64,000 bases of DNA from Gammaproteobacteria bacterium (GTDB lineage: Bacteria > Pseudomonadota > Gammaproteobacteria > Pseudomonadales > Azotimanducaceae), in the NCBI GenBank assembly GCA_030425195.1, contig JAUIAV010000004.1, positions 62,001-126,000 of the forward strand. The letters run 5' to 3'. Of this stretch, positions 1 through 64,000 are shown piece after piece (position 1 is the first letter of the stretch; each line of letters starts with the position of its first letter). A program made the position numbers and the translations under genes. The notes below the pieces were generated by a model. The model ran no database searches, was not told the DNA's origin, and was given only the letters and a program-made list of their open reading frames with translations.

Positions 1-279
1 GGGCGGGCGCGGGACAAGGCCGGACAGCGTCGGATCATGATCGATACGCTGAGCGCCCTGGACTCGATACAGGCGCCGGGGACCATCCGCACGCTCGACT
101 ACCGTTGGGCCGAGACCGACGACTGGAAAGACGGCGTCATGCGCCCTGATCAGCGCGGCGCCCACAGCGATGACCGCACCGGGCGCGACGACAGTCCGCA
201 GTACCAGCTGGAGGCAGACCGGCTGGCTGTAGTCCGGGAAGACGACTGTCCCGGCTGCTTCTATCCGGAGGCACCCTGA
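1..279 (+). CDS. C-terminal end of a truncated gene, function unknown
   Basis: The reading frame is open from the first base of the window to a TGA at 277-279, giving the last 92 residues of a protein that starts upstream. The internal ATG at 37 has no convincing ribosome binding site, so this is more likely the tail of a longer gene than a small complete one. The visible part is hydrophilic and rich in Asp and Arg, with no membrane segment and no motif I recognise. The last residues contain a CPGC pair. The next gene on the same strand starts 136 bases further on. Confidence 0.45.
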   Translation, partial: GRARDKAGQRRIMIDTLSALDSIQAPGTIRTLDYRWAETDDWKDGVMRPDQRGAHSDDRTGRDDSPQYQLEADRLAVVREDDCPGCFYPEAP

Positions 280-415
280 AACGCGGTCATCCCGGGTAGA
301 AGGCAACGAACGTCACAGAAACGGCGCTCGGAGGTCCGATTCGTGATCTCTGCCCGCAGCGTTGCCCCGTCTTCGACTATCTTCGGCAGAGCCTGCGAAA
401 CACCGGAGGTTTCAG

Positions 416-1057
416 GTGTCTGCCGAATCCCCTCTCAGTCGTACTCTTCCTGTTCTGATGGTTGCCGTTCTGCTGACTTCCAGCTGCGCCACGCTGAGCG
501 AAAGCCAGTGCATGGCCGGTGACTGGGAAACGGTCGGCTACCGCGACGGTCTGGCCGGAAAGCCGAATGCGGAGCTGCTCGACCACCAGAACGCCTGCGT
601 CAGGCACGGTGTGATCCCGGATCGCACGCAGTACCTTGCGGGCTGGGAAAACGGCGTACGTCAGTTCTGTCAGCCGAACAACGGATTCGCCGTGGGTGAA
701 GCCGGGCGCAGTTTCGTCAGCGTCTGCCCGGAACCCATGCAGGATGCGTTCTACGAGGCGTATCAGGAAGGACGGCAGCTGCACCTGGCGAAAGCCGAGA
801 TTGACTCGCTGAACCGGCAGATCGCACAGAAGCAGCATCGGCTGGAGCAGCTGGACGACGAGCTCAGCAGCACCGAAGCGGCGCTGATTGCCGAAGACAC
901 CAGCACCTTCGATCGCGTCCACCTGCTGGACCGGACCCGGGAACTCGCCTCTCGTCAGGGCGTGCTGGAAGCAGAGATCCAGGCGCTCAAGGTGGAGGTG
1001 GCACTGAAGAGCGAGCGTCTGAAAGACCTGCGCCAGACGCTCGCCTACGCCTACTGA
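416..1057 (+). CDS. DUF2799 family putative lipoprotein
   Basis: A 213-residue protein. A GTG at 416 is preceded at six bases by GGAGG (405-409). It gives a short signal peptide ending in LTSSC, a plausible but non-ideal lipobox (Thr at -3), so attachment to the envelope through Cys23 is inferred. The mature part opens with the Cys/Trp/Gly-Tyr-x-Asp-Gly pattern (CMAGDW, then GYRDGLAG) typical of DUF2799, followed by repeats of the same kind (GWENGVRQFC, AYQEGRQL). The last 90 residues are heptad-like and predicted coiled coil. Family function is not known. A longer TTG start at 362 is possible but has no ribosome binding site. Confidence 0.8.
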   Translation: MSAESPLSRTLPVLMVAVLLTSSCATLSESQCMAGDWETVGYRDGLAGKPNAELLDHQNACVRHGVIPDRTQYLAGWENGVRQFCQPNNGFAVGEAGRSFVSVCPEPMQDAFYEAYQEGRQLHLAKAEIDSLNRQIAQKQHRLEQLDDELSSTEAALIAEDTSTFDRVHLLDRTRELASRQGVLEAEIQALKVEVALKSERLKDLRQTLAYAY

Positions 1058-1063
1058 ACCTCT

Positions 1064-3280
1064 TCAGGCTCCGAAGCCTGCCTCCGAGAACGGCAGGGTC
1101 CGCACCCGTTCGCCGGTGGCGGCGAACACCGCGTTCCCCACTGCCGGGGCCAGCGGTGGCAGCGCCGGTTCCCCGAGCCCTGTGGGAGCGTAATCGCTCT
1201 GGATGAAATGCACGTCCACCTTCGGCGCCTGGGGCATCCGCAGCACGGGATACTGGTGGAAGTTGGTCTGCTGCACGCGTCCGCCTTCCATGGTGATCTT
1301 CTGACCGAGCATGGTGGACAGGCCGTCGATCACCGACCCTTCCACCTGAGCGAGCGCGCCGCTCATGTTGATGATCGGGCCCACGTCGATGGCCACCGTC
1401 ACCCTGTCCACGATCAGCTGTTTCCGGGGCGTCACCCGCACTTCCGCCAGCTCGGCCACGTGGGCGGCATGACAGAAGTAAAATGAGAAGCCCTGACCCG
1501 AGCCCGCCGGCATCCGGCGGCCCCAGCCGCCCTTCCCGGCGGCCAGCCGGATCACGTCCGCAGCGCGGCCCGTGTTGAGCGAACGGATGTTACCTTCCTC
1601 GAACCAGCGCGGTTCGCCCAGGATCTCCAGCAGGAAATCCACGTAGTCCCGGCCGGCAGCCACGGCCATCTCGTTGAGAAAGCTCTGCACCACGAACGCG
1701 TTGGTGTTCGACCCCGGTGCACGCCAGGGCCCGCAGGGCGTGGCGATTTCCAGCAGCGTCTTCGACGCATGTACGTGGTCAATATTCTGCATGGGAAACT
1801 CGGTGTCACGGAACCAGGCACCCATCACCGGCTGATCGTCCGTCGACATGCCGATGAAATGATGCTCGAAACCCACCAGCCGGCCATCCGGATTGACGGC
1901 CGCCTTCACGTTCTGGAAACCGCCGACCCGGAAGAAGTCGTGATGCATGTCGTCCTCACGGGTCCAGGCGAGCTTGACGGGCGCCCGGACGCGCTTCGAT
2001 ATGGCCGTCGCCTCGCAGACGTATTCACTGTAGACCCGTCGGCCGAAGCTGCCGCCCAGCCGCATCTGATGAGCCGTGATACGCGATTCATCTAGATCGA
2101 ACATCGCGCTGGCCGTGCTGATGTTCCGGCCCGGGGCCTGAGTGGGAATCCAGAGCTCCAGCGAATCGGGCGCACCGTCAGCGCCGTGCCGGTAGTGGGC
2201 CGTGCAGTTCATCGGTTCCATGCACAGATGGGAAACGAACGCGAATTCGTAGAAGGCTTCCCGCACGGTGTTGTCCGGATCTGCGAACACCCCGTCGACA
2301 TCGCCTTTCTCCAGCGTGAGTTCAGCTCCCCGGCTGCCTTTCAGGGCTCGCGCATCGCGGGTGAGCGCCCTCCAGCTGTCCTTCGAGGCATCCGCTTCGT
2401 CCCAGGTCACGTTCAGCTGCTCTTTGGCGTTGAACACCGCCCAAGTGCTGGTGCCGACGATGGCAACACCGTCGAGCAGTTCCCGGGGGTTGCCGTTCCC
2501 TCTGACGAGAAAGGCATCGGTCACGCCCGGCAGCTTCTTCACCGTATCGAGATTGGCGCTGACCACCCGGCCGCCGATGGCGGGACACTTCTGGTAGGCC
2601 GCGTAGAGCATGCCTTCGACCCGGGTGTCCATCCCGAACAGGGCAAGACCCGTGGCGATGGACAGATTGTCCACGCCGGACACGGAGGTGCCGATGATCC
2701 GGTAGTCTTCCCGTTCCCGGAAGCTGAGACTGCCAGGATCCGGGACGTCCTGCTTCGCGGCCAGCGACGCGAGCTGTCCGAAGGTCATGTAACGGCCTGA
2801 GGTATGGACCACTCTGCTTTCCGCCGTGTCCAGTTCCTCCTCCGGAACCTCCATCACCAGCGATCCGGCACTGATGAACATCTCCCGGGCCGATGCGCCC
2901 ATCTCCCGCATGCTGTCGAAGTTGCGCGGAATGGTCGTGGATCCGCCGGCGCGCTGACGGCCGAACCTGGACTCGTCCACCGGCGACTGCAGCACCTCCA
3001 CGTCTTCCCAGGCAGCACCCAGCTCTTCGGCGATGATCATGGGCAGCGCCGTCTTGATCCCCTGCCCCATCTCCGGGTTGGCGGAGTAGATGGTGATCCG
3101 GCCATCGCTGGTGACCCGGATGAAGGCGTTCATCTCTCCGGTGACCACCAGATCCTGTACCGCTTCTTCCGCCAGCACCGATCCCGCAGGGAGCTGGCCC
3201 AGCAGAAATCCGCCGCCCAGCAGCCCTGAGGCTTTGAGCAGCGTCCGGCGGTTCATGGACACGGTCGTCTGCACGCTCAT
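1064..3280 (-). CDS. iorB: Molybdopterin-binding large subunit, isoquinoline 1-oxidoreductase/aldehyde dehydrogenase type
   Basis: A 738-residue catalytic subunit of a xanthine-oxidase-family molybdenum hydroxylase of the IorB type, which hydroxylates N-heterocycles or oxidises aldehydes using water as oxygen donor. The start at 3280 overlaps the stop of the iron-sulfur subunit by 4 bases. It gives a twin-arginine signal ([10 protein letters not shown], Arg11-Arg12), so export through Tat to the periplasm is expected. The moco-binding domains are recognisable from [16 protein letters not shown] and the C-terminal [18 protein letters not shown]. No cytochrome subunit is adjacent. The substrate cannot be read from sequence. 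The XdhC/MocA pair near 57 kb could serve its cofactor maturation. Confidence 0.88.
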
Positions 3281-3771
3281 GCCTTCACCTCTGCCGCGGC
3301 GTCCACGAACTGAGCACTCTGGAATCCGGCCGCAGCGTGGATGGCTTTCCGGATCCGGTTGTAAGTACCGCAACGGCAGAAGTTACCTGCCATGGCGTCG
3401 TCGATCTGCGCATCCGTGGGATTCGGCGACCGTTCGAGCAGCGCTGCCGCGGACATGATCTGCCCGGACTGGCAGTACCCGCACTGAGCCACGTCCTCGG
3501 ATATCCAGGCCTGCTGAAGCGGGTGGAGCCGGGTGCCTTCGGCCAGGCCCTCGATGGTGCGGACTTTCTGGCCCGCGATATCCCCCACACGCATGATGCA
3601 GGCGCGTACCGGTGCGCCGTTGAGATGCACCGTGCAGGCGCCACACTGAGCAATACCACAGCCGAACTTGGTGCCGATGAGGCCGAGCACGTCCCGAAGT
3701 GCCCACAGCAGCGGCATCTCCGGCGGCACGTCCAGCTCGTGGTGCTCGCCGTTGACTGTCAGTTCGATCAT
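3277..3771 (-). CDS. iorA: 2Fe-2S small subunit of molybdenum hydroxylase
   Basis: A 164-residue iron-sulfur subunit that carries electrons away from the molybdopterin partner. Residues 1-75 form a plant-type ferredoxin domain with Cys38, Cys43, Cys46 and Cys58. Residues 80-160 form the second [2Fe-2S] helical domain with Cys97, Cys100, Cys132 and Cys134, the usual CxxC...CxC set. The ATG at 3771 is preceded by GGGAGG on the minus strand, so the longer reading frame to 3801 is not used. It is translationally coupled to the large subunit by an ATGA overlap (3277-3280). It has no signal peptide and is presumably co-exported with its partner. Confidence 0.92.
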
Positions 3772-3877
3772 CTGGAACCTCCCATTTCCCTGTCCGCGCA
3801 TCGCCGTGCGGTGCGCATTGTTTTAACACAGACTCCCTGCAATCATTCCGTCGGTCCGACAGCCATGGAGATATGCC

Positions 3878-4330
3878 ATGAGTGACCTGCCCGAAAACCT
3901 GCCCGACTGGATCACCCAGCACATCAGACTGTACCGGGAAGATCCCGACAAAGCCCACATGTGGGATTCGAGCATGGCCGGCGGTAAGGGCATGCTGCCG
4001 ACCCTGCTGCTGACCACCACCGGAAGAAAGTCCGGCGAGCCCCGTCCTCTGCCGCTGATCTACAAGAAGGTGGGTGACGACTACGTGATCATCGCGTCCA
4101 AGGGCGGCGCGCCGAAGCATCCGGTCTGGTTCCTGAATCTGGAAGCCAATCCGGACTGCGAAGTCCAGGCCGGCCGGGATATCACCCGGGCCCGGGCACG
4201 GGTGGCCGAAGGGGCCGAGCGGGAAGATCTCTGGAACCAGCTCGCGGAAATCTATCCGCCGTATCTGGACTATCAGAAATACGCCGGCGACCGGAAGATT
4301 CCGGTGGTGGTCCTCGAACCGGTCAGCTGA
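3878..4330 (+). CDS. Deazaflavin-dependent nitroreductase family protein (Ddn/DUF385-like)
   Basis: A 150-residue protein of the split-barrel family that includes the F420H2-dependent nitroreductase Ddn of mycobacteria. The family signatures are visible: LLTTTGRKSGEPRPLPL at about 46-62, then VIIASKGGAPKHPVWFLNL at about 71-89. GGAG lies seven bases ahead of the ATG. Most gammaproteobacteria are not thought to make F420, so the true cofactor here may be F420, a flavin or none. The gene is divergent from iorA and its 3' end overlaps the convergent ankyrin gene by 8 bases. Confidence 0.85.
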   Translation: MSDLPENLPDWITQHIRLYREDPDKAHMWDSSMAGGKGMLPTLLLTTTGRKSGEPRPLPLIYKKVGDDYVIIASKGGAPKHPVWFLNLEANPDCEVQAGRDITRARARVAEGAEREDLWNQLAEIYPPYLDYQKYAGDRKIPVVVLEPVS

Positions 4331-5042
4331 CCGCTCGCACGGCCAGCCGGTCTGCCAGAGCCCGGTAGGCCGGATCCCGTTTCTTCCGCAGCACGTCCGC
4401 GACCGTCCGGCCATCGGGGCCCGGAATGTCCCCCCTCGCACCCTGTCGCGCGAAGAGCGCCACGTGCGCCGGATCGCTGCCTTTCTTCAGCATGTAGTGC
4501 AGGGCCGTCATGCCTGCATCGTCCACGAAATCGGGATCGGCACCGAGTTCCAGGAGCACGGCCGCCGCTCGAAACCGACTCACTTTCACCGCCCCGAGCA
4601 GCGGGGTTTCCCCTTCCGCCACGGCTTCCAGGGACGCACCTCGCGCGGTCAGCAGCCGCAGCAGGTCTTCGTCATCACGGAACGCGGCCGCCCAGAGGCA
4701 ATGCTCGGGGGAAGCGCCTTCATCGAGCAGCCAGCGGACCAGCGGCCCGTTGCGGCCCCGGGACACTGCGTACCACAGCGGTGTGGCCTCCCAGGTACCT
4801 TCCACGAAGGCGGGTTCGTCGATGGGCAGACCGGCATCGATCAGGCACCGCGCGATGGCCAGACTTTCCGCCACGTCGAGCTCCGGGTGATCGGGAATGC
4901 TGATGCTGGCCGTCAGATGCAGCCAGTTCCGCCCACGCTCGTCCCGGTAATCCAGCAGTTCGGGTCTGGCGACGAACGCCGAACGGACCCCGGCCGCGTC
5001 GAAACCGCGTACCAGCCGAGTGATGCCCGTTCTGGAGACCAT
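4323..5042 (-). CDS. Ankyrin-repeat protein
   Basis: A 239-residue, apparently cytoplasmic protein made of about five ankyrin repeats. The helix-turn consensus shows as NWLHLTASI, ATPLWYAVSRG, LVRWLLDEGASP, LLRLLTARGASLEA, TPLLGAV, AVLLELGADPDFVDDAG and TALHYMLKKG. The C-terminus ends in a short basic helix. There is no signal peptide or transmembrane segment. Ankyrin repeats mediate protein-protein contacts, and the partner cannot be deduced. The stop overlaps the convergent 3878-4330 gene by 8 bases, and the start is divergent from the aminotransferase gene. Confidence 0.85.
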   Translation of the reverse strand: MVSRTGITRLVRGFDAAGVRSAFVARPELLDYRDERGRNWLHLTASISIPDHPELDVAESLAIARCLIDAGLPIDEPAFVEGTWEATPLWYAVSRGRNGPLVRWLLDEGASPEHCLWAAAFRDDEDLLRLLTARGASLEAVAEGETPLLGAVKVSRFRAAAVLLELGADPDFVDDAGMTALHYMLKKGSDPAHVALFARQGARGDIPGPDGRTVADVLRKKRDPAYRALADRLAVRAVS

Positions 5043-5124
5043 CCGGCGAGCATACGCCCTTGAGGGATCCGGTCACATTCCTCAAACTCGCGGATCCGAA
5101 CACAGCCAGCCTTTGAGGACGAAC

Positions 5125-6255
5125 ATGCCCGCCCTGCTTCCCGACGTCGACCCAGACGGTCTGCTCGAATACTCCGTGGTCTACACCGACCGCGCGCTCA
5201 ACCATATGTCCCGGTCTTTTCAGCAGACCATGCAGGACCTCTCCGGGACACTGAAGCAGGTCTACAACGCCCGCAGCGCCATCGTCGTTCCCGGCAGCGG
5301 CACCTTCGGAATGGAGGCCGTTGCGCGTCAGTTCGCCACGGGCAGGAAGACGCTCGTGATCCGCAACGGCTGGTTCAGCTACCGCTGGACTCAGATCTTC
5401 GAGATGGGACAGATTCCCGCCGAAAGCACGGTCCTGAAAGCCCGTCCCGTGGGCAACGAGCCCCGCTCGCCCTTCGCCCCGGCACCGATCGAAGAGGTGG
5501 TGAGCACCATCGAATCGGCGCAGCCGGATCTGGTCTTCGCGCCTCATGTGGAAACCTCCTCCGGCATGATGCTGCCGGACGACTACATTCGCCGGGCGGC
5601 GGATGCCGTGCACGAAAATGGCGGGCTGTTCGTGCTCGACTGCATCGCGTCGGGCACCGTCTGGGTGGACATGGAGGCTCTGGGGGTGGACGTGCTCGTG
5701 AGCGCGCCCCAGAAAGGCTGGAGCGGCACCCCGTGCTGCGGTCTGGTGATGCTCTCCCAGCGCGCAAGGGATGCCATCGACGGCACGACCAGCTCGAGCT
5801 TCGCCTGCGATCTCAGGAAGTGGCTCGAGATCATGGAAGCCTATGAGAGCGGTGGCCATGCCTATCACGCCACCATGCCCACGGATGGCCTCCGGGTCCT
5901 CAGAGACGTCATGGCGGAAACCGCGCAGATCGGCTTCGAGAAGGTGAAAGCCGCTCAGCTGGAGCTGGGTGCGAGGATCCGGGCCCTGCTCGCCGAACGC
6001 GGTATCCGGAGCGTCGCAGCGCCCGGATTCGAGGCCCCCGGTGTGGTGGTGGTCTACACCGAAGACGACGAGCTCAAATCCGGAAAACGCTTTCTCGACG
6101 CGGGCGTGCAGATCGCGGCCGGCGTTCCGCTGCAATGTGACGAAGGCGCAGATTTCAAGACCTTCCGGATCGGCCTGTTCGGCCTCGACAAGCTCAACGA
6201 CGTGGATCAGGCGGTGGCGCGTTTCGAGGCGGCACTGGAAGCCGTGGGACTCTAG
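5125..6255 (+). CDS. Class V aminotransferase (alanine-glyoxylate/serine-pyruvate type)
   Basis: A 376-residue fold-type I PLP enzyme. The ATG at 5125 has GAGG six bases upstream, and the longer frame from 5020 lacks a ribosome site. Visible motifs are PGSGTFGMEAVARQ (PLP phosphate region, residues 56-69), LDCIASG with Asp172 for the pyridine nitrogen, and SAPQKGWSG with Lys197 as the Schiff-base lysine. These match the alanine-glyoxylate and serine-pyruvate aminotransferases, which interconvert amino acids and 2-oxoacids such as glyoxylate. Exact substrates are uncertain. It stands alone: the next gene is 159 bases away behind an AT-rich regulatory region. Confidence 0.88.
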   Translation: MPALLPDVDPDGLLEYSVVYTDRALNHMSRSFQQTMQDLSGTLKQVYNARSAIVVPGSGTFGMEAVARQFATGRKTLVIRNGWFSYRWTQIFEMGQIPAESTVLKARPVGNEPRSPFAPAPIEEVVSTIESAQPDLVFAPHVETSSGMMLPDDYIRRAADAVHENGGLFVLDCIASGTVWVDMEALGVDVLVSAPQKGWSGTPCCGLVMLSQRARDAIDGTTSSSFACDLRKWLEIMEAYESGGHAYHATMPTDGLRVLRDVMAETAQIGFEKVKAAQLELGARIRALLAERGIRSVAAPGFEAPGVVVVYTEDDELKSGKRFLDAGVQIAAGVPLQCDEGADFKTFRIGLFGLDKLNDVDQAVARFEAALEAVGL

Positions 6256-6331
6256 ACGGCGCTGGTGAATTCCGCCAGCCCGGGGTGAAATTCACCGGAT
6301 CTACTTAATCTAATTCCAAAGATAATTTATC

Positions 6332-6344
6332 TAACTATTTGATA
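6332..6344 (-). promoter_or_regulatory. IHF-type binding site
   Basis: Read on the minus strand, TATCAAATAGTTA matches the IHF consensus WATCAANNNNTTR at every fixed position. It sits in a strongly AT-rich block (about 6301-6355) unlike the GC-rich surroundings, about 20 bases upstream of the -24 element at 6364. This is the usual architecture of a sigma54 promoter that needs DNA bending. Assignment rests on pattern matching only. Confidence 0.5.
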
Positions 6345-6363
6345 TTTATGAGCTACAACAAGG

Positions 6364-6380
6364 CGGCCCGAAGGTTGCAT
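6364..6380 (+). promoter_or_regulatory. Putative sigma54 (-24/-12) promoter for the TM2 protein
   Basis: CGGCCCGAAGGTTGCAT resembles the RpoN consensus TGGCACG-N4-TTGCW. GG at 6365-6366 and GC at 6377-6378 are separated by exactly ten bases. The first T and the A of TGGCAC are not conserved. Transcription would start near 6390, ahead of the ATG at 6415. A near-identical arrangement precedes the DUF454 gene at 63438. Confidence 0.5.
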
Positions 6381-6414
6381 GGCTTCCGGTACTGATCGAG
6401 TCACAGGAACCTTC

Positions 6415-6822
6415 ATGACCAAGAGCACCCACAGTCTGGCCGTCGGCTACATCCTCTGGATCTTCGGCTTTCTCGGCGCTCACCGTTTTTACTACGGCAA
6501 GCCGGTGAGCGGCACCATCTACTTCTTCACGCTGGGACTGTTCCTGATCGGCTGGATCGTCGACCTGTTCCTGATGCCGAAGCTGGAGGCGGAAGCCGAT
6601 GCGGTGTTTACACCGGGACCGACCAACTACACCGTCGCCTGGGTGCTGCTCACGTTCCTCGGAATCTTCGGCGTCCACCGCTTCTACCTGGGTAAGTGGG
6701 TCACCGGCCTTCTGTACCTGTTCACCTGCGGCTTCTTCCTGATCGGCATCATCTACGACTACTGGACGCTGAACGACCAGATCTCGCAGGAAAATACCCG
6801 GGCGTACGACTACGCGTACTGA
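6415..6822 (+). CDS. Double TM2-domain membrane protein
   Basis: A 135-residue inner-membrane protein with two tandem TM2 domains, at about residues 6-55 and 72-122. Each has two hydrophobic helices around the hallmark pattern: GAHRFYYGK...GLFLIGWIVDLF, then GVHRFYLGK...GFFLIGIIYDYW. AGGA is placed six bases before the ATG at 6415. The upstream ATG at 6379 overlaps the proposed -12 box and is rejected. TM2 proteins have no settled bacterial function, and most have one domain. It is monocistronic, bounded by an AT-rich control region and a hairpin at 6843-6867. Confidence 0.88.
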   Translation: MTKSTHSLAVGYILWIFGFLGAHRFYYGKPVSGTIYFFTLGLFLIGWIVDLFLMPKLEAEADAVFTPGPTNYTVAWVLLTFLGIFGVHRFYLGKWVTGLLYLFTCGFFLIGIIYDYWTLNDQISQENTRAYDYAY

Positions 6823-6842
6823 TCGATCCCGACCGCCGTTAC

Positions 6843-6867
6843 ACCCGGAGCGCTCTATACTCCGGGT
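6843..6867 (+). terminator. Intergenic hairpin after the TM2 gene
   Basis: ACCCGGAG (6843-6850) and CTCCGGGT (6860-6867) form a perfect 8-bp stem around a 9-base loop, 20 bases after the TM2 stop and 30 bases before the CoA-transferase start. There is no T-run after the stem, so it is a weak terminator candidate. It could equally be an operator. Confidence 0.35.
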
Positions 6868-6897
6868 TCAGGTGGATGCGTATTCGGGAGGAGCGAT

Positions 6898-8088
6898 ATG
6901 GCCGGAGCCCTTGAGGGAATCACCGTTCTGGACATCGGTCAGCTGGTTCAGGGGCCCCAGGCAGGCGCAACACTGGCCGACATGGGTGCCAGCGTTATCA
7001 AGATCGAACTGCCGATGGTCGGCGATCTGTCCCGCTGGGTCTTCTGTGCCGCGGAGGATACGCGCAGCGCCTACTACGTGGCCTGCAACCGCGGCAAGAA
7101 GGGCATGACGCTCGATCTGCGCACCGGAGAAGGTGCCGGCATCTTCCTGAAGATGGTGGAAACCGCCGACATCGTCATCAGCAACTTCAAACCCGGCACG
7201 CTGGAAGGCTGGGGCCTCGGATTCGAAGACCTCCAGCGCGTGAATCCGGGAATCATTCTGGCGTGCGGCAGCACCTTCGGCCCCATCGGCCCCGATGCGG
7301 AGCTGGAAGGCGCGGATCTCGCCGGGCAATGCGCAGGGGGGCTGATCAGCACCATCGGCTACGACGACACGCCGTACACGCCGGTGGGTGTCACCATCGC
7401 CGATCACATCGGCGCCCAGAATCTGCTGAGCGGCGTACTGGCCGCCCTCTTCCATCGGGAAAGAACGGGAACAGGTCAGCGTATCGAGGGGTCCCTGCTG
7501 GGTGGACAGATCTGGGCCCAGGCTTCCGAGTACACGCACTACCTGATGACGGACGAGCTCCCCGGCAGGGGCCACTACAGCCACCCGCTGCTCCGTGGCG
7601 TGTACGGCATCTTCAGAACCCGGGACGGCTGGATAGGCATCGTCGGTGTGCCGCCCGATTGCAGGGAGGCCTTCTTCGAGGCCGTCGGGCATCCCGAGCT
7701 GGCCGACGACGAACGCTACCAGGGATTACTCACGCATCGGGAAGATCTGACCGAGCTCTCGGAACGCCTGAACCCGGTCTTCGGGACGAAAACGACGGAC
7801 GAGTGGTGTGCGGCGCTGAGGGCGCTGGGCGTGCGCTTTGCACCGGTCCGGGACTACGCTGAAGCATCAGCCGATCCGGGCGCCTGGGAGAACGGCTACT
7901 TCCAGCAGGTATCGGATGCGGCCGGAGAACCCCGCACGATCGTCGGAGCGCCCATCCGCATGAGCCTGACACCACTACAGCCGTCGGGCGACGTACCTGC
8001 GCTCGGACAACACACGGACGAAATCCTGGCGCGCTACGGGTTCAGCGAGCAGGACATCGAAGGCTTCCGGGAACGGAACGTCGTCTGA
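6898..8088 (+). CDS. CaiB/BaiF (class III) CoA-transferase
   Basis: A 396-residue enzyme that moves coenzyme A between carboxylic acids through an aspartyl-CoA intermediate. GGAGG lies immediately upstream of the ATG. Family marks are LDIGQLVQGPQAGATLADMGASVIKIE near the N-terminus, NRGKKGMTLDLRTGEG at 64-79, and VTIADHIGAQN with Asp169 at the position of the catalytic aspartate. The length is normal. No acyl-CoA ligase, dehydrogenase or racemase is adjacent, so the acid substrate is unknown. The gene converges on the nqr operon with 24 bases between the stops. Confidence 0.9.
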   Translation: MAGALEGITVLDIGQLVQGPQAGATLADMGASVIKIELPMVGDLSRWVFCAAEDTRSAYYVACNRGKKGMTLDLRTGEGAGIFLKMVETADIVISNFKPGTLEGWGLGFEDLQRVNPGIILACGSTFGPIGPDAELEGADLAGQCAGGLISTIGYDDTPYTPVGVTIADHIGAQNLLSGVLAALFHRERTGTGQRIEGSLLGGQIWAQASEYTHYLMTDELPGRGHYSHPLLRGVYGIFRTRDGWIGIVGVPPDCREAFFEAVGHPELADDERYQGLLTHREDLTELSERLNPVFGTKTTDEWCAALRALGVRFAPVRDYAEASADPGAWENGYFQQVSDAAGEPRTIVGAPIRMSLTPLQPSGDVPALGQHTDEILARYGFSEQDIEGFRERNVV

Positions 8089-8112
8089 GCGCCCCGAACG
8101 CGACGATTCCGG

Positions 8113-9339
8113 CTAGCCGCCGAAATCGTCCAGGAGGATATTCTCAGGCTCCACGCCCAGATCCTCGAGCATCTGCAGCACGGCGGCCACCATGGGCGGC
8201 GGACCACACAGGTAATATTCGCAATCCTCGGGTGCCGGATGGTCCTTCAGGTAGTTGTCGAAGACCACCTGATGGATGAAGCCGATGTGGCCGTCGAAAT
8301 TATCCTCAGGCAACGGATCCGACAGGGCCACATGCCAGTCGAAGTTGTCGTACTCCGCGGCCAGATCGTCGAACTCTTCGGTGTAGAACATCTCACGCAG
8401 AGATCGGGCGCCGTACCAGTAGCTCATCTTGGTGGTCCGGCCCCGGCGCTTCAGCTCATCGAAGATCTGCGAGCGCAGCGGTGCCATACCGGCACCGCCC
8501 CCGATCCAGATCTTCTCCGCGTCCGTATCCTTCACGAAGAAGTCGCCGTAGGGTCCGAACACGGTGAGCTTGTCACCCGGCTTCAGATTGAAGACATAGG
8601 ACGACATCTTGCCCGCGGGCACGTCCATGCCTGGGGGCGGCGAGGCGATCCGGATGTTGAACTTGAGGATGCCTTTCTCTTCCGGATAGTTGGCCATGGA
8701 ATAGGCGCGGATGGTGGTCTCGTCCACCTTGGAGAAGTTGTCCCAGACGTTGAAGCGGTCCCAGTCCTCGTGGTACTCGTCCTCCACGTCGATCTCCCGG
8801 TACTGCATCTCATACGGCGGGATCTCGAGCTGCACGTAGCCGCCGGCGCGGAAGGCCACGTCCGCACCTTCCGGCAGCTTCAGGTTCAGCTCCTTGATGA
8901 AGGTGGCCACGTTCGGATTCGAGGTGACTTCACACTCCCAGCGCTGAACGCCGATGGCGTCTTCCGGGATCTGTATCTTCATGTCCTGCTTGACGGCCAC
9001 CTGACAGGACAGGCGCCAGTCTTCCGCGATCTCTCCCCGTGTGAAATGGCCCTCTTCCGTGGAGAGAATCGAACCGCCGCCGTCGGTCACCCGGCACCGG
9101 CACTGGGCGCAGGTGCCGCCACCACCGCAGGCGCTGGCCAGAAAGATGCCTTTTGAGGCGAGGGTTCCGAGCAGCTTGCCGCCGGCGGGTACGACGATGG
9201 ATTTGTCCGGGTCGTCGTTGATCTCGATGGTGACATCGCCGGTGCTGACGAGCCTGGATCGGGCGAAGAGAATCACCATGACCAGGAACAGCACGGTACC
9301 CGTGAACATGCCGACACCGAGAATGATCGTGATATCCAC
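8113..9339 (-). CDS. nqrF: Na+-translocating NADH:quinone reductase subunit F
   Basis: A 408-residue NADH-oxidising subunit, where electrons enter the Na+-NQR complex. Residues 3-26 are the single membrane anchor. Residues 35-125 are a plant-type ferredoxin with Cys71, Cys77, Cys80 and Cys112. The rest is a ferredoxin-NADP-reductase-like module with the FAD motif RAYSMAN, the nucleotide motif [13 protein letters not shown] and the C-terminal YYLCGPPPM. It is the last gene of the nqrABCDEF operon, 12 bases after nqrE. Confidence 0.97.
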
Positions 9340-9351
9340 TTCAGTTGCTCC

Positions 9352-9963
9352 TTAGATGTCGATACCGCCGAAGGACATGAAACAGAGGCTCATCAGGCCG
9401 ACGGAGATGAAAGTGATGCCGAGACCGCGCAGCCCCTCCGGGACGTCGCTGTATTTGAGCTTCTCCCGGACCCCGGCCAGCGCGGTGATCGCCAGCGCCC
9501 AGCCCACACCGGCACCCAGCCCGAAGACGGTGGACTCCACGAAGGTGTAATCGCGCTCCGCCATCCACAGGCTCGCGCCGAGAATGGCGCAGTTCACCGT
9601 GATCAGCGGCAGAAAGACGCCCAGGGCGTTGTAGAGCACGGGCACGAAGCGGTCGAGGAACATCTCCAGGATCTGCACCATGGCCGCAATCACGCCGATG
9701 TACGAGAGGAAGCTCAGGAAACTGAGATCCACGTCCGGCAGTCCGGCCCAGGCCAGGGCTCCGTCTTTCAGCAGATAGTTGTAGATCAGATTGTTCACCG
9801 GCACCGTGATGGCCAGCACCACGACCACGGCGACACCGAGTCCGAACGCCGTGCTGATCTTCTTGGAGATGGCGATGAACGTGCACATGCCCAGGAAGAA
9901 GGCCAGCGCCATGTTCTCCACGAACACGGCGGTGACGAAGATGCCCAGATAGTGCTCGAGCAT
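9352..9963 (-). CDS. nqrE: Na+-NQR subunit E
   Basis: A 203-residue integral membrane subunit with six predicted helices, paralogous to NqrD. The two form the pair that holds a membrane-embedded iron-sulfur centre in the known complex. The conserved [12 protein letters not shown] and [16 protein letters not shown] stretches are present. Its start codon overlaps the nqrD stop by one base (TAATG at 9963), implying coupled translation. Confidence 0.97.
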
Positions 9964-10625
9964 TACATGGCCTCCTTGTAGTGCGCATTGGGCGAGATCT
10001 CATACTCCGGCTCCTCCACCTGTTCGGTCTTCCAGGAACGGATCGCCCAGATGAAAAGGCCGATGAGGAAAAAGGCACTGGGTGAGAGCAGCATCATGCC
10101 GTTGGGGTTGTACCAGCCCCCTTCCGTAATCTTCGGCAGAATCTCGAAGCCGAGCAGCGTCCCCGAGCCGAGCGGTTCGCGGATGAGTGCGACGCCGATC
10201 AGAATGACGCTGTAGCCGAGCGCGTTCCCGAAACCGTCCAGCGCCGAAAGCCAGGGACCGTTCTGCATGGCGAATGCTTCAGCCCGACCCATGACGATAC
10301 AGTTGGTGATGATCAGTCCGACGAACACGGACAGGCTCTTGGAGATGTCATAGGCCACCGCCTGCAGCACCTGATCCACCACGATCACGAGCGAGGCGAT
10401 GATGGTCATCTGCACGATGATCCGGATGTTGGTGGGCACCCGGTTGCGGACCAGCGAGACGGCGACGTTGGACATGGTGGTCACGAAGATCACCGCCGCG
10501 CACATCACCAGCGTGGTCGACATGTTGATGGTCACCGCGAGCGCGGAGCAGATGCCGAGCACCTGAAGCGCGATCGGGTTGTTGTTGAAGATCGGATCGA
10601 CCAGGACTTCTTTCTGCGTACTCAT
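9963..10625 (-). CDS. nqrD: Na+-NQR subunit D
   Basis: A 220-residue membrane subunit with about six helices, homologous to NqrE and RnfA/E. Conserved blocks include [36 protein letters not shown] and [15 protein letters not shown], the last holding the cysteine that contributes to the intramembrane iron-sulfur centre in homologues. It starts 6 bases after nqrC and shares one base with nqrE. Confidence 0.97.
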
Positions 10626-10631
10626 GATGCG

Positions 10632-11447
10632 TCAGCCGGTAGTTTTCAGGTTTTCGAGCACCGGGCCGAAGCCCATCTCGCCTGTCCAGAAGCGTACGAG
10701 GTTCTCAACCCCCTTGGTGGTGAGCGTAGCGCCCGAGAGCGCGTCCACCTCGTGATCCGCGGCCGGCGATCCCTGTGCCGAGCGGGTCTTGACCAGCTCC
10801 ACGGCTGGATCGCCGTCCTCGTCGAAGGCGCTCACACCCTGCCAGAGGGCTTTCCAGTTGGGGTTGTCCACCTCGCCGCCGAGGCCGGGCGTTTCCTTGT
10901 GAAAGTAGAAACCGAGCCCGGCGATGGTCTCGAGATCACCCTCGAAGGCCAGATACCCCAGCAGCGTCCCCCAGAGGCCGTAGCCCCGGACGGGAATCAC
11001 CACCTTGTCCAGCTCGCCGTCGGTTCGTTTCAGATAGATGAGCGAAACGTCTTCCCGGCGCTTGATGGTGGCGATGTCCTGCGCAGAGGTGAGCGCCATG
11101 GATGCGGCCGGATCCTTGGCTGCCTTGATCGGGTCATAGGTGGCCGTATCCACGTCGTCCACGAACTCACCCGTCGCCAGGTCCACGGCGCGCACTTCGA
11201 ACTCGGCGAAAATCTCGTCCACGCTGCGGCCTTGGGCGTCCACCAGCGCATCCGACGGCAGGAGCCCTGCAGCACGCAGGATGTTCTGCTTCTGATCGAG
11301 CTCCTGATTGGCCAGGCGCATGGGTTTCAGCACCACCGCGGCGGTCGAAACGATCACCGAGCAGACCAGGCACACGCCGATGGCCACCATGAGGACATTC
11401 TTCAGGCCTTCCTTGTCGAAACCGGGGTCGTCGTTGGATTCAGCCAC
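10632..11447 (-). CDS. nqrC: Na+-NQR subunit C (covalent FMN)
   Basis: A 271-residue subunit with one N-terminal membrane helix (about residues 14-38) and a periplasmic FMN-binding domain. The flavinylation motif DALSGAT is intact, with Thr near residue 241 as the phosphoester-linked FMN site. The start is GTG and overlaps the nqrB end by 8 bases. Attachment of FMN needs the transferase ApbE, which is not encoded in this window. Confidence 0.96.
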
Positions 11448-12627
11448 GAGCCAGCCTCCGTTTGATATTGGATTGCACCACGAAGTGATCGATCAGGGGT
11501 GCGAACAGGTTGCCGAACAGGATCGCCAGCATCATGCCTTCCGGAAAGGCCGGATTGACCACCCGGATCAGCATGCACATCAATCCGATCAGAATGCCGT
11601 AGACCAGGCGCCCCCGGTTGGTCATGGCGGCGGATACCGGGTCGGTTGCCATGAACACGGCCCCGAAAGCAAAGCCACCCAGAACCAGATGCCACTCGGG
11701 TGGGATGGCGAACATGGGGTTCGTGTCGGATCCGATGAGCGTGAAGAGGGCGGAACCGATGAAAAGCCCGATCACGCAGCCGAGGATGATCCGCCAGGAG
11801 GCGATACGGCTGGCCATCAGGATCACGGCGGCAATCATGATGGCGAGTGTGGACGTCTCGCCGAGCGAGCCGGGAATGTTGCCGATGAAGGCATCCCACC
11901 ATTCCACCCCGTAGCCTTCGCCGAGCGCGGCGGTACCGAGGGACGTGGCTCGGGTGAAGCCGTCCACGGCAACCCAGACCGCGTCTCCCGACATCTGTGC
12001 CGGATAGGCGAAATAGAGAAACGCACGGCCGGTCAGCGCCGGATTCAGGAAGTTCTTACCCGTGCCTCCGAAGACCTCCTTGCCGATCACCACACCGAAG
12101 ATGATGCCGAGCGCGGCCATCCACAGCGGCGTACCCGGCGGCAGCGTCAGGGTGAACAGAATGCTGGTGACGAAAAAGCCTTCGTTCACCTCGTGACCCC
12201 GCTTTGATGCGAACCAGATCTCGAAGGCGATCCCGGCAGCGAAGACGACCACGTACAGCGGGAGGAAATAAGCGAGCCCGTGGACGAGGTTGTCCCAGGC
12301 GCTGGTGGCGTCGTAGCTGATCAGCACGTCCAGGAATATGGCCCGCCAGTTGTCGGCACTGGTCATGCCGAGCTCGGCCATGGCCTGGTTGGCCTGCAGG
12401 CCGACGAAGTAGGCGCCCACGAGACCCGGTATGAACGCGCAGAGCCACACCGTCATCATGATCCGCTTCAGGTCCAGGCCGTCGCGGACGTGCGAGGCCC
12501 GGTGCGTGACGTGTCCGGGTGTGTAGAGGGCGGTATCGATGGCCTCGAAAGCCGGATACAGCGCTTCCAGCTTGCCCCCCTTTTCAAAGTGCGGGGCAAT
12601 GCTGTCCATCATCGAGCGGATGCTCAC
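11440..12627 (-). CDS. nqrB: Na+-NQR subunit B (covalent FMN, riboflavin)
   Basis: A 395-residue membrane subunit with about ten helices that carries the second covalent FMN and the Na+ path. A strong AAGGAGGG on the minus strand precedes the GTG at 12627, one base after the nqrA stop. The quinone-site sequence [19 protein letters not shown] and the [19 protein letters not shown] block are conserved. The expected flavinylation motif reads DGFTRAT (Asp222 to Thr228), so the glycine of the usual [S/T]GAT is replaced by arginine. Otherwise the length and order are normal. Confidence 0.96.
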
Positions 12628-12628
12628 T

Positions 12629-13978
12629 TCAACCCTCCTTCTCGATGGTGTCGAGCACGGAGCGAAGCACCGGCCCGTATTCGTACTTGGCCGGGCACGC
12701 ATAGGTGCACAGCGCGATGTCGTCTTCGTCGAGCTCCAGGCAGCCGAGCGCGATGGCCGTATCCAGATCACCCACCAGCAGGGCTCTCAGAAGCTGCGTC
12801 GGGAGTATGTCCAGAGGCATGACCTCCTCGTAGGTGCCGATGGGCACCATGCCGCGCTGACTGCCGTTGGTGGTCGTGGAGAAGCGGATGCCCTTCTCAC
12901 CCAGCCACTTCGACAGATAAATCGGAAAGACGGAGTGACGGTCGAGACCCGGGGTCAGATAGCCGATGAAGCGACGCTCCGTGTCTTCGGGCAGCACCGA
13001 GACCTGCACGTGGTAGCGGCCCAGAAAGGCCACCGGGGACTCCGCCGTGCGTCCGGAGAATACGGATCCTGAGATCACCCGGTTGGCGCCACCGTCCAGC
13101 TCGCCTGCCGTCAGCTCTTCCAGGCTTGCGCCGAGCAACGTGCGCAGCAGCCGCGGACGTTCCACCCCGGGGCCGCCGAGGGCCACGATCCGGCTGCTCG
13201 ACAGCCGTCCGGTGGTAAACAGATGACCCATGGCCATCACGTCCTGATAGCCGATGAACCAGACCGTCTTGGACTCGCTCACCGGGTCGATGAAGTGGAT
13301 GTGCGTGCCGGGCAGCCCGGCCGGATGGATGCCGGCGAATTCGTGCGTCTGGATGCTCGACGCGCTGCCGCCGGGGATGCTGGCGCCTTCGGCCTTGCAC
13401 AGATGCACGGCCCCGTCCGTAAGACCCGCCAGCACGTCCAGGCCGGCACTGAAGGCTTCCGGCGCTTCGGCGATGACCACCGCGGGATCGCCGGCCAGCG
13501 GACTGGTATCCATGGCGGTGACGAAGATCGAGTGTGGCTTCGAACCGATGGCGGGAATTCTGGAGAAGGGTCGGGTGCGCAGCGCCGTCCAGAGTCCCGA
13601 ATCCACCAGCGTTTCGGTGATGGTCTCGGCTGACAGACTGCCGATGCCACCCGCAGGCGGTTCGAACAGCAGAGCATCCCCGGCGCTGTCACCGTCCACG
13701 TCGATCACCACGGAAAGCAGCGCGCGCTTGGCGCCGCGATTGATGCTGCTCACCCGACCCGCTGCCGGGGCGGTGAAGACGACACCATCGTTTTTCTTGT
13801 CGGAGAACAGGGGCTGACCGAGGCTGACCGTATCGCCTTCCTGCACCAGCATGGTCGGTTTCATGCCGGGGTAGTCTTCGCCGAGCACGGCCACCGTGCG
13901 CACGGCGCGCGCGTCCTCGACCACCGCTTCCGGCGTGCCGGAAATGGGCAGGTCGAGACCTTTCTTGATTTTTATCAT
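12629..13978 (-). CDS. nqrA: Na+-NQR subunit A
   Basis: A 449-residue soluble subunit on the cytoplasmic side of the complex, first gene of nqrABCDEF. The N-terminus [14 protein letters not shown] and the motifs [18 protein letters not shown] and RPFSRIPA are diagnostic of the family, which binds the quinone head group region. The ribosome site is weak (AAGAG before the ATG) and lies inside a short repeated leader. Transcription likely starts from the near-consensus promoter at 14132-14160, giving a leader of about 147 bases. Confidence 0.97.
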
Positions 13979-14017
13979 GATCGAGCTCTTGATCGAGTTC
14001 TGTTGATCGAGTTCCGT
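13978..14017 (-). repeat. Three short repeats in the nqrA leader
   Basis: On the plus strand the units are TGATCGAGCTCT (13978-13989), TGATCGAGTTCTGT (13990-14003) and TGATCGAGTTCCGT (14004-14017). In the mRNA they appear as repeated ACTCGATCA just before and overlapping the nqrA start codon, and include the weak ribosome site. They might be a protein or RNA contact site, or simple slippage. Confidence 0.6.
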
Positions 14018-14131
14018 CTTCGGAAAACGCCGAACACGTGCAACCCGAAAGCCGGCACAGGCGGCGAGAAGTTAAAGGCTCGAAGAGGCGCGGTCAGCGC
14101 GACCGCATGCGTACCTCGGCAGGCCACGCGA

Positions 14132-14160
14132 ATTATAGTGTCGTGCCCTGCCCTTGCCAA
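14132..14160 (-). promoter_or_regulatory. Sigma70-type promoter of the nqr operon
   Basis: On the minus strand TTGGCA (14160-14155) and a perfect TATAAT (14137-14132) are separated by 17 bases. The -35 element begins 22 bases after the gap stop, so nqr is independently transcribed. The predicted start near 14125 leaves about 147 bases of untranslated leader, which contains a GCGGTC/GACCGC hairpin and the three repeats next to the start codon. Confidence 0.75.
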
Positions 14161-14182
14161 CGCTTGGCCGCGGATTTCGGAA

Positions 14183-15655
14183 TCAGAAGCCCTGCTTCAC
14201 CACATCGTTCGGAATGAGCGGGTAGGAAATGCCGGCCACCTTCTGGACCACCCGGACCACCTGACAGGCGTATCCGAACTCGTTGTCGTACCACACGTAG
14301 AGGACCACCTGCTTGTCCTTGACGATGGTGGCACCGCCATCGACGATGCAGGCGTGTCGATTGCCGACGAAATCGCTGGAAACCACCTCCGGCGACGTGG
14401 TGAAGTCGATCTGCCGCTGCATGTTCGAATGCATGGACACGTGGCGCAGATAATCGTTGATCTCCTCCACATTCGTATCCCGGCCCAGGGTGAGGTTCAG
14501 AATGGCCAGGGAGACGTCCGGTGTGGGCACCCGGATGGCATTACCCGTGAGCTTGCCGTCCAGCTCGGGAAGGAGCTTGACGACCGCAGAGGATGCGCCC
14601 GTCTCGGTGATCACCATGTTCAGCGGCGCACCACGGCCACGACGGTTCTTCTTGTGATAGTTGTCCAGCAGGTTCTGGTCCGGCGTGTAGGCGTGGACCG
14701 TTTCCATGTGGCCGGAAACGATCTCGTACTCGTCGTTCATCGCCTTCAGCACCGGCACGATGGCATTGGTGGTGCAGGAGGCCGCTGCCAGGATCGAATC
14801 GTCCGGCAGGACATCGCTGGAGTTGATGCCGGACACGATGTTCTTGATCGAGCCTTTGCCGGGCGCGGTCAGGATGACCTTCTTCGCCCCCTTGCTCTTC
14901 AGGTGCTGCCCGAGGCCCTCCTCGTCCCGCCAGGCACCCGTGTTGTCGATGACGATGGCATCGTCGATACCGTAGGCGGTGTAATCCACCTCGGCCGGGG
15001 AACCGGCATAGATCACCCGGATGACGTTGCCGTTGGCGATGATGCAGGAGTTCTCCTCGTCGATGCGGATGGTGCCCTGAAAGCTGCCGTGAACCGAATC
15101 GCGGCGCAACAGAGAAGCCCGCTTGACCAGGTCGTCGTCTTTTCCGGCCCGGACCACGATGGCCCGGAGTCGCAGCTGGGAGCCGCTGCCGGTCTTCTCG
15201 ACGAGCAGGCGGGCCAGCAGACGGCCGATCCGGCCGAAGCCGTAAAGCACCACGTCCTGCGGCTTCTCGAGCGGCGGCACGTGCCGGCCGATGACCTCGG
15301 CGCATTCCCGCTCGCAGAATTCCAGCGGCGTGATGTCGCCGGATTCGGACTCTTCCATGAATCTGGCGGCAAGCTTGCCCACGTCCAGGTGCGACGGTCC
15401 GAGATCGAGCTGGGACAGCGCTTCGAGGATCGGGTAGCTCTCGAACTCGGAGAGCTCGTTGCCCGGCTCGAGCTGCCTGACGTAGCGGTGAGTCTTCATG
15501 ATCTGGATGACGCTCTGGTTGTACAGGGCGCGTCCATAGCAGTAGGTCACCACGTTACGCCGGTACAGACGGCCGATGATCGGGATCATCGCCTCTGCCA
15601 GGGCTTCACGTTCTTTCCAGTCGGGGAAATAGTCGTCGAGACTCGGTAGGGCCAC
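14183..15655 (-). CDS. gap: Glyceraldehyde-3-phosphate dehydrogenase, long form
   Basis: A 490-residue GAPDH of the long type found in pseudomonads, with about 130 extra N-terminal residues before the NAD fold. GFGRIG (140-145) is the Rossmann turn and ASCTTN places the catalytic Cys at 294. The enzyme oxidises glyceraldehyde 3-phosphate to 1,3-bisphosphoglycerate, or the reverse in gluconeogenesis. The GTG start at 15655 is preceded by AGGA. It lies between nqr and mfd regions as in P. aeruginosa (from memory), where a long GAPDH also sits next to nqrA. Confidence 0.93.
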   Translation of the reverse strand: MALPSLDDYFPDWKEREALAEAMIPIIGRLYRRNVVTYCYGRALYNQSVIQIMKTHRYVRQLEPGNELSEFESYPILEALSQLDLGPSHLDVGKLAARFMEESESGDITPLEFCERECAEVIGRHVPPLEKPQDVVLYGFGRIGRLLARLLVEKTGSGSQLRLRAIVVRAGKDDDLVKRASLLRRDSVHGSFQGTIRIDEENSCIIANGNVIRVIYAGSPAEVDYTAYGIDDAIVIDNTGAWRDEEGLGQHLKSKGAKKVILTAPGKGSIKNIVSGINSSDVLPDDSILAAASCTTNAIVPVLKAMNDEYEIVSGHMETVHAYTPDQNLLDNYHKKNRRGRGAPLNMVITETGASSAVVKLLPELDGKLTGNAIRVPTPDVSLAILNLTLGRDTNVEEINDYLRHVSMHSNMQRQIDFTTSPEVVSSDFVGNRHACIVDGGATIVKDKQVVLYVWYDNEFGYACQVVRVVQKVAGISYPLIPNDVVKQGF

Positions 15656-15684
15656 AGCCAGTCCTCATGGATTTGAGGGCGCGT

Positions 15685-15713
15685 ATTATCGGAATTTGCC
15701 TTGTGCGGGGCAA
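15685..15713 (-). promoter_or_regulatory. Sigma70-type promoter of gap
   Basis: TTGCCC (15713-15708) and GATAAT (15690-15685) on the minus strand are 17 bases apart, 30 bases ahead of the gap start. Both hexamers are near consensus. It lies between gap and the 170-bp palindromic element. Confidence 0.6.
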
Positions 15714-15833
15714 CATCCAGGGTGCAACGAGTTGCATTTCGATGTAAGTCCCCGCCATCCGCTCACAGGGACTCGAATTCAGGGGCCGTTTCGCCGAAGT
15801 GACACCCGGCTGGTGCGATTTCACAATCTTGCC

Positions 15834-16003
15834 GCAGAGCGGGAAAACACAAAGGTGTTTTCATTCACTCCCGCTCGGGCGCTCCGCGCTTCCCTCAGTT
15901 GCCGATGTTGCCTGCCCGGTGGCTTCGCCACCAGACAGTCAAATCGGCGCCTTCGGCCTCGCTCTCACGTTACTGAAAACACCTTTGTGTTTTCCCGCTC
16001 TGC
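15834..16003. repeat. 170-bp palindromic element with perfect 30-bp inverted ends (MITE/REPIN-like)
   Basis: Bases 15834-15863 are the exact reverse complement of 15974-16003 (outer end GCAGAGCGGGAAAACAC). Each arm is itself a hairpin: GAAAACAC, a 4-base loop, GTGTTTTC. The 110-base interior holds another perfect stem, GGTGGC-TTC-GCCACC (15918-15932). No open frame of note lies inside. The element occupies most of the 381-base gap between the 2-oxoacid oxidoreductase beta gene and gap; the rest of that gap holds only the gap promoter. Two inverted hairpins around a spacer recall REPIN elements, but the family cannot be named from sequence alone, and no RAYT transposase is in the window. Confidence 0.8.
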
Positions 16004-16036
16004 TACGTGATACAGCGATCCTGCAGCCGGGCACCT

Positions 16037-17092
16037 CTAGCGGAACGACTCGTTGATGCCCTGGAGGGCGTCGTTGCCGGGACAGAGCTCCGCCACGTCG
16101 AGCTCGTTCAGCGGGCGCTGCACCGTGTCCAGGATCTCGTGACAGTCGGAGGCATTCGGGTCCACGTAGAGGAGCCCGGTCAGCACCTCACCCCGGGAAT
16201 GGTGTGTCTGCACGTAGTTCAGGGCGCGGACCCGGTCGTGTACGTCGAATCCGTCATCGAGTTTGTGCAGACGGAGCATGGATCCGTCGGGCATCCGAAC
16301 CTCCTCGGAGGTGCCGGGATCGTAGTCCACGGTGATCTCGTCCTGAGGCAGGAAGAAGTCCGAGGCCATGACCGCCTCGCTGTGTCCGCGCACGTAGTCG
16401 TAGCTCTTGGTGGAGCCGTTGTGATTGTTGAAGGCGACGCAGGGGGAGATGACGTCGATGAAGGCGAAACCCTTGTGCATGAGACCGGCTTTGATCAGCG
16501 GCACCAGCTGCCGCTTGTCGCCGGAGAAGCTGCGCGCCACGAAGCTGGCACCGAGCTGCAGTGCCAGAGAGACCACATCGATGGGCTCATAGAGATTGGG
16601 CTGACCTTTCTTGCTGGTGGAGCCCTTGTCGTTGGTGGCCGAGAACTGACCCTTGGTGAGCCCGTAGGTGCCGTTGTTGTCCACCACGTAGAGCATGTTG
16701 ATGCGCCGGCGCACGATGTGCGCGAACTGGCCGAGTCCGATGGACGCGGTGTCTCCGTCCCCGGAAATGCCGATGCAGTAGAGTTCCCGGTTCGCCAGGT
16801 TGGCTCCGGTGGCCACGGACGGCATGCGGCCGTGCACGGAGTTGAAGCCGTGGGACTTGGAGAGAAAGTAGCTGGGCGTTTTGGACGAGCAGCCGATGCC
16901 GGAGATCTTGGCGAACTTGTGCGGCGGCAGCGACAGCTCAGCGCAGGCCTGGACGATGGCGGCACTCACGGAGTCATGGCCGCAGCCGGCGCAAAGGGTG
17001 GAGACCGGGCCCTCGTAGTCCCGGCGGGTCAGCCCCAGGTCGTTGACCGGCAGCTTCGGATGATGAACGCGGGGTTTGGCAACGAAGGTCAT
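16037..17092 (-). CDS. 2-oxoacid:ferredoxin oxidoreductase, beta subunit
   Basis: A 351-residue thiamine-diphosphate subunit of a KorB/PorB-type enzyme that oxidatively decarboxylates a 2-oxoacid, probably 2-oxoglutarate, to the acyl-CoA and passes electrons to ferredoxin. CAGCGHDSV near residue 34 and the GDGD...NNGTYGLTKGQFS block form the ThDP/Mg2+ site. The start overlaps the alpha-subunit stop by 4 bases (17089-17092). With the two upstream genes it forms a three-gene operon. Substrate choice is inferred from family resemblance only. Confidence 0.9.
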   Translation of the reverse strand: MTFVAKPRVHHPKLPVNDLGLTRRDYEGPVSTLCAGCGHDSVSAAIVQACAELSLPPHKFAKISGIGCSSKTPSYFLSKSHGFNSVHGRMPSVATGANLANRELYCIGISGDGDTASIGLGQFAHIVRRRINMLYVVDNNGTYGLTKGQFSATNDKGSTSKKGQPNLYEPIDVVSLALQLGASFVARSFSGDKRQLVPLIKAGLMHKGFAFIDVISPCVAFNNHNGSTKSYDYVRGHSEAVMASDFFLPQDEITVDYDPGTSEEVRMPDGSMLRLHKLDDGFDVHDRVRALNYVQTHHSRGEVLTGLLYVDPNASDCHEILDTVQRPLNELDVAELCPGNDALQGINESFR

Positions 17093-18912
17093 GACTTCAC
17101 CTCTGTCAGGCGCGGCAGTTTCTGCGCCGTGAAATAGTCGGAAACCTGGGCCTGGATCGTATCCGCGGATATGGACAGGCCGCCGAAATAGCGCACCGAG
17201 ACCAGACCGGCAGGATCCAGCTCACCCTCGGTCACCAGCAGGGTCTTCATCTGAGCATCCCGGTTCTGATCCACCACGAAGACGAAGTCGTGGTCCTCGA
17301 TGAACTCGTAGACCTCCTCTCCGAACGGAAAGCCCCTGACCCGCAGGGTGTCCAGGTGAATGCCCTCGTCGCCCAGCAGATCCAGCGCCTCCTGCATGGG
17401 CAGTGCCGAGGTGCCGTAGTACAGGATCCCGGCCCGCTGTCCGGAACTCTCGATTTCCGCTTTCGGTACCAGCGTGGCCGCCGTCTTCCACTTGGTCAGC
17501 AGACGCTGCATGTTCTGCTCGTAGATCTCCGGTGACTCCGTATAGGCCGCGTACTCGTCACGGGAGGTGCCGCGCGTGAAGAAAGCGCCTTTCTCGGGAT
17601 GGGTACCCGGGTAAGTCCGGTAGCCGATACCGTCGCCGTCCACGTCCAGATAGCGGCCGAAACGCTCGATTTTCTCGAGATCTTCCGCATGCAGCACCTT
17701 GCCGCGGTCGTAGGTCCGACCGTCGTCCCACTCCAGGGGTTCCGACAGGTTGTCGTTCATGCCGAGCTCGAGATCCGTCATCAGGATGATGGGCGTCTGC
17801 AGGCGGTCCGCCAGATCGAAAGCATCGGCGGTAAAATCGAAGCACTCCTTCGGGGTCGATGGAAACAGCAGCACGTGCTTGGTGTCCCCATGGGAGGCAT
17901 AGGCGGAGGAGATCAGGTCCCCCTGCTGCGTACGCGTGGGCATGCCGGTGGATGGGCCGGAACGCTGCACGTCGATCAGCACCGCGGGGATCTCCGCGAA
18001 GTACGCCAGCCCGAGAAACTCGGTCATGAGCGAGACTCCCGGGCCGCTGGTGGCCGTGAAGGATCGGGCGCCATTCCAGCCCGCGCCGATGACGATGCCG
18101 ATGGCCGAAAGCTCGTCTTCCGCCTGGACGATGGCGAATTTGCGCCGGCCGCACTCGGAATCCAGCCGCAGCCGGTTGGCATGCTGCTCGAAGGCTTCCG
18201 CCACGGACGTGGACGGAGTGATGGGATACCAGGCACAGACGGTGGCCCCGCCATAGATGGCGCCGAGCGCGGCGGCCGTGTTGCCGTCGATCATGATCCG
18301 CTCGCCGGGATCATCCATCCGCCGGACCCGGATGGGCAGCGGGCAGGGCAGATACTCCTGGGCGTAACCGCGGCCGATCTCCAGCGCCTGAATGTTCGGC
18401 GCGATCAGATCGTCCTTACCCCTGTACTGCTTGGCCACCATGCCCGTGATCACGTCGAACTCGATGTCGAGCAGGGCGGAAAGCGCCCCGAGATAGGTGA
18501 TGTTCTTGAACAGGCCCCGCTGCTTGATGTCCGTGAACACGGGCAGCAGCAGATCCGTCAGCGGGATGCCGATCTCCGTGATGTCGTCGCGGCGCAGATG
18601 GCCCGCCAGCGGCTTGGTGTTGTCATAAAGCAGAAACCCACCGGGCTTCAGACTGGCCACGTCCTCCTCGAAGGTCTCCGCGTTCATGGCCACCATGATG
18701 TCCACACCTTCCCGGCGCCCCAGGTAACCCTGCTCGCTGACGCGAACCTCGAACCAGGTGGGCAGCCCCTGAATGTTGGACGGGAAGATGTTCCGGGTGG
18801 CCACGGGGACCCCCATCCGGAACAGGGCTTTCGCGAACATGCCGTTGGCGGAAGCGGATCCGGACCCGTTCACGTTGGCAAACCGGATCACGAAGTCGTT
18901 GTACGTCGTCAT
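17089..18912 (-). CDS. 2-oxoacid:ferredoxin oxidoreductase, fused gamma-alpha subunit
   Basis: A 607-residue protein. Residues 5-190 are the gamma (CoA-binding side) domain, with FANVNGSGSASANGMFAKAL and GFLLYDNTKPL. About residues 205 to 590 are the alpha pyrimidine-binding domain, with GNTAAALGAIYGGATVCAWYPITPST, TATSGPGVSLMTEFLGLAYFAEIP and a C-terminal transketolase-like part. This fusion is the KorA arrangement. The start at 18912 overlaps the FAD-protein stop by 4 bases, so the three genes are likely translated together. It works with the beta subunit at 16037-17092. Confidence 0.9.
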   Translation of the reverse strand: MTTYNDFVIRFANVNGSGSASANGMFAKALFRMGVPVATRNIFPSNIQGLPTWFEVRVSEQGYLGRREGVDIMVAMNAETFEEDVASLKPGGFLLYDNTKPLAGHLRRDDITEIGIPLTDLLLPVFTDIKQRGLFKNITYLGALSALLDIEFDVITGMVAKQYRGKDDLIAPNIQALEIGRGYAQEYLPCPLPIRVRRMDDPGERIMIDGNTAAALGAIYGGATVCAWYPITPSTSVAEAFEQHANRLRLDSECGRRKFAIVQAEDELSAIGIVIGAGWNGARSFTATSGPGVSLMTEFLGLAYFAEIPAVLIDVQRSGPSTGMPTRTQQGDLISSAYASHGDTKHVLLFPSTPKECFDFTADAFDLADRLQTPIILMTDLELGMNDNLSEPLEWDDGRTYDRGKVLHAEDLEKIERFGRYLDVDGDGIGYRTYPGTHPEKGAFFTRGTSRDEYAAYTESPEIYEQNMQRLLTKWKTAATLVPKAEIESSGQRAGILYYGTSALPMQEALDLLGDEGIHLDTLRVRGFPFGEEVYEFIEDHDFVFVVDQNRDAQMKTLLVTEGELDPAGLVSVRYFGGLSISADTIQAQVSDYFTAQKLPRLTEVKS

Positions 18913-20744
18913 TCTGCGTAGGAACCCAGTTGGGGAATGTGGAATACGGACTTCTGCATGTCCCAGGCGTTGGTCGGACAGCGTTCGGCGCACAGCCCGC
19001 AGTGCACGCAGACGTCCTCGTCCTTCACCATCACACGGCCCGTGCCGAGTTCTTCGGACACGTACAGGTCCTGTTCCAGGTTGGCGGCAGGTGCGGTCAG
19101 CCTGATTCTGAGCGCCTCCTCCTCCGTATTCTCGGTAAAGGTGATGCAGTCCATGGGGCAGATGTCCACGCAGGCATCGCATTCGATGCACAGTTTCTCC
19201 GTGAACACGGTCTGCACGTCACAGTTCAGACAGCGCTGGGCTTCCTTGGCACCGAGCGCCTGGTCGAAGCCGAGCTCCACCTCAGTCTTGATGTTGGACA
19301 GCGCCTTTTTCAGCTCCACGTGCGGTACCAGGTAACGCTCGGCCGGGTCGTGCGCGCTGTCGTAGCTCCACTCGTGCACGCCCATCTTCTGGCTGATCAG
19401 GTTCACGCCTTCCGGCGGACGATCGGCTTTCAGATCTCTGCCCTGGCAGTAAAGGTGTATGGAGATGGCCGCCTTGTGCGCATGCGCCGAGGCCCAGATG
19501 ATGTTCTCCGGGCCGAGAGCCGAGTCACCGCCGAAGAAGATCTTCGGGTTGGAGGACTGCAGCGTGTCCTCGTCCAGCACCGGACAGTCCCACTTGTCGA
19601 ACTCGATGCCCAGATCCCGCTCGATCCAGGGACAGTGGTTTTCCTGACCGATGGCCATGAGGACGTGATCCGCTTCCATGAATACGTCCGGCTCGCCGCT
19701 CGGGACGTATTTCAGCCGGCCGTCCTCTTCCACGGGCTCCACACACTCGAACAGGATGCCTTTGAGCCTGCCGTTCTCGTGCACGAATTCCTTCGGCGGC
19801 CGGTTGTTGATGATGGGAATGCCTTCCGCCATGGCATCTTCTTTCTCCCAGTCCGATGCCTTCATCACTTCGAATGCGGATCGGACCACCACGGTCACGG
19901 ATTCCGCGCCCAGCCGCTTTGCCGTCCGGCAGCAGTCCATGGCCGTATTACCGCCGCCCATGACGATCACCTTGCCTTCGATCTTCGTGGTATGACCGAA
20001 AGCCACCGAGGAGAGCCAGTCGATGCCGATGGAAACGTGCGCGTCCGCCTCGGTTCTGCCCGGGAGCTCCAGGTCGCGTCCCCGCGGCGCCCCGGTGCCG
20101 ACGAACACCGCGTCGAAGTCTTCCGCTTCGAGGAACGACTTCATGCTGGTGATCTCGTGGTTGAAATGAGTGATCACGCCCATGTCCAGGATCCGATCCA
20201 CCTCCTCCTCGAGCACCTCGATGGGCAGCCGGAACGCAGGGATCTGCGAGCGCATCATGCCGCCGCCGCCCGGATCCTTCTCGAACAGATGCACCTCGTA
20301 GCCGTGCGGGAGCAGGTCACGGGCAACGGCCAGGGACGCCGGACCGCCACCGATGAGCGCCACTTTCTTTCCGTTTTTCCGGGTCGGTACTTTCGGCAGG
20401 TAAGCGTCGATCTCGCCCTTGTTGTCCGCCGCGACCCGTTTCAGACGGCAGATGGCCACCGGCTTCTCTTCCGTGCGGACACGCCGGCAGGCGGGCTCGC
20501 AGGGACGGTCGCAGGTACGGCCGAGAATGCCCGGGAACACGTTCGAGTCCCAGTTCAGCATGTAGGCTTCGGTGTAACGTTCCTGCGCGATCAGCCGGAT
20601 GTACTCCGGCACCGGCGTATGGGCCGGGCACGCCCACTGACAATCGACGACCTTGTGAAAGTAGTTGGGATCGAAAATGTTGGTGGCTTTCATATGCTTG
20701 TCTGCCGCGTCGCCAGCGCCTGCTGCAGGCACGGACACGCCCAC
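18909..20744 (-). CDS. FAD-dependent NAD(P) oxidoreductase with multiple 4Fe-4S clusters (GltD-like)
   Basis: A protein of up to 611 residues. The N-terminal cysteine set (CQWACPAHT, CDRPCEPACRR) matches the iron-sulfur domain of glutamate synthase small subunits. Next come the FAD motif GGGPASLAVARDLLPHGYEV and the NAD(P) motif GGGNTAMDCCRTAKRLGA. The C-terminus has two 4Fe-4S sets, CIECDACVDICPMDC and CVHCGLCAERCP. It probably shuttles electrons between NAD(P)H and the ferredoxin side of the coupled 2-oxoacid oxidoreductase. The start is uncertain: ATG at 20693 and GTG at 20744 lack ribosome sites, while a good AGGAGAG sits five bases before an in-frame CTG at 20765. Confidence 0.88.
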   Translation of the reverse strand: MGVSVPAAGAGDAADKHMKATNIFDPNYFHKVVDCQWACPAHTPVPEYIRLIAQERYTEAYMLNWDSNVFPGILGRTCDRPCEPACRRVRTEEKPVAICRLKRVAADNKGEIDAYLPKVPTRKNGKKVALIGGGPASLAVARDLLPHGYEVHLFEKDPGGGGMMRSQIPAFRLPIEVLEEEVDRILDMGVITHFNHEITSMKSFLEAEDFDAVFVGTGAPRGRDLELPGRTEADAHVSIGIDWLSSVAFGHTTKIEGKVIVMGGGNTAMDCCRTAKRLGAESVTVVVRSAFEVMKASDWEKEDAMAEGIPIINNRPPKEFVHENGRLKGILFECVEPVEEDGRLKYVPSGEPDVFMEADHVLMAIGQENHCPWIERDLGIEFDKWDCPVLDEDTLQSSNPKIFFGGDSALGPENIIWASAHAHKAAISIHLYCQGRDLKADRPPEGVNLISQKMGVHEWSYDSAHDPAERYLVPHVELKKALSNIKTEVELGFDQALGAKEAQRCLNCDVQTVFTEKLCIECDACVDICPMDCITFTENTEEEALRIRLTAPAANLEQDLYVSEELGTGRVMVKDEDVCVHCGLCAERCPTNAWDMQKSVFHIPQLGSYAE

Positions 20745-20880
20745 CGGATCGGCGCCAATCGGCAGATACTCTCCTCTGGCTTCCCTCTTCTACGGCCTCT
20801 GGTTTTCCCAGGCCTCTAACTGCTTGGGTCCCGGCTCCTTGCCGCCGACACAGCGTAACTACTGGACTTTAACCCGCTTT

Positions 20881-21927
20881 TCAGGGCCTGCCAACAGCAC
20901 CCGGGAGGGAGGTCGACAGCCTGGACAGCACATCCATGCCCAGGAGACCGTCCGCCCTGCGCGGCAGATCGTTGAAGCCGAGCACGTTCAGATCCTCGAG
21001 CACCAGCGCACCGAGTCTGAGTTCCCGGACCCGGTACACGGGCAGCGTGACGACCCCGCTGGCCGTATGCACGCGAATGCCTTCGTCGATCAGCACGGCG
21101 CCCAGCGACTTCAGACGCGACTCTGACAGTCCGGTCATGGTGGCCCCCGTGTCGATCAGGAAACGGAGCTCCGAGCGCCGTGCCTGACCCGAGACGGTGG
21201 CCGCCGTGTACATGGCACCCCCTTCCCGCTCCACGGGCAGCGCCGTTTCGGCCAGGCGGATCTCCCCTTCCAGCGCCTCGAGTTCTGCCGGAGTCACCCC
21301 CACCAGCCCGATCTCCCGCGTCAGACGGGCTGCTTCGTCCACTTCGCCGCTGCGCAGCAGCCAGCGGGCCAGCTTGAGCCGATAGCCGTCGTAGGCAGGA
21401 TCCTCCCGCACGAGGCCCTCGAAATACGCCACCAGCCCCACGAGATCGCCCGCATTGATGAGCTGCTGCTCCCGGGCATTGATGAGCAGATCCAGACGCC
21501 GGCGGGCCCGGTCCGCCGTCTCCGTCGAAGGCGGATAGCGCAGGATCTCGAACAGCGGCGTCAGCGCCGCCTCCACTTCGCCCGTCATCTGCCGGAGATC
21601 CGAAAGCAGGAACAGCGCCCGGCCATGGCGTTCCGTCGCTTCCACATGCGTCGCCTGAAAATAGCCGGTCAGCACCTCGAGTGCATCGTACGGGCGTCCT
21701 TGTGTCACCAGCGCTTCCGCCCGGGTGATGAGATCCTCTGCCGCATCCGATACGGGAGAGACGCGGGGAAGGTCCGTCGGGGACTGAATCCGGGCAGAGT
21801 CAGCGTCCGGCGTCCGGTCCAGGGAGTCCGGCAGTCCGGCCGACGGTCTGCCGCCGCCTGCCTGGCCGGCCAGATAAGCGACGATCAGGGAAGCCAGCCA
21901 GGCAGCAATGATGGCAGTTCGTTTCAC
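20881..21927 (-). CDS. Retropepsin-like aspartic protease with TPR-like middle region
   Basis: A 348-residue protein with an N-terminal membrane anchor or signal (about residues 5-22). A helical, TPR-like section covers about 65-230, and a C-terminal retropepsin fold about 240-340. The fold has the active-site triad FLIDTGAT and a hydrophobic partner strand before LLGMDVLS. Retropepsin-like bacterial proteases act as homodimers in the periplasm or at the membrane; the substrate is unknown. The GTG start at 21927 lacks a clear ribosome site. The gene is divergent from mfd, with only 45 bases between the starts. Confidence 0.8.
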   Translation of the reverse strand: MKRTAIIAAWLASLIVAYLAGQAGGGRPSAGLPDSLDRTPDADSARIQSPTDLPRVSPVSDAAEDLITRAEALVTQGRPYDALEVLTGYFQATHVEATERHGRALFLLSDLRQMTGEVEAALTPLFEILRYPPSTETADRARRRLDLLINAREQQLINAGDLVGLVAYFEGLVREDPAYDGYRLKLARWLLRSGEVDEAARLTREIGLVGVTPAELEALEGEIRLAETALPVEREGGAMYTAATVSGQARRSELRFLIDTGATMTGLSESRLKSLGAVLIDEGIRVHTASGVVTLPVYRVRELRLGALVLEDLNVLGFNDLPRRADGLLGMDVLSRLSTSLPGAVGRP

Positions 21928-21972
21928 TGACGGTAGAATACCAGCCCCTCTTCCACCACCAACCCTGCACCG

Positions 21973-24900
21973 ATGCCCGATCACACCAGAGGCTCGACGG
22001 CCCGCACGTATTCGCCGTTCGATCCGCCTGCCGCGCCCGGGGCCGGACAGCGGGTCAGCTGGCGTGAGCTGCACGGCAGCGCGGCGGCCATTGCGGTGGC
22101 CGCCGCGACCAGAGCAAGGCAGAACCTCACCCTGGTGGTAGCCGCAGACAGCGCCGGCGCCCGGCGCTGGGTGAACGAGCTCTCGTTCGTCGCCCCGGAT
22201 CTCGAAACCCTGCACTTCCCGGACTGGGAAACTCTCGCTTACGACGCCTTCTCACCCCACGAGGACATCACCTCCGAGCGGCTGCACACCCTGTACCGGC
22301 TGCCCCGCCAGACGGTTGGCGCCCGGCTTCTGGTGATCACGCAGCAGACGCTGCTTTCCCGGCTGCCGCCGCGGTCCTACGTGGAAGGATTCAGCATGGA
22401 GCTGCGGGTCGGCCAGCCTTTCGACATGCACCGGGAACGCAGGGTGCTGGAATCGGCCGGCTACCGAGCGGTTGAGACGGTCACCGGTCGTGGCGAATTC
22501 GCCGTTCGCGGCGCTCTCATGGACATCTTCCCGATGGGCACCGACGCGCCGCTGCGCATCGATCTGATGGACGACGAGATCGAAAGCCTGCGCACGTTCG
22601 ACCCGGACACACAGAGGACGCTCGAGAAGGTGTCTGCGTTCGAGCTGCTGCCCGCCAAGGAATTCCCGCTCGACGAAGCCGCCATCGCCCGCTTCCGGGA
22701 CAACTGGCACAACACCTTCAACGTGGACGTGCGCCGGTGCAGCGTCTACCAGGACGTGAGCCAGGGTATCGCCCCGAATGGCGTGGAGTACTACCTGCCG
22801 TTGTTCTTCGAATCGCTGGCAACGCTGTTCGACTATCTGCCGGAGAATGCGCTGCTGATCGCGGATGCGGATCTCCTCCCCGCCGCCGGCACCTATCTGG
22901 AGGAAGTGAAGGGCCGGTACGAAAGCCTCCGCCACGACGTGGAACGGCCCATTCTGCCTCCGGCCCGGCTGCTGCTCCGGGAGGAGGAGCTCGGCGCCGC
23001 GCTCAAACGGCATGCGCTCGTCGACCTGATCCGGGAGAGCCGGCACGGACTCACCTTCGCCAGCCGCCCCCTGCCCGACCTCACCGCCAGACCCCGGGCC
23101 AGGGACCCCGCCCAGGCACTGCGCCTGTTCGTCTCGAACACCGAGATGCCCGTGCTGTTCGTCGCCGATACGGCGGGCAGGCGGGAAGTTTTCTATGAGT
23201 ATCTGAGCCGGGCCGATCTGCGGCCGTCCGAGGTCGCGGACCTGGTGGCTTTCCGGCGCTCGGATACTGCCCTCGGACTCGCGATCGCCCCCCTCGAGCA
23301 GGGCCTGTGGCTCGACGATCTGGCCATCGTCACGGAAAACCAGGTCTTCGGGCACCAGGTGACGGAACGGAAAGCCCGGGCCGCCCGGGTGCTGGATCCG
23401 GAGCAGATCATCCGGAACCTGACCGAGCTGCACGTCGGCGAGCCGGTGGTCCACATCGAGCATGGCATCGGCCGCTATCTGGGCCTGGTGACCCTGGACA
23501 TCGACGCCAGCGCCAATGAATTTCTGGCCCTGGAATATGCGGACGAGGCGAGGCTCTATGTCCCGGTCACCTCGCTGGACCTCATCAGCCGCTACTCCGG
23601 TGCGGACTCGGAGCACGCCCCCCTGCACCGGCTGGGATCCGATCAGTGGGAGAAGGCCAAGCGCCGGGCCCAGGAGAAGGTCTACGACGTGGCCGCCGAG
23701 CTTCTGAACATCTATGCCCGCCGGGAGACCGCCGATCGCTTCGCGTTCACCGAACCGGCGGAGGACTATCAGCGCTTCGCCGATCAGTTCCCCTTCGAGG
23801 TGACGCCGGATCAGCAGACGGCCATCGACGAGGTGGTGGCGGACCTCTGCTCCACACGCTCGACGGACCGGCTGATCTGCGGCGACGTGGGTTTCGGCAA
23901 AACCGAGGTGGCCATGCGCGCCGCGTTTCTCGCGGTAGCCAGCGGCAAACAGGTGGCCGTTCTGGTGCCCACCACGCTGCTCGCCCAGCAGCACTTCGAG
24001 ACCTTCCGGGACCGGTTCGCGGACTGGCCCGTGCAGATCGAGGTGGTCTCGCGGATGCGCTCGGACGGCGAGGTGGAAGCCATCGGCGCCCGTCTCGCCG
24101 CCGGAAAGGCGGACATCGTCATCGGAACCCACAAGCTGCTGAATCCGGCCATCCGCTTCAAGGATCTCGGCCTGGTGGTGATCGACGAGGAGCACCGGTT
24201 CGGCGTCCGCCAGAAGGAACGTCTGCGTTCTCTGAGAGCGGAAGTCGACGTGCTCACGCTCACCGCGACGCCCATCCCGCGCACGCTCAACATGGCGATG
24301 AACGGCATCCGGGATCTCTCCATCATCGCCACCCCGCCGGCCAAGCGGCTCACCATCAACACCTTCGTCCAGGAAAAGCGCTCCCACGTGATCAAGGAAG
24401 CCATCACCCGGGAGCTCATGCGCGGCGGCCAGGTTTTCTACCTGCACAATGAGGTCCGCACCATCGATCAGACCGCCGCGGAGCTCGCCGGAATGATCCC
24501 CGAGGCGCGGATCGGCGTCGGCCACGGGCAGATGCCCAAGCGCGAGCTCGAACGGGTGATGAACGATTTCTACCATCGGCAGCTGAATCTGCTCGTCTGC
24601 ACGACCATCATCGAAACGGGCATCGACATTCCCAATGCGAACACCATCATCATCGAGCGGGCCGACAAATTCGGACTCGCACAGCTGCATCAGCTCCGGG
24701 GCCGGGTGGGCCGTTCAAGCCGCCAGGCCTATGCCTATCTGCTGACACCGCACCCCAAGGCCATGACCCGGGATGCGCTCAAGCGCCTGGATGCCATACA
24801 GGCTGCCGGCGAGCTGGGGGTGGGCTTCACGCTCGCCACCCACGACATGGAGATCCGGGGCGCGGGTGAACTGCTCGGCGAGGACCAGTCCGGCCAGATC

Positions 24901-25467
24901 GAGTCCGTGGGCTTCTCGCTTTACATGGACATGCTCGATCGGGCGGTGAAAGCGATTCAGGACGGAAAAACGCCGAATCTGGATGCACCGCTGGTACCGG
25001 TCAGCCAGGAGGTGAATCTTCATACCTCCACCCTGATTCCGGAGGACTACCTGCCGGACATTCACGGGCGTCTGATCCTCTACAAACGGATCGCCAACGC
25101 CACCGATGCCGAACAGCTCGATGATCTTTACGCGGAATTCGTGGACCGGTTCGGCCTGCCGCCGGATCCTCTGAAGCGCCTGTTCAAGGTGACGGCGCTC
25201 AAGCTGCGCGCTCAGCCTCTCGGCATCATCCGGCTGGATCTCGGAGAGAACGGCGGCCGGGTGGAATTTTCCGGGGAGACCCCGGTGGATCCCATCAGCA
25301 TCATCCGACTGGTGCAGGCGGCGCCTTCCACCTATCGTCTGGAAGGCGCCACCACGCTGCGCGTCACCCGCAAGCTCGAAGATTTCGATCAGCGGATTGA
25401 GTACGCTTACACGCTCTTCGACCGCCTCGACAACAGCAAGGAATCCGAACGGGCCGCCATCGCATGA
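21973..25467 (+). CDS. mfd: Transcription-repair coupling factor
   Basis: A 1164-residue SF2 translocase, close to the 1148 of E. coli. It removes RNA polymerase stalled at lesions and recruits UvrA. UvrB-like N-terminal domains (DWETLAYDAFSPHEDI) are followed by the RNA-polymerase-interacting domain (VHIEHGIGRYLGLV). The translocase has Walker A GDVGFGKTEVA, DEEHRFG as motif II, TATPIPRTL as motif III and the RGRVGRSSRQAYAYLL motif. The C-terminal regulatory domain is present. The stop overlaps the csiV start by 4 bases. Confidence 0.97.
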   Translation: MPDHTRGSTARTYSPFDPPAAPGAGQRVSWRELHGSAAAIAVAAATRARQNLTLVVAADSAGARRWVNELSFVAPDLETLHFPDWETLAYDAFSPHEDITSERLHTLYRLPRQTVGARLLVITQQTLLSRLPPRSYVEGFSMELRVGQPFDMHRERRVLESAGYRAVETVTGRGEFAVRGALMDIFPMGTDAPLRIDLMDDEIESLRTFDPDTQRTLEKVSAFELLPAKEFPLDEAAIARFRDNWHNTFNVDVRRCSVYQDVSQGIAPNGVEYYLPLFFESLATLFDYLPENALLIADADLLPAAGTYLEEVKGRYESLRHDVERPILPPARLLLREEELGAALKRHALVDLIRESRHGLTFASRPLPDLTARPRARDPAQALRLFVSNTEMPVLFVADTAGRREVFYEYLSRADLRPSEVADLVAFRRSDTALGLAIAPLEQGLWLDDLAIVTENQVFGHQVTERKARAARVLDPEQIIRNLTELHVGEPVVHIEHGIGRYLGLVTLDIDASANEFLALEYADEARLYVPVTSLDLISRYSGADSEHAPLHRLGSDQWEKAKRRAQEKVYDVAAELLNIYARRETADRFAFTEPAEDYQRFADQFPFEVTPDQQTAIDEVVADLCSTRSTDRLICGDVGFGKTEVAMRAAFLAVASGKQVAVLVPTTLLAQQHFETFRDRFADWPVQIEVVSRMRSDGEVEAIGARLAAGKADIVIGTHKLLNPAIRFKDLGLVVIDEEHRFGVRQKERLRSLRAEVDVLTLTATPIPRTLNMAMNGIRDLSIIATPPAKRLTINTFVQEKRSHVIKEAITRELMRGGQVFYLHNEVRTIDQTAAELAGMIPEARIGVGHGQMPKRELERVMNDFYHRQLNLLVCTTIIETGIDIPNANTIIIERADKFGLAQLHQLRGRVGRSSRQAYAYLLTPHPKAMTRDALKRLDAIQAAGELGVGFTLATHDMEIRGAGELLGEDQSGQIESVGFSLYMDMLDRAVKAIQDGKTPNLDAPLVPVSQEVNLHTSTLIPEDYLPDIHGRLILYKRIANATDAEQLDDLYAEFVDRFGLPPDPLKRLFKVTALKLRAQPLGIIRLDLGENGGRVEFSGETPVDPISIIRLVQAAPSTYRLEGATTLRVTRKLEDFDQRIEYAYTLFDRLDNSKESERAAIA

Positions 25468-26435
25468 AGTGCCGAACGCTGTACCTGGCTCTCCTGGCCA
25501 TCCTCCTGCCATCGCTCTGTGTCCGTGCCGCCACGCCGGAACCGCCCGATCCGGCCGAGGTGGAAGCCTTCCTGCAGGACCGCTACTTCGAAGTGGAATT
25601 TTTCGTGTTCGAACGCCCCGCGGTGCTGGACTTCGCAACAGAGGAGATCCTCACTCTCGACCGCGCGCGGGCACTGCCGAAGGAGATGCGGACCCAGGTG
25701 CTCCCTGCCGACGCCCTCTGGACCACGCCCATCCAGCGTCTGACCCGGGCATGCCTCACCTTTCCCACCGTCCGCTATGAGCTTCTGCCCGCAGAGGGTC
25801 TCGATGAGCAGATGCCGGCGGCGCTCGATCCTCCGCCCGAACCGAGGCCGGTACCCGACATCCAACCGGTACTCGAACCCGATCCACATCTGGATTTTCT
25901 GGCGGCAATGGGTGCTTTCGAGACGTCGCTGAGAGACAGCGGGCAGCGCTGGCAACCACCCGATCGCTTTCAGCTGCGAAGGGAAGCGGCACGCATCGAG
26001 CGGCAGGGTCTGGGGCGTATTCTGTTTCACGGCCGCTGGCTGCAGGCAGTCCCGCCCAGGGCGCAGCCGGATCCGATCCTGGTGACCGGCGGTGAGGCCC
26101 TGCCGCCACCGCTGCCGCCGCATGAGCTGATCGGAACCGTGGGCGTCACCCTCGGCCGGTACCTGCATTTCCGGGCAGAGCTGTTCTTTCACGGTCCGGG
26201 ACTCGGTCTTCTGCCGGCCACCGCGACCATGCGGGCGGACGGCAGCGTCGATCTGCGTCAGCCCGAGCTGTCCCCGTCCGGCTACATGGCTCTGCTCGAA
26301 AGCCGTCGGATGCGCTCAGAGGAACTGCACTACCTGGATCATCCGAAGCTCGGGCTCGTGGTGCGCATCGATCCGGTCAGGATTCCGGATTCGCTAATCG
26401 AGGCCTACGTAGCTTTCAAAGAAAACGTCGAGTAG
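25464..26435 (+). CDS. csiV: CsiV-family periplasmic protein
   Basis: A 323-residue protein with a clear signal peptide cleaved near CVRAA. The start of the mature part, YFEVEFFVFER, and the end, ELHYLDHPKLGLVVRI, are the two conserved blocks of CsiV. In Vibrio, CsiV is a peptidoglycan-binding factor needed with LpoA for cell-wall synthesis during exposure to certain D-amino acids. The middle is Pro-rich and poorly conserved. The ATGA overlap with mfd indicates coupling. The 3' end overlaps the convergent phosphorylase gene by 42 bases. Confidence 0.88.
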   Translation: MKCRTLYLALLAILLPSLCVRAATPEPPDPAEVEAFLQDRYFEVEFFVFERPAVLDFATEEILTLDRARALPKEMRTQVLPADALWTTPIQRLTRACLTFPTVRYELLPAEGLDEQMPAALDPPPEPRPVPDIQPVLEPDPHLDFLAAMGAFETSLRDSGQRWQPPDRFQLRREAARIERQGLGRILFHGRWLQAVPPRAQPDPILVTGGEALPPPLPPHELIGTVGVTLGRYLHFRAELFFHGPGLGLLPATATMRADGSVDLRQPELSPSGYMALLESRRMRSEELHYLDHPKLGLVVRIDPVRIPDSLIEAYVAFKENVE

Positions 26436-27137
26436 TCCGGCGACCCGGACCATGGCGTTGATCGATGCCTGGCGGATCTCTTCGAGATCGATGACCCGTG
26501 TCGCCAGGCCGGCTGCAGGATTGACGACCATGGCCACACAGGCCAGCGGCAGTCCGAGCTCACGGGCCAGCACGGCTTCCGGCATCGCCGTCATGCCGAC
26601 CATGGCGCATCCATCCCGCGCCATCCGCTGGATTTCTGCGGCGGTTTCGAGCCGTGGCCCCTGAGTGACACCCATGACACCGCCGTCATGGAGATCCACA
26701 CCCGCTCCCTGCCCGGCTGCCAGCAGCCCGGCACGCAGCCGGGCATCGTAGGGCTCGCTGAAATCGATGTGCCGGACATCGTCTTCCGCGCTGAAGGTCA
26801 GGGCCCTGCCCCAGGTGTAGTCGATGATCTGGTCCGGAAGCAGGAGCGCTTCCGTGACGGCGAAATCGCTGATGCCGCCCACCGTGTTCAGAGCGATCAC
26901 CGCTTCGACGCCGGCGTCTGCCAGGAGCCTGAGGTTCGCCCGGTAATTCACGGCATGCGGTGCGTAGCGGTGCGGTCGGCCATGCCGGGCGAGCGCGAAG
27001 ATCTCGTGCGCACCCGCCCGCCCGCGCTCGAGCGGCGCGGCGGCTTCTCCGAAAACTGTCTCGCGTCCGCCCGTCGTCTGCCAGCCAAGATCCCGGTTCA
27101 GAGCGCCGGAACCCACGATCAACCCGATCCGTGCCAT
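26394..27137 (-). CDS. S-methyl-5'-thioinosine phosphorylase
   Basis: A 247-residue purine nucleoside phosphorylase of the MTAP family, shorter than human MTAP and resembling P. aeruginosa PA3004, which splits methylthioinosine into hypoxanthine and methylthioribose 1-phosphate. Visible signatures are IGLIVGSG at the start, ALNTVGGISD, GVTQGPRLET and CAMVGMTAMPEAVLARELGLP. The ATG shares its A with the TGA stop of the upstream hypoxanthine phosphoribosyltransferase gene. That gene would use the hypoxanthine produced, which supports inosine over adenosine specificity. Confidence 0.87.
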   Translation of the reverse strand: MARIGLIVGSGALNRDLGWQTTGGRETVFGEAAAPLERGRAGAHEIFALARHGRPHRYAPHAVNYRANLRLLADAGVEAVIALNTVGGISDFAVTEALLLPDQIIDYTWGRALTFSAEDDVRHIDFSEPYDARLRAGLLAAGQGAGVDLHDGGVMGVTQGPRLETAAEIQRMARDGCAMVGMTAMPEAVLARELGLPLACVAMVVNPAAGLATRVIDLEEIRQASINAMVRVAGLLDVFFESYVGLD

Positions 27138-27697
27138 CAGCCCACCTGCTCCTCATCGTCGTCTGTCAGCGCATAGATGTCCGGCAGATTGCGCCAGTAA
27201 CCCTCGTAGTCCATCCCCCAGCCGAAGACGTAGCGGTCGGGACAGACCAGCGCGGCGAAGCGGACGTTCGCCTCGTTCCGGGCCGTCTTGTCCAGCAGCA
27301 CCGCGGTGGTGACTTCACGGGCCCCTTCCGCCCGGCACCAGCGCTCGAGCCCCGCGAGGGTGACACCCTCGTCCACGATGTCATCCACCAGCAGCACATG
27401 CCGGTCCGCCACCGGCACACCCGGTCTCACATGCCACTGCAGTTCTCCCCCCTGTGTCGCATCGCCATACCGTCCTACATGTACGCAGGAAAGCTCCAGC
27501 GGAAACAGCAGTCTCTGCATGAGGGCGCCCGTGAACGGCAGCCCGCCGTTCAGCACACACAGCAGCAGCGGGTTCTCTTCTGCCAGAGCCACCGTCAGGC
27601 GTACGGCCAGACGGTCGATGGCCGCCAGAACCTGCGCCCTCGGGAAGAGAAGCTCGGCACGCTCCCGCGCCCGGATGACGCGTGCTGGCGCTTTCAT
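27137..27697 (-). CDS. hpt: Hypoxanthine-guanine phosphoribosyltransferase
   Basis: A 186-residue type I phosphoribosyltransferase that converts hypoxanthine or guanine plus PRPP into IMP or GMP. VLLVDDIVDEGVTL (about residues 105-118) is the PRPP motif, and LLCVLNGGLPFTGALM provides the pyrophosphate loop. It is flanked by overlaps on both sides: ATGA with the MscS gene upstream and TGATG with the phosphorylase downstream. This places it in a purine-salvage pair. The hpt symbol reflects the family, not proven specificity. Confidence 0.87.
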   Translation of the reverse strand: MKAPARVIRARERAELLFPRAQVLAAIDRLAVRLTVALAEENPLLLCVLNGGLPFTGALMQRLLFPLELSCVHVGRYGDATQGGELQWHVRPGVPVADRHVLLVDDIVDEGVTLAGLERWCRAEGAREVTTAVLLDKTARNEANVRFAALVCPDRYVFGWGMDYEGYWRNLPDIYALTDDDEEQVG

Positions 27698-28776
27698 GTC
27701 GCCGGTACCGCTTCCGGTTCCTCCAGCAGGACGGTGCGGGTGGGGAAGGCAACCTCGGCTCCATGAGCTTCGATGATGCCGGCAATCTTCAGCAGCACGT
27801 CCTGTTTGATCTCATGGTATTCCGCCCAGACCGTGGTTCTGGTGAACGCATAGATGAAGAAGTCGAGTGAAGAGGCTCCGAATTCGTTGAAGTTCACCAT
27901 CAGAGTCATGTCGTGATCGATGCTCTCATGGGACGCGAGCATCTTCTTCACGTCCCCGACGACGTCTTCGAGCACGCCCACGTCCTGATACCGGATGCCG
28001 ATGGTCTCCTTGATCCGCCGGTTGGTCATCCGGGATGGATTTTCCACCGCTATCGACGTGAGAGCCGCGTTTGGCACGTACAGCGGCCGGGCATCGAAGG
28101 TCCGGATCCGCGTCAGACGCCAGCCGATCTCCTCCACGGTGCCTTCGATGGTCCTGTCCGGTGAGCGTATCCAGTCGCCTACCGAGAACGGCCGGTCCAG
28201 AAAGATGATCAGGGCGCCGAAGAAGTTCGCCAGCAGATCACGGGCAGCGAAGCCGACGGCAATGCCGCCCACGCCGCCGAATGCGAGCACGCCCGTGATG
28301 GAGAAGCCGAGCGTCTGCATGATCATCAGTGATGCGGTGATGATGACGCTGGCGCGGACCAGCTTGCCGATGGCGTTGGCCGTGGTCGGGTCCGCGGGAC
28401 TCTCCCCGTAGGTACCTTCGGTGATGTGCTCTTCGACGAAACGGACGAAGCGGACGGCAAACCAGGTCAGCAGCGCGATGATGCACACCTGACGGGTTTC
28501 GCCGACGTACTCGAAGATTTCCGCCTGCGCGGCATCACCGCCGGTGGCTTCGGCAGCCCAGCTGATGCCGATCACCCAGATGCCCCAGGCCAGTGGCTTC
28601 CGTGCCGCTTCCAGCAGGGCGTCGTCGTAGAGGTTTCGCGTCTTCTCCAGCTGGCCGGACAGCCGGTGGAGGAAGTGGCGCGCCAGCCAGTGAACGATGG
28701 CCGTGGCGAGAACCACGGCGAATACGTGCCCTGCCCAGGCGTGATCACCCAGGTACGAGGTCAATAGTTCCGGCAT
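27694..28776 (-). CDS. MscS-family mechanosensitive channel
   Basis: A 360-residue inner-membrane channel subunit with about five predicted helices. The pore-lining helix is rich in Gly and Ala (LAFGGVGGIAVGFAARDLLANFFGALII). The beta domain follows, with FLDRPFSVGDWIRSPD, GTVEEIGWRLTRIRTFD and the YVPNAALTS element. Such channels relieve turgor on osmotic downshift. It is first in an operon with hpt and the phosphorylase, which is a surprising pairing functionally. AGGA precedes the ATG at 28776. Confidence 0.92.
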   Translation of the reverse strand: MPELLTSYLGDHAWAGHVFAVVLATAIVHWLARHFLHRLSGQLEKTRNLYDDALLEAARKPLAWGIWVIGISWAAEATGGDAAQAEIFEYVGETRQVCIIALLTWFAVRFVRFVEEHITEGTYGESPADPTTANAIGKLVRASVIITASLMIMQTLGFSITGVLAFGGVGGIAVGFAARDLLANFFGALIIFLDRPFSVGDWIRSPDRTIEGTVEEIGWRLTRIRTFDARPLYVPNAALTSIAVENPSRMTNRRIKETIGIRYQDVGVLEDVVGDVKKMLASHESIDHDMTLMVNFNEFGASSLDFFIYAFTRTTVWAEYHEIKQDVLLKIAGIIEAHGAEVAFPTRTVLLEEPEAVPAT

Positions 28777-28786
28777 CAGAGTCTTC

Positions 28787-30391
28787 CTAGAGGAACTTCG
28801 TCAGTTCCAGTTCGATGTAGTCGTCCTGGGCGACCGAAGCCCCTTTGTTGGCTGGATCGAAGGGGTTGTCCGGATCCAGATCGGCCGCACCTGCGAACGC
28901 CCTGCCTTCCAGCAGGAGAAGCCAAGTCTCGCCCAGACGTCGGCTGGCTTCCAGGGTGAAGATGGTTTCGTTGGAGTCGTGGTCCCAGACCACGCCGATC
29001 AGTGCCTGGGTGTCTCCCAGATCATTCAGCGCCCACCGGGTGGCCACGGCCAGGTCGTTCTCGAAGAAGGTATCGAATGCGGCGTCCCCCCGGTCGTCGT
29101 ACAGATACTCCACCACCAGTCCCAGGTCGGCGCGGGTCCCGAAGGCGCCGACCAGGGTGCGCTCGAAACCGGCATTGAACGCATAGTAGTCGTCGGGGAA
29201 GTTGGTTCGATAGATGGTCTCGAGCTTGAAGGCCCAGTCACCGAAAATCGCCTGGGCATCCAGTCCGGTCTGATCGATCACCGGGTAGTGCGGCCGCAGC
29301 AGAAGCGTCCCGTCGCCGTCCACGACCGTATCGAACAGCGGCGCCCGGGAAGTGCCGTTGAAGTGGTAGAGCCCGAACTCGAAGCCGCCGAGGTGGTGGG
29401 ACCAGCGGACCGCCCCGTCCACGCGGCTGTCTCCTGCGCCGGACTCGTAGGTCGCATCGTCCGTATCGATGGGCACGAAGAACCGGGGACGTCCTTCGGG
29501 TCCGGGGTAGGTACGTTCCCGGAAGCCCGGGAGCAGGTGAAAATCCAGAATGCCCCAGTCCCGCACCAGAGACAGGTGCGCCATGGGCTGACCCAGCTTG
29601 TCCTCGCCGTCGATGTTCTCCACCTGGTCTGTCTGATTGATGATGTCCACGAGATGATTGAACTCCGTGACCCCCCAGAACACCTGCTTGACGCCCAGAT
29701 GCAGGTCCCAGTCATTGCCCACCAGACTCCAGAAGCCCTCCCGGAGGTCGAAGTGCGTCCGCTCGTCGTCCTCCGAGTCGTACCGGTAGTACGGCGTGAA
29801 GGTCAGACTCTGGCGCTCATCGTCCCAGGCGCGGTAGTACTCCACGGTGACGCTGACGGACGGATGGAACTTCGACTGACCGTCCAGGCCTTCCTCGAAG
29901 AACGCCCGGGCCTGAGCCCCGAGATCGATGTCCAGCATCTGAACCACGTCACTCGAGCGCACCGCGGCGGGCTCGATGACTTCCACCGGGCGGGCCGGCG
30001 GCTGATCGTTGGGTCGTCGTTGAGGGTTCTCCGCTCGCACGGGCGGCGGCAGCGCAGCGGGCGGCTCGGCCCTGGCAACCGCGGCATCTTCGGTTCCGAC
30101 GTCGAGCAGCCGCCAGTATTTGAGCTGCCGGTTGTCGGCAATCCGCCGTACCCGCACCGATTCGGCTTCCGCCAGCGGAGCGGTGACCACGCGGTAGATG
30201 TCCGTTCCGTCTCCGCCCCGCGCCGGCACCACGTTCACGTCCACGTTCAGCAGCACGCGCATCCTGCTCGACCAGTTTTCCGCGTTCGACGCGTTCTTGA
30301 AGCTGCCGAACACCAGCGCATCATCGGCCTGCGCGGCACCTGCCACGACACAGAACAGAATTGCCGGACCGAGCTGACGGAGGCCGCTCAT
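28787..30391 (-). CDS. SPOR-like domain fused to a predicted outer-membrane beta-barrel
   Basis: A 534-residue exported protein with a signal peptide ending near AAQA. Residues about 25-95 read as a SPOR-type domain (LVFGSFKNASNAENW, then IYRVVTAPLAEAESVRVRRI), which in other proteins binds denuded glycan strands. A Pro/Ala-rich linker follows at about 100-145. The remaining 380 residues are rich in alternating aromatic and polar strands with no Cys and end in a terminal Leu, typical of an outer-membrane barrel. The start overlaps the LolA-like gene by an ATGA. The two are likely one envelope unit. Function unknown. Confidence 0.7.
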   Translation of the reverse strand: MSGLRQLGPAILFCVVAGAAQADDALVFGSFKNASNAENWSSRMRVLLNVDVNVVPARGGDGTDIYRVVTAPLAEAESVRVRRIADNRQLKYWRLLDVGTEDAAVARAEPPAALPPPVRAENPQRRPNDQPPARPVEVIEPAAVRSSDVVQMLDIDLGAQARAFFEEGLDGQSKFHPSVSVTVEYYRAWDDERQSLTFTPYYRYDSEDDERTHFDLREGFWSLVGNDWDLHLGVKQVFWGVTEFNHLVDIINQTDQVENIDGEDKLGQPMAHLSLVRDWGILDFHLLPGFRERTYPGPEGRPRFFVPIDTDDATYESGAGDSRVDGAVRWSHHLGGFEFGLYHFNGTSRAPLFDTVVDGDGTLLLRPHYPVIDQTGLDAQAIFGDWAFKLETIYRTNFPDDYYAFNAGFERTLVGAFGTRADLGLVVEYLYDDRGDAAFDTFFENDLAVATRWALNDLGDTQALIGVVWDHDSNETIFTLEASRRLGETWLLLLEGRAFAGAADLDPDNPFDPANKGASVAQDDYIELELTKFL

Positions 30392-31236
30392 CTGGCGCGC
30401 AGGAGGCTGTTGGTCGAGAAATGCCGGTCGGCGTCCAGGCCGGTACCGAACTGATAGTTCCGCCAGATCAGCTCCGTGGATTTACCGGTCTGGTGGTTGG
30501 TCATGAGCATGCGGGTCGGCTTCCAGAACCGGCCCTCGTAGAGCCCGTAATCACTGACCACCAGCGTCTTCAGCAGCCGATTCTGACGGTCGAAGTACTC
30601 GATGCTCTGGATTCTGAGCTCGGCCGCATCCAGAGTGACCACCTCCCGGGCGTAGCCCGAATACCTGTCTGCCGGTATGCGTTCGACCTCGTAGGCCAGA
30701 CCCACGTCCTCCATCCGGGTGTCGAGCAGCCGGTAGCTGTATTTCTCCACTTCCTGGAGCGCCATGTCCTCGTACGCGAACTCGCTGGAGAGAAACGGTC
30801 CGGACTTGTTCTGGCTGGCAATCCGCTTGACGCGCTTCACCGCAGGCAGATAGATCCACTGATCGTCCGGTTCCGTTTTGTGCGCGTAGCTCAACAGCGC
30901 CGCCCCCCGGTATGACTTGGGCGAATCGAATACCACCAGGAGCCGGTCCCCGTCGTCGGGCATTTCCAGCTGACGGATGCCGAGCCCCCGGGTGGACTCC
31001 TTGCCGCTCTCGGTTTTCAGACGCATCTCCAGATCCACCGTGAGATCGCCGTAGCCGGAGGCGCGGCGGTCGGCCTCTCTGAAGATCGCCAGACCGGCGG
31101 CTTCCGGGTCCAGACCGGTAATCGAGAATCCGGCCGCCACGGCAGCAGCAGAGGCCGCAGCAGCGACAGCGGTTGCTGCGGCGGCAGATCCGAGGAGGAC
31201 TGCCTGGCAGAGTGACGCGAAGGTGCGGAACGTCAA
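30388..31236 (-). CDS. Outer-membrane lipoprotein-sorting-like protein (LolA-like fold)
   Basis: A 282-residue exported protein of the group that often accompanies RND/MMPL exporters. The family pattern shows as RLKTESGKESTRGL, LLVVFDSPKSYRGAALLSY, QWIYLPAVKRVKRI and FLSSEFAYEDM. A very Ala-rich signal segment occupies residues 5-35. TTG at 31236 with AGGA nine bases upstream is the best start; frames up to 31296 are open but lack ribosome sites. No RND pump is nearby, only the barrel protein that follows. Its upstream region is shared with lexA and its SOS boxes. Confidence 0.78.
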   Translation of the reverse strand: MTFRTFASLCQAVLLGSAAAATAVAAAASAAAVAAGFSITGLDPEAAGLAIFREADRRASGYGDLTVDLEMRLKTESGKESTRGLGIRQLEMPDDGDRLLVVFDSPKSYRGAALLSYAHKTEPDDQWIYLPAVKRVKRIASQNKSGPFLSSEFAYEDMALQEVEKYSYRLLDTRMEDVGLAYEVERIPADRYSGYAREVVTLDAAELRIQSIEYFDRQNRLLKTLVVSDYGLYEGRFWKPTRMLMTNHQTGKSTELIWRNYQFGTGLDADRHFSTNSLLRAR

Positions 31237-31307
31237 AAAGCGGATTCCTGAGGCAATTTCGCGGCCGATAGTATGCAACCCCCGGGGGGTGTGCAAACTA
31301 CCGACTA

Positions 31308-31323
31308 CTGTATATACTTTCAG
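31308..31323 (+). promoter_or_regulatory. LexA (SOS) box 1
   Basis: CTGTATATACTTTCAG matches the gammaproteobacterial LexA operator CTGT-N8-ACAG with one mismatch (T for the first A). The flanking bases also fit TACTGTATAT. It contains a TATACT (31313-31318) that could be the lexA -10 element. Confidence 0.8.
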
Positions 31324-31327
31324 ATCA

Positions 31328-31343
31328 CTGTATATGCAGACAG
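31328..31343 (+). promoter_or_regulatory. LexA (SOS) box 2
   Basis: CTGTATATGCAGACAG is a perfect CTGT-N8-ACAG operator. The two boxes are 20 bases apart, two helical turns, the same side of DNA, as at E. coli lexA. They lie 97 bases before the lexA start and about 90 bases from the start of the divergent LolA-like gene. Confidence 0.9.
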
Positions 31344-31439
31344 CATGATTCAGTTAGACGCCCTTTCTGAGCGTACTTCTCAGCTCCTGTCTGCAAGCAA
31401 TTGAATTCCCAACTGAGAATTTTCAGAGAGAACCCCCAC

Positions 31440-32042
31440 ATGGAAAACCTCACCTCCCGCCAGGCCCAAGTGCTCGATCTGATCAAGCAGTACATCGGCG
31501 ACACGGGCTACCCGCCCACCCGGGCCGACATTGCCCGGGAGCTGGGGTTCAGATCCCCGAACGCGGCGGAAGAGCATCTGAAAGCGCTGGCCCGCAAGGG
31601 GGCCATCGAGATGATTCCGGGCACCTCCCGCGGCATCCGGCTCCCGGACGATGGAGGTCTTCCGGTCGTCGGCCGGGTGGCGGCCGGCAGTCCGATCCTC
31701 GCTGCCGAACACATCGAAGAGCGGGTGGAGCTGCCCGCCGGATTCTTCCAGCCGCGGGCGGACTTTCTGCTGCGCGTGCACGGTGACAGCATGAAGGATG
31801 CCGGCATTCTGGACGGAGATCTGCTGGCGGTGCACAAGACGCCGGAAGCGGCCAACGGGCAGATCGTGGTCGCCCGAATCGACGACGAGGTGACGGTCAA
31901 GCGGTTCCAGCGTACGCGCCAGCGGAGCAGGGTCCTGCTGCTGCCGGAGAACGAGGACTACGAACCGATTGAGGTGGATCTCAAAGAGCAGCCTTTCCAG
32001 ATCGAAGGGCTTTCGGTGGGCGTGATCCGCCAGAATCTGTGA
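31440..32042 (+). CDS. lexA: LexA repressor, SOS regulator
   Basis: A 200-residue repressor-protease. The N-terminal winged helix-turn-helix reads [20 protein letters not shown]. The self-cleavage site is Ala82-Gly83 (RVAAGSPI). Ser117 (HGDSMKDAG) and Lys154 (VTVKRF) are the catalytic dyad. RecA-stimulated cleavage removes repression of DNA-damage genes. Two operators upstream (31308-31343) indicate autoregulation. The ATG at 31440 gives the standard length; the frame open from 31401 is not needed. Confidence 0.97.
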
Positions 32043-32091
32043 TCACGCCAGCGATCGTACGAGGACGTTCTGAGACGGAGAGAGTGGGAGT

Positions 32092-32147
32092 GAGAAAGAG
32101 ACAGCGAGAAAGAGACAGCGAGAAAGAGACAGTGAGAAAGAGACAGC
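32092..32147. repeat. Tandem repeat, four copies of a 14-bp unit
   Basis: The unit GAGAAAGAGACAGC occurs at 32092-32105, 32106-32119, 32120-32133 (last base T) and 32134-32147. It is purine-only except for one C or T positions on the plus strand. It fills the gap between the convergent ends of lexA and the 32168-32503 gene. Copy number is likely variable by slippage. It is not a CRISPR: there are no spacers. Confidence 0.9.
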
Positions 32148-32167
32148 AAGAACACGATAGACGTGCT

Positions 32168-32503
32168 TCAGTGAATCACCGGCGACGGCGATAACACGTC
32201 GAGATTCGACTCCTCGCCATCCACTTCCACGGTTTCTCCGCCCAGATAGTCTGTAGCGGCGTCGATCATGGCTTCCGCCACACCGACGAGATCGCCTCCC
32301 AGCATGTCCCGCACCTCATCGGAGAAACTGATACGCACCAGCGGATCGCGGGCAGCGGCGGTGGATCCGTGCTGCGGCTCTGCTCTCGCCGCCGCGTCGA
32401 CGGCGTTCACCGCCATCGCTCCAGGTTGGGTTTTTTCGTCTTCGGCTTCGCGAAGCACGATGTCACCGTTTTCGAGTTGAGTGATTTCCAGGAAGATGCT
32501 CAT
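32168..32503 (-). CDS. Conserved hypothetical protein
   Basis: A 111-residue acidic, soluble protein beginning MSIFLEITQLENGDIVLREAE, with a middle rich in Ala. A C-terminal helical part follows (VRISFSDEVRDMLGG, then VAEAMIDAATDYLGG). No catalytic motif or metal site is visible. The gene lies between lexA and topA on the topA strand, 61 bases after the topA stop. A small unknown gene in this place is also my recollection for Pseudomonas. Function unknown. Confidence 0.65.
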   Translation of the reverse strand: MSIFLEITQLENGDIVLREAEDEKTQPGAMAVNAVDAAARAEPQHGSTAAARDPLVRISFSDEVRDMLGGDLVGVAEAMIDAATDYLGGETVEVDGEESNLDVLSPSPVIH

Positions 32504-32564
32504 TTCACCTCATGGTTGCTGAACCGTCCGGCCCCAGGCCGGCCACCGACACCGCCATTATGGC

Positions 32565-35309
32565 TCATTCGACCGGTGCTTTCCCGGCAGGCTTTTTCGC
32601 CGCAGCCTTCTTCTTTGCCGGCGCCTTCTTTTTTACCGGCGCCTTCTTCTTTGCCGCCGCTTTCTTCCCGGCCGGCGGCTTCTTGGCCGGCTTGGCCTCC
32701 TCTACCCAGCGGCCGTCCACGTAGAAGGCCTTCCAGCCGGTAGCCTTGCCTTCCACCTCGGACTGCACGTACTGCTCCCGGGTCTTGCGGCTGTAGCGGA
32801 CCACGGCCGGCAGCCCGTCCGGATCCGTCTCCGGCGCGTCGAGCAGGTACTTGAACTTCGGGTCCAGCTCGTTGGCATGGGGCCTGATCTCACTGATCAG
32901 CGGCGCCCGGGTCTCCCGGTTCCTGGGGAACTGGCTGGCGGCCAGGAAGATGCCCGATGCACCGTCGCGCAGCAGGTAGTAGTCGTCCACCTTCTCGCAT
33001 CTGAGTTCCGGCATGGGGATGGGGTCGGCCTTGGGCGGCGCCGGCTCACCATTGCGCAGCAGCTTGCGCGTGTTCTTGCAGTCTTCCGCCGTGCAGCCGA
33101 AGTACTTGCCGAAGCGGCCGGATTTGAGCTGCATCTCGGCGCCGCACTTGTCGCATTCGATCACGGGACCGTCATAGCCCTTGATGCGGAAGCTGCCGGC
33201 CTCCACCGAGAACCCGGCGCAGTCGGGATTGTTGCCGCACACGTGCAGCTTCCGCTGCTCGTCGATCAGATAGCTGTCCATGGGCGTCTGGCAGATGGGA
33301 CACTTCCACTTGGCACGCAGGAGCTTGGATTCCCCTTCGTCATCCGCTTCCACGTCCACCACCTCGTCACCCGGAATCAGGTTCATGGTGTTGGTGCAGC
33401 GCTCTTTCGGCGGCAGGGCGTACCCCGAACAGCCGAGGAAAACCCCCGTGCTGCCGGTGCGGATCTGCATGTGCCGGCCACAGCGGTCGCAGACCACGTC
33501 CGTATCCGTAGGCTCGTTCGGACGCATGCCGCCTTCCGCCTTCTGGGCAATGGCGAGTTTGCCGGAGAAGTCCCCGTAGAACTCGTTCAGTACCGAACGC
33601 CACTCCGCCTCACCTTCGGCGATCTCGTCCAGCTCGCCTTCCATCTGCGCGGTGAAACCGTAATCCAGCAGGTTCTCGAACTGTTCCACCAGCCTGTCCG
33701 TGACAAGCTCACCGATCCGTTCCGCGTGGAAGCGCTTGTTGGTGAGCGTCACGTAGCCCCGATCCTGGATGGTCGAGATGATGGCCGCGTAGGTCGAAGG
33801 ACGGCCGATACCCCGCTTTTCGAGCTCCCGGACCAGACTGGCTTCACCGTAGCGCGGCGGCGGCTTGGTGAAATGCTGCACGCCCTCCGAGTTCACCAGC
33901 TCCAGCGCCTCGCCGACCTGGTAGTCCGGCAGGGACGTGTCCTCATCCTTCCGGGACATGGGCGGCAGCACGGCCGTGTAGCCGTCGAACTGCAGGATCC
34001 TGCCGCGGATCTTCAGTTCGAACTCACCGGCTTCCACGAGAACCGTGGTGGAGAGGTACTCGGCCGGCGTCATCTGACAGGCCACGAACTGACGCCAGAT
34101 GAGGTCGTACAGGCGTACGGCATCGTCATCCACGCCGGAAAGAAACTCCGAGACCGTCCCCACGTTCGAGGGACGGATGGCCTCGTGTGCCTCCTGGGCG
34201 TCCTTCTTCGCCGCGTACACGTTCGGCTTCTCGGGCAGATATCTGTCCCCGTGCTTCTCGCCGATGTAATCGCGACAGGCTGCCACGGCTTCGGTGGACA
34301 GATTCGTCGAATCCGTCCGCATGTAGGTGATGTAGCCCGCCTCGTAAAGACGCTGGGCCATGGTCATGGTCTTCTTCACGGAGAACCCGAGCCGGGTACT
34401 CGCCGCCTGCTGCAGCGTGGAGGTGATGAAAGGCGCGTTCGGTTTGGTCCGGGTTGGCCGGTCCTCCCGGGATTTCACCGTGAAGTTCCGTTGCCGGAGC
34501 CGGCCGAGCGCCGCCTCGGTGATTTCACCGTTGTTCGGCCGGAAGTTTTCCTCGGAATCCTTGACCAGCTGGAAACGCAGGGGCTCGGCCGCACCATCGC
34601 GCTTCAGGTCCGCGAAGACTTCCCAGTACTCCTCGGGAATGAACGCCCGGATCTCCCGTTCGCGCTCGACCACCAGGCGGACGGCTACGGACTGGACACG
34701 TCCTGCCGAGAGTCCCCTGGCCACCTTGGCCCAGAGCAGCGGCGAGAGCTCGAAGCCGACCACCCGGTCCAGGTACCGGCGGGCCTGCTGAGCATTGACC
34801 TGATTCATGTCGAGCTCGCCCGGATGCTCGAAGGCTTCCTGAATGGCTTTGCGGGTGATCTCGTTGAAAACCACCCGTCGATAACGGGAGGGATCGCCGC
34901 CGATGGTTTCCTTCAGGTGCCAGGCAATGGCTTCCCCTTCCCGGTCCAGGTCGGTGGCGAGATAGATCGCATCCGCTTTCTCCGCGAGCTTGGAGAGCTC
35001 GCTGATGACCTTCTCCTTGCCGGGCAGGATCTCGTAGGTCGCTTCCCAGTTGTTGTCCGGGTCGATGCCCATGCGCCGGACCAGCTGTTTGCGGGCCCGT
35101 TCCTTTTTATAGGCTTCCCGTTTTGCCGGCGGCAGTTTGCGGGTCTTGGCGGCCTCGGCCGCACGGGCCTTCGGGTCGGACGCTTTGCCGCCCACGGGCA
35201 GGTCGCGAATGTGGCCGACGCTGGACCGGACGATGTAGTCGTTCCCCAGGTACCGGTTGATGGTCTTGGCTTTCGCCGGGGATTCGACGATGACGAGCGA
35301 GCGGGCCAT
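32565..35309 (-). CDS. topA: DNA topoisomerase I (type IA)
   Basis: A 914-residue enzyme that relaxes negative supercoils. The Toprim domain starts at [14 protein letters not shown]. The active-site tyrosine lies in [13 protein letters not shown], near residue 330. Three four-cysteine zinc ribbons follow (CDRCGRHM..., CPICQTPM..., CDKCGAEM...). The last 40 residues are a Lys/Ala/Pro repeat like histone H1 tails, which probably helps non-specific DNA binding. GGGAGG precedes the ATG at 35309. Confidence 0.97.
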
Positions 35310-35361
35310 AGGCCTCCCGGGTTGAATTCGGCGCCGTTATAAGGGTTCCCAGAAAGGCCTG

Positions 35362-35943
35362 TCAAGAATCGTCACCCGCCCGGGCCGCTTCGATGTCCGC
35401 CTCCAGACGCTCGAGAGCTGCCGCCAGATCCCTCAAAGTGGCGGCCAGCACAGGCACCGACGCCTCGTTGCTGCCGGGTCGTTCGAGCCAGTAGGCAAGC
35501 ACCATCCGGGGGCTCACTTCCAGGGCAACCACGTCCTCGGGCAGCCGGCCGAGCGCCTCGGCAGCCAGGGTGAGAACCGCATCCAGATACGACCGCCCTT
35601 CCCCTTTCGGACGCAGGTCGTACTGCCAGTCGGGAAACGGGTCGGGCGAGCGCTCGGCCGCCCTTCGCACCATGCGCCAGGCCGGCAGCACCCTGAGCGA
35701 ACGCGGCAGCGCCAACCCGTAACTGGCGCACTCGAGCATGGGACTGCGCACCTTTCCGCCCGCATTGACCCTGTCTTCCGGCTGCGGATCGGGCTTGGGG
35801 ATGCGCCGTACTTCCACCACGAGGCCTTCACTGCGCGCGCGGGCGCGCATGGCGGAAAGACGCTTGTCCCGTTTGCTCGGAACGAGCCAGAGAATGGGGC
35901 CGAAAGCGACGACCAGTACCAGTCCGATGATGACCCAGGTCAT
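35362..35943 (-). CDS. Conserved hypothetical membrane-anchored protein
   Basis: A 193-residue protein with one N-terminal helix (WVIIGLVLVVAFGPILWLV, residues 3-21) and a soluble basic region after it, so probably type N-in anchored. ATG at 35943 with GGAA upstream is chosen over ATG at 35955. The C-terminal half is helical (AALERLEADIEAARAG). No domain is recognised. It lies 52 bases upstream of topA on the same strand, and its start faces the universal stress gene. Confidence 0.7.
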   Translation of the reverse strand: MTWVIIGLVLVVAFGPILWLVPSKRDKRLSAMRARARSEGLVVEVRRIPKPDPQPEDRVNAGGKVRSPMLECASYGLALPRSLRVLPAWRMVRRAAERSPDPFPDWQYDLRPKGEGRSYLDAVLTLAAEALGRLPEDVVALEVSPRMVLAYWLERPGSNEASVPVLAATLRDLAAALERLEADIEAARAGDDS

Positions 35944-36001
35944 AGTTGATTCCATTTCCGGGACAGGTGTATCGTCGCCGCAATCAGGACGGAGACGCAA
36001 C

Positions 36002-36484
36002 ATGGCGGACGCTCAGGGCGGTTACCAACGCATCATGCTGGCCGTGGACCTGACCGAAGAATCCAAGCGAGTCGCCGAGCGCGCCGTCGCCCTCGCCCGC
36101 GCGTACCAGGCGGAACTCCACATCGTCCACGTCATCGAGCCCTTGAGCCTGGCCTATGGCGGCGACATCCCCATGGACCTCTCGTCCGTCCAGGAGCAGA
36201 TTCACGATCAGGCCAAATCCCATCTGGCGGAATTCGCCGCCAGCGTGAACGTGCCCGCAGAGCATCAGTACCTGATCTTCGGACGTCCGGAGAGCGAGAT
36301 TCAGCGCGCGGCGGAAGCCAAAGGTGCTGACGTCATCGTCGTGGGCAGCCACGGCCGTCACGGCCTCGCGCTCCTGCTCGGTTCCACGGCGAACGGGGTC
36401 CTGCACGGCGCCACCTGCGATGTGCTGGCCGTCAGGGTCGGCGAAGAGCCCCCAGCGGAAGACGCGGAAAGCGACAGCGGCTGA
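36002..36484 (+). CDS. Universal stress protein, UspA family
   Basis: A 160-residue single-domain Usp. YQRIMLAVDLTEESKRVAERA begins the fold. The ATP-binding signature of the family appears as VGSHGRHGLALLLGSTANGVLHGATCDVLAV near residues 117-147, a G-2x-G-9x-G(S/T) type. Such proteins help cells survive starvation and stress. GGAG lies eight bases before the ATG. Acidic residues end the chain. It is closely followed by slt on the same strand. Confidence 0.92.
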   Translation: MADAQGGYQRIMLAVDLTEESKRVAERAVALARAYQAELHIVHVIEPLSLAYGGDIPMDLSSVQEQIHDQAKSHLAEFAASVNVPAEHQYLIFGRPESEIQRAAEAKGADVIVVGSHGRHGLALLLGSTANGVLHGATCDVLAVRVGEEPPAEDAESDSG

Positions 36485-36586
36485 ATCGTGAGAATAAGCC
36501 CTCGACGCAGTACCCGGGGCTCGGGCCGGTCACAGAGACGCTCCTCACGTCTCTCGTGCATCACTTGGAAGACCGCGTGCAGGTCG

Positions 36587-38473
36587 ATGGTCTCTGCGGC
36601 CGCGCTCATCAGCGCGCTCTCGGCCGCTCCGACCCACGCCCTCAGCCTGTACGAGCAGCGCGCCGCCTACAAGAAAGCGCTCGATCACCTCACTGCCGGA
36701 CGGATGGACAGTTTCCAGAGCCTCAGGGACTCCCTCGGGGACTATCCGCTGCAGCCCTATCTCGACTACTACGCGCTGCAGAGCCAGATCTCCTCCGCAC
36801 CGCCAGAACGCATCGCTGCCTTTCGCAGCAAGCACGCGGACCTGCCCGTCGCCGACATCATCTACGTCCGGTGGATGAAGCGGCTGGGACAGCAGCGTCG
36901 ATGGGAGACCTTCCTCGACCACTATGAACCTTCCGACAACTCCGAGCTGAAGTGTTATCACCTCCGGGCGCTGATCGGCACAGGCAATGAGCGCGAAGCC
37001 ATGAGCCAGGTGGGCGATCTGTGGCTGGTGGCCACGTCACAGCCGAAAGCGTGCGATCCGCTGTTCGAGGTCTGGATCGACCGCGAAAATCTCACGGAGT
37101 CCATGGTCTGGGACCGGCTGGGACTGGCGCTGAAGGCCAACAGCCGGACGCTCGCCCGGTACCTGCAGCGCTTCTTCGAAAGCCCGAACGTGAAACCCTG
37201 GGCGCAGAGCTACTACAACGTGCATGTGACGCCCGCCACGGTCACTCAGACTGCCAGATTCACCACCGATACCCGCTATTCCAGAGAGGTGATCGCCCAT
37301 GGGCTCATCCGTCTCGCCGGACGGGACCCCGAGGCGGCTTCACGCGCCTGGCTCAGCTATCAGGACAGCCACAGCTTCACCCCCGAGGACACGCGGGCGA
37401 TCGACAACGCGCTGCTCGTCGGTCTGGCGCGGGACGGGACCTTTCCTCCCCGCGAACCGCTTGCGGACGATACGCCGGTCGCCGATCTGGCCCTGGCGGC
37501 GCTGATCCGGGAGAGCTGGCAGGACCTCGGCTTCTGGATCGAGCAGCTGCCGACCGGGGATCGGGCAGATGCCCGCTGGCAGTACTGGCTCGCCCGGTCC
37601 CTCGGCGAAACCACTCTCAATTCGGAGCGCGCCCAGCTCACCTATGCCGCTCTCGCCGACAGTCGCGACTACTACGGCTTTCTGGCAGCCGAGCAGCTGG
37701 GCCGTCCCGTGCGCCTCAATCATCAACCGAGTCCGGCGAACGCCATCGAAATCAACCGGATGAGAAACCGACCGGCCGTGCAGCGGGCAACGGAGCTCTA
37801 TGCGGTCGGTGATCAGATCAACGCCAGTCGGGAGTGGTACCACCTGCTCCCGCAACTGGACCAGCGGGAGAAGGCCATCGCCGCCGCCCTGGCGAACCGG
37901 ATCGGATGGACCTCCCAGGCAATCCGGACCGCAAATGCCGCCTCCCTGCGTGATGCGCTGGAGCTCAGATTTCCGGAACCCTATACCGACGAGTTTCAGC
38001 GGGTGAGCCACTCCACCACGGTACCCGACGACTTTCTGCTCGCCATTGCGAGGCAGGAAAGTCTGTTCGACCCGCGCGCCAGGTCCTCGGCCAATGCCCG
38101 GGGGCTGATGCAGCTGATTCACCCCACCGCCGAGCGCGTGGCCCGGCGCGTGGGCATCACCGAGCCGACCACGTCGGATCTCTACGATCCGTCTCTGAAC
38201 ATCGAGCTGGCCGGCCACCACCTGGCCTCGCTGCTCGTCAGATATGACAGCCGTCGGCCTCTGGCGGCCGCTGCCTACAACGCCGGCGAGCATCGGGTGG
38301 ATCGCTGGATGAGAGACGCGCCGGGCAGATGGATGGACGTCTGGATCGAGAGCATTCCGTTCCGGGAAACGCGCAACTACGTGAAGAACGTGATGGCCTT
38401 CACCCAGGTCTACGGCCAGCGTCGTGGCAGCCCCCGGCCCATGCTGGAAGCTCACGAAACGCGTCTCCCCTGA
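36587..38473 (+). CDS. slt: Soluble lytic murein transglycosylase
   Basis: A 628-residue periplasmic enzyme that cleaves peptidoglycan between MurNAc and GlcNAc with formation of anhydroMurNAc. A long superhelical U-domain (about residues 25-440) precedes the catalytic domain. There the Glu in AIARQESLFDPRARSSANARGLMQL is the acid/base, and AAYNAGEHRVDRW ends the fold. ATG at 36587 gives a short signal peptide (ALSAAPTHA). An upstream GTG at 36488 would add 33 Arg-rich residues and has no ribosome site, so the start remains open. Length is close to E. coli Slt70 (645). Confidence 0.92.
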   Translation: MVSAAALISALSAAPTHALSLYEQRAAYKKALDHLTAGRMDSFQSLRDSLGDYPLQPYLDYYALQSQISSAPPERIAAFRSKHADLPVADIIYVRWMKRLGQQRRWETFLDHYEPSDNSELKCYHLRALIGTGNEREAMSQVGDLWLVATSQPKACDPLFEVWIDRENLTESMVWDRLGLALKANSRTLARYLQRFFESPNVKPWAQSYYNVHVTPATVTQTARFTTDTRYSREVIAHGLIRLAGRDPEAASRAWLSYQDSHSFTPEDTRAIDNALLVGLARDGTFPPREPLADDTPVADLALAALIRESWQDLGFWIEQLPTGDRADARWQYWLARSLGETTLNSERAQLTYAALADSRDYYGFLAAEQLGRPVRLNHQPSPANAIEINRMRNRPAVQRATELYAVGDQINASREWYHLLPQLDQREKAIAAALANRIGWTSQAIRTANAASLRDALELRFPEPYTDEFQRVSHSTTVPDDFLLAIARQESLFDPRARSSANARGLMQLIHPTAERVARRVGITEPTTSDLYDPSLNIELAGHHLASLLVRYDSRRPLAAAAYNAGEHRVDRWMRDAPGRWMDVWIESIPFRETRNYVKNVMAFTQVYGQRRGSPRPMLEAHETRLP

Positions 38474-38491
38474 CACGCCGGGAGATCTGTC

Positions 38492-39295
38492 CTGATCGAT
38501 ATCGGCGCCAATCTTCTTCACCCTCAGTTCGACCCGGACCGACCCGCCGTCATCGAACGCGCAAGAACCGCCGGCGTGAGCGCCATGCTCGTGACCGCCA
38601 CCGATCTCGACATGACGGCGGATGCCATATCACTGTGCACGCAGGTGGAAGATCTTGCCTGCACGGCGGGCATTCACCCCCACGATGCACGGAATGCACC
38701 GGACGACCTGGGCGACCGGCTTCAGGACCTCGCGGCCTCGGCCGAGGTGCGTGCCATCGGCGAGACCGGCCTGGACTTCAACCGGAATTTCTCTCCCCCC
38801 GAGGCGCAGAAGCGGGTGTTCGATGCGCAGCTCACCGCCGCCGGAGCGCTCGGGTTGCCCGTGTTCGTTCACGACCGGGACACCGACGGTGCCGTTTACC
38901 GCGCTCTGAAGCTCCACGGACACAGGCTTCCGGCCATGGTCGTGCACTGTTTCACCGGCTCGCAGGCAGACCTGGACCGCTATCTGGCCATCGGCTGTCT
39001 CATCGGCATCACGGGATGGATTTGTGACCGCCGGCGGGGCCAGGCACTCCGGGATCTGGTGGGCCGCATTCCCCTGGAACGACTGATGATCGAAACGGAT
39101 GCACCGTTTCTGCTGCCTCAGAATGCACCCCGCCACTGGCACCGGGAGCATGCACCCGGTGTTAGCCGGCGCCGCAACGAGCCTGCGCTGCTCCGCTATG
39201 TGGCGGAGGGCATCGCAGAGGCATCCGGAGTGCCCGTGAGCGAGATTGTCGACGCGACCAGCCGCAATGCGGCAGCCGTTTTCAACCTGAGCTGA
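38492..39295 (+). CDS. tatD: TatD-family metal-dependent deoxyribonuclease
   Basis: A 267-residue TIM-barrel hydrolase. The conserved N-terminus xIDIGANL begins at a CTG (38492), with GGAG (38481-38484) seven bases before it. No ATG, GTG or TTG exists in frame upstream. The next, GTG at 38576, would cut off 28 conserved residues. Metal ligands are seen in CTAGIHPHDA, AIGETGLDFNRN, PVFVHDRDTDG, VVHCFTGS and IETDAPFL. TatD enzymes have 3'-5' exonuclease activity on DNA and act in DNA repair or clearance. The end overlaps the convergent glutaredoxin gene by 14 bases. Confidence 0.88.
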   Translation: MIDIGANLLHPQFDPDRPAVIERARTAGVSAMLVTATDLDMTADAISLCTQVEDLACTAGIHPHDARNAPDDLGDRLQDLAASAEVRAIGETGLDFNRNFSPPEAQKRVFDAQLTAAGALGLPVFVHDRDTDGAVYRALKLHGHRLPAMVVHCFTGSQADLDRYLAIGCLIGITGWICDRRRGQALRDLVGRIPLERLMIETDAPFLLPQNAPRHWHREHAPGVSRRRNEPALLRYVAEGIAEASGVPVSEIVDATSRNAAAVFNLS

Positions 39296-39530
39296 CACCC
39301 TTGAGCAGGGCAACGACACCGGCTGCATCGAAAGGCCAGTCCAGCGCCTGCTCCCCATTGCGCAGCGCGAGAACGGGCAACCGCTCACCCAGCCGATCGA
39401 GCAGCACGGGGTCCGCGGCCACATCCACCACCTCGAGAGGCAACCCGGCGAGTTCTGGCATACTGAACAGCAGCTCGAGCGCCTGGTCACAGAGCGTGCA
39501 ATGATCGGTGCTGTAAAGGATCAACTCCAT
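39282..39530 (-). CDS. Glutaredoxin-family protein
   Basis: An 82-residue thioredoxin-fold protein of the DUF836 type. LILYSTDHCTLCDQALELL holds the CxxC (Cys11, Cys14). The cis-proline is in ERLPVLAL. It probably reduces disulfides, with partner unknown. GAGG stands six bases before the ATG. Its start codon (39530-39528) overlaps that of the divergent peptidase gene (39529-39531). Its 3' end overlaps tatD by 14 bases. Confidence 0.85.
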   Translation of the reverse strand: MELILYSTDHCTLCDQALELLFSMPELAGLPLEVVDVAADPVLLDRLGERLPVLALRNGEQALDWPFDAAGVVALLKGVSSG

Positions 39531-40491
39531 GCCCAGCCTCAGGTTTGCTGACCCCCAGACTGTAACCCAGTACCCGCTGGAGATCTCATCGGCCGCGGAC
39601 TGGCAGGCGGACGGCGACGGCTGGGCAGCCCACATCGATCTCGGCCCATTGCCGGCCGGTGAGATGATCGCTCCCAGCCTCTCGTTGCTCGATGCGCCTG
39701 TGCATGGATTCGTTTTCACGCTCGAGGCCGACGGCAGACAGCATCGTCTCGCGGCAGTTCCCCCGCCATCGGATCCCGACGCCATCCAGGCCGCCAAAGC
39801 ACAGGCAGGAAGCGCAGGTCGACGGCAGAAAGTGCGCACGGCCATCGACTGCTTTCATGTGGACCGGGCGGTTCGGAATGCGACCCTGCACTGCCACCTG
39901 ACCGGGGTCCGGCGTCCCGATCGATATCTCCTCACCGTCTCCATCCGACCCACGGACCTGGAACCGGAAGCTGCGGGTTCCCTCCCGGACATACGGACGG
40001 AACGGCCACCGACCATCAGTCAGATGCTGCAGAATCCCCGCATCGCCGGCCGCGTCTGCTCGCCGGTGGGCACCGCCATGGTGATGGGCACCCATCGGCG
40101 CAATCTGATCACCGAGCAGATCATCGCCGACTGTCACGACACCCTGACCGGCATGTACGGACTCTGGCCCCTGGCTGTCAGAAGCGCCGCCGGCGCGGGT
40201 CTGATCGGTGCGGTGGAGCTGTTCAGCGGCTGGGAGCCGGTTGTCGTCTGTCTGCGTGCAGGCCTGCCGCTGGTGGCCAGTATCCGGTACGGCGCCGGAG
40301 AGCTGCCTGGAGCGCCGATGAACGCCACCGGGGGACATCTGGTGGTCGTGCACGGGATCGAAGCGGACCATGTCCTCGTTCACGACCCTGCAGCACCCGT
40401 GCACGGCAGCGTCGCCCGCAGGTATCCGCTGGATGTGTTCGGTCGTGCCTGGTTCAGACACCGCGGCGCTGTGTATATTCTCTGCCCATGA
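39529..40491 (+). CDS. C39-like cysteine peptidase family protein
   Basis: A 320-residue protein. The first 160 residues form a beta-rich domain without recognised family. The C-terminal 150 are a papain-like C39_2 fold with GRVCSPVGTAMVM (Cys177), NATGGHLVVVHGI (His270) and VHDPAAP (Asp286), a plausible catalytic triad. There is no signal peptide, so it is probably cytoplasmic. AAGGA lies eight bases upstream of the ATG, within the codons of the divergent glutaredoxin. The last bases overlap the next gene (ATGA). Confidence 0.82.
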   Translation: MPSLRFADPQTVTQYPLEISSAADWQADGDGWAAHIDLGPLPAGEMIAPSLSLLDAPVHGFVFTLEADGRQHRLAAVPPPSDPDAIQAAKAQAGSAGRRQKVRTAIDCFHVDRAVRNATLHCHLTGVRRPDRYLLTVSIRPTDLEPEAAGSLPDIRTERPPTISQMLQNPRIAGRVCSPVGTAMVMGTHRRNLITEQIIADCHDTLTGMYGLWPLAVRSAAGAGLIGAVELFSGWEPVVVCLRAGLPLVASIRYGAGELPGAPMNATGGHLVVVHGIEADHVLVHDPAAPVHGSVARRYPLDVFGRAWFRHRGAVYILCP

Positions 40492-40736
40492 AATATCTGA
40501 CCCGGTTTCTGCTGCTGCTGATCGGCTTCGCGCTGACAACCGCCGGGCTCATGATGTGGCGTTCGGTCGGGTTCTCGTTCGACGGCATCTGGTTCGTGGA
40601 CAACGGGTATCGTCCCCATGCGCTGCATGTGCTCATTCTCGGTCTCGCCATGATCCCGCCGTCGCTGTGGGAGATCTTCGTGCTGGAAAACGAGATGCAG
40701 AACCCGTTGAATCGGGAGTCCGGCGATGATCGATAG
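40488..40736 (+). CDS. Small membrane protein, function unknown
   Basis: An 82-residue protein with two predicted transmembrane helices, at about residues 5-25 and 43-62 (LHVLILGLAMIPPSLWEIFVL). It is charged at the C-terminus (NRESGDDR). It overlaps the upstream peptidase by 4 bases and the downstream acetyltransferase by 11, so it is embedded in a coupled run of genes. No family recognised. Confidence 0.75.
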   Translation: MKYLTRFLLLLIGFALTTAGLMMWRSVGFSFDGIWFVDNGYRPHALHVLILGLAMIPPSLWEIFVLENEMQNPLNRESGDDR

Positions 40737-41271
40737 CCGGGCGGCACCCGCCGCCGGCCGGGTTTACCTCCGGACGGTCGACGGTAACGACAGGACGGAA
40801 TTTCTCGAGCTGATGCGGGGCAGCCGCCACCTGCATCAACCCTGGATCTCGCCGCCGCTGACCGATGCCACCTTCAACGGCTACCTGGCACGCACGCGCC
40901 GGGACGATCACGAAGGCCTGCTCGTCTGCACCCGATCCGACGATGCCATCGTCGGGGTGATCAACATCAACAACATCGTCCGCGGTTCGTTCCTGTCCGC
41001 GTCTCTGGGCTACTATGCCGGGGCGCCTTTCGCGGGTCAGGGTCTGATGCGGGAAGGGCTGGAGCTGGTGAAAGGCTATGCCTTCTACACCCTGGGACTG
41101 CATCGTCTGGAGGCCAACATTCAGCCCGAGAATCACCGCTCCATCGCGCTCGTCCAGCAGTGCGGCTTCGAACGGGAAGGCCTGTCCCCGGAATTCCTCT
41201 TCATCGACGGACAGTGGCGCGACCACGAGCGCTGGACGGCCGTTCACGATCGCCGGGCGTTGAGACCGTGA
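40726..41271 (+). CDS. GNAT acetyltransferase, RimJ-like
   Basis: A 181-residue GCN5-related N-acetyltransferase. The acetyl-CoA pyrophosphate loop is seen as YYAGAPFAGQGLMREGLEL and the family's end motif as HRLEANIQPENHRSIALVQQCGFEREG, characteristic of RimJ/RimL. These acetylate N-termini of ribosomal proteins, though many relatives act on other amines. GGGAG precedes the ATG. The stop overlaps the GTG of the S9 peptidase. Confidence 0.88.
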   Translation: MIDSRAAPAAGRVYLRTVDGNDRTEFLELMRGSRHLHQPWISPPLTDATFNGYLARTRRDDHEGLLVCTRSDDAIVGVININNIVRGSFLSASLGYYAGAPFAGQGLMREGLELVKGYAFYTLGLHRLEANIQPENHRSIALVQQCGFEREGLSPEFLFIDGQWRDHERWTAVHDRRALRP

Positions 41272-43211
41272 CGTCCACGTCCACCGTGCCCTACGGCAGC
41301 TGGCCGTCTCCGATCAGTCCCGAGGCGCTGGTGGCCGGTGTGGTTTCGCTCTCCGGTCTCCGCACCCGGGCCGGGACGCTCTACTGGCTCGAAGGCCGGC
41401 CGGAGGAAGGCGGACGGACGGTGCTGGTGGCCTTCGAGGCCGGCATCCGGCGCGATCTGACACCGGCGCCGTTCAACGTCCGCAGCCGGGTCCACGAATA
41501 CGGCGGCGGCGCCTTCACAGCGACGGACCGCGGTCTGTTCTTCGTCAACTTCACCGACCAGGACCTTTACCGGATCGATACGGACGGCGACATTCAGCGG
41601 CTCACGGACAGTGGTGCCGGGGTCCGTTTCGCCGATTTCGTGCTGGACCCCGCCCGCAATCGCCTGATCACGGTGGTGGAAGCCCATCACCCGGACAGGG
41701 AGCCGGACAACTGCCTCGGTGCCATCGATCTGGACAACGGTGTCCTCACCACGCTGGCGGGCGGCCACGACTTCTACGCAAGCCCGCGCCTTTCTCCGGA
41801 CGGCGGGCGTCTGGCGTTCGTCGCCTGGGACCATCCGAACATGCCCTGGGATGGCACGATGCTCAACATCGCGGATATCGGCGCTGACGGAGGCCTGACC
41901 CGCGTGCATACCATCGCCGGCGGTGCGGCCGAGTCCGTCCAGCAGCCGCTGTGGCAGACAGACGAAGCCCTTCTGTTCCTGAGCGATCTCAACGGATTCT
42001 GGAATCTGTACCGCTTCGATGCGGGCGGCACCTACTGCGTTCTCGAAGATGGCGCCGAATATGCCGGGCCGCCGTGGATGTTCGACTCGCGCAGCATGGC
42101 GCTCGTGGACGTGGATCACGTGATCGTCCTCCGGCAGGGAGACGGGGGAGAAGAACCCGTTCTGCTGAACACCCGGACCTCGCTGGGGACATCGCTCAGC
42201 GGAGCCAGCGCCTCTCACTGGCTCAGCTACGGCAGCCCCGTGGTGCACGACGGAGACCTCTGTTTCGTCGGCACCTCGCCCGACCGCACGCCGGCCATCG
42301 CAAGCATGAGCCTGAGGACGGGCACCACCGGGGTGCTCCGCACAGCCGGGGGGCCGGAGATCCCGGACGACTGTCTCTCTGCGGCGGAAGCCGTCACGTT
42401 TCCCACCCGTGACGGCGCCCGGGCGCACGCCTATTTCTATCCGCCGGTCAACGACGGGCTCGAAGCACCGGCAGGCGAGCGGCCGCCACTGCTCGTGCTC
42501 AGCCATGGCGGACCCACGGCCGCGACGGATCCGGGTCTGAGTCTCGGCATCCAGTTCTATACCAGCCGGGGCTGGGCCGTGCTCGACGTGAACTACCGTG
42601 GCAGCAGCGGATACGGCCGGGCTTACCGCAAGGCTCTGGACGGCCACTGGGGGATCCTGGACGTCACCGACTGCGAAGACGGCGTCCGTTATCTTGTCAG
42701 CAACGGACGGGTGGACGGCAGCCGCATCGCGATCCGTGGCGGCAGTGCCGGCGGCTATACGACGCTGGCCGCACTCACCACCACGTCGACCTTCCGGGCG
42801 GGCGCCAGTCACTACGGTATCGGAGACCTCACCGCTCTTGCATCCGACACTCACAAGTTCGAATCCCGCTATCTGGACGGGCTTCTGGGCGAGGAGGCCG
42901 CCCTCGTCGATCGCTCGCCGATCCATCATCTCGATCGGTTCAACTGCCCGGTCATTTTCTTCCAGGGCAGCGAGGATCGGGTGGTGCCGCCGAATCAGTC
43001 TCAGGCCATGGCCGAGGCGCTGAGGCATAAAGGCATTCCCGTGGCCTATCTGGAATTCGCGGGGGAAGGCCATGGATTCCGCGACGCGGACAACATCATC
43101 CGGACCATCCAGTCTGAATACGCCTTCTTCTCCCGGGTGTTTCACATCGAACCCGCCGACGCCCTGCCGGCGCTGGTCATAGACAATGAGGAAAAACTAG
43201 CCAGCCAATGA
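41268..43211 (+). CDS. S9 family prolyl oligopeptidase / acylaminoacyl peptidase
   Basis: A 647-residue serine peptidase with no signal peptide. The N-terminal 390 residues are a beta-propeller (repeated DLYRIDTDGDIQRLT-like blades). The C-terminal alpha/beta-hydrolase has the nucleophile in IRGGSAGGYT, Asp in GSEDRVVPP and His in GEGHGF. It cleaves short peptides with a preference that cannot be read. The GTG start overlaps the acetyltransferase stop (GTGA); the frame open upstream to 41160 belongs to that gene's shadow. The stop overlaps ddl. Confidence 0.9.
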   Translation: MTSTSTVPYGSWPSPISPEALVAGVVSLSGLRTRAGTLYWLEGRPEEGGRTVLVAFEAGIRRDLTPAPFNVRSRVHEYGGGAFTATDRGLFFVNFTDQDLYRIDTDGDIQRLTDSGAGVRFADFVLDPARNRLITVVEAHHPDREPDNCLGAIDLDNGVLTTLAGGHDFYASPRLSPDGGRLAFVAWDHPNMPWDGTMLNIADIGADGGLTRVHTIAGGAAESVQQPLWQTDEALLFLSDLNGFWNLYRFDAGGTYCVLEDGAEYAGPPWMFDSRSMALVDVDHVIVLRQGDGGEEPVLLNTRTSLGTSLSGASASHWLSYGSPVVHDGDLCFVGTSPDRTPAIASMSLRTGTTGVLRTAGGPEIPDDCLSAAEAVTFPTRDGARAHAYFYPPVNDGLEAPAGERPPLLVLSHGGPTAATDPGLSLGIQFYTSRGWAVLDVNYRGSSGYGRAYRKALDGHWGILDVTDCEDGVRYLVSNGRVDGSRIAIRGGSAGGYTTLAALTTTSTFRAGASHYGIGDLTALASDTHKFESRYLDGLLGEEAALVDRSPIHHLDRFNCPVIFFQGSEDRVVPPNQSQAMAEALRHKGIPVAYLEFAGEGHGFRDADNIIRTIQSEYAFFSRVFHIEPADALPALVIDNEEKLASQ

Positions 43212-44155
43212 CGCTCGTCGCCGTACTCATGGGCGGTCCTTCCGCCGAAGCCGAAGTTTCCCGCAACTCCGCCGCCGAAGTCGCCGCCGGGCTCGAGCGT
43301 GCCGGTTACCGCACCGAACGGGTGGAACTGGACACCCAGGCCGTCGATCGTCTGCGTGAGCTCGCACCGGACGCAGTCTTTCCCGCGCTCCATGGCCCTC
43401 CCGGTGAAGACGGGACCGTACAGGGATTTCTCGAGATTCTGGGCCTGCCGTACGTCGGCAGCGGTGTTCACGGCAGTGCGGTGGCCATGGACAAATCCAT
43501 CGCCAAGGCCGTGTTCGCCCGGGCGGATCTGCCGATCGCGAAAGACCTGCTCTTTCCCGCCGGTACCGGGCCGGCCGAGGCCGAGGCCCGCGTGCTGGCC
43601 GAGTTCGGAGACCGGGTGGTGATCAAACCGCTCAGTCAGGGTTCGGCAATCGGTGTGACGCCGATCGCCAACGGCGGCGATCTGGTCCCCGGACTCACGG
43701 CCGCGCTGGCTCTGGGTGATGGGATTCTGGTGGAGCCCTACGTGCTCGGCAGAGAAATCACGGTCGGTGTCCTGGATCTGCACGGGCAGGCACCTCGCCC
43801 GTTTCCCGTCATAGAAATCCGGACCGCCGCCGATCAGTGGTACGACTTCACCAACCGCTATGCGGCGGGCGGCAGCGACCACGTGATTCCTGCACCCATG
43901 CCGGAGGCACTGACGGAAGCGCTGCAGCGGATCGCCGTCGACGCGCACGTCGCCCTCGGATTGAGGGATCTGTCGCGGGCCGACTTCATCGTCACCGACG
44001 CAGACGAGATCGTGCTGCTCGAGGTGAACACCCTCCCCGGCATGACGCCGACCAGCCTCTATCCGGATGGCGCCCGGGCCATCGGGATAGAATTCGAGGC
44101 GCTCATGGATCAGCTGGTGCAGAGCGCGCTGACCCGGGCCCGCGACGGCGCCTGA
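43208..44155 (+). CDS. ddl: D-alanine--D-alanine ligase
   Basis: A 315-residue ATP-grasp enzyme that makes the D-Ala-D-Ala end of the peptidoglycan stem. The N-terminus LVAVLMGGPSAEAEVS, HGPPGEDGTVQGFLE, the substrate loop GLRDLSRADFIV and LLEVNTLPGMTPTSLYP are diagnostic. It lies outside any division (mur/fts) cluster and is translationally coupled to the S9 peptidase by an ATGA overlap. Another copy elsewhere in the genome cannot be excluded. It converges on amtB. Confidence 0.95.
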   Translation: MTLVAVLMGGPSAEAEVSRNSAAEVAAGLERAGYRTERVELDTQAVDRLRELAPDAVFPALHGPPGEDGTVQGFLEILGLPYVGSGVHGSAVAMDKSIAKAVFARADLPIAKDLLFPAGTGPAEAEARVLAEFGDRVVIKPLSQGSAIGVTPIANGGDLVPGLTAALALGDGILVEPYVLGREITVGVLDLHGQAPRPFPVIEIRTAADQWYDFTNRYAAGGSDHVIPAPMPEALTEALQRIAVDAHVALGLRDLSRADFIVTDADEIVLLEVNTLPGMTPTSLYPDGARAIGIEFEALMDQLVQSALTRARDGA

Positions 44156-44171
44156 GCGTCACAGACCTTGC

Positions 44172-45386
44172 TCAGAAGTCGTAGCCCCTCTCGTTGTGCT
44201 GGGTGATGTCGAGGCCCTCCACCTCTTCCTCCTCAGCCACCCGGTTTCCGACCAGGGCGTCGGTGATCTTCAGCAGGATGAAGCTGACGACGGCGGTGTA
44301 GACCAGCGTCGAGGCAACACCGATGGCCTGGATGCCGAACTGGCTGCCGATGCTGATGTCTTCCTGGCCCGAGAAAACCCCCAGCGCATTGCTGGCGAAC
44401 ACGGCGGTCAGCAGCGTCCCCAGGATCCCGCCCACGCCGTGGACGGGAAACACGTCGAGGGAATCGTCGATTTTCAGCGTCCGCTTAAGGTAGTTGGTTG
44501 CCAGAAAGCAGACGATACCGGCGGTAATCCCGATGACGAGGGCCCCACCCGGACCAACGAAACCGGAAGCCGGTGTGATGGTGCCGAGTCCGGCCACCAT
44601 TCCTGTGACCGCGCCCAGAGCACTGGGCTTTTCGAAGCGGATCCACTCACACATCATCCAGGTGAAGGCGCCCGCGGCCGCGGACGTATGAGTGACGAAC
44701 ATGGCCATGGCGGCATCGCCATTGGCCGCCAGCGCGGAACCGCCGTTGAAGCCGAACCAGCCCACCCAGAGCATGCCCGCACCGGCGATGGTCAGCGACA
44801 TGTTGTGCGGCATCATCGCCTGCTCGGGAAAACCACGGCGGTTACCGAGGACCATGGCTGCGACGATGGCCGCCGTACCGGCCGTGACGTGCACCACGGT
44901 CCCACCGGCGAAGTCCATGAGGCCCATCTGACCGAGCCAGCCGCCGCCCCAGACCCAGTGACAGACCGGCGCATACACGAGCAGCAGCCAGAGGGCCGAG
45001 AAGATGAGGACGGCGGAGAATCGCATCCGCTCGGCGAAGCCGCCGACGATCAGCGCCGGCGTGATGATGGCGAAGGTCATCTGGAAGAGCGCGAAAGCGG
45101 TCTCCGGGATGTCGCCGAAGAGCGCGCCCTCACCCACGCCGTTCATGAAGACTTTGCTCAAGCCCCCGATGACGCCCAGGCCCTGATCGTCGAAGGCGAG
45201 GCTGTAGCCGACCAGCACCCAGAGGATGGACATGAGGCAGGTCAGAACGAAGCACTGCATCAGCACGCTCAGCACGTTCTTGCCCCGAACGAGCCCGCCG
45301 TAGAACAGTGACAGGCCCGGAATCGTCATGAACAGCACAAGCGCCGTGGCCGTGAGGATCCACGCGGTATTCGCGCCATCAAGCAT
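44172..45386 (-). CDS. amtB: Ammonium transporter
   Basis: A 404-residue Amt channel with eleven predicted helices that conducts NH3/NH4+. The twin pore histidines are in TVVHVTAGT and FPVHGVGG; the WVGWFGFNGGSAL and DDSLDVF blocks are conserved. ATG at 45386 with GGGGAGAG is chosen; it gives a normal N-terminus without a cleaved signal. No glnK gene precedes it, unlike the common glnK-amtB pair. A 9-bp inverted repeat lies about 100 bases upstream. Confidence 0.95.
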   Translation of the reverse strand: MLDGANTAWILTATALVLFMTIPGLSLFYGGLVRGKNVLSVLMQCFVLTCLMSILWVLVGYSLAFDDQGLGVIGGLSKVFMNGVGEGALFGDIPETAFALFQMTFAIITPALIVGGFAERMRFSAVLIFSALWLLLVYAPVCHWVWGGGWLGQMGLMDFAGGTVVHVTAGTAAIVAAMVLGNRRGFPEQAMMPHNMSLTIAGAGMLWVGWFGFNGGSALAANGDAAMAMFVTHTSAAAGAFTWMMCEWIRFEKPSALGAVTGMVAGLGTITPASGFVGPGGALVIGITAGIVCFLATNYLKRTLKIDDSLDVFPVHGVGGILGTLLTAVFASNALGVFSGQEDISIGSQFGIQAIGVASTLVYTAVVSFILLKITDALVGNRVAEEEEVEGLDITQHNERGYDF

Positions 45387-45486
45387 CAGTTCTCTCCCCT
45401 TTAGAGTTGTCTCCCTGTACCCGCGCACGAGAGTACTGAAGACTCCGGAGGCTTGGAAGGCACTCGGGCGCCTTCGCGTCGGCAAG

Positions 45487-45532
45487 CCCTGAATTTGCAC
45501 TGCTTTGGTGCGTTCAGAGGCGGAATTCAGGG
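45487..45532. promoter_or_regulatory. Inverted repeat between amtB and moxR
   Basis: CCCTGAATT (45487-45495) and AATTCAGGG (45524-45532) form a perfect 9-bp inverted repeat separated by 28 bases in the 248-base divergent region. It could be a spaced operator or an RNA hairpin for either gene. A TATAGT at 45591-45596 might be the moxR -10. No sigma54 motif for amtB was found here. Confidence 0.35.
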
Positions 45533-45634
45533 TCCGGGCGGGCCCGGTACGGGCCCTCCATGCGTCCAGGCAGGAACGGGGCCAATAGAGTATAGTGCGC
45601 CGCTTGGCAGGCGAACGGGTTGTCAGTAACGAAG

Positions 45635-46606
<972 letters not shown>

Positions 46607-46632
46607 CGAGTACGGGCACACCGGTCGCGACG

Positions 46633-47550
46633 ATGGACGAGCCCATACTGCAGGGAGCCTACGTGGAGCTCGGCGACCTGCTCGGACTCCGTTACAGGCG
46701 CCTGCCCGCCCCTGCCCAGTCAGCCCGTGTGATGGGCAGTCAGGCCGGTAACCGGCTCTCCAAGCTGCGCGGCAGGGGCATCGATTTCTCGGAAGTCAGG
46801 GCCTACCAGCCGGGTGACGACGTACGCACCATCGACTGGCGGGTCACCGCGCGGAAGAACAAGCCGCATACGAAGGTGTTCCGTGAAGAACGGGAACGGC
46901 GCACGCTGATCGTGGTGGACCAGTCCCAGAGCATGTTCTTCGGATCGCAGATCCGGCTGAAATCGGTGGCGGCGGCGGAGCTCGCCGGTCTCGGCGCCTG
47001 GCAGGCGCTGAACCACAATGACCGGGTCGGCGGCATGGTGATCGGCAACGACGGCTACGCGGTGCACAAGCCATACCGGAGCGTGAAGTCCGTCGCGCGC
47101 TTCCTGAATGATCTGGCCAGCATGAATCAGGGACTCCGGCGCGGCAGTCCGCATCCCGATGGCGCCCATTTCACCGGGGCGCTTTCGCAGGTGCTCAGAC
47201 TCGCGCACAGCAACTACCGCATCTACTTCGTCAGTGACTTTCAGCCGTATCTGCCGGCCCACGATCACTGGCGGGACGCTTTCAGAAATCTGTCGCGCCA
47301 CAACGAAGTGGTCGCCATCCGCATTTACGACCCGCTCGAGCAGGACCTGCCGCCGGCAGACAGCTATACGGTGACGGACGGCAACGCACGCCTGCAGTTT
47401 CATGCCGGCAATCCCGGGCTGAGAAGCCGCTACCACGAGCGCTTCGAAAGCTCGGAATCACGTCTCCAGGAGATCTGCCGGCAGACACTGGTGGAATACC
47501 GGGCGATCGCCACCAACCAGCCGCTGACGCGGCTGCCGGGGTGGAACTGA
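46633..47550 (+). CDS. DUF58 protein (VWA-like) of the moxR-bat operon
   Basis: A 305-residue cytoplasmic protein. The DUF58 signature reads RGIDFSEVRAYQPGDDVRTIDWRVTARKNKPHTKVFREERERR, followed by a VWA-like VVDQSQSMFFG metal site. Members always accompany MoxR and are assumed to act with it. It starts 26 bases after moxR and its TGA shares a base with the ATG of the following gene. Confidence 0.9.
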   Translation: MDEPILQGAYVELGDLLGLRYRRLPAPAQSARVMGSQAGNRLSKLRGRGIDFSEVRAYQPGDDVRTIDWRVTARKNKPHTKVFREERERRTLIVVDQSQSMFFGSQIRLKSVAAAELAGLGAWQALNHNDRVGGMVIGNDGYAVHKPYRSVKSVARFLNDLASMNQGLRRGSPHPDGAHFTGALSQVLRLAHSNYRIYFVSDFQPYLPAHDHWRDAFRNLSRHNEVVAIRIYDPLEQDLPPADSYTVTDGNARLQFHAGNPGLRSRYHERFESSESRLQEICRQTLVEYRAIATNQPLTRLPGWN

Positions 47551-48026
47551 TGCAGCAGGACCTGCTTCAGCAGCTCCGGGACATCCATCTCCCCAGCGAA
47601 CCCTCCTGGTGGCCGCCGGCGCCGGGCTGGTGGCTCGTGACTCTGCTGGTTCTGATCCTCGTCTTCTGGGGCATTCGAACCCTCCGGCACGCCTGGCGCC
47701 GCCGCCAGCCGATCAAGCTGGCGCGCAGCTACTATGCGGACGTGTACGCCGCCTTCCAGCAGGGTGACATCGATGGTGGCACCTATCTGAACAGAACCAA
47801 CGAGCTGCTCAAGCGCCTCTATATTCACGGCATCGGCGATGACGGCGCACGAAGCGCCAGCGACGCCGAGTGGCTCGAGTACCTGGACGGGAAGCTCGGG
47901 ACGCCCGGATTCTCCAGCGGACCCGGCCGCCAGCTCGGCAACCAGCGCTTTCGCCCGGAGCCCGACGCCGACCCGGAAGCGCTTCATCCACTCGTGGTCC
48001 GGCTGTTCCGGGAGGCCAGGCCGTGA
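47550..48026 (+). CDS. DUF4381 membrane protein of the moxR-bat operon
   Basis: A 158-residue protein with one strong helix (WWLVTLLVLILVFWGI, about 28-43), preceded by the family's DIHLPSEPSWWPPAPGWW, and a soluble C-terminal part. The TGATG overlap at 47548-47552 fixes the start; GTG at 47541 is less likely. DUF4381 proteins occur only beside MoxR/Bat genes, and their role is unknown. The end overlaps batA (GTGA). Confidence 0.88.
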   Translation: MQQDLLQQLRDIHLPSEPSWWPPAPGWWLVTLLVLILVFWGIRTLRHAWRRRQPIKLARSYYADVYAAFQQGDIDGGTYLNRTNELLKRLYIHGIGDDGARSASDAEWLEYLDGKLGTPGFSSGPGRQLGNQRFRPEPDADPEALHPLVVRLFREARP

Positions 48027-49030
48027 TCGAGTGGGTGTGGCCCTGGATGTTCGCACTGGCGCCGTTGCCGCTGCTGATGCGCCTGTTCGTCCGTCCGGTC
48101 GAACGTCAGCAGGCTGCGCTGACCGTGCCGGATCTCGCAAGCTTCAGATACGAAGGATACGGACGGACCGGACGGGAAGGCGCCCGGATTCCCTGGCGGA
48201 TCCTTCTGCTCTGGCTGATCTGGCTCGCTCTGGTGACGGCCATGGCGCGCCCGCAGTGGACGGGAGACCCCGTCACTCTGCCCACATCCGGGCGCGACCT
48301 CATGCTGGCCGTCGACATCTCCGGCAGCATGGGCACGGAAGACCTTCAGCTCGGTGGTCAGCTCGTCAACCGCCTGACCGTGGTGAAGAACGTCGTCAGC
48401 CAGTTCGTGGATGCGCGGGAAGGTGACCGGGTGGGACTGATTCTGTTCGGGACCAACGCCTACCTCCAGGCCCCGCTCACCTTCGACCTGGAAACCGTAA
48501 ACCGCCTGCTCATCGAGGCCCCGGTCGGTATCGCCGGCGGCAAAACGGCCATTGGCGACGCCATCGGTCTGGCGGTCAAGCGTCTCAGGCAGCGGCCTGA
48601 CGGCGACCGGGTTCTGATCCTGCTCACCGACGGCGCCAACAACGTGGGCGAAGTGGCGCCGGTGAAAGCGGCCGAGCTCGCTGCTCAGGACGGTATCCGG
48701 ATCTATACCATCGGGGTGGGTGCCGACGAGATGCGCCTGCCAAGTCTGCTCGGCGGCGTCTTCGGCGCCCGGGTGGTCAATCCATCGGCGGAGCTCGACG
48801 AGGACACCCTCACCGACATCGCCGAGACCACGGGCGGCCGGTACTTCCGGGCCCAGAACACGGCCAAGCTGGTGGAAATCTACGACATCATCGACGAGAT
48901 GGAGCCGATCGAGCAGGAGTCGGAGACCTACCGGCCCATCGCCGTGCTCTACCACTGGCCCATGGGCATCGCCTGGGCGCTGTTCCTGGTGCTCATTCTC
49001 TGTGACTGGCGGGGCTGGGGCGGTGATTGA
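48023..49030 (+). CDS. batA: BatA-like VWA-domain membrane protein
   Basis: A 335-residue protein with N-terminal helices (about 5-22 and 58-76), a VWA domain with an intact metal-adhesion site (DISGSMG, then a TDG), and a C-terminal helix. In Bacteroides and Leptospira Bat proteins affect stress tolerance and envelope behaviour. The GTG start overlaps the upstream stop, and the end overlaps the next gene by 8 bases. Confidence 0.9.
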   Translation: MIEWVWPWMFALAPLPLLMRLFVRPVERQQAALTVPDLASFRYEGYGRTGREGARIPWRILLLWLIWLALVTAMARPQWTGDPVTLPTSGRDLMLAVDISGSMGTEDLQLGGQLVNRLTVVKNVVSQFVDAREGDRVGLILFGTNAYLQAPLTFDLETVNRLLIEAPVGIAGGKTAIGDAIGLAVKRLRQRPDGDRVLILLTDGANNVGEVAPVKAAELAAQDGIRIYTIGVGADEMRLPSLLGGVFGARVVNPSAELDEDTLTDIAETTGGRYFRAQNTAKLVEIYDIIDEMEPIEQESETYRPIAVLYHWPMGIAWALFLVLILCDWRGWGGD

Positions 49031-50753
49031 AAGCAGCGTGGACGGGCTCGTGTTCATCCGTCCCTGGTGGCTGATCGGGGTGATCCCCGTGATCGTGATG
49101 GCCGTGCTCTGGGCAAGGCGCCGCATGGCCGCTTCTCACTGGGAGAGCAGCATCGATCCGGTGCTGCTGCGCGTGCTCCTGGAACCGGGTAGCCGGGGCG
49201 GGTTCCGCCGGATGGCCTGGGTGGTGGCAGGCGCCCTGGCGCTGACCACCATCGGTCTGGCCGGTCCCGCCTGGCAGAAACTCCCTCAGCCCGTGGAGGA
49301 GAAGCGGGATGCGCTGGTGATCGTTTTCGATCTCTCGCTGTCCATGTTCGCCACGGACGTACGCCCTTCCCGTCTGGTCAGAGCCCGGCAGAAGATCACG
49401 GACGTTCTCCGCATGCGTGAGGAGGGCTACACGGCGCTGGTGGCATACGCGGGTGATGCACACGCCGTGGCCCCGCTCACTGACGATGTCCGCACCATCG
49501 AGAATCTGCTGGCTTCCCTGAGCCCGGAGATGATGCCGGTGCTGGGCAGCAATCTGAAGAACGCGCTGGAGGTCACCAGACAACTGCTGGAGAACGCACG
49601 GGTGACACAGGGACGCATCCTGCTGGTCACCGATGGCATCGACACGCCTTCGGACGTACGCACGTTCTGCGAGCGCGCCTTCCCGCTTTCCATTCTGGGC
49701 GTCGGCACGGAACGCGGCGGCACCATTCCTCTCGACTTCGTCAATCAACCCGGCCAGGTGCTGCGCACGGACGCCGGTGACCCGATCACCGCGAGAGTGG
49801 ACGTCCGGCGTCTCACCGAAGCAGCGGATGCCTGCCATGGCCGCTTCCGCATGCTAGAGCTGGGAGACGAGGACATCACCGCGCTGCTCGACACGCCACT
49901 GCCGGGCGAGGAAGCATCCGAGGAGGTGGAGCGCGACTTCGACACCTGGGCGGACATGGGTTATCTGGCCGGCATCCTGGTTCTGCCCCTGTTGCTGCTC
50001 GGGTTCCGGCGCGGTGCCTTCGCCGTGCTGGCGCTCTGCCTGCTCCCACCGCCTGCACAGGCGGATCTGTGGGACGATCTCTGGCGCCGCCCGGACCAGC
50101 AGGCCCACCAGGCACTGACCGAGGGATCTCCCGGCGTCGCCGCACTGCTCTTCGACCGTGACGACTGGCGGGCCGTCGCCCAGTATCGTGCCGGTGACTA
50201 CTCGGGTGCCGCTGCCGGCTTCGGCAGCCAGACAGGTCCAGAAAGCGCATACAACCTCGGCAACGCGCTGGCTCAGGCCGGCAACTACGAGGCGGCACTC
50301 GCCGCCTACGATCAGGTGCTGGCGTCGGTGCCCGACCACGAGGACGCCCGGTACAACCGGGAACTGGTGGAACGTCTGCTCGAAGAGCAGCGCTCGCAGG
50401 AACAGGATTCGGAAAGCGAGGGCGACGACGGCACCAATCCACAGGATCAGAACACCAGTCAGCAGCCGGATGAGGCTCAGCAGCAGCAGCAGGGCGACGG
50501 ACAGCAGGACGATCAGCCACCGGAACAGGACCCCAGCGAGCAGCAGGAGGCAGACGCAGACAGTTCCGACGAGCCGCAGGAAACCGAGGAAGGAGACAGC
50601 AACCGGGACGAGCGCCAGGACGCCATGGAGCAGTGGCTGCGCCGGGTACCGGACGATCCCGGCGGTCTGCTGCGGCGCAAGTTCCAGTACGAGACCAACC
50701 AGCGTCTGCGCCGCGGCGACTACTCGAGCCGCGAATCGGAGAAGATCTGGTGA
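49023..50753 (+). CDS. batB: BatB-BatC fusion: VWA domain plus TPR and acidic Gln-rich tail
   Basis: A 576-residue membrane protein. Two N-terminal helices lead into a VWA domain with DLSLS (metal site) and TDG. A further helix pair lies near residues 315-345. TPR-like repeats follow (AAQYRAGDYSGAAAGFG, AYNLGNALAQAGNYEAALAAYDQVL). The C-terminal 130 residues are Gln/Glu/Asp-rich and low complexity. In other bacteria the VWA (BatB) and TPR (BatC) parts are often separate genes. The GTG start overlaps batA; the end overlaps batD (TGATG). Confidence 0.88.
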   Translation: MIESSVDGLVFIRPWWLIGVIPVIVMAVLWARRRMAASHWESSIDPVLLRVLLEPGSRGGFRRMAWVVAGALALTTIGLAGPAWQKLPQPVEEKRDALVIVFDLSLSMFATDVRPSRLVRARQKITDVLRMREEGYTALVAYAGDAHAVAPLTDDVRTIENLLASLSPEMMPVLGSNLKNALEVTRQLLENARVTQGRILLVTDGIDTPSDVRTFCERAFPLSILGVGTERGGTIPLDFVNQPGQVLRTDAGDPITARVDVRRLTEAADACHGRFRMLELGDEDITALLDTPLPGEEASEEVERDFDTWADMGYLAGILVLPLLLLGFRRGAFAVLALCLLPPPAQADLWDDLWRRPDQQAHQALTEGSPGVAALLFDRDDWRAVAQYRAGDYSGAAAGFGSQTGPESAYNLGNALAQAGNYEAALAAYDQVLASVPDHEDARYNRELVERLLEEQRSQEQDSESEGDDGTNPQDQNTSQQPDEAQQQQQGDGQQDDQPPEQDPSEQQEADADSSDEPQETEEGDSNRDERQDAMEQWLRRVPDDPGGLLRRKFQYETNQRLRRGDYSSRESEKIW

Positions 50754-52444
50754 TGGTCCGCACCGCCCGATGCCTGATCTGTCTGATCGGTCTCCTGACG
50801 GCCCTGCCGTCCCTGGCGACTCTCCGCACCTTCGTGGAACCGAGGCTCGTGGACGAGATGGAGACCATCCGCCTGACGATCCGCAAGGAAGGCAGCAATC
50901 AGTCCGAGGCACCGGACCTCACACCGCTGGCAGAAGACTTCGAGGTCCTCGGCAGCCAGACGTCCAGCCGGATCAGCAGCATCAACGGCCGGACGATGGC
51001 GTCTGTTGAGTATCAGATCAGCCTTCGACCACAGCGGACGGGTGAGCTCACCATTCCGAGCCTGGACATCGGCGGGGAACAATCCGAGGCAATCGTTATC
51101 CAGGTACGCGCCCTGGATCCGGTTGTGAAGGATGCCATCGCCCGGATGGTTTTCTTCGAAACGCAGCTGGACCGGAATCCGGTCTACGTGCAGGCCGAAA
51201 CGGTTCTGACCCGACGGCTTTTCTATTCACAGGGCGTTCAGATCTACAGCGACCTGCCTGGCGTACCGGAAATCGAAAACGCGGTGGTGATTCCTCTCGG
51301 GGAAACGCAGTCGCGGTCCGTGCTGAGGGACGACCGGCGTTACGGCGTCATCGAGCAGCGCTTCGCGCTGTTCCCGGAAAGAAGCGGTCCGCTGACCATT
51401 CCCGCCATCTCCGTCACCTCCAGCGTCCGCCTGCAGAGCCAGGGACGTTCGCGGCGTTCGGGGATCCGCGTCAGCACCGAGGAGATCACTCTGGAAGTGC
51501 TGCCGATCCCGGAAGGGTATCCGGCGGATGCGGCCTGGCTGCCCGCCAGGAACGTCTCCGTCAGCCAGCGATGGTCTCCGTCCGTGGCATCCATCGACAT
51601 CGGCGAGCCCCTGACCTTCGAAGTGGCCGCACGCGTGGAAGGCAATCGGGGCAGCGCCATCCCCCCCATACCGCTGCCGCTGCCCGTCGATCAGTTCAAG
51701 GTCTATCCGGAGGCACCGGAAATGGACGAGGCCGCGGATGCGGGCACCGTGGTCGGCAGCCGTACGGAGCGTTTCGCGCTGATTCCCACCGCGCCTGGCA
51801 GTCTGTCGGTACCCGAGCTGTCGATCACCTGGTGGGACACGGAGGCGGACCGGCTGCGGCAGACGGCCGTCACCGTCACGCCGCTGGAAATTACCGGGGA
51901 GCCACCCGGCCCGGCCGAACAGACCGTGGAAAGCGCTGCGCCGGAAGACAGCGATGTCAACCCTTCACCGGCGGAGCCTTCGAGCCGCCGGACGCCGCTC
52001 TGGGGCCCGCTCATCGTTTCAGCCCTGGTCGTGATGACGGTCATCAGTCTGCTCGTGTGGCTGCGGCAGCGTTACGGACACCAGCTTGACACCGCCCTGG
52101 CACGCTACCCGGCACTCGACCCGCGGCCGGCCAGGCTTCGACGTCAGCTGACCCGGGCCCTGATCGATGCCGCCGGTAAGGGGGAACTCCGCGCGTACCG
52201 GCAGGCTCTGGTGGACTACCTCTGTCATCTGTACGACCTGCCGCCGAGCCAGGCCTTGCACCGGTTCCGGGAAAACGCGGAAGCCGGACGCCTCCTGGAT
52301 GCACTCGAACGGGCCGGATACGCACCCGGTACAGAACAGTCAGAACCGCCGGATCTCATTCAGCTGACCGCCATGGCACGTGCCGAGTCGAAGCGTCTTG
52401 CCGCGGAACGCGCTCAACCCCTGCTGCCGGGTCTGTACGGCTGA
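50753..52444 (+). CDS. batD: BatD-like protein
   Basis: A 563-residue exported protein with a signal peptide (cleavage near SLA) and several immunoglobulin-like beta domains over about 25-400, including the recurring FYSQGVQIY and ERFALIPTAPGSLSVPELSITWWD. One helix (about 425-447) is followed by a cytoplasmic helical domain. BatD (BAM family oxygen-tolerance protein) closes the operon, as usual. Its function is not known beyond association with Bat VWA proteins. It converges on pepN with 44 bases between stops. Confidence 0.88.
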   Translation: MVRTARCLICLIGLLTALPSLATLRTFVEPRLVDEMETIRLTIRKEGSNQSEAPDLTPLAEDFEVLGSQTSSRISSINGRTMASVEYQISLRPQRTGELTIPSLDIGGEQSEAIVIQVRALDPVVKDAIARMVFFETQLDRNPVYVQAETVLTRRLFYSQGVQIYSDLPGVPEIENAVVIPLGETQSRSVLRDDRRYGVIEQRFALFPERSGPLTIPAISVTSSVRLQSQGRSRRSGIRVSTEEITLEVLPIPEGYPADAAWLPARNVSVSQRWSPSVASIDIGEPLTFEVAARVEGNRGSAIPPIPLPLPVDQFKVYPEAPEMDEAADAGTVVGSRTERFALIPTAPGSLSVPELSITWWDTEADRLRQTAVTVTPLEITGEPPGPAEQTVESAAPEDSDVNPSPAEPSSRRTPLWGPLIVSALVVMTVISLLVWLRQRYGHQLDTALARYPALDPRPARLRRQLTRALIDAAGKGELRAYRQALVDYLCHLYDLPPSQALHRFRENAEAGRLLDALERAGYAPGTEQSEPPDLIQLTAMARAESKRLAAERAQPLLPGLYG

Positions 52445-52488
52445 CCCGAGCGCCATTTATCACCGGATACCACCGGGCTCCCTTCTGC

Positions 52489-55128
52489 TCAGGCCAGGCT
52501 CTTGGTGACCACCTCGAACACGTCCGTCGACAGCCCGTCCCTACCGGCGATGTCCATCAGCGCTTTACGCATCAGACTGCTCCGTTCACCCGCATAACGA
52601 CGAAAGCGGGTGAGCGGCTTCGCCAGCGCGGCCGCCATCTGGGGATTGATCGCATTCAGCTCCACGATCCGCTCGGCAAGGTATCGATAGCCGCTGCCGT
52701 CAGCGGCGTGGAAGTTCCGCTGATTCGCGCCGGCAAACGTGGAGAGTACCGAGCGCACCTTGTTCGGATTGGTGATCTCGAAGGCCGGGTGCGCCACCAG
52801 GGCCTTCAGCGTGTCCAGATCACAACCGGTACCGCTCGCCTGGACGGCGAACCACTGATTGACGACCAGCGCTTCGGACTGCCACCGGTCATGAAATTCG
52901 CGCAGCAGACGCTCTGTCAGATCGCCTGCCGGCAGCCGGTCGACGGCAATCTGCAGCAGCGCGCGCCGGTCGGTCAGATTGTCGGCCCGTGCCATCCGCT
53001 CGGCGAGACGGGATTCGAGTTCGTCCGTCTCCAGCACCCGGCCGAGATACCCGAGCGCACAGTTCTTGAGCGCCCGGGACGCCATGGAATCCGCGTCGGG
53101 CGAGTAAGCGGCCGTGCTGTCACACTGGGAGAGCAGTGCCTCCCAGCCATCGACGTTCTCGAGTGCCAGCGCATCGAGGAGCGTATCCCGGGCAGCGCAG
53201 ATCCCGTCCACGTCGATCCTCTCAACCTGCTCGAACAGATAGTTTTCGCTCGGTACTGCAAGTTTGGTCGCAAGCAGGAAGCGGGACTCCGCATCCGCCG
53301 GTATCTTCCCCAGCATCGCCTTGAAAAGCCCGATGACGGTTCGAGACACTTCGGCACCGGTGGCAATCCGCGCAATTTCCCGAACGAGCAGGGTCTGCAG
53401 GGCATCCCAGGCAGCAAATCCATCCGGGTCCTTCATGGCCAGCAGCGCGAGGGACGCATCGGGCCTGTCGAACTCGACCTTTACCGGCGCCGAAAACCCC
53501 CGGAGCAGGCTGACCTGTGGCGCCTGTTCCAGGCCGGGGAACGCGAGCGCGGAGGTCTTGGAACAGAGATGGAAGACGAGCGTATCCCCACGCCGTTCGA
53601 CCAGCTGATCCGACTCCCAGCGCAGACCGTCCGTTACCAGGCTGCTGCCATCCGAGCCGATCAGACCCAGTGCGATGGGCATGTGGAACGGCTGTTTCTT
53701 GTCCTGTCCCGGCGTCGGCGGACACTGCTGCCGGAAACGGATCGTAAACACACCTTCTGCATGTTGCGTCGTGACCGTTACCACCGGCGTGCCCGCCTGA
53801 TCGTACCAGCGCTGGAACTGGCTCAGATCCCTTCCCGAGGCATCGGCCATCGCAGCCAGAAAATCCTCCGTGGTCACCGCCTGACCGTCATGCCGTTCGA
53901 AGTAGAGATCGGATCCCGCCCGGAAGGACTCGGGTCCGACGATGGTACGCACCATGCCGACCACCTCGGCACCCTTCTCATAAACGGTCGGCGTGTAGAA
54001 GTTCGAGATTTCGATGTAGCTGGCCGGGCGCACGGGATGGGCCAGCGGCCCGGCGTCTTCGGCAAACTGAACCGATCGCAGCAGATTCACGTCCTCGATC
54101 CGCTTCACGGTCGTCGAATGCATGTCGCCCGAGAACTGAGCGTCCCGGTAGACGGTGAAGCCCTCTTTCAGGCTCAGCTGAAACCAGTCCCGGCAGGTGA
54201 CCCGGTTGCCGGACCAGTTGTGGAAGTACTCGTGCGCGATGACGGCCTCCACCCGCTGATAGGCCTGGTCAGTCGCCGTGTCAGGCGTGGCCAGGACGCA
54301 GGAGGTGTTGAAAACGTTCAGGCCTTTGTTTTCCATTGCGCCCATGTTGAAGTCGTCCACGGCAACGATCATGTAGATGTCCAGATCGTACTCCCGGCCG
54401 TACACCTCCTCGTCCCAGCGCATGGAGCGCTTCAGCGCATCCATGGCGTAATCGCACTGACCGATGTTGTGAGGTTCGGAATAGATCCTGAGCTCGACCT
54501 TCCGACCGGAGGCGGTCACGAAGGTGTCTTCGAGAACGGCCAGGTCTCCGGCAACCAGCGCGAACAGATAGCTCGGTTTCGGATGCGGATCATGCCAGGT
54601 GACCTGGCGTCGGCCGTCTTCCAGCACGGTTTCCGAAATCGGATTGCCGTTGGACAGGAGAACCGGATAGCCGGCATCGGCGACGATGGTGGTGGTGAAC
54701 ACGCTCAGCACATCCGGGCGGTCCTGGTAGTAAGTGATCCGACGGAAGCCTTCCGCTTCGCACTGGGTGCAGTACATTCCGCTGGATTGGTACAGCCCTT
54801 CGAGCGCCGTGTTTTTCTCCGGCTCGATCCGCGTGACCACGTCGACCTCGCAGCGCGCGGGGAGATCGAAAATCGTCAGCGAGCTGTCGTCCAGTGCGTA
54901 CTCGTTGCTGCTCAGCGTCCGGCCGTCCACGCTCACCGACTCCAGCCGCAGTCTTTCTCCCTGAAGCACCAGAGGCTCGGACCCGCCGGACCGTTCCAGC
55001 TGCATGCGGTTCTCCACCCGGGTTTCGCCGCGGCCGATCTCGAAACGGAGATCGGTTTCGAGAATCCGGTAGGCGGGCGGCCGATAGTCCGCGAGGAAGA
55101 TGGCCTCGGGCGTTTCCTGTGCATTCAT
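52489..55128 (-). CDS. pepN: Aminopeptidase N (M1 family)
   Basis: An 879-residue zinc aminopeptidase that removes N-terminal residues from peptides in the cytoplasm. GAMENKGLNVFN is the exopeptidase motif and VIAHEYFHNWSGNRVTCRDWFQLSLKEG the HExxH-18x-E zinc site. The length equals that of E. coli PepN (870). The ATG at 55128 with AGGA fits the family start. It lies next to DUF2797 and rhomboid genes on the same strand, 40 bases after the DUF2797 stop. Confidence 0.96.
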   Translation of the reverse strand: MNAQETPEAIFLADYRPPAYRILETDLRFEIGRGETRVENRMQLERSGGSEPLVLQGERLRLESVSVDGRTLSSNEYALDDSSLTIFDLPARCEVDVVTRIEPEKNTALEGLYQSSGMYCTQCEAEGFRRITYYQDRPDVLSVFTTTIVADAGYPVLLSNGNPISETVLEDGRRQVTWHDPHPKPSYLFALVAGDLAVLEDTFVTASGRKVELRIYSEPHNIGQCDYAMDALKRSMRWDEEVYGREYDLDIYMIVAVDDFNMGAMENKGLNVFNTSCVLATPDTATDQAYQRVEAVIAHEYFHNWSGNRVTCRDWFQLSLKEGFTVYRDAQFSGDMHSTTVKRIEDVNLLRSVQFAEDAGPLAHPVRPASYIEISNFYTPTVYEKGAEVVGMVRTIVGPESFRAGSDLYFERHDGQAVTTEDFLAAMADASGRDLSQFQRWYDQAGTPVVTVTTQHAEGVFTIRFRQQCPPTPGQDKKQPFHMPIALGLIGSDGSSLVTDGLRWESDQLVERRGDTLVFHLCSKTSALAFPGLEQAPQVSLLRGFSAPVKVEFDRPDASLALLAMKDPDGFAAWDALQTLLVREIARIATGAEVSRTVIGLFKAMLGKIPADAESRFLLATKLAVPSENYLFEQVERIDVDGICAARDTLLDALALENVDGWEALLSQCDSTAAYSPDADSMASRALKNCALGYLGRVLETDELESRLAERMARADNLTDRRALLQIAVDRLPAGDLTERLLREFHDRWQSEALVVNQWFAVQASGTGCDLDTLKALVAHPAFEITNPNKVRSVLSTFAGANQRNFHAADGSGYRYLAERIVELNAINPQMAAALAKPLTRFRRYAGERSSLMRKALMDIAGRDGLSTDVFEVVTKSLA

Positions 55129-55168
55129 TGAACGATGTTCCTGTCTGTATTCGTCTGTCGTCGGCCGT

Positions 55169-56029
55169 TCACCCGAACAACCCCAGCTGCTCGGTGTCCC
55201 CGGACTCGTCCAGCGGCATACCGAACTCGATGTCCACGCAGAAACCCGCATGCGCTCTGACGTTGAAGGCGTCTCTGCCGAGCAGCAGGTACTGCCCTTT
55301 CATGCCCTTCAGATTACCGCTCACATCACCCTGGTCCAGCCGTCGGACGGCCTCGGGCGGCGTGGTGGAGACGAGCGGATAATGCAGCCGGACCACCGTC
55401 CGACCATCGGCGGCCCGCACCCCATCCGGCAGCACCAGATCCGACGCTTTCAGTCGGGACCAGGCGCCTTCGAGATCGAGTTCCGGAACGTCGGCGCGCA
55501 GCATCCGGCGCCAGTCGGTGCGGTCTGCCAGCAGCGTTCCGATGGTGGCCTCCGCGAGTCCGGCGTCCCGGCGCGTCTCGGCTTCCAGAACCACCAGACC
55601 CTGGATGGCACCCTGGTCCAGCCAGCGACCGAGCTCCCGTCCGGCGCGCGTGATCCCGACTTTCAGGCCACTGGAGTTAGCCAGGTAAACACGGTGGGGC
55701 TGCATGCAGAACGCCTCGCCCCATGCCGGTTCCCGGCAGGTGCCCGCATCATAGTGGCAGCGGTCCGGGCTGACCACGCAGAGGTCGCATCGGGCCAGTG
55801 TGGAAAAGCAGTCGTAGCAGTATCCGCCGCCGAAACTTCTTGCCGAGCGGGTACCGCAGTGACGGCACTGGACCACCCCCGTGAAAGTGATCCGTACACC
55901 CGCGCCGACCCGGTCATTCAGCGGAATGCGCCGGTCATCGGCGAAGGCGAGCGCATATCCGGCCGGCCGGCCGTCGTCACCGGCCGTAATCTCCAGACCC
56001 GCCAGAGCGCCGGACCAGTGTCCGTTCAT
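55169..56029 (-). CDS. DUF2797 zinc-ribbon protein
   Basis: A 286-residue protein. The Cys sets CRHCGTRSARSFGGGYCYDCF and ARCDLC...C are near residues 55-100, suggesting one or two zinc sites. The conserved HRVYLANSSGLKVGITR and LKGMKGQYLLLGRDAFNVRAHAG segments identify DUF2797, a family with a GIY-YIG-like (VYLANSSGLKVGIT) appearance. Biochemical role unknown. It overlaps the rhomboid gene by 4 bases, a pairing I also recall in Pseudomonas. Confidence 0.88.
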   Translation of the reverse strand: MNGHWSGALAGLEITAGDDGRPAGYALAFADDRRIPLNDRVGAGVRITFTGVVQCRHCGTRSARSFGGGYCYDCFSTLARCDLCVVSPDRCHYDAGTCREPAWGEAFCMQPHRVYLANSSGLKVGITRAGRELGRWLDQGAIQGLVVLEAETRRDAGLAEATIGTLLADRTDWRRMLRADVPELDLEGAWSRLKASDLVLPDGVRAADGRTVVRLHYPLVSTTPPEAVRRLDQGDVSGNLKGMKGQYLLLGRDAFNVRAHAGFCVDIEFGMPLDESGDTEQLGLFG

Positions 56030-56880
56030 GACCTGCCGACTCTCAGCACCGGAAGCCAGCCGAGCAGCGCGCCGGTGACCAGACCTATCCAGTGCGCGGT
56101 GTTCGCCACATGCAGCCCGAACGGCTCGGTCATCCCCGTGCTGAAGAGCACGAGAAAGATCAGCAGGCTCCAGGCAAAACCCATGTGCACCTGCCAGACG
56201 GGCTCGTCCGGTGCCTGCCGCCGGCGTGCCAGAACGTACCCCAGCAGGCCGTAGCCCACACCTGAAAGACCGCCGAAGACCGGGTTCCCCGAAACCAGGA
56301 ACTGTCCGAGATTGCTGGCCAGCGCCACGACAAGCACGATGACGAGAAAGCCCGTGGATCCGGCGCCCAGCTCCACCCGCCGGCCGAATTCCGCGGTCAC
56401 CGCCAGATTGAACGCGATGTGCATCACCGAGAAGTGCAGAAATACCGGCGTGAACCAGCGCCAGATCTGCGCCGACAGCAGGTTTTCCCAGCCCGGTACG
56501 GCAGGCGGTCTGAGGTCGACGATGGTCAGCCAGGCGGCCACATCGGTCAGATTTCCGTCCGCCACAGGCAGGGAGAATGGGAACAGCGCCAGGGACGTCA
56601 CCAGCAGAGCCGCGAGCACCGGATACCGCCGGATCAGATCGGCCACACGCCGGCCGGTGCTTCCCGGGTCAGCGCGAACCGCCGGCCGGGACTCCAGGAC
56701 CAGCGTTCCGGCACGCCAGTCCTGATAGGCCTTGCGCACCGGATCCACGGAATGCGCCTCGGCCACCTCCACGATCTGCGCACCGCGCTCCTCGTAGATC
56801 CTGTGTGCCACCCGGTTCTGCCAGAGATAGCGGGAAAACAGTGACAGATCCTCTTCCAGGGAGGTTTCGATGACGCGCAT
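56026..56880 (-). CDS. Rhomboid intramembrane serine protease, GlpG-like
   Basis: A 284-residue protease with a cytoplasmic N-terminal domain of about 85 residues (MRVIETSLEEDLSLFSRYL) and six helices. The catalytic serine is in GLSGVGYGLLGY and the histidine in ANTAHWIGLVTGALLG. LHFSVMHIAFNL supplies the oxyanion residues. It cuts membrane protein segments. ATG at 56880 matches the GlpG-like start; GTG at 56913 is open but without a ribosome site. Overlaps DUF2797. Confidence 0.9.
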   Translation of the reverse strand: MRVIETSLEEDLSLFSRYLWQNRVAHRIYEERGAQIVEVAEAHSVDPVRKAYQDWRAGTLVLESRPAVRADPGSTGRRVADLIRRYPVLAALLVTSLALFPFSLPVADGNLTDVAAWLTIVDLRPPAVPGWENLLSAQIWRWFTPVFLHFSVMHIAFNLAVTAEFGRRVELGAGSTGFLVIVLVVALASNLGQFLVSGNPVFGGLSGVGYGLLGYVLARRRQAPDEPVWQVHMGFAWSLLIFLVLFSTGMTEPFGLHVANTAHWIGLVTGALLGWLPVLRVGRS

Positions 56881-56946
56881 GAAGGGCTGCGGGAGTGGTA
56901 GTAGAATGGGCACTATAAATCACTACGGTTCGCACCACCCGCACTC

Positions 56947-57948
56947 ATGCATGCAGTCGACGAAGAAGTCATCCGTAAAGTCCAGGCCTGGTTGAACGCA
57001 GGCAGCAACTGCTGGCTGGCCACGGTCATCGGCACCTGGGGTTCCTCTCCGAGACCCGTGGGCTCCCTGCTCGCCTGTGACCCGGACGGCCACATCGTCG
57101 GTTCGCTCTCCGGCGGCTGCGTGGAAGACGATCTGCTGGAGAAGCTGACGCGAGGAGAGCTCGCCCGGGATCAGGCTCAGTTCTTCACCTACGGGGTGAG
57201 CGATGAGGAATCGGAGAAATTCGGGCTGCCCTGCGGCGGCAGTCTGCGCATCGTCATCGAACCGCTCTCACCGGACCCGGATACCCGCGCACACGTGGAT
57301 CACCTGTGCACGGGACTTACCGGGCGGCGACACGTGCAGCGGACCGTGGATCTGAAAAAACAGGTGAAACTCACCGCGGACGCCGACGGCTATGCGCCAC
57401 TCGAGTGGGACGAGGTGAACCAGCGCCTCAAGCATACCTACGGTCCCCGGCAGCAGCTGTTCATCATCGGCGCCGGCATGGTCTCCCAGTATCTCGCGAG
57501 CATGGCGCAGAACCTCGACTACGCCATCACCGTCTGTGATCCCCGCCAGCAGATGCTGGACGATTTTCCCGTCGCCGGCGTCAATCGGGTCTGCGACATG
57601 CCGGACGATGCCGTTCGGGCCATGGCGAGCGACGCCAGCTCTGCCATCGTCGCCCTCACCCATGATCCACGGATCGACGACATGGGTCTGATGGAGGCGC
57701 TGAAAACCGATGCCTTTTACGTCGGTGCGCTCGGCTCGAGCCGCACCAGCGCAAACCGGCGGGAACGACTGAAGGCCCTGGACCTGAGCGACGCCGAGCT
57801 CGATCGTCTTCACGCGCCGGTGGGTCTGCCCATCGGCAGCAAGACGCCACCGGAGATCGCCATCGCCATTCTTGCCGAAATCACCGCCGTCAAGTCCGGA
57901 AGCCACGCCGCGGCCACTGAACGTCTTGCGGCTCTGAGTGCCGGCTGA
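56947..57948 (+). CDS. XdhC-family molybdenum cofactor maturation protein
   Basis: A 333-residue protein. N-terminal GTWGSSPRPVGSLLACDPDGHIVGSLSGGCVEDDL and the middle PCGGSLRIVIEPL are the XdhC_CoxI domain. The C-terminal Rossmann domain starts LFIIGAGMVSQYLASMA and ends VGLPIGSKTPPEIAIAILAEI. XdhC proteins bind molybdenum cofactor, help its sulfuration and insert it into xanthine-oxidase-type enzymes. The only such enzyme in the window is IorAB at 1.0-3.8 kb. It overlaps the following mocA-like gene by 11 bases. Confidence 0.92.
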   Translation: MHAVDEEVIRKVQAWLNAGSNCWLATVIGTWGSSPRPVGSLLACDPDGHIVGSLSGGCVEDDLLEKLTRGELARDQAQFFTYGVSDEESEKFGLPCGGSLRIVIEPLSPDPDTRAHVDHLCTGLTGRRHVQRTVDLKKQVKLTADADGYAPLEWDEVNQRLKHTYGPRQQLFIIGAGMVSQYLASMAQNLDYAITVCDPRQQMLDDFPVAGVNRVCDMPDDAVRAMASDASSAIVALTHDPRIDDMGLMEALKTDAFYVGALGSSRTSANRRERLKALDLSDAELDRLHAPVGLPIGSKTPPEIAIAILAEITAVKSGSHAAATERLAALSAG

Positions 57949-58528
57949 CGCCTCCAAGCACCCGGCCGGCGGCGCGCTGATTCTGGCAGCCGGTTTCGGG
58001 CGCCGGTTCGGCAGCGACAAGCGGATCTTCCGGCTCCCGGACGGACGCACGCTCCTCGAAGGCACCATCGAACGCTACACGTCCGTCTATCCGGACGTCT
58101 GCGTGGTGCTGCGGCCGGATGACGGATCGCTCGAATCCACCCTGCGCGATCTCTCAGCACCGCTGCGGATAGCCCACGCAGCAGAGGCATCGCTCGGCAT
58201 GGGACACTCGCTCGCTGCCGGAATCCGGTCCATCCGCGGCGACTGGCGCTGGGCATCCGTCGCCCTCGGTGACATGCCGTTCGTCAGGGGAGAAACACTG
58301 CACGCACTGCTCGAGCGGTTCTTCAGCGCCGGTGCCGACACCATCGTGGTGCCCGAATACGACGGGAGACCCGGACACCCGGTCACCTTTCCGGCCAGCT
58401 GTTTTTCCGCCATGGCGGAACTCCAGGGAGATCAGGGAGCGCGCGGGATCATCCTCGAGGCCGAACGCGTGATCCGTTACGCCGTCGACGATCCCGGCGT
58501 GCTGGAGGACGTGGATACCCCGCTCTAG
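57938..58528 (+). CDS. MobA-like nucleotidyltransferase (MocA type)
   Basis: A 196-residue nucleotidyltransferase. LILAAGFGRRFGSDKRIF is the nucleotide loop and ALGDMPFVRGETL the metal-binding region. With XdhC next door it most likely attaches CMP to molybdopterin, as MocA does for xanthine-dehydrogenase-family enzymes. GTG at 57938 overlaps the xdhC end. The end converges on NAD kinase, 48 bases apart. Confidence 0.88.
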   Translation: MPADASKHPAGGALILAAGFGRRFGSDKRIFRLPDGRTLLEGTIERYTSVYPDVCVVLRPDDGSLESTLRDLSAPLRIAHAAEASLGMGHSLAAGIRSIRGDWRWASVALGDMPFVRGETLHALLERFFSAGADTIVVPEYDGRPGHPVTFPASCFSAMAELQGDQGARGIILEAERVIRYAVDDPGVLEDVDTPL

Positions 58529-58576
58529 GGAGCCTCTGACCAGATATGCGCAACGCTGCGTGGCCGGAGGCCGACC

Positions 58577-59485
58577 CTACTCGCTGCCGCCACCGAGCCG
58601 GGACGCCCAGTCCAGTTTGCTGCGGCAGGATTCGAAGAAGCTGTGTTCCAGCGGATAGATCAGCCGCAGCGGTGTCTCGTACTTGGAAATCACCACGTCG
58701 TCGTCCGATTCCAGACGGAAGTCCACCTGCGAATCGCAGCTGATTCTGGCGTTCTGATCCGAGCCACCCACGCTGACCCGGATCTCCGATCGCCCCCGAA
58801 CCACCAGGGGCCGTGAGGTAAGCGTATGGGGAAACATGGGGACCACGACGATGGCGTCCAGGCTCGGGTGCATGATGGGTCCCCCGGCACTCAGCGCATA
58901 GGCGGTGGACCCCGTGGGCGATGCGATGATCAGACCGTCCGAGCGCTGGTCGTAAACGAATTCGTCGTCGATCCAGAGCGAGATCTCCATCATCCGGGCC
59001 ATGCCGCCCTGATGCACCACCACATCGTTCAGTGCCGGTGACTGTGCCACCTCGGCGCCGTCCCGCATGACCCGCGCATGCAGCAGAAAGTGATCCTCTT
59101 CCCGGAACCGTCCGGCCAGCACGTCCCCCAGCGCCGCCTCGATCTGCTCCGGGGCGATGTCCGCCAGGAATCCCAGGCCGCCGCGGTTCACACCGACCAC
59201 CGGCACACCGCAGTGGGCCAGGTCCCGGCCGACCCCCAGCAGGCTGCCGTCGCCGCCCACCACCACGATCAGATCCGCCCGCTCGCCGAGCTCTAGACGT
59301 GCTGCCCGCTCGTAGCGATCGCGATCCTTGCGCCGCCCGTTGCCCATGATCCTGGCCGTATCTGCTTCCACGACCACCTTGACGCCTTTTTCGAGCAGCA
59401 GCTTCAGCACGATCTCGAGGGAGTCGCGTATGGTGGCCGTGCCACGGCGGCCGATCAGGCCAACGGTGGAAAATGAACTTGTCAT
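58577..59485 (-). CDS. nadK: NAD kinase
   Basis: A 302-residue kinase that phosphorylates NAD+ to NADP+. VVVGGDGSLLGVGR carries the GGDG motif and the general-base Asp; NRGGLGFLADI, RSDGLIIASPTGSTAYALSAGGPI and PMFPHTLTSRPLVV are family hallmarks. It lies divergent from cysE with 122 bases between the starts. Longer frames on the same strand are shadows. Confidence 0.96.
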   Translation of the reverse strand: MTSSFSTVGLIGRRGTATIRDSLEIVLKLLLEKGVKVVVEADTARIMGNGRRKDRDRYERAARLELGERADLIVVVGGDGSLLGVGRDLAHCGVPVVGVNRGGLGFLADIAPEQIEAALGDVLAGRFREEDHFLLHARVMRDGAEVAQSPALNDVVVHQGGMARMMEISLWIDDEFVYDQRSDGLIIASPTGSTAYALSAGGPIMHPSLDAIVVVPMFPHTLTSRPLVVRGRSEIRVSVGGSDQNARISCDSQVDFRLESDDDVVISKYETPLRLIYPLEHSFFESCRSKLDWASRLGGGSE

Positions 59486-59607
59486 CGCCCGGGTGTCCTA
59501 AGAGAAGTACCATCCAACCTGCCGGCACGTTACCCTGCGCGGCCTGGCGGGACAATGCCCGCCCATCGCCGGGGACATCGCCAGCGAGAGAAACGAGGAG
59601 AGGAAGC

Positions 59608-60465
59608 ATGAGCAGCGTGCTCACGCCCAACATCAGGGAACGGTACGAACAGCTGCTGCGGGAAATTCCCACGGAACGCCCCGTGGCCGACACGGACGAT
59701 CTGTGGCACCTCATGCGCTCGGAGGCGGATGCCAGGGCTCAGGAGGAACCCATACTCGGCAGCTACTTCCATGCGACGATCCTCAACCATCAGACGTTCG
59801 GCTCCGCGCTGAGCTTCCGGCTCGCCTCCAAGCTCGACAATCCCATGCTGCCGACCATGCTGATCCGGGATGTGATCACCCAGGCCATGACGGACGACCC
59901 CGACATTCTGCGGGCGGCCGAGATCGACATGCTCGCCATCTTCTCCAGGGACCCCGCCTGTGAGGATCTGACCACGCCCTTCCTCTTCTACAAGGGCTTT
60001 CATGCCCTTCAGGCCCATCGGATCGCCAACTGGCTCTGGCAGAACGGGCGCCGCACGCTGGCCCAGTTTTTCCAGAGTCAGATCAGTGTCACCCTGGGCG
60101 TGGACTTTCATCCGGCCGCCCGTGTGGGCTCCGGCATCATGCTCGACCACGCCACCGGCATCGTCGTCGGGGAAACCGCGGTGATCGAAGACGACGTGTC
60201 GATACTCCACTCGGTCACCCTCGGAGGTACGGGCAAGACGGGCGGCGACCGTCATCCGAAGATCCGCCGCGGTGTTCTGCTCGCCGCCGGCTGCAAGATC
60301 ATCGGCAACATCGAGGTGGGAGAAGGCGCGAAGGTCGGTGCCGGTAGCGTGGTGCTGGACAACGTTCCACCCCACGTGACGGTTGCCGGTGTTCCGGCGA
60401 AGATCGTCGGCCGCACGGCCGAGGCCATCCCCTCTCATGACATGAATCAGAACTGGGAGGTCTGA
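59608..60465 (+). CDS. cysE: Serine O-acetyltransferase
   Basis: A 285-residue hexapeptide-repeat enzyme of cysteine synthesis that makes O-acetylserine from serine and acetyl-CoA. The N-terminal helical part (IFSRDPACEDLTTPFLFYKGFHALQAHRIA) and left-handed beta-helix (HATGIVVGETAVIEDDVSILHSVTLGGTGK) are typical. The C-terminal tail ends NQNWEV, near the Ile-rich end that docks cysteine synthase in homologues. GAGGAGAGGA precedes the ATG. Its stop shares a base with the zinc-ribbon gene start. Confidence 0.95.
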   Translation: MSSVLTPNIRERYEQLLREIPTERPVADTDDLWHLMRSEADARAQEEPILGSYFHATILNHQTFGSALSFRLASKLDNPMLPTMLIRDVITQAMTDDPDILRAAEIDMLAIFSRDPACEDLTTPFLFYKGFHALQAHRIANWLWQNGRRTLAQFFQSQISVTLGVDFHPAARVGSGIMLDHATGIVVGETAVIEDDVSILHSVTLGGTGKTGGDRHPKIRRGVLLAAGCKIIGNIEVGEGAKVGAGSVVLDNVPPHVTVAGVPAKIVGRTAEAIPSHDMNQNWEV

Positions 60466-60665
60466 TGGCGGATCCCCGATGCCCACAGTGCGATGTGGCC
60501 GGTATGAGTCACATCGTCTCGAAGGAAAGCACCGAGCGATCAAAGACCAAGCAGCCCTGGTTTCTGGTCGTCCACTGCGACCAGTGCGGGCACGTCTACG
60601 GTGTGCTGGCCAAACATACGTTCAGCCAGCCCGTCACTCCCAGGCTGACTCTGCCCGGCCTCTGA
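60465..60665 (+). CDS. Small zinc-ribbon protein coupled to cysE
   Basis: A 66-residue protein with CPQC (residues 6-9) and CDQCGHVYG (38-46), a two-CxxC zinc ribbon. The TGATG overlap (60463-60467) with cysE means translation by the same ribosomes. No known enzyme fold apart from the ribbon. It could be a regulator, a metal store or a sulfur-transfer accessory; nothing supports one over another. Confidence 0.75.
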   Translation: MADPRCPQCDVAGMSHIVSKESTERSKTKQPWFLVVHCDQCGHVYGVLAKHTFSQPVTPRLTLPGL

Positions 60666-60690
60666 GCTTCCGGGACTGCTGAGCAGGCCC

Positions 60691-61332
60691 TCAGGCGGGT
60701 GCCGCCGCCAGCCTGACCTTGGCCCGCTCGATGACCTGTGCGATCACGCCGGGTTCCTGAGCGCCTGGCAGCGCGTAGGTACCGGCGAACACGAAACAGG
60801 GCACACCGGTGACTCCGATCATGGATGCCCGCTCGATCTCCCGCCGGACCTCGACGGTACCGGCATCCGACGCCAGATACGCTGCCGTCCCGGCGCGATT
60901 CATGCCCACCGTTTCCGCCGCGTCGAGGAGCACATCGGCGGTACCCACATCCTCACCGCGCTCGAAATAGGCAGAGAACAGCCGGTCCGCCAGCTCGTGC
61001 TGGAGGCCGGCTTCACGTGCGTGGTGAATCAGTCTGTGACCGAGAAAGGTGTTAGGCATGCGCTCGATACGGCTGTAATCCATATCGATGCCGATGCTGC
61101 CGGCTTCCTCCTCGATCCTCTGCCGGCCGGCCGTTGCGCCACCGCCCGGATATCGCTGGCGGACGAACTCGGCCCTGTCCATGCCCGCTTCCGGAATGCC
61201 CGGATACAGCTGATAGGCCCGCCAGATGATGTTGACGCCTTCACCGACTCCGGTCGCAAGCGCCTCGTCCAGCCGCCGCTTGCCGATGAAGCACCAGGGG
61301 CAGATCAGGTCGGAAAAAATCTCGAGATTCAT
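60691..61332 (-). CDS. FrnE-like DsbA-family oxidoreductase
   Basis: A 213-residue cytoplasmic thioredoxin-fold protein with a helical insert. LICPWCFIGKRRLDEAL gives the CxxC (Cys11, Cys14) and GVTGVPCFVFAG the cis-proline loop. It belongs with FrnE and 2-hydroxychromene isomerase relatives, thiol-disulfide enzymes acting in the cytoplasm. ATG at 61332 with GAGGA is chosen over 61347. Divergent from the 61376 gene by 43 bases. Confidence 0.9.
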   Translation of the reverse strand: MNLEIFSDLICPWCFIGKRRLDEALATGVGEGVNIIWRAYQLYPGIPEAGMDRAEFVRQRYPGGGATAGRQRIEEEAGSIGIDMDYSRIERMPNTFLGHRLIHHAREAGLQHELADRLFSAYFERGEDVGTADVLLDAAETVGMNRAGTAAYLASDAGTVEVRREIERASMIGVTGVPCFVFAGTYALPGAQEPGVIAQVIERAKVRLAAAPA

Positions 61333-61375
61333 GGCCGACGTCCTCACAGGCGGGTTCGGGTATCATCATCCGACC

Positions 61376-61846
61376 ATGTCTGATCTCGATCAACCGTCAT
61401 CCGCCGGAACCGGCGACGCACCGCTCTACGGTCCCCGGGGAATCATCATCGGCACCATTCTCGGCTCTCTGGCCGCCGGCGTGCTGATGATTTCGCTGAA
61501 CTATCTCGCGCTCGGACGCGCAAACCTGGCCAGATCCGTGGGGCTTGCCGGAATCGCCGTGTTCCTCGCTTTCATCGGTCTGACCTTTCTGGTCCCGCAG
61601 ACCCTGGGCGTGGCGCTGCTGCTCAGCGTGGTACAGGCACTGATTGCGTATTTTCTCGTGGACCGGCTGCAGGGAGCGGCCATTGCCTACCACATGAGCC
61701 ACGGCGGCCGGATGCATTCGAGCGTGCGTGCGGCACTGGTGGGATTTCTGACCGGGACCACGCTGTTCTTCGTGCTGATCATGCTCACGGCACTGTATCT
61801 GACCGCGACCGGACAGGTTCCGGAAGGTCCTGCACCCGCCGCCTGA
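61376..61846 (+). CDS. Membrane protein, function unknown
   Basis: A 156-residue inner-membrane protein with four predicted helices, at about 23-46, 53-72, 75-95 and 115-140. A short acidic N-terminus (SDLDQPSSAGTGDAP) and a loop with YHMSHGGRMHSS are the only polar parts. No family recognised. It is alone on its strand, ending 33 bases before the convergent coiled-coil gene. Confidence 0.7.
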   Translation: MSDLDQPSSAGTGDAPLYGPRGIIIGTILGSLAAGVLMISLNYLALGRANLARSVGLAGIAVFLAFIGLTFLVPQTLGVALLLSVVQALIAYFLVDRLQGAAIAYHMSHGGRMHSSVRAALVGFLTGTTLFFVLIMLTALYLTATGQVPEGPAPAA

Positions 61847-61879
61847 GACGACCGCGCCCGCTGCCGGTTGTTCTGAAGG

Positions 61880-62644
61880 TCAGGGATCTCCGCGCAGCAG
61901 TGCCTGCAGACGACGGCTCTTCTGCTGTTCCTGGCGCAGCTCGGATTTGAGTGCCTGGATCTCCTCGCGGCAGGATCTGATCTGAGTCAGGTAGGTCTGC
62001 TGCTGCTCGGCCATTTCCTCTCGATACTTGCTGGACACCTCCGAGAGCCGTTCATTGTGCTGCCGGATCAGGTTCTGCAGATCGAGCTTCCCTTCTTCGC
62101 CGAACGTCTCGTTGAGGCGCGCTTCCATCATCTGAACGCTGCCTTTTCCGTTCTCCACCAGTTCCAGGTCGTCGTCCGTCATCCGGTTGAGCGCGCCGGA
62201 AGGCTTCAGCCCGAGCCGGTTGCGCCAGACGATCTTCTGCACCAGGTCGATGGAGCCGTGCTCGGAGTCGGCCACGGGCTCCCACATATTCACTGAATGC
62301 CAGGGTACCGGACATTTTCCGCGGCAGGCGAGACGGATCGGTCCCGCACCCAGGTCGGGGCCCGGACCCGCGTTGTCCGCCAGATAACGGAGAGGAAGAT
62401 TGAAGTTCCGGTCTGCCCGGCCGTTCTCGTCCACCTTGAAGGAGAAAAAGACCATGGCACGCACGGACAGAGCGGCCCCCACCACCGCGAACGCAGCTTT
62501 GACCACGCTGGCGGCAAACTGGCTCAGATCGGCACCGCCGCCAATCAGTGCTTCGAAATCCGAGGCCGTGTATTCCGAGTCGATGCCGCTCAAATCCGCA
62601 TCGAACAGCAACACGACCTCCTCGTATCCATCCTGCTCAGTCAC
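61880..62644 (-). CDS. Hypothetical protein with C-terminal coiled coil
   Basis: A 254-residue soluble protein. About residues 1-170 form an undefined domain with two cysteines (RLACRGKCPVPWHS). Residues 180-250 are a long helix with heptads (LIRQHNERLSEVSSKYREEM...). The GTG start has AAGGA 13 bases upstream, a weak fit. There is no signal peptide or known motif. It may self-assemble through the coiled coil. Function unknown. Confidence 0.65.
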   Translation of the reverse strand: MTEQDGYEEVVLLFDADLSGIDSEYTASDFEALIGGGADLSQFAASVVKAAFAVVGAALSVRAMVFFSFKVDENGRADRNFNLPLRYLADNAGPGPDLGAGPIRLACRGKCPVPWHSVNMWEPVADSEHGSIDLVQKIVWRNRLGLKPSGALNRMTDDDLELVENGKGSVQMMEARLNETFGEEGKLDLQNLIRQHNERLSEVSSKYREEMAEQQQTYLTQIRSCREEIQALKSELRQEQQKSRRLQALLRGDP

Positions 62645-62776
62645 GACCTTCCGTCATCCTTTACCGTGACCGGAATCCATAGTTTCCGGAAGTCGGAATT
62701 AAAGCAGGAGTTGGCGTTTCAGGCCGAGGAAACCATCACGAAAACAGTGGGATAGCCGTCTTCCTGAGATTGGACG

Positions 62777-62893
62777 CTAGAGTTCGTAGGCGTCCACCCA
62801 GACGGGCTCTTCGTCATTGTCCGGGGCCGCGTCCTGCGGGCTGCCGGGCGTTTCACCGGCCCAGTCCGGCTCGGTCAGTTCTTCCAGTTCCAT
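62777..62893 (-). CDS. Putative 38-residue acidic small protein
   Basis: ATG at 62893 to TAG at 62777 encodes 38 residues, MELEELTEPDWAGE... ending VWVDAYEL, strongly acidic and without a ribosome site better than GAAG. The high share of G/C third positions and the balanced composition suggest coding. It stands alone between the 61880 gene and the 63023 gene on the same strand. Possibly a small regulator or a spurious frame. Confidence 0.35.
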   Translation of the reverse strand: MELEELTEPDWAGETPGSPQDAAPDNDEEPVWVDAYEL

Positions 62894-63022
62894 GGATGCT
62901 TCGCTCTTTGTGTCGTGCTGTCTTTTCGCGGGCGGCAGTCTAGAGCCCGGGCATGACGCGGAGATGATCGGAATATGACAGTTTGTGTGCCTTTAACGTC
63001 ACCCAAAAACGGCACACGACGC

Positions 63023-63220
63023 TCAGATCCGCGGATCTCCCGCCTCCAGGCGGCCAGCGATGTCCCCGTAATGAAAGGCGGCCCTCTGGGGTCTGGGTTC
63101 CTCGGTGGCCGGCGCGGTCTGCTCCGCATAGACCATCATTTCACCGGAAAGCTGGCGAACGTCGACCACCCGGTACTCTCCGTCGCCGACGGAGAAAGTG
63201 CGTCCAAGTATGTCCTGCAT
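63023..63220 (-). CDS. Small hypothetical protein
   Basis: A 65-residue protein, MQDILGRTFSVGDGEYRVVDVR to RLEAGDPRI. GAGG is five bases before the ATG at 63220; a TTG at 63238 would add six residues. The sequence has a beta-strand-like start and a charged end. No family recognised. It is transcribed away from the DUF454 control region. Confidence 0.55.
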   Translation of the reverse strand: MQDILGRTFSVGDGEYRVVDVRQLSGEMMVYAEQTAPATEEPRPQRAAFHYGDIAGRLEAGDPRI

Positions 63221-63361
63221 GATGTCCTCGATGCGCAAGTACTACACCCGCAGCATAGAGAGCCCGCATGACGGTAGGGTTATGGGGTTGTAATGACTGT
63301 TCGGCGAGATTCACCGCATTCTGGTCTGAGCCGCCAGGAGACACCGAATTTAGCTTTTATA

Positions 63362-63374
63362 AATCAATGAGTTA
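63362..63374 (+). promoter_or_regulatory. IHF-type binding site
   Basis: AATCAATGAGTTA matches the IHF consensus WATCAANNNNTTR at every fixed position. It sits in a local AT-rich block (about 63346-63377) and ends four bases before the -24 element. The spacing is closer than at the TM2 gene (6332-6344), but the combination is the same. Confidence 0.5.
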
Positions 63375-63377
63375 TCT

Positions 63378-63395
63378 TTGGCTCGATGGTTGCAT
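63378..63395 (+). promoter_or_regulatory. Putative sigma54 (-24/-12) promoter for the DUF454 protein
   Basis: TTGGCTCGATGGTTGCAT fits the RpoN consensus YTGGCACG-N4-TTGCW with a single change (T for A in TGGCAC). GG at 63380-63381 and GC at 63392-63393 are ten bases apart. The transcript would start near 63405, 33 bases before the ATG at 63438. Confidence 0.6.
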
Positions 63396-63437
63396 GACCC
63401 TGGTGATTCGAACCGATCCGGACAGGAAATATCGAGA

Positions 63438-63722
63438 ATGATCAAACGTGCCCTGCTGATTCTGCTCGCCATCGCCTTCACCGGTCTCGGCCTGATCGGC
63501 CTCGTCGTGCCAATCCTGCCCGGCTTTCTGTTCCTGATTCTGGCCGCCGTCTGTGTCAGCGCGCTCTCACCGCGCTTCGGACGCCGGCTGGACCGTCATC
63601 CGGCCTGGCGCAGCTGGCGTCTGCGCTGGCGGGAAAGCAGCGGCATGCCCCTTCACCGCCGGCTGCAGCTGATGTTCTGGCTGAGCGCGGAAGCCGCCAT
63701 GAAGGCCGTCAACCGGCGCTGA
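63438..63722 (+). CDS. DUF454 (YbaN-family) membrane protein
   Basis: A 94-residue inner-membrane protein. GLGLIGLVVPILPGFLFLILAAVCVS is the DUF454 signature, with a Pro-containing pair of helices in residues 5-45, followed by a basic tail (RFGRRLDRHPAWRSWRLRWRE). YbaN-type proteins have no established role. It has its own likely sigma54 promoter and ends 15 bases before the convergent glutathione S-transferase stop. Confidence 0.82.
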   Translation: MIKRALLILLAIAFTGLGLIGLVVPILPGFLFLILAAVCVSALSPRFGRRLDRHPAWRSWRLRWRESSGMPLHRRLQLMFWLSAEAAMKAVNRR

Positions 63723-63737
63723 GGCCCCCGGACGGCA

Positions 63738-64000
63738 TCAGGGCCTGACGAACAGAGCCTCGCAACCGGTACCCTGAAGCAGATCGTCCACCCGCGCCCT
63801 CTCCTCCGCCTCCAGCGCCACGTAGGCCTGCCGCAGCCACTGCAGACATCGGGCCTGGTAAGGGAAGGGTTTCTGAATCCAGGACCGGCCGCCGATCTCG
63901 GTACTGACCTCTTCCGCTCCGGACTCGATGGCCGAGGCATTCGCCAGCAGCACAGGGACGTAGGTGCGACCCACCTCTTCGAGCAGCGCCTTGAGGGTCG
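63738..64000 (-). CDS. Glutathione S-transferase family protein, C-terminal part
   Basis: The frame on the minus strand is open from the window edge to the TGA at 63740-63738, giving the last 87 residues of a longer protein. The sequence (TYVPVLLANASAIESG, GRSWIQKPFPYQARCLQWLRQAY, VDDLLQGTGCEALF) resembles the C-terminal helical domain of a group of proteobacterial glutathione S-transferases. The thioredoxin domain lies outside the window, so activity cannot be judged. Confidence 0.75.
   Translation of the reverse strand, partial: TLKALLEEVGRTYVPVLLANASAIESGAEEVSTEIGGRSWIQKPFPYQARCLQWLRQAYVALEAEERARVDDLLQGTGCEALFVRP

Follow-up and report, generated by a model that had tools for sequence, protein, structure and literature searches.

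Interspersed palindromes of bacteria are as a rule recognised by their conserved ends. In the parts of the published accounts drawn on here, REPINs and GTAG-REP dimers are short dispersed palindromes that form inverted doublets in extragenic DNA with a preference for gene 3′ ends (PMC3116915, PMC3733652). REPs lie in convergent and unidirectional intergenic regions and form head-to-head dimers, and compensatory changes occur in REPIN spacers (PMC3733652, PMC3116915); the REPIN ends are conserved and the spacer less so (PMC3116915). The same portions describe CGTC-tagged REPs as having no dedicated transposase, head-to-head dimers and convergent intergenic sites, and MITEs (ERIC, NEMIS, RUP) as non-coding, strongly folding sequences of 70–300 bp with inverted ends (PMC3733652). 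Template switching is able to create and repair stems, and the resulting (quasipalindrome) hairpins have perfect stems made or mended by copying one arm, according to the part of PMC8794818 used here.

The element described in this study belongs to a family of sequences of about 150 bp without evident coding content, and, the conserved ends apart, it is like each of these systems in the features just listed, with stems that may likewise be made or mended by copying one arm. However, its middle is conserved and its ends are variable, the reverse of the REPIN arrangement. The units of CGTC-tagged REPs are simple hairpins with stems of 8–9 bp, whereas here the core forms a three-way junction, and where some copies have a GACG-like stretch others read AGCGAAGCC or AGCGAGGCC. 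The ends of MITEs are sequences recognised by a transposase, whereas the arm of our starting copy is unique and arms differ widely between copies. Template-switch hairpins form the stems of assorted RNA genes; here each stem encloses a conserved core. Integron attC sites are sequence-variable palindromes in which one folded strand is recognised by its structure, a likeness the present family may share, and no attC boxes were noticed in the element by eye. Because the niche and the dimers are shared and the conservation pattern is reversed, we file the family among the bacterial interspersed palindromic repeats, and not with REPINs or MITEs. Extragenic copies reach 38 per genome and lie at gene 3′ ends, as in REP-like dispersed palindromes in the broad sense.

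A perfect palindrome between two genes

The window (the whole 64-kb stretch of DNA analysed) contains two 30-bp arms, at 15834–15863 and 15974–16003, that are perfect inverted complements, as the original prediction had stated. They sit inside a 35-nt inverted repeat of 94% identity. A search from 12-base seeds found no perfect inverted repeat longer than 30 bp, at a spacing of up to 200 bp, anywhere in the window, and the longest in 30 windows shuffled within 200-bp blocks was 16. The 8-bp stem predicted within each arm is also present (GAAAACAC-AAAG-GTGTTTTC); such a hairpin (stem of at least 7 bp) occurs in 1 of 78 copies of the family, and is peculiar to the window copy. Folded as RNA, the minus strand of the element reaches −104.2 kcal/mol (z = −10.9 against shuffles), and folded as DNA it gives z = −11.7.

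Read on the minus strand, which carries the conserved core, the 5′ arm (15974–16003) is followed by the core (15872–15963) and the 3′ arm (15834–15863). Motifs of the core are TTGAC...GGCAA, AGGG and a small hairpin whose loop is GGA. The flanking genes lie on the same strand. Upstream, at 16037–17092, is a gene with a TPP-enzyme C domain, read as the beta subunit of a 2-oxoacid oxidoreductase (putatively kor), and downstream, at 14183–15655, is a gene matching the glyceraldehyde-3-phosphate dehydrogenase (GAPDH) domains (gap). The element begins 33 bp beyond the 3′ end of the TPP-enzyme gene and ends 178 bp upstream of the GAPDH gene, and a mechanically called ORF of 104 aa runs across it. 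No direct target duplication was seen by eye around the window copy.

It had been suggested that the palindrome might act as a two-way transcription barrier. As an intrinsic U-tract terminator this was not borne out: there were no terminator-like sites in 15600–16100, in a scan that allows loops of 3–8 only, and across the family none of 77 copies had TTTT after the 3′ arm, while 2 of the 77 had AAAA before the 5′ arm.

A dispersed family in Pseudomonadales

Allowing up to 3 mismatches, the window arm was found in its own genome only as the two arms at its own locus. The stretch between the arms recurs in that genome on contig C43 at 89–90% identity, and as a degenerate pair on contig C18. The stretch common to the window and C43 copies spans 15854–15983 of the minus strand (89%); the outer arms beyond it differ and yet remain self-complementary. 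The conserved unit is the inner core, not the arms. BLAST searches gave matches in 3 of 4 genomes of the genus and 9 of 200 genomes of the family. Five of these nine are confirmed carriers, whilst the other four look like chance, having no match to the covariance model R1 described below; the corresponding 4 of 17 BLAST loci (L040–L043) were dropped as probable chance matches. Own inverted arms were present in 12 of the 13 copies inspected, L005 being without an inverted repeat. Twelve cores were aligned for the first model, with two aligned L027 sequences left out, and RNAalifold placed 24 pairs in them, 13 with double changes.

Covariance model R1 found copies in all four genus genomes and in at least 16 of 200 family genomes, the filters being strict and the candidates scored few in number. 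At E ≤1e-4 it matched 5 of 390 order genomes, namely our own and four genomes of three other families. The window core itself scored 95.3 bits with R1, which was built partly from the window copy. R1 retrieved 90 matches from 63 sources, and this set, which includes one partial match (the second copy of L139, E = 0.088), was used for the later statistics; the 90 copies share ancestry, and our counts treat non-independent copies as units. A second model, R2, was built from the 90 matches (window core E = 2.5e-15, the R2 alignment including the window copy). It found 38, 23 and 19 copies in three family genomes (G085, G017 and G069). The four genomes from other families had 15, 4, 13 and 11 copies and our own had 3, whereas 9 of 9 family genomes that had previously been negative had none. 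The earlier counts are therefore lower bounds.

A pattern scan of named genomes, using a pattern that fits 42 of the 90 copies, returned 49 stretches, mainly labelled uncultured Pseudomonadales or Gammaproteobacteria, and several of these are genomes used here. Among five differently labelled records (L153, L157, L158, L177 and L193), R1 matched only L193 (3048–3123, Rhodobiaceae UBA7804), where one copy with 31-bp arms lies in a genome labelled Alphaproteobacteria by name. As that genome holds a single copy, contamination or transfer is possible. The exact pattern, with the same coverage of 42 in 90 copies, had no match in viral_contigs, nor did one 75-bp core in plasmids and phages. Rfam 15 gave no match at E ≤1 for window positions 15400–16400, so the element is not assigned to a known Rfam family, and eight other loci returned only MIR7486, far under its cut-off. 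No description of the element was recognised in the open-licence PubMed Central literature. The suggestion of an unlisted repeat family therefore held, the window copy being one member of a dispersed set.

Copies lie at gene 3′ ends and often in pairs

Neighbouring genes were taken from our own codon-usage gene caller. In the 65 of 90 copies with both neighbours called, 40 lay between convergent genes, 24 between tandem genes and 1 between divergent genes (raw counts, with pair members counted separately); the other 25 were unclassifiable as a neighbouring gene was not called. Copies therefore sit at gene 3′ ends, most often convergent ones. Adjacent copies less than 700 bp apart were almost always divergent, with 24 of 25 in the −+ arrangement and 1 in +−.

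Several further features of individual loci were observed. In G085, a second, outer inverted repeat surrounds the element at L098 (about 1470–1760) and L099 (about 1475–1735), that of L098 reaching over the stop codon and final codons of the gene on the left; L094 and L103 have a comparable outer repeat. Some copies in G069 (L138–L144) lie in longer repeats beside IS-like sequence with TGTCCTGTTTC-type ends, and several contigs there start or stop at the element. In G019, L137 (1598–1688) looks like a chimera, as if a pair had lost its middle and its two copies had become joined. Lastly, a tandem array of the octamer AGCCAGGT lies between pair members in G085 (L102, about 1420–1510) and G017 (L107), and is longer in G085.

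The core folds as a three-way junction

On one strand the core folds as a three-way junction. Across the 90 copies, standard pairs filled 93.7% of cells, 22 of 24 core pairs had changes on both sides, and double-change cells numbered 397 against 117.8 in shuffles; all three figures are helped by an alignment that was itself fitted to the structure. The non-Watson-Crick pairs on the core strand were G-U in 57 cases and A-C in 21 (p = 6e-5), and this excess indicates the core strand as the folding strand. It fits RNA and single-stranded DNA alike.

The arms change in pairs

Complementary flanks (score ≥12) were found in 80 of 87 scorable copies, compared with 1.0% of 830 control pairs in which the two flanks came from different copies. 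The remaining 7 had no complementary arms, and 3 of the 90 copies were left unscored because a contig end was too close. In the 77 copies with a score of at least 14, the arms had a median length of 30 bp (IQR 28–33) and the whole element 149 bp (IQR 144–158). Arm composition shows a weak common trend, being A-rich 9–12 nt from the core and pyrimidine-rich beyond. In the arms, G-U exceeded A-C by 52 to 32 (p = 0.04) in one setting, the difference was not significant in two others, and a looser setting gave 127 to 153, the opposite sign.

Sixteen copy pairs at orthologous sites of two related species were compared and 13 were kept; one of the dropped pairs was armless on one side and two, with no more than half of their positions alike, had unrelated arms. 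Over the 406 duplex positions of the 13 pairs there were 72 both-side changes (64 of them paired in both copies) against 20.8 expected if the sides changed independently, and 40 one-side changes against 142. Since this count fixes pairing in both copies, it was repeated with the register taken from a single copy. One copy's register gave 66 both-side changes, 60 of them still paired, where 19.7 were expected; the other's gave 70, 64 of them still paired, where 22.3 were expected. Such correlated change is expected of hairpins maintained by template switching, and selection on pairing predicts an excess of the same sign.

Arms diverge faster than cores between loci

For pairs of non-orthologous copies with cores at least 80% alike, outer-arm identity had a median of 0.63. 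The control, 2511 pairs with cores less than 70% alike, gave 0.56 with a 95th percentile of 0.66. Of the 88 similar-core pairs, 58 fell in the control range and 30 exceeded its 95th percentile (about 4 expected); within genomes, 15 of 43 similar-core pairs exceeded the control range, as did 7 of 8 orthologous pairs. Thus, between loci the arms diverge much faster than the cores, though not always without trace, and the statement that the arms of unrelated copies are mutually random would be too strong given the 30 of 88. Arms are kept in a local duplication in G085 (L092) and in several copies of G069, some of which share arms and so form an exception to arm variability. Between the window and C43 copies the inner arm is the same throughout, but there is little likeness further out. 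Neighbouring copies in G068 have cores that are 97% alike, with outer-arm identities of 0.60 and 0.68 and inner-arm identities of 0.80 and 0.73.

At two orthologous sites, the core of one species is inverted relative to that of the other, and the arms differ. One of these is L115/L276, where the cores are 92% alike. These copies look like independent arrivals at one site.

Element sites turn over between related genomes

At the kor–gap site in relatives G001 and G003, both genes are kept and the 93 and 96 bp of unaligned sequence between them are element-free. With filters off, R1 gave at most 9.1 bits at the G001 site (L216) and nothing at E ≤5 at L223. The G001 site holds an ordinary hairpin with TTTT on the minus strand; a kor terminator reading of the window element was considered and set aside, this terminator-like hairpin being unrelated to the window arms. 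Both flanks were found at 10 of the 12 loci shown, none of which is among the R1 or R2 matches listed. More element-free sites were found for L089, L097, L098, L099, L106, L114, L115 and L123, where unfiltered R1 scored no higher than 14.6 bits (E = 0.22). Element sites therefore turn over between related genomes, through gain or loss. The original prediction held that an arm found once and conserved at this locus in all relatives would point to a fixed regulatory structure; the arm is indeed at a single locus, but the locus is not conserved. Its interpretation is supported in that the site varies between relatives and arm complementarity is maintained (the 72 both-side changes above), and does not extend to a classical MITE.

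Arms were also compared with the element-free sites (14 copies from 10 loci, 28 tests). For L097 and the first copy of L096, a single left arm outmatched every other arm tested, at p = 0.013; this is the lowest value the test can give and has to be read against 28 tests, and the two sites may be deletion remnants. Both arms matched the element-free site in 0 of 14 copies (lowest joint values 0.089 and 0.089), the intergenic sequence often being too diverged for a match to show.

In G048, a GTAG-type palindrome (GTAGGAGCGGCC / GTAGGAGCGGCCTCCCGGCCGCG) was seen at 5 of 7 orthologous sites examined (L217, L247, L279, L281 and L282). L250 and L280 were without it, and an eighth site, that for L099, is outside the count. 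PF01797 was not found in G048.

Known mobile palindromes fit the family poorly

The proposal of a MITE was not upheld. The terminal repeats are not conserved, most similar-core outer-arm pairs (58/88) falling within the control range, and because the window arm is unique to its locus and copies vary greatly in their arms, recognition of the arm sequence by an enzyme is unlikely. Assignment to REPINs or BIMEs was likewise rejected: the arms are variable, only 9 of the 90 copies carry GTAG at the 5′ edge of the core (22 of 90 have GTAG or CTAC at any place within the core plus 10 nt), and the suggested RAYT enzyme, sought as PF01797, is unlinked. Of 16 carrier genomes 6 had PF01797, as did 8 of 14 that gave no R1 match, several of these genomes being incomplete; it was not found in our own genome, which is rated 100% complete. 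A RAYT role is thus unlikely, and no mobilising enzyme was found.

Discussion

The family is probably a dispersed, structure-conserved, REP-like repeat, a "REPIN inside out". The folded core strand, as single-stranded DNA or RNA, would be the form that is recognised and copied. Complementarity of the arms may be kept by fold-back template switching during replication, by selection on the helix, or by both, and the arms are perhaps made on arrival. Copying or gene conversion, commonly ending inside the arms, would spread the cores or make them alike. The most likely role for the host, in our view, would be to protect or insulate messages, as a strong hairpin at the 3′ ends of mRNAs where convergent genes meet.

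Much of the evidence could also be read in terms of a structured non-coding RNA, or an mRNA 3′ structure, that does not move but is under selection, with gene conversion homogenising the cores and the arms drifting with compensation. Core covariation with a G-U excess on one strand, the retention of orthologous arms with compensation, the 3′-end location, the residual arm similarity between loci and the existence of neighbours with like cores and unlike outer arms (L128, 97%; L127, 88%) would all be expected. We consider this account possible though rather unlikely, as element sites are present in one genome and missing from a related one, genomes of a single family carry anything from 0 to 38 copies, and two orthologous sites hold opposite-orientation copies with different arms. 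More doubtful is a mobile core, recognised by structure, that gains new arms at each site, the flank being copied inverted over about 30 bp by core-primed fold-back template switching to leave an inverted target duplication; one third of similar-core copies retain some arm similarity, which argues against it.

The arms might instead be the target, if a mobile element inserted into the loops of existing perfect hairpins. The window and C43 copies, which share core and inner arm whilst their differing outer arms are still self-complementary, are consistent with this, as are the second outer inverted repeats around L098 and L099, and REP dimers within palindromes are described in the part of PMC3733652 used here. 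However, both arms matched an element-free site in 0 of 14 copies and one arm in 2 of 14 (again with intergenic sequence often too diverged), and the arms have no following U-tract, with the caveat that element-free sites L279 and L281 hold other palindromes; we judge insertion into hairpins to be improbable. A REPIN or BIME of a RAYT system would occupy the same niche (3′ ends, convergent genes) with divergent dimers and a hairpin, yet conservation inside and variability outside is the reverse of REPINs as the consulted part of PMC3116915 presents them. With GTAG at so few core 5′ edges and PF01797 unlinked, this is the least credible of the explanations, and very improbable.

With variable ends and a conserved folded middle, the family seems to reverse the usual recognition logic of interspersed palindromes. 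Some genomes carry dozens of copies, orthologous sites free of the element are available, and double substitutions are in clear excess, which makes the family well suited to testing whether template switching makes and repairs long perfect stems, an open question in hairpin evolution. For its hosts, the element is a candidate 3′-end structure between convergent genes, the place taken in G048 by GTAG-type palindromes at 5 of 7 orthologous sites.
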